The notes under the pieces are model-generated. The model saw nothing but the letters and a program-made list of their open reading frames with translations. It was not told the DNA's origin and made no database searches. From Massilia sp. WG5 (GTDB lineage Bacteria > Pseudomonadota > Gammaproteobacteria > Burkholderiales > Burkholderiaceae_D): 14,623 nucleotides of DNA. Below, piece after piece: positions 1 to 14,623 of the stretch (its first letter is position 1; every line of letters starts with the position of its first letter). A program made the translations under genes and the position numbers. The stretch is taken from assembly GCF_001412595.2 (NCBI RefSeq), contig NZ_CP012642.1, positions 1-14,623 on the forward strand, written 5' to 3'.

Positions 1-131
1 CCACGCGCCTGCTGCTGACGGCGCGCACCTTCGACAAGCTCGACAGCACGGGCGGCGACCTCAAGATCGTCGAGCGCCTGGTGGTGTTCGACTCCGAATT
101 GCTTGCAGGGGCGTTGGTGTACCCGGTGTAA
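1..131 (+). CDS. Rieske ring-hydroxylating oxygenase small (beta) subunit, 3' end only
   Basis: Codons run in frame from base 3 to the TAA at 129-131. The segment is identical to the last 43 codons of the complete small-subunit gene at 12399-12871, so it is the second sighting of that gene at the contig edge, not a separate paralogue. It holds the C-terminal strand-rich end of the NTF2-like fold, finishing in GALVYPV. See the full-length entry for function. Confidence 0.9.
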   Translation, partial: TRLLLTARTFDKLDSTGGDLKIVERLVVFDSELLAGALVYPV

Positions 132-159
132 GCCGGCAACCAGCCAGTGCCCGAACGCC

Positions 160-176
160 TGCCGGCGCGACCGGCA
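160..176 (+). other. Intercistronic hairpin between small and large oxygenase subunits
   Basis: TGCCGG, a five-base loop and CCGGCA form a compact 6-bp stem in the 75-bp gap between the two oxygenase subunits. It recurs at 12900-12916. There is no following T-run, so it is not a convincing terminator. It could tune mRNA stability or subunit ratio, which is inference only. Confidence 0.4.
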
Positions 177-206
177 ATGACAAACCGAATCAATGGAGTA
201 GCCGCG

Positions 207-1472
207 ATGGACATGCATGCAACTGATACTGAACTGAACCCACACAAGAAATGGCCGCGGAAGATTGCTCGCGCGTGCCGTTGTGGGTCTATACGGACAA
301 GGACAATTACCGCAGCGAACTCGAGCGCATTTTCTACGGGCCGTTCTGGCACTTTGTCGGTATCGATACCGAAGTGCCGAACACGGGCGATTTCAAGCGC
401 GCGACGATCGGCGAACGGACGGTCTTGATGACGCGTACCGAGACTGGTGAGATCAGCGTGCTGCAGAATAATTGCGCGCACCGTGGCGTGGAACTGTGCC
501 AGGCGAAATTTGGCCACCAGAAGGAAATCATGTGTCCGTACCATCAATGGACTTATGACCTGAAGGGGGAACTGATGGGCGTGCCTTTCCGGCGCGGCAT
601 CAAGGGCAAGGGCGGCTTCCCGGCCGACTTCGACATGAAGGAGCACGGCCTGCGGGTGCTGAAAGTAGAAAACATCAACGGTGCCGTGTTCGCTTCGTTC
701 GACCACAGCGTCCGCCCGATGGAAGAGTATCTTGGCGACGAAAATTATTTCTATCTCAAGCGTATCTTCAATGGCCGCAAGGTCAAGGTGCTTGGCTATC
801 AGCGCCAACGCATTAAGGGCGATTGGAAAACTGTACATGGAGAACATCAAGGATCCCTACCATGCGTCCTTGCTGCACGTATTCCTGATCAGCTTCGGCC
901 TGTACCGGATTGACCAGAAGGGCGTCACCATCACCGACGAGCGCACCCGTTCGCACAACGTGTTCGCATCGGTCCGGAATACCGGCGAAGCCACCGGCAC
1001 GATGGAAATGAAATCCTATCGTCCGGACTACACGCTCAACGACATGCGACTGGTCAAGGCGGCGCCGGAGTACAACGACGAAATCACGATCCAGATCCAG
1101 ACCATCTTTCCTGACCTGGTCTTGCAACAACAGGACAACAGCCTGCAGCTGCGCTATGTCATCCCTATGGGGCCGAACGAGTTCGAGCTGCTGTGGACCT
1201 ACTTCGGCTACGAGGATGACGACGAGGAAACCACTATGCGCCGCTTACGCCAGGCCAACCTGACCGGTCCGTCCGGTTTCGTGTCGGTTGACGATACCGA
1301 GGTGCTGGAGTACTCCTGCGCCGGCATCCAGGCCAACCCGGGCAACACCGCGGTGCTGGAACTGGGCGGCAGGGGGGCGGCGCCGCCGGAGGACGGCAAC
1401 ATGGTGACCGAGGGGCCGATCCGCGGTTTCTATGAGTACTACCGCACCATCATGTACGGGGACCAGGACTGA
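207..1472 (+). CDS. NagG-like Rieske oxygenase large (alpha) subunit, frameshifted copy of 12946-14211
   Basis: This is the left-copy version of the intact 421-residue gene at 12946-14211. It has the same ATG context and the same stop. It is broken by a missing G near 260 and an extra A near 826-830 (GGAAAACTG here, GGAAACTG in the intact copy). A local swap near 712-716 replaces one Pro with Arg. Because the other copy is open throughout, these breaks are best read as sequencing errors. One difference favours this copy: upstream it reads GGAG at 194-197, a proper ribosome binding site nine bases before the ATG, where the right copy reads only GAG. Function is given under the intact copy. Confidence 0.9.
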
Positions 1473-1479
1473 AGGCTGC

Positions 1480-1514
1480 CTGCGCCGGAAGCGGCTGATC
1501 CGGCGCAGCATTTT
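1480..1514 (+). terminator. Hairpin terminator after the oxygenase large subunit
   Basis: A perfect 10-bp GC-rich inverted repeat, CTGCGCCGGA (1480-1489) and TCCGGCGCAG (1499-1508), has a nine-base loop and starts seven bases after the TGA of the large subunit. CATTTT follows, so the T-run is short (four). It probably ends or attenuates the upstream liv/aldolase/dioxygenase/oxygenase operon. The same structure is at 14219-14253. Confidence 0.7.
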
Positions 1515-1532
1515 CCATGGACATAGGTGTGA

Positions 1533-1578
1533 CGCTGGCCGCTTGGCCAGCGGCGTCCCCGCACGCCGTTCGGACGCC
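1533..1578. other. Overlapping inverted repeats in the 331-bp inter-operon region
   Basis: The stretch 1473-1803 has no supportable gene. Besides the terminator and promoter it holds CGCTGGCC-GCTT-GGCCAGCG (1533-1552), whose last base begins a second pair, GGCGTCC (1552-1558) with GGACGCC (1572-1578). The two stems share only base 1552, so they are essentially back-to-back structures rather than a strong switch. No T-run follows. Possible roles are a second termination signal or a protein site; neither is shown. Confidence 0.4.
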
Positions 1579-1643
1579 ATGTCCGCGGCTGAGGACAGGC
1601 CGTCGAGCCGCCGGATTGCGATGTAGCGCACCTGTGGTTCCAA

Positions 1644-1671
1644 TTACGAATTTCACGTGTATCGAACGTAA
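1644..1671. promoter_or_regulatory. Possible upstream regulator site (TTACG...CGTAA with central CACGTG)
   Basis: TTACG (1644-1648) and CGTAA (1667-1671) form an interrupted inverted repeat 18 bases apart, with the palindrome CACGTG at 1654-1659 near the centre. It lies just upstream of the -35 box of the oph promoter, where an activator would bind. Short arms make this tentative, and no regulator gene is in the window. Confidence 0.3.
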
Positions 1672-1705
1672 ACCGGTAGACACCGGTTGGCGCGGCATCT
1701 ATACT
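1671..1705 (+). promoter_or_regulatory. oph operon promoter with overlapping operator-like inverted repeat
   Basis: TAGACA (1677-1682), a 17-base spacer and TATACT (1700-1705) make a near-consensus sigma-70 promoter about 100 bp before ophA2. A perfect inverted repeat, AACCGGT-AGAC-ACCGGTT (1671-1688), covers the whole -35 box. A protein bound there would block polymerase, so substrate-relieved repression is the simplest reading (inference). The copy at 14410-14444 is identical. Confidence 0.65.
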
Positions 1706-1709
1706 TTTG

Positions 1710-1730
1710 CTTAGGGGTCTAAGTTTTTTT
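1710..1730 (+). promoter_or_regulatory. Short leader hairpin followed by seven T
   Basis: CTTAG-GGGT-CTAAG (1710-1723) followed by T7 (1724-1730) sits right at or just after the expected transcription start of the oph promoter. The stem is only 5 bp and largely A-T, so it is more likely a pause site than a true terminator. An attenuator is possible but unsupported. Confidence 0.3.
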
Positions 1731-1790
1731 ATTGTGCGGTAAAAGTAATCCGGCCGCTGCATGCAGGAGCCAGGCAGCGGTTGAACAACT

Positions 1791-1798
1791 AGGGAGGT
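1791..1798 (+). promoter_or_regulatory. Strong ribosome binding site that fixes the GTG start of ophA2
   Basis: AGGGAGGT lies five bases before GTG at 1804. It supports GTG rather than any later ATG as the start of ophA2, and the resulting N-terminus (MISKEENELLCRVEGDAPMG) matches the phthalate dioxygenase family start. It recurs at 14530-14537 in the right copy. Confidence 0.8.
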
Positions 1799-1803
1799 CT
1801 GCG

Positions 1804-3115
1804 GTGATAAGCAAAGAAGAGAACGAGCTGCTGTGCCGGGTGGAAGGCGATGCGCGATGGGGCAGCTGATGCGCCGCCAGGCAACCGGTATGCCTGATCG
1901 AAGAAGTGAGTGAGGCGGACGGTACGCCGGTCAAGGCGCGCATGTTCGGCCAGGACCTGGTCGTGTTCCGCGATACCCAGGGCCGGGTCGGCGTCATGGA
2001 CGAATATTGCCCACACCGCGGCGCCTCACTGGTACTCGGGCGCAACGAGGGCAACGGCCTGCGCTGCCTCTATCACGGCTGGGAAGATGGACGTGGAAGG
2101 CAACGTCGTCGAGATGGCATCGGAGCCGGCCTCCAGCTGCATGGCCGCCAAAGTCAAGCATCGCGCCTATCCGGTCAGAGAATGGGGCGGCTGCGTCTGG
2201 GCCTACCTCGGTCCTGCCGAGACGATGCCCGAGTTCACGCCACCGCCCTGGGCGCCGACCGCCGAAGTCCGGGTCAGCATCGCCAAGGCCATCATTCCCT
2301 GCAACTGGGCGCAGATCCTGGAGGGCGCGATCGACTCGGCGCACAGTTCGAGCCTGCATTCGTCGGACATGGTGCCGGCCCGGGTCCAGGGCGCCGAAGC
2401 CAACGACAAGGCCTGGCTGCGGCCTTCCACCGACAAGGCGCCACGGCTGCAAGTGCAGCGCACCTCCTATGGCTTCCGCTATGCGGCGCTGCGGCGCCCG
2501 ATCAGCAATGCGGCGACGCACGATTATGTGCGCTCGACGGTGTTCGTCGCACCGGCCACCGCGCTGATCCCGCCCAACAATCTGTACAACGTGGCCAACA
2601 TCAATGCCGGTGGACGACACCAACACGGCGTTCTATTTCATCGCCTGGGGCCACCCGGCCAAGACCCCGGAGACCGAAACGTGGCGCAAGTTCCTCGGCC
2701 AGCGCCTGGGCGTCGACCTCGACCAGCACTACAAGCCGTTGCGTAACGTCCACAACATGTTCTGGCAGGACCGGCAAGCATGAAAGCAGGGAACTTCACC
2801 GGGATCACGGGCTTCCCGAACCAGGATATTGCGATGTGGGTGACGATGAGCCCGATAGCGAACCGCAGTGCGGACCGCCTCGGCGCCAGCGACCTCGCCG
2901 TCGTCGAGTTCCGGCGCCAGATGATCGAGGCGGTGCGCGCATTCCAGGACGGGCAGCCTGCGATCGGTTGCGCCGACAGCGCGGTCGGGCCCGGGGTCTG
3001 TGCCTACCAGGCGATCATCCCCAAGAGCGTCGACTGGCGCTCGTACGAAACGAGCTATGTGTGGGACGAGCCGCAGGCGGCAGCGCTGGATGGCAGCTAC
3101 CAGACGACGGCTTGA
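1804..3115 (+). CDS. ophA2: Phthalate 4,5-dioxygenase, oxygenase component (frameshifted in this read)
   Basis: Rieske non-haem iron oxygenase that adds O2 across C4-C5 of phthalate to give the cis-4,5-dihydrodiol, fed electrons by OphA1. The rebuilt protein is about 437 residues, the family's usual length. The Rieske cluster ligands are in CPH (C70, H72) and CLYH (C89, H92). The mononuclear iron motif EGAIDSAHSSSLH lies further on. The start is GTG with a strong ribosome binding site. Indels break the frame near 1855 and 1879 (both corrected by the right copy, which reads APMGQLMRRHW), near 2083 (extra G after YHGW), 2606 (two bases lost) and 2777. It is the first gene of the oph operon, 29 bp before ophC. 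PobA-type phenoxybenzoate dioxygenases are close relatives, but the decarboxylase, reductase and dehydrogenase neighbours favour phthalate. Confidence 0.85.
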
Positions 3116-3144
3116 GCCGCGGATAACGATTCAGGAGACAAAAC

Positions 3145-4131
3145 TTGTCCAAGCTTCAACTTTCAATCGCGATGGGAGACTATGACCGGACCCGTGGGCT
3201 GCTCGACGGCAGCGTGCAGATCGATGGTCGATCCGGTCTGCATGACGCTTTCGCCGGAAGAGATTTTCTTCCGGGCTTTCCGCAATGCCGAGTTTGACAT
3301 CAGCGAACTGTCCTTTTCCAGCTACCTGGTCAAGGCCTCGAAGGGCGTGAGCCCGTACGTGGCGATACCGGTATTCCTGTCGCGTGCGTTCCGCCATACC
3401 TCGATCTATGTGCGCACCGATCGCATCCGCAAGCCCGAAGACCTGAAAGGCTGCCGCATTGGGGTACCGAATATCAGCTGACCGCCAACGTGTGGGCGCG
3501 CTCGATCCTGCAGGACGATTACGGCGTGCGGCCGGAGGATGTGACCTGGGTGCGCGGCGGCATCGACGAGCCGGGCCGTCCCGAAAAAATCAAGCTTGCG
3601 CTGCCACCTGAGGTGCGGATGGAGAGTGCGCCGGAAGGCGACACGATCTCTGCAATGCTCGACCGCGGGGATATCGACGCGTTCATCGCGCCGCGCCCGC
3701 CTGGCGGCGCGGCCGCTAATAATCCCGATGTCGGCTGGCTGTTTGCCGATCCGACCGCCACCGCCAAGGACTACTACAAGCGCACCGGGATTTTTCCGAT
3801 CATGCACGTGGTCGGCATCCGCAACGAACTGGCGGCACAGCATCCATGGTTGCCGGGCGCCGTGCTGAAGGCGTTCGAGCAGGCCAAGTCGGCCGCGCTC
3901 GCCAGGCTGGGCGACACCTCGGCCACCAAGGTGACGCTGCCGTTCGTGGAAGAGCAGTTGAAGGCGGCGCGCGAGTCTATGGGACAGGATTACTGGTCGT
4001 ACGGCGTGGCTAACAACCGGCCGACCCTGGAGGCATTCGTGCGCCACCATCATTCCCAGGGGTTGTCGGCGCGCCGGATGTCGGTCAACGAAATCTTCCA
4101 CCCCGGCAGCTACGAGTCCTTCAAGATATGA
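3145..4131 (+). CDS. ophC: 4,5-dihydroxyphthalate decarboxylase
   Basis: Removes one carboxyl group from 4,5-dihydroxyphthalate to give protocatechuate, the last step of the phthalate upper pathway. The rebuilt protein is about 329 residues, as in Pht5/OphC. It shows the family's typical runs GDYDRTRGLLDGSVQIDG at the N-terminus, SRAFRHTSIYVRTDR, a GVPEYQLTANVWAR stretch, TGIFPIMHVVGIR and ATKVTLPFVEEQL, ending YESFKI. The fold is related to periplasmic substrate-binding proteins, so automatic tools often mislabel it as an ABC transporter binding protein; no signal peptide is seen. The start is TTG at 3145 with AGGAG at 3133-3137. Two breaks are seen: two bases lost near 3224, and a G lost near 3469 within GVPEYQ. 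Its stop overlaps the next gene's start (ATGA at 4128). Confidence 0.85.
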
Positions 4132-4975
4132 TCGATGCACAGGCAACGGTTTCCATGACAGACCTGCTCAGTTCGTTCGGCAGCAGCAACCTGGCCGGAC
4201 TTGCCATCGTGGCCGGCGTCGCCGCCGCGTTCGTGGCGGGCGGCATCGTCAAGGGCATCCTCGGCGTGGGGCTGCCGCTGGTCATGGTGCCGGCTCTGTC
4301 ACTGGTGATGCCGACCCCGCAGGCCATCAGCTTGCTGGCGATACCGGTGCTCGCGGCCAACCTGTGGCAGGCGATCGATAGCGGTGTCGCAATCGGCAGG
4401 CTGCGCCGCTTTTTCCCGCTGCTGGTGGCGCTGGTAGGAGCGACCCTGGTGACGGTCCCGCTGGCGCTGGCCATGCCCTCGGGCATGCTGACCTTGATGG
4501 TGGCGCTGGCGGTGTTGCTGGCGGCACTGTCGATGGCGTTCCGGCCGCAATTCGATATTCCAGCGCGCCGTCAACGGCTGGCTGGCGTCGCCGTCGGGGC
4601 ATTGGCGGGCGTGGTCGGTGGCGTTTCTTCGCTCACCGGACCGGTCGTGATCGCCTATCTGTCGGCGCTGAAACTCGAGCGCGAGGATTTCATCGGCTGC
4701 ATCAGCGTGATTTACCTGTTCAGCGCCATCCCGCTGTACGCGTCGCTGGCGGCCCATGGCCGGCTGGGTGCGAGTGAACTGGCGGTGTCGCTGGTCGGCC
4801 TGCTCCCGATGGCGTGCGGACTGTTGATCGGCAAATGGTTGCGCGGTTTTTTCAGCGAGTTGTGGTTTCGGAGAACCATCCTTGCTTTCCTGGCTGTCAG
4901 CGCAGCCGCCTTGCTGTTGCAGGCGACTGAGCTGACCCATGCGCCCCCCAGCGCGAATTTCAAATTCTGGAATAA

Positions 4976-4979
<4 letters not shown>
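4128..4979 (+). CDS. TauE/SafE (TSUP) family membrane permease
   Basis: An intact 283-residue, very hydrophobic protein with about eight membrane segments. The glycine-rich first repeat (GGIVKGILGVGLPLVMVPAL, about residues 37-56) and the similar second repeat (LAGVVGGVSSLTGPVVIAYL, about 163-182) are the duplicated TSUP signature. The family moves anionic organic or sulfur compounds across the inner membrane. Inside a phthalate operon the likely cargo is phthalate or a related aromatic acid; direction is unknown. It overlaps ophC and ophE by ATGA junctions, so translation is probably coupled. In Burkholderia cepacia DBO1 the comparable slot is held by the MFS permease OphD, so this looks like a non-homologous replacement. 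Cargo assignment is inference; family assignment is firm. Confidence 0.8.
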
Positions 4980-5829
<850 letters not shown>

Positions 5830-5833
<4 letters not shown>

Positions 5834-6832
5834 GCCTGATCGATGCCCACAAGGCCGCTCCCCAAGCACCTATGGAAGGCCCGGCAACCCCTGATGGAAT
5901 GACACCGCTGCGTATCGCGCACGTGCGCGACGTGGCGGAGGGTATCCGCAGCTTCGAGCTGGTCCACCCGATGGCGCGCAGCTGCCGGTCTTTACGCCCG
6001 TTCGCACATCAAGATCGGGTGCGAACGGCGCCATCCGCAAGTACTCGCTGTGCAACGACCCGGCCGAGCGCGGCCGCTACGTCATCGCCGTCAAGCGCGA
6101 CGAGCGCGGGCAGGGCGGCTCGATCAGCCTGGTCGACGACGCCAGGGTCGGGACACCTTGCTGGCCTCGGTGCCCGAGAACGCATTTCCGTCGTGGAAAC
6201 CGCCCCATCCTATATTTTCATCGCCGGCGGGATCGGCATCACGCCGATCATGTCGATGATCGCCTCCATGGGCGAGCTGCCTGCCGCGCCCTGGAAACTG
6301 TACTATTTCACGCGCTCGCCCGAAACCCACCGCGTTCCTGGAGGAACTGAACGCACCGGAACTGCGCGGACGTGTCCATGTGCACCACGACCATGGCGAC
6401 CGGCGCGCGTCGTTCGACCTGTGGCCGTGCTGGAACGGTCGAGCGGGGCCCATGTGTACTGCTGCGGCCCGCAGGGCTGATGGACGCGGTGCGCGACATG
6501 TCCGGCCATTGGCCGCATTCGAACATTCACTTCGAAAGCTTCGCCGACGGCAGCCGGCCACGGCCCGACGACACGCCGTTCGTGGTGCAGCTGGCAAAAT
6601 CCGGCCGCAGCCTCGAGGTACCGGTCGGCAAATCGATCCTCGACGTGCTACGCGAAAGTGGCTGCGACGTGGCGTCGTCATGCGAAAGCGGCACCTGCGG
6701 CTCGTGCCGCACCGGCTTGCTGGCGGGCGAAGCGGATCATCGCGACATGGTGTTGATGCCGAGGAAATGGAGTCGCAGATCATGGTGTGCGTGTCGCGCG
6801 CCAGGTCGGCCGAACTGGTGCTGGACCTGTGA
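5830..6832 (+). CDS. ophA1: Phthalate dioxygenase reductase (FMN, NADH and plant-type 2Fe-2S)
   Basis: Passes electrons from NADH through FMN and a C-terminal [2Fe-2S] centre to OphA2. Domains in order: FMN-binding barrel with [13 protein letters not shown] domain with [19 protein letters not shown] and YCCGPQGLMDAV; and C-terminal ferredoxin with [12 protein letters not shown] plus the last ligand in IMVCVSRA. The rebuilt length is about 335 residues, near the 320 or so of the family, with a slightly longer N-terminus. ATG at 5830 overlaps the ophE stop. The frame is broken about nine times, for example near 5974, 6000, 6150, 6190, 6330 (extra C), 6424, 6477 and 6763. Vanillate demethylase reductase VanB is the nearest alternative; the neighbours decide for OphA1. 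Confidence 0.85.
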
Positions 6833-6834
6833 TC

Positions 6835-8028
6835 ATGGGACAACGCCGACTCCGCCTGGAGTGGCCGGCCTTGGCCGTGCCTTCACGCTGATGTTGCCGA
6901 CCCTGGGCGCCGATCCCCGCATCGAGCTGGTCGCGGCGTGCGACCCGCGCGCGGCGGCACGCGCGCAGTTCGCGCGCGACTTCTCGGCGCCGGTCTACGA
7001 AAGCGTGGAACAGCTCGCTGCCGACCCGTCGCTAGACGCGATCTATGTCGCAAGCCCGCACCAGTTCCATGCTGAAGCACACCAGTATTGCCGCTTCGCA
7101 TGGGAAACATGTACTGGTCGAAAAGCCGATGGCGTTGAGCATGGCCGAGTGCGGACGACATGATCGAGGCATGCCGGGCGGCGGCGTGCACCTGATCGTC
7201 GGTCATTGCCACAGTTTCGACTCGCCCTATCTGGCGGCGCGCGCGATCATCGACAGCGGCGAACTCGGCAAAGTCAAGATGATTCAGGCGCTCAATTACA
7301 CCGACTTTCTGTACCGCCCGCGGCGTCCGGAAGAGCTCGATACCGATGCCGGCGGTGGCGTCGTGTTCAGCCAGGCAGCGCACCAGGTGGACGTGGTGCG
7401 TCTGCTGGCAGGCAGCCGCGCCACGCACGTTCGCGCCACCCATGGGGCCTGGATCCGGCGCGGCCTACCGAGGGCGCCTACGCGGCGATGTTGTGGTTCG
7501 ACGATGGTGTGTTCGCCTCGCTGGTTTACAGCGGATTCGGCCATTTCGATTCGGACGAGTGTGCGGCTGGACGGGAGAAATGGGCGCGCCCAAGGAGTCG
7601 ACGAGTATGGCGGCGCGGCGCCGTCTAGCGGCCATCGAGTCGCCGCAGGAAGAGGCCCGGCTGAAGGCGGCCGCTACCTATGGCGGCCCGGCCTATCGGG
7701 CGCCGGCCAAGCCCGGCGCGGACGCCGCCCCGTTCCAGCACCAGCATTTCGGGCCGATTGTCGTTGCCTGCGAGCGCGGGGATATGCGGCCGATGCCCGA
7801 CGCCGTGGTGGTGTACGGCGACGCCGTGCGCGAGCGACGCGCGCTGGCGCCTCCGGCCGTGCCGCGCTTCGAAGTCATCGACGAGCTGTACGCGGCGGTA
7901 GTGCACGGAACGGCACCGCTCCACAGTGGGCTTTGGGCCAAGGCAACGCTGGAAATCTGCCTGCGCTGCTGGAGTCGGACCGCGAAAAGCGCGACGTGAA
8001 GCTCGAGCACCAGGTGGGACGAGGATAA
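6835..8028 (+). CDS. ophB: cis-4,5-dihydrodiol phthalate dehydrogenase (Gfo/Idh/MocA family)
   Basis: Oxidises the phthalate cis-4,5-dihydrodiol to 4,5-dihydroxyphthalate with NAD(P). After repair it is about 398 residues. Near the N-terminus is the Rossmann loop GVAGLGRAF, then [20 protein letters not shown], the family's EKP motif in [13 protein letters not shown], and [16 protein letters not shown]. This matches the Pht4/OphB type, which belongs to the Gfo/Idh/MocA family rather than the short-chain dehydrogenases used for most arene dihydrodiols. ATG at 6835 follows the ophA1 stop by two bases. Breaks lie near 6862, 7072, 7153, 7175, 7450, 7569, 7597, 7613 and 7964. It is the last gene before the insertion sequence, whose end is 15 bp after the TAA. 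Confidence 0.8.
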
Positions 8029-8043
8029 AGCACGCGGTACAAC

Positions 8044-8061
8044 GGGGCATTGTCAAGTTGC
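8044..8061 (+). repeat. IS6-family terminal inverted repeat, end distal to the transposase start (IRR)
   Basis: GGGGCATTGTCAAGTTGC matches the complement of 8869-8886 in 17 of 18 positions. Read outward on the minus strand it contains TTGACA, an outward -35 box pointing antisense into ophB. Confidence 0.9.
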
Positions 8062-8130
8062 TGAGCCGACGAGACGAGTTTCGGAATCCGGAGCGAAATG
8101 GCCGCGCGCTCGGATAACAAATGTCCCAGG

Positions 8131-8836
8131 TTATGCGTTCTTCGCTACATCGGTGACCTCATTCCAGAGAGAAAACGCTTGAGTACGCACGTGCCGGTAC
8201 TGCTGCGCCGACAGGCGGTTGCGCTGGCATCGGAAGACGTTGTTGATCGGCCCATGCGCGGATAGAAAACGCTGCGCGTGCCTCGGTGACTTGTAGCGGC
8301 GCATCTGCCGTTCTCGCTGGCGCGTCGGTTGGTGCGATAGCTCGGCCCGGTTGTTCAAACCCTTGTGCTGGCGATGCTCTACGCCCGGCATGATCTGAGC
8401 CTTAGCGGCCGCATAACTCTTGAGCTTGTCAGTAATCAGAACCCGCGGCACGTAGCGCAAGCCCTTGAGAAGCTTGCGAAAGAACCGCTTGGCCGCCTGC
8501 CGGTCACGCCTGCTCTGCACGAGGACATCCAGGACATGGCCGTCCTGGTCAACTGCACGCCAGAGGTAATGATGTTTTCCCTTGATCGTCAGCACGACCT
8601 CGTCGAGGTGCCATTTGTCGCCCCGTCGTGGCTGACGTCGGCGCAGCTCAGCAGCGTATTGCTGGCCGAACCGCAGAGTCCATTGGCGAATCGTCTCGTA
8701 AGTCACGACGATACCCGGCTTGCCATCAATTCCTCGATGTCGCGAAAGCTCAGCGAGAACCGGAAGTAGAGCCACACCACATGGCTGATGATCTCCCGAG
8801 GTAGCGGAAACCGCGGTAAAGTTGAGAACCTGTCAT
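8131..8836 (-). CDS. IS6-family DDE transposase
   Basis: The rebuilt protein of about 235 residues starts at the ATG whose complement is 8834-8836 (MTGSQLYRGFRYPREIISHV...). A helix-turn-helix region (LSFRDIEELMASRG...VTYETIRQW) is followed by the catalytic core: D in DKWHLDEVVL, D in VLITDKLKSY and E in NNRAELSHQPTRQRE, followed by MRRYKS. This spacing is that of IS6 transposases. Two lost bases break the N-terminal frame, near 8800 (within RYPREI) and near 8729 (within ASRGIVV); from 8775 to the stop at 8131 a frame is open. It catalyses replicative cointegrate formation, and in the IS26 branch also conservative joining at a pre-existing copy. Its reading direction is opposite to the oph and liv genes. 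Confidence 0.9.
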
Positions 8837-8868
8837 CTCATCATTTTATCGAGGCGCGGCCGGCTGTG

Positions 8869-8886
8869 GCAAATTGACAATGCCCC
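8869..8886 (-). repeat. IS6-family terminal inverted repeat, transposase-proximal end (IRL)
   Basis: This is the complement of GGGGCATTGTCAATTTGC. It abuts the livG coding sequence directly: the final C of the repeat already serves as the first base of the livG histidine codon at 8886-8888. Confidence 0.9.
8874..8879 (+). promoter_or_regulatory. Outward-facing -35 box in the IS end, pointing at livG'
   Basis: A perfect TTGACA lies inside the inverted repeat and reads out of the IS toward livG', livF and the downstream catabolic genes. IS6-family ends are known to form hybrid promoters this way. No good -10 box is visible 16-18 bases downstream (the position falls on CGGCCC), so promoter activity here is doubtful; transcription could instead begin within the IS. 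Confidence 0.4.
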
Positions 8887-9545
8887 ATGCGGTCATCGGC
8901 CCCAACGGCGCCGGCAAGACGACCTTCATCAGCCAGCTGATCGGTGAACTGCACCCCGACGAAGGGACGATCCTGTTCGACGGTGCCGATATCACCCGCT
9001 TGCCGGTGCACCGGCGCGCGCTGGCAGGAATGGCCCGTTCGTACCAGATCACGTCGATCCTGCCGGACCTGACGGTGCTGCAGAACGTCATGCTCGCCGT
9101 TCAGGCACGACGCGGACACAGCTTCCGTTTCTGGGCCCGGGCGGCGCTCGACCAGGACCTGATCGCGCCGGCGCGTGCGGCGCTCGAGCTGGTCGGTCTG
9201 GGCGGAGAACTCGACACACTCGCGCGCAACCTGGCCATGGCGCCTGCCGCCAGCTGGAACTGGCCGTGGTGCTGGCGATGAAACCCAAGATGCTGCTGCT
9301 CGACGAGCCGATGGCAGGCATGAGCCCGCAGGAATCGGCGGAAATGACGCAGCTGCTGCTCAAACTGAAGGGCTCGGTCAGCATTGTCCTGATCGAGCAC
9401 GATCTCAATTCGGTGTTCACCCTGGCCGACCGCATCACCGTGCTGGTATATGGCCGGGCGATCTCCACCGGATCGCTCGACCAGGTGCGGCCGACCCGAA
9501 GTGCAGGCGGCCTATCTGGGCGAGGAGGAGACGCTCGATGCGTGA
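8880..9545 (+). pseudogene. livG: 5'-truncated LivG-type ABC transporter ATPase
   Basis: ATPase of a branched-chain amino acid (HAAT) type ABC importer, a family that also takes up aromatic acids. Reading starts at HAVIGPNGAGKTT, so Walker A is kept. The first 30 or so residues, including the strand and aromatic A-loop that stack on adenine, are gone, replaced by the IS end. An in-frame TTG (8874) or ATG (8880) in the IS repeat could restart translation, but no ribosome binding site is seen. Downstream are the Q-loop region (YQITSILPDLTVLQNV), RQLELAVVLA, Walker B (MLLLDEPMAGMSP) and the H-loop (IEHD). Lost bases near 9235, 9490 and 9498 break the frame; these look like read errors, unlike the truncation. 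The stop overlaps the livF start by eight bases. Confidence 0.85.
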
Positions 9546-10247
9546 AATCTTACTTGAAGCAAGCGGTATCGAAGCCTGCTACGGCTCCAGCCAGGTTTTG
9601 TTTGGGGCCGGCATCGACATCCGGGCCGGGAGTTCGTCACCATCCTCGGGCGCAACGGCATGGCAAGTCCACCATGGTCAAGACCATCATGGGCATGCTC
9701 AAGACCAAAAGCGGGGTCATCCGCCTGGCCGGCAGGACATGACCGGCAAGCCCGACCACCACGTGGCGCAGGCCGGGATCGGGCTGGTGCCCGAGGGCGC
9801 GGCATTTTTCCCAACCTGAGTGTGCGTGAAAACCTGGTAGCGACGGCGGCCCAGCGCTTCCCGATGGGCGCGCCCTGGACCCTGGAGCGCATCTACACGC
9901 TGTTCCCGCGGCTGAAGGAACGCGAAACCAACCTCGGCTGCAACCTGTCCGGCGGCGAGCAAACAGATGCTGGCGATCGGGCGTGCCCTGATGACCAATC
10001 CCAGACTGATGATCCTCGACGAAGCGACCGAAGGCCTGGCGCCGCTGATCCGCGCCGAGATCTGGGAATGCTTGAAGAACTTGAAGCAGACCGGAATTGC
10101 GCTGTTGTCATCGATAAAAACATTGCGCCATTACTGCGGCTGGCCGATCGCCATTTCATTTTCGAAAAAGGGAAAACCGTATGGAGCGGCACCTCGGATG
10201 AACTGCGGCGCAACCGGCAGTTGCTGGAAGAGTATGTCGGCCTCTGA
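9538..10247 (+). CDS. livF: LivF-type ABC transporter ATPase
   Basis: Second ATPase of the HAAT importer pair, about 237 residues after repair. It shows GRNGMGKST (Walker A), GIGLVPEGRGIFPNLSVREN, LSGGEQQMLAIGRAL (signature) and LMILDEATEGLAP (Walker B). The H-loop region reads VIDKN where many LivF proteins have VEQN. It ends LLEEYVGL. Breaks occur near 9630, 9660, 9735, 9802, 9964 (extra A) and 10108. The start ATG sits inside the livG stop region (ATGCGTGA). The substrate-binding protein and the two membrane subunits are absent, lying presumably upstream of livG in the source genome. Alone, this ATPase has no transporter to drive within the unit. Confidence 0.85.
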
Positions 10248-10253
10248 GCTGTT

Positions 10254-10267
10254 CTTTTAATTAAAAG
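10254..10267. other. Perfect 14-bp palindrome before the hydratase-aldolase
   Basis: CTTTTAATTAAAAG fills most of the 30-bp gap between livF and the aldolase, an A-T island in GC-rich DNA. The ribosome binding site AAGGGA (10265-10270) overlaps its right arm. It may be a protein site or simply a small mRNA hairpin that affects aldolase translation. No promoter is evident. Confidence 0.4.
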
Positions 10268-10277
10268 GGAAAAACAC

Positions 10278-11268
10278 GTGAAAATCACCGTCAACGACAT
10301 CGCCGGCATCGTCGGCATCCTGCCGACGCCCGCCACCCCGAACGCGGGGCGCTGGGATGCCGAAAACACCGTCAACCTGGCCGAGACCGAGAAAATGGTG
10401 CGCATCGTACTCGATGCACGGGTTGATGTGCTCATGACCACCGGCACCTTCGGCGAATGCGCAACCCTGACCTGGAACGAGCTGCGCGACTTCGTCGACT
10501 GCGTCGTTCGCACGGCGCGCGGCGCGGTACCCGTGTTCGCCGGCGTCACCACCCTCAATACCCGCGACACGATCCAGCGTGGTCGCGAACTGGTCGGGCT
10601 GGGCGCCGATGGCCTGTTCGTCGGCCGCCCGATGTGGCTGGCAATGGACGATGCGGCCATCCTGCGCTTCTATCGCGATATCGCCGAGGCGCTGCCGGGC
10701 GTGCCGCTGGTGGTGTACGACAACCCATCCGCTTTCAAGGGCAAGATTTCGCCGGCCTTGTACCAGGCGCTGGCCGACATTCCGGAAGTGGTGGCTGCCA
10801 AGCATGTCGGCGGTCCTTCGCTGTTGTCCGACCTGCAGGCGGTCGGCAGCAAGATCCGCATCCTGCCACTGGAAACCGACTGGTATGCCGCAGCCCAGGC
10901 CCACCCGGATCTGGCGCTGGCCTGCTGGTCGGGCGGGGTGGCCTGTGCCCGGCGCCGATTGTCGCGCTGGCCGACGCGATCAGGGCCAGGGACTGGCCGC
11001 GCGCGCAGGCGCTCACCGAAAAGCTGCGCTGGGCAATTTCACCAATGATCCCGGACGGCGACCTGGCCAAATTCATGGACTACAGCATCCAGCTCGGGCA
11101 CCAGCAGTTTGCGGCCGCTGGCCTGATCGATCCCGGCCCGAGCCGTCCGCCATACCTGGAAGCCCCGAATAACTATATTGCCGGCGCGCGCGAGTGCGGC
11201 CAGCGCTGGGCGATTCTGCAGCGCGAGTTCGGCGCCGCGCCGGCCGCCCCCCAGGCCGCCAACGCTGA
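10278..11268 (+). CDS. NahE/PhdJ-type hydratase-aldolase (2'-carboxybenzalpyruvate or hydroxybenzylidenepyruvate)
   Basis: Class I aldolase of the DapA superfamily that adds water to, and cleaves pyruvate from, an arylidene-pyruvate. Motifs: LPTPATP (15-21), GTFGECATLTW (56-66), VVYDNPSAF with the active-site Tyr147, VVAAKHVGG with the Schiff-base Lys175, and SGGVACGPAP. GTFGECATLTW and the TVNLAET region match NahE-type enzymes rather than true lysine-biosynthesis DapA. GTG at 10278 has AAGGGA seven bases upstream. A G is lost near 10946. No stop is read in the resulting frame before the next gene. One more lost base, most simply in the C6 run at 11247-11252, would end it at the TGA 11266-11268 with 330 residues, the NahE length. 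With phthalate genes nearby, 2'-carboxybenzalpyruvate is the likely substrate. Confidence 0.8.
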
Positions 11269-11317
11269 CTTGTTCATTTCCACAGATCCAGATAAGCAGA
11301 TAGAGGAGACGACGTCC

Positions 11318-12355
11318 ATGACTACTACTACAAAAACCTTGGCCCAATTCGACACCGAGCTGGCCGCCATGTCGCTGCGCGGGCAGTGGGTGTACGACGC
11401 CATGCTCGAACGCCTGATTGGCGGCCCCAATTCGGCCGGGAAGCCGCACCTGTGGCGGTGGGATGCGGTCAGCCCGAAACTGATGGAGATGCTCGACGTG
11501 ATGTCCGAAAGCTTCACGGCGCGCCGCAATGTGTCCTTCATCAACCCTGCGCCGGAAGTCGGCAGCACCACCCAGACCATCCTGATGGGCATGCAGGTGA
11601 CCAAACCGGGCGAAACGGCCTGGGCGCACCGCCATCCTATCTCGGCGCTGCGCTTCGTGATCGAGGGCGACGAGAAGCTGTACACGGTGGTCAACGGCGA
11701 ACCGCTGGTAATGGAAACCAATGACCTGGTGCTGACGCCGACCTGGACCTGGCACGACCATCACAACGAAAGCGATAAGGTCGGCATCTGGCTCGACGTC
11801 CTCGATGTGCCGCTGGTCGCCAAGCTGGGACAGATGGCCTACGAGCCGCTGGGAGAAGTCACGCAGGAGGTGATTCGTCCAGAGCAGTTCCCGAGCGCGC
11901 GCGCCAACCCGATCCGCCCGCAATGGGAACAGCCGGCGCGCCAGGTCGTTCCGTACCGCTATGCCTGGCGCGACGTCGAGCAGCAGCTGCAACGCTTCGC
12001 CGCCGTCGCCGGCTGTCCCCACGACGGCATCGCCCTCGAGTATGCCAACCCGGCCACGGGTGGCCCGACCCTGCCGACCCTGCGCTGCGCGGTGCAAAGC
12101 CTGCCGCCAGGCTTTGCCGGCAAACCGAAGCGCAAGACGTCGAGCGCGGTGTTTTATGTGGTCGAAGGCGAGGGCACCACCATGGTCGGTGACATCGAGC
12201 TCAAATGGGGACCGCGCGACGTGTTCTCGATTCCGAGCTGGGCCTGGTATGAACATCGCAACAACTCGTCGGGTTCGCGCGCGGTACTGTTTTCGGTCAC
12301 GGACGCGCCGGTGCTCGAGGCGGTTGGCCTGTACCGCGAGGAAGCCGGCAAATAG
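11318..12355 (+). CDS. Gentisate / 1-hydroxy-2-naphthoate 1,2-dioxygenase family (bicupin ring-cleavage enzyme)
   Basis: Intact, 345 residues. Fe(II) extradiol-type enzyme with two cupin domains. The N-terminal cupin holds the metal ligands: H104 and H106 in AWAHRHPISALRF, and a further His in TWTWHDHHNES (H146 or H148). The second cupin (SSAVFYVVEGEGTTMVGD, SIPSWAWYEHRN) lacks the HxH pair. Gentisate, salicylate and 1-hydroxy-2-naphthoate dioxygenases share this build. Genes for the gentisate follow-up steps (maleylpyruvate isomerase, fumarylpyruvate hydrolase) are absent. A hydratase-aldolase able to use the naphthoate cleavage product lies immediately upstream, so 1-hydroxy-2-naphthoate (PhdI-like) is favoured by context. 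GAGGAG at 11303-11308 supports this ATG. Family is firm; substrate is inferred. Confidence 0.85.
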   Translation: MTTTTKTLAQFDTELAAMSLRGQWVYDAMLERLIGGPNSAGKPHLWRWDAVSPKLMEMLDVMSESFTARRNVSFINPAPEVGSTTQTILMGMQVTKPGETAWAHRHPISALRFVIEGDEKLYTVVNGEPLVMETNDLVLTPTWTWHDHHNESDKVGIWLDVLDVPLVAKLGQMAYEPLGEVTQEVIRPEQFPSARANPIRPQWEQPARQVVPYRYAWRDVEQQLQRFAAVAGCPHDGIALEYANPATGGPTLPTLRCAVQSLPPGFAGKPKRKTSSAVFYVVEGEGTTMVGDIELKWGPRDVFSIPSWAWYEHRNNSSGSRAVLFSVTDAPVLEAVGLYREEAGK

Positions 12356-12398
12356 GGCGGCAAGAATTCAACAAGAAATCAGAAGCACGGAGACAGCC

Positions 12399-12871
12399 AT
12401 GTTTGATTTGGAGTTAAGAGCAAGGATTGCGGACTTGTATGCCGCTATGCCGAATGCATCTGCGACGGAGACCTCGCGCAGTGGCCGGAATTTTTCCGGG
12501 ACGACTGCGTGTACCGGATCGTGCCGCGGACCAACCACGAGCGCGGTCTGCGGATCGGTCCGATGTTCGCCGAGAGCAAGGGCGCACTGGTGGACCGCAT
12601 CACGGCGATCAAGGAAACCCAGGTGCATGCGGCGCGCGCGCTGAACCACAACGTTTCGGGCATCCGCATCGTGTCGGCCGACGGCGCGCTGATCAACAGC
12701 CGTTCGATGATCACGGTGTACCAGACCCTGGTCGACGGCACCACGCGCCTGCTGCTGACGGCGCGCACCTTCGACAAGCTCGACAGCACGGGCGGCGACC
12801 TCAAGATCGTCGAGCGCCTGGTGGTGTTCGACTCCGAATTGCTTGCAGGGGCGTTGGTGTACCCGGTGTAA
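12399..12871 (+). CDS. NagH-like Rieske oxygenase small (beta) subunit
   Basis: Structural subunit of a two-subunit aromatic ring hydroxylase, NTF2-like fold, about 157 residues after repair (NagH is of similar length). It shows the family's early LAQWPEFFRDDCVYRIVPR run and later SRSMITVYQTL, TARTFDKLD and IVERLVVFDSE. ATG at 12399 has GGAG at 12389-12392. One lost base near 12445 (AAYAECICDG region) splits the frame; the rest is open to the TAA at 12869-12871. It lies 43 bp after the cupin dioxygenase and 75 bp before the large subunit, so the pair is almost certainly cotranscribed. Its 3' part is seen again at 1-131. Confidence 0.85.
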
Positions 12872-12899
12872 GCCGGCAACCAGCCAGTGCCCGAACGCC

Positions 12900-12916
12900 T
12901 GCCGGCGCGACCGGCA
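12900..12916 (+). other. Intercistronic hairpin, right copy
   Basis: Same TGCCGG/CCGGCA stem as 160-176, between the small and large oxygenase subunits. Confidence 0.4.
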
Positions 12917-12945
12917 ATGACAAACCGAATCAATGAGTAGCCGCG

Positions 12946-14211
12946 ATGGACATGCATGCAACTGATACTGAACTGAACCCACACAAGAAATGGCCGCGGG
13001 AAGATTGCTCGCGCGTGCCGTTGTGGGTCTATACGGACAAGGACAATTACCGCAGCGAACTCGAGCGCATTTTCTACGGGCCGTTCTGGCACTTTGTCGG
13101 TATCGATACCGAAGTGCCGAACACGGGCGATTTCAAGCGCGCGACGATCGGCGAACGGACGGTCTTGATGACGCGTACCGAGACTGGTGAGATCAGCGTG
13201 CTGCAGAATAATTGCGCGCACCGTGGCGTGGAACTGTGCCAGGCGAAATTTGGCCACCAGAAGGAAATCATGTGTCCGTACCATCAATGGACTTATGACC
13301 TGAAGGGGGAACTGATGGGCGTGCCTTTCCGGCGCGGCATCAAGGGCAAGGGCGGCTTCCCGGCCGACTTCGACATGAAGGAGCACGGCCTGCGGGTGCT
13401 GAAAGTAGAAAACATCAACGGTGCCGTGTTCGCTTCGTTCGACCACAGCGTCCCGCCGATGGAAGAGTATCTTGGCGACGAAAATTATTTCTATCTCAAG
13501 CGTATCTTCAATGGCCGCAAGGTCAAGGTGCTTGGCTATCAGCGCCAACGCATTAAGGGCGATTGGAAACTGTACATGGAGAACATCAAGGATCCCTACC
13601 ATGCGTCCTTGCTGCACGTATTCCTGATCAGCTTCGGCCTGTACCGGATTGACCAGAAGGGCGTCACCATCACCGACGAGCGCACCCGTTCGCACAACGT
13701 GTTCGCATCGGTCCGGAATACCGGCGAAGCCACCGGCACGATGGAAATGAAATCCTATCGTCCGGACTACACGCTCAACGACATGCGACTGGTCAAGGCG
13801 GCGCCGGAGTACAACGACGAAATCACGATCCAGATCCAGACCATCTTTCCTGACCTGGTCTTGCAACAACAGGACAACAGCCTGCAGCTGCGCTATGTCA
13901 TCCCTATGGGGCCGAACGAGTTCGAGCTGCTGTGGACCTACTTCGGCTACGAGGATGACGACGAGGAAACCACTATGCGCCGCTTACGCCAGGCCAACCT
14001 GACCGGTCCGTCCGGTTTCGTGTCGGTTGACGATACCGAGGTGCTGGAGTACTCCTGCGCCGGCATCCAGGCCAACCCGGGCAACACCGCGGTGCTGGAA
14101 CTGGGCGGCAGGGGGGCGGCGCCGCCGGAGGACGGCAACATGGTGACCGAGGGGCCGATCCGCGGTTTCTATGAGTACTACCGCACCATCATGTACGGGG
14201 ACCAGGACTGA
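12946..14211 (+). CDS. NagG-like Rieske oxygenase large (alpha) subunit, intact copy
   Basis: Catalytic subunit, 421 residues. Rieske ligands C90 and H92 (CAHRG) and C110 and H113 (CPYHQW); mononuclear iron motif ENIKDPYHASLLH with H219 and H224, bridging D216, and a candidate third ligand in SVDDTEVLE (D362/D363). The framing runs GDFKRATIGER, GVPFRRGIKG and YQRQRIKGDWKLYMENIKDPYH resemble salicylate 5-hydroxylase NagG and anthranilate dioxygenase AndAc, which act on aromatic carboxylates. The ferredoxin and reductase partners are not in the window; OphA1 might stand in. Substrate is unknown: salicylate (giving gentisate) by homology, 2-naphthoate or another naphthoate by context. A broken copy is at 207-1472. 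Confidence 0.9.
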   Translation: MDMHATDTELNPHKKWPREDCSRVPLWVYTDKDNYRSELERIFYGPFWHFVGIDTEVPNTGDFKRATIGERTVLMTRTETGEISVLQNNCAHRGVELCQAKFGHQKEIMCPYHQWTYDLKGELMGVPFRRGIKGKGGFPADFDMKEHGLRVLKVENINGAVFASFDHSVPPMEEYLGDENYFYLKRIFNGRKVKVLGYQRQRIKGDWKLYMENIKDPYHASLLHVFLISFGLYRIDQKGVTITDERTRSHNVFASVRNTGEATGTMEMKSYRPDYTLNDMRLVKAAPEYNDEITIQIQTIFPDLVLQQQDNSLQLRYVIPMGPNEFELLWTYFGYEDDDEETTMRRLRQANLTGPSGFVSVDDTEVLEYSCAGIQANPGNTAVLELGGRGAAPPEDGNMVTEGPIRGFYEYYRTIMYGDQD

Positions 14212-14218
14212 AGGCTGC

Positions 14219-14253
14219 CTGCGCCGGAAGCGGCTGATCCGGCGCAGCATTTT
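14219..14253 (+). terminator. Hairpin terminator, right copy
   Basis: Identical to 1480-1514: a 10-bp GC-rich stem and CATTTT, seven bases after the large-subunit stop. Confidence 0.7.
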
Positions 14254-14409
14254 CCATGGACATAGGTGTGACGCTGGCCGCTTGGCCAGCGGCGTCCCCG
14301 CACGCCGTTCGGACGCCATGTCCGCGGCTGAGGACAGGCCGTCGAGCCGCCGGATTGCGATGTAGCGCACCTGTGGTTCCAATTACGAATTTCACGTGTA
14401 TCGAACGTA

Positions 14410-14444
14410 AACCGGTAGACACCGGTTGGCGCGGCATCTATACT
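14410..14444 (+). promoter_or_regulatory. oph promoter and operator-like repeat, right copy
   Basis: TAGACA at 14416-14421 and TATACT at 14439-14444 with a 17-base spacer, and the AACCGGT-N4-ACCGGTT inverted repeat at 14410-14427, unchanged from the left copy. Agreement between the two reads of this region supports the base calls here. Confidence 0.65.
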
Positions 14445-14542
14445 TTTGCTTAGGGGTCTAAGTTTTTTTATTGTGCGGTAAAAGTAATCCGGCCGCTGCA
14501 TGCAGGAGCCAGGCAGCGGTTGAACAACTAGGGAGGTCTGCG

Positions 14543-14623
14543 GTGATAAGCAAAGAAGAGAACGAGCTGCTGTGCCGGGTGGAAGGCGATGCGCCGATGG
14601 GGCAGCTGATGCGCCGCCACTGG
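14543..14623 (+). CDS. ophA2: ophA2, 5' end only (right copy, cut by the contig end)
   Basis: The first 27 codons of the phthalate dioxygenase oxygenase gene, from GTG at 14543 after AGGGAGGT, ending ...GQLMRRHW. This copy has no frame break and supplies the C and the CT missing near 1855 and 1879 of the full-length gene, which shows that at least those two breaks are not real. It continues past the window only if the unit is tandem or circular. Confidence 0.9.
   Translation, partial: MISKEENELLCRVEGDAPMGQLMRRHW

Follow-up and report, generated by a model that had tools for sequence, protein, structure and literature searches.

Probable tandem duplication of an IS6-family translocatable unit with aromatic-acid cargo on a Massilia plasmid

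An IS6-family element and its aromatic-acid cargo

The window analyzed here is an entire contig of 14,623 bp (hereafter C3), one of three in the 6,216,151 bp genome of Massilia sp. WG5 (estimated completeness 100). Its single insertion sequence (IS) lies on the reverse strand at positions 8046–8884, with ends set from the outer copies of the same IS on C2, a 187,727 bp plasmid contig of the same genome. The IS is 841 bp long on C2 and 839 bp in the window, and both this length and its ends (GGCATTGTCAA...TTGACAATGCC) agree with the ~800 bp and short inverted repeats of the IS6 family. The transposase gene (8131–8836, reverse strand) is frameshifted in the window by two 1-base deletions, and its C2 version is an intact frame of 235 amino acids, which scored 220.2 bits against the NCBIfam IS6 model NF033587 (cut-off 125) and 129.4 bits (1.3e-37) against PF13610. 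Thus, the IS on C2 encodes an intact predicted IS6-family transposase, and the initial annotation had correctly recognized one IS6-family element at this place. Of the extent it gave (8044–8886), the GG at 8044–8045 and the CC at 8885–8886 proved to be flanking sequence. Its observation that no target duplication surrounds the IS also held: no 8-bp duplication was found around the window copy (TACAACGG / CCATGCGG), around the whole array on C2 described below (CGCCGTGC / ATCTGAAG), or beside each of the three IS copies on C2. Since IS6-family elements need not have flanking repeats, as stated in the available part of PMC7986276, this does not bar membership in the family.

Next, we evaluated the gene content of the DNA beside the IS, reading the main open reading frames (ORFs) from the C2 copy and searching them against Pfam, NCBIfam, and PDB. 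The main non-IS ORFs matched transport or catabolic families, with two exceptions, a beta-like ORF that matched nothing and a substrate-binding protein scoring below cut-off; all lie on the forward strand. The first, livG′ (8874–9545; PF00005, PF12399), encodes an ABC transporter ATPase with its 5′ end cut by the IS, and starts just before the Walker A motif. It is followed by a livF-like ABC ATPase gene (9538–10247; PF00005), a gene for a PhdJ-like hydratase-aldolase (10278–11268; PDB 6dan, PhdJ, E 6.3e-122), and one for a putative bicupin ring-cleavage dioxygenase of the gentisate/5-aminosalicylate type (11318–12355; NF049978 at 292 bits and TIGR02272 at 256 bits, both under their cut-offs; PDB 2d40, 1.2e-56). 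The beta-like ORF (12454–12965) is a probable oxygenase beta subunit, judged by its position and by eye, as no Pfam, NCBIfam, or PDB match was obtained. The adjoining gene encodes a Rieske oxygenase alpha subunit of the salicylate-5-hydroxylase/anthranilate type (PDB 7c8z, E 3.5e-133; NF041684 at 424 bits, cut-off 750), intact at 12946–14211 and frameshifted where the window reads it a second time, at 207–1472.

The second part of the cargo resembles a phthalate cluster, and the oph names used for it here are those we presume to apply. An ophA2-like gene for a phthalate dioxygenase oxygenase (1804–3115; LigXa_C, 5.9e-170) is frameshifted on C3 and intact on C2; its best structural match, PDB 7fjl (E 7.5e-244), is named only “Rieske domain protein,” and the weaker match 7fhr is named phthalate 4,5-dioxygenase. 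Downstream lie genes for a PhnD/SsuA-type substrate-binding protein (3151–4131; TIGR01728 below cut-off, with a PLSDB relative bearing that annotation), a TauE/SafE membrane exporter (4128–4979; PF01925), a nadC-like quinolinate phosphoribosyltransferase (4976–5833; TIGR00078 at 276 bits, cut-off 198.4; PDB 3gnn), and an ophA1-like reductase (5830–6832; flavin reductase/ferredoxin models below cut-off, with a PLSDB relative named PDR/VanB family oxidoreductase). The last gene, ophB-like, has an approximate start and ends 17 bp before the IS (6832–8028); it encodes a Gfo/Idh-type dehydrogenase, by context a cis-dihydrodiol phthalate dehydrogenase, with TIGR04380 and related models below cut-off. 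A nadC gene of this sort also belongs to phthalate clusters elsewhere, perhaps because phthalate resembles quinolinate; in the literature searched, phthalate was joined with nicotinate-nucleotide pyrophosphorylase in one paper and with quinolinate phosphoribosyltransferase in none.

From this gene set, we infer a route leading from a hydroxynaphthoate-type acid through phthalate. The cargo had been described as a near-complete catabolic module, and the aromatic-acid genes are indeed present. The module is nonetheless partial: no 2-carboxybenzaldehyde dehydrogenase, 4,5-dihydroxyphthalate decarboxylase, or enzyme opening the ring of the final product was seen among the scanned ORFs. As had also been noted before, the main ORFs, read from the C2 copy, included no replication, partition, or mobilization gene (Pfam, NCBIfam), and a PADLOC scan of four proteins of the unit returned no match.

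To place the IS in a wider context, we searched plasmid records and related genomes. The IS was found in 4 of 72,556 plasmid records, all at ≥99% (99.2–99.3%) DNA identity: Sphingobium YBL2 plasmids 4 and 5, Sphingomonas sp. SH plasmid pSH, and Variovorax RA8 plasmid 2. A single transposase accession is common to the four, and the pSH transposase is identical to that of C2 at 235/235 amino acids. On pSH, two direct IS copies bracket a Rieske-oxygenase unit, which we take to be the phenylurea-herbicide genes pdmAB. Over pSH 36029–44943, four IS copies stand close together with different genes between them, three of them with annotated transposase genes in the same orientation, and this region looks like another translocatable-unit array formed by the same IS. 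YBL2 plasmid 4 carries two full copies, corresponding to the pSH pair, in opposite orientation, so the IS is not always found as direct copies; on RA8 plasmid 2, genes for maleylacetate reductase and dienelactone hydrolase are found close to one copy. Relatives closer to the host were rare and distant. Within the genus, 6 of 62 genomes matched the IS at 1e-3, including Massilia sp. WG5 itself, the other matches being one 790-base relative at 80%, one 300-base piece at 80%, and three of 28–49 bases; within the family, 10 of 392 sampled genomes matched at 1e-100, the nine others at 77–83%. Given these distant relatives and the near-identical copies on sphingomonad and Variovorax plasmids, the IS probably came from plasmids of other groups.

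Tandem units on the plasmid contig

Genome-wide, the IS occurs once on C3 and three times on C2, where the copies are 12.78 kb apart. Specifically, C2:608–27008 has the structure IS-unit-IS-unit-IS, in which the three IS copies are direct and identical, as are both units, and C2 accordingly matches itself at 100% over 13,621 bp in direct orientation (IS-unit-IS against IS-unit-IS). The repeated unit consists of one 841-bp IS plus 11,939 bp of aromatic-acid genes, with a repeat length of 12,780 bp on C2 and 12,740 bp in the window. The initial annotation had suggested looking for replicons in which this IS is flanked by ophB or livG′, and C2, with its two tandem units and three direct IS copies, is such a replicon. 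It had further proposed counting these joints against host joints: by exact match, the ophB-IS joint occurs twice on C2 and once on C3, the IS-livG′ joint likewise twice and once, and the outer-left-IS and IS-outer-right joints once each on C2 and not on C3. No exact match to the ophB-IS joint was found in viral contigs. An IS standing between ophB and livG′ is the mark of a tandem or circular unit, and one such IS was found on C2 (the middle copy) and one on C3.

These features are those of a translocatable unit, i.e., bounds formed by direct IS copies and one IS per unit with internal joints that are constant between C2 and C3, and the two units stand in tandem in the assembly. The proposal that one IS6-family IS and the DNA to one side of it make up a translocatable unit is thus supported by tandem units in the same genome. 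We consider it very probable that the window represents part of an IS6-family translocatable unit (a pseudo-compound transposon) with aromatic-acid genes, doubled in tandem and situated on C2; the doubled unit on the plasmid is well supported by the assembly. Against this explanation, array copy number and doubling both rest on the assembly, target duplication is missing, a circle would predict an identical C3, and the two full IS copies of YBL2 plasmid 4 are in opposite orientation. The copy number is ≥2 in the assembly and may vary between cells.

A competing reading is that a single composite transposon was doubled by the assembler on C2 and closed on C3. Assembler duplication would yield identical units and IS copies, as observed on C2; however, an IS between ophB and livG′ is impossible in a lone IS-unit-IS structure, yet it is present in both C2 and C3, and C3 crosses the ophB-IS-livG′ joint and continues 1.88 kb into its own start. 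The initial annotation had named a related case, a composite transposon present once with its two IS copies collapsed, as one that would overturn its proposal. This does not fit the assembly either, in which C2 holds the doubled unit together with both unique outer flanks. We therefore disfavor a one-copy composite transposon on account of these joints and regard it as quite improbable.

The replicon bearing the doubled unit can be described in some detail. The last and first bases of C2 match positions 28,465 and 28,467 of plasmid NZ_CP103372.1 from Massilia sp. H6, both within a single thiol-disulfide isomerase gene, so that by synteny C2 closes to a circle within ~1 base; the reading frame across the closing join is not straight through. 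We picked 190 ORFs on C2 and scanned 40 of those outside the unit with Pfam, which yielded ParA-type and ParB-type genes, a TrwC-type relaxase, a TrwB-type coupling protein, and the type IV secretion components TraC and TraN; no replication initiator was recognized among these 40. C2 is thus, by its gene content, a plasmid with predicted conjugation genes. At 32–53 kb, it carries genes for a Rieske alpha/beta pair, a reductase, a short-chain dehydrogenase, a glutathione transferase, two DHDPS-type aldolases, two aldehyde dehydrogenases, and a BphC/glyoxalase-type dioxygenase, a set that we take to be an upper polycyclic aromatic hydrocarbon (PAH) pathway, and on these predictions it is a ~188-kb PAH-type plasmid of a Massilia-like bacterium. 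Besides the PhdJ-like gene of the unit, the plasmid has DHDPS-type aldolase genes at C2:38635–39639 and 52285–53283, the former with 67% DNA identity to that PhdJ-like gene. C2:56379–58751 encodes a 790-aa protein with AEP-TOTE primase and helicase domains, unexpected for a catabolic plasmid, and C2:54789–54929 is what remains of a related IS (141 bp at 83% identity).

Elsewhere on the same plasmid, C2:63476–70202 holds a resident copy of the oph part, without the IS, at 95.6% identity and with 295 mismatches. In 300-base windows, identity between resident cluster and unit was 92–98% from ophA2 to mid-TauE, 98.7–99.7% from late TauE through most of ophA1, and 84–94% in ophB, and both look like mosaics. 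At C2:70199–70238, a 40-nt stretch resembling beta (87.5%) runs directly into the 3′ end of alpha, a scar that likely reflects a deletion in the resident cluster; the latter is without most of beta-alpha, and the unit has an intact alpha and a probable beta subunit gene. We examined and rejected a recent origin of the unit by copying from the resident cluster, given the 95.6% identity and the missing beta-alpha sequence. A chromosomal home was likewise rejected, the best match on the chromosomal contig (C1) being 363 bits at 71% among the 40 of 391 candidates that were scored; no near-identical liv donor locus on C1 was among these 40 either, and no PLSDB record covered 80% of the window. With a diverged phthalate copy elsewhere on C2, the unit was probably imported.

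We propose that the IS would first have captured the segment, cutting livG, and that the unit would then have reached the plasmid in the form of a translocatable unit or a cointegrate. The second copy may have arisen when the transposase targeted an insertion to the side of an IS, or else through RecA exchange involving direct copies, and the likely benefit of doubling would be the dosage of phthalate-pathway steps.

Nature of the small contig

C3 closes on itself with one IS: its termini overlap, positions 1–1879 matching 12741–14619 at 1875 of 1881 positions. It is also wholly contained in the C2 array, being colinear over its full length with C2:5316–19979 at 99.58% identity (2 mismatches and 55 gap openings by BLAST), and it has no joint that is missing from C2. 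Aligned with MAFFT, which placed some gaps unlike BLAST, C3 differs from C2 by 48 single-base deletions, 7 insertions, and 15 mismatched columns, and 42 of the 48 deletions fall in runs of ≥2, compared to 44% of positions in such runs, a profile resembling that of long-read contigs before polishing. The differences are concentrated in window positions 5001–10000 (8, 16, 12, 2, and 11 alignment columns per kb) and absent from 13 kb on, a pattern as if read support varied along C3. Being colinear throughout, with no new joint and with differences that are mostly single-base indels, C3 is most simply explained as an array leftover, i.e., it most likely represents an unpolished remnant from reads of the C2 array. 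More generally, a small contig that looks “circular” in a long-read genome can be such a leftover and not a plasmid.

The initial annotation had read C3 as an excised circle, which is unsupported as stated, C3 being a subsequence of the C2 array plus indels and thus adding no evidence of its own for a circle. A true circle of the translocatable unit, released from the array through RecA exchange or transposase action and coexisting with it, would be compatible with the C2 array and would differ from the leftover reading solely on the nature of C3; the two predict an identical contig, so C3 does not prove a circle. Self-closure with one IS and no replicon gene seen would fit a circle, for which a replicon-free circle alongside a tandem array on its parent plasmid provides a precedent (PMC11102541, from the part available). 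Against it, every joint of C3 is already in the C2 array, and the indel load of C3 suggests few reads rather than an abundant circle. On balance, we regard the circle as possible, if unlikely.

A further argument for excision comes from the IS tips. The GG adjoining the left end of the IS (8044–8045) and the CC at its right end extend both internal tips to GGGGC, and are missing at both outer ends of the array on C2. Of the 12 places matched by the IS on the four other plasmids, nine are full copies, and none of the 18 ends of these partly non-independent copies had an adjacent GG (partial copies being outside this count); among distant relatives, it was found at 1 of 40 ends (L032) in 20 rows, several of which were spurious pairings. 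By a rough estimate, chance alone would place GG at both ends in about 1 of 100 cases. For Tn4352B, circle excision has been tied to an extra GG next to one internal tip (available part of PMC7986276). However, our comparison was made post hoc, and one distant-relative end also has GG, so we treat the GG tips as only a lead.

Two further readings can be weighed from the same evidence. That C3 is an independent small plasmid with an unrecognized replicon would be favored by its closure alone, but its main ORFs are those of an IS, transport, and catabolism, bar the one beta-like ORF, and the same sequence lies inside C2; with no replicon gene seen, we rejected this reading, the probability of which we consider close to nil. 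Conversely, the most far-reaching reading would have the catabolic translocatable unit amplified in nature and present as a free replicon-less circle as well. Array expansion and excision driven by the IS, with pollutants as the selective pressure, would then set the dosage of the phthalate pathway, and the GG tips at both internal ends of the IS would make the unit prone to excision. We consider this combined scenario doubtful, slightly more so than the circle by itself.

Relation to known systems

Tandem amplification of translocatable units has so far mainly been described, in the sources as available, for antibiotic resistance under drug selection. If the doubled unit on C2 is real, a pollutant-degradation unit would amplify alike, which would offer a means of testing whether the evolution of pathway dosage in degraders follows the same route. 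The unit moreover sits on a plasmid with conjugation genes, and its IS is common to alpha- and betaproteobacterial plasmids. A tandem catabolic translocatable unit seems to be unreported under those words in the literature searched, which included few subscription journals; tandem arrays linked to IS1071 gave no literature match either, a weak result since the combined query was strict.

The nearest case is P2/cP2 of K. pneumoniae (PMC11102541, from the part available), in which an IS26 translocatable unit is amplified in tandem on plasmid P1 and replicon-free circles occur. Both systems combine a replicon-free, circular-looking element with tandem copies on a resident plasmid, but the K. pneumoniae unit has resistance cargo and IS26, and its circles were shown by long reads and gel profiles, whereas C3 is known from assembly only. 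The IS26 pseudo-compound transposons Tn4352 and Tn4352B (PMC7986276, likewise in part) share direct IS copies around cargo and an extra GG beside an internal tip, at one internal tip in Tn4352B compared to both in the Massilia unit.

For catabolic cargo, the IS6100-bounded car, fdr, and ant units of Sphingomonas XLDN2-5 (PMC2848856) are similar in having an IS6-family element around aromatic catabolic genes and truncated genes beside the IS; unlike here, the IS is IS6100, the ant copies are head-to-head, and no doubled unit is described in the available portion of that report. Plasmid pAME76 carries metaldehyde genes between two direct, identical copies of the IS6-family element ISOur1 (PMC9676059), and pIBU218 carries ipf (ibuprofen) regions between IS6100 copies, the regions being lost probably by recombination between these copies (PMC9195938, PMC11892951); what is accessible of these reports describes no tandem array for either plasmid. 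The four other plasmids bearing the present IS also have it near dioxygenase or hydrolase genes, with other cargo and no doubled unit in their annotation. Taken together, and as far as the available parts of these sources go, catabolic units between IS6-family copies are already known, and the tandem arrangement of catabolic cargo is the unusual part of the Massilia unit.
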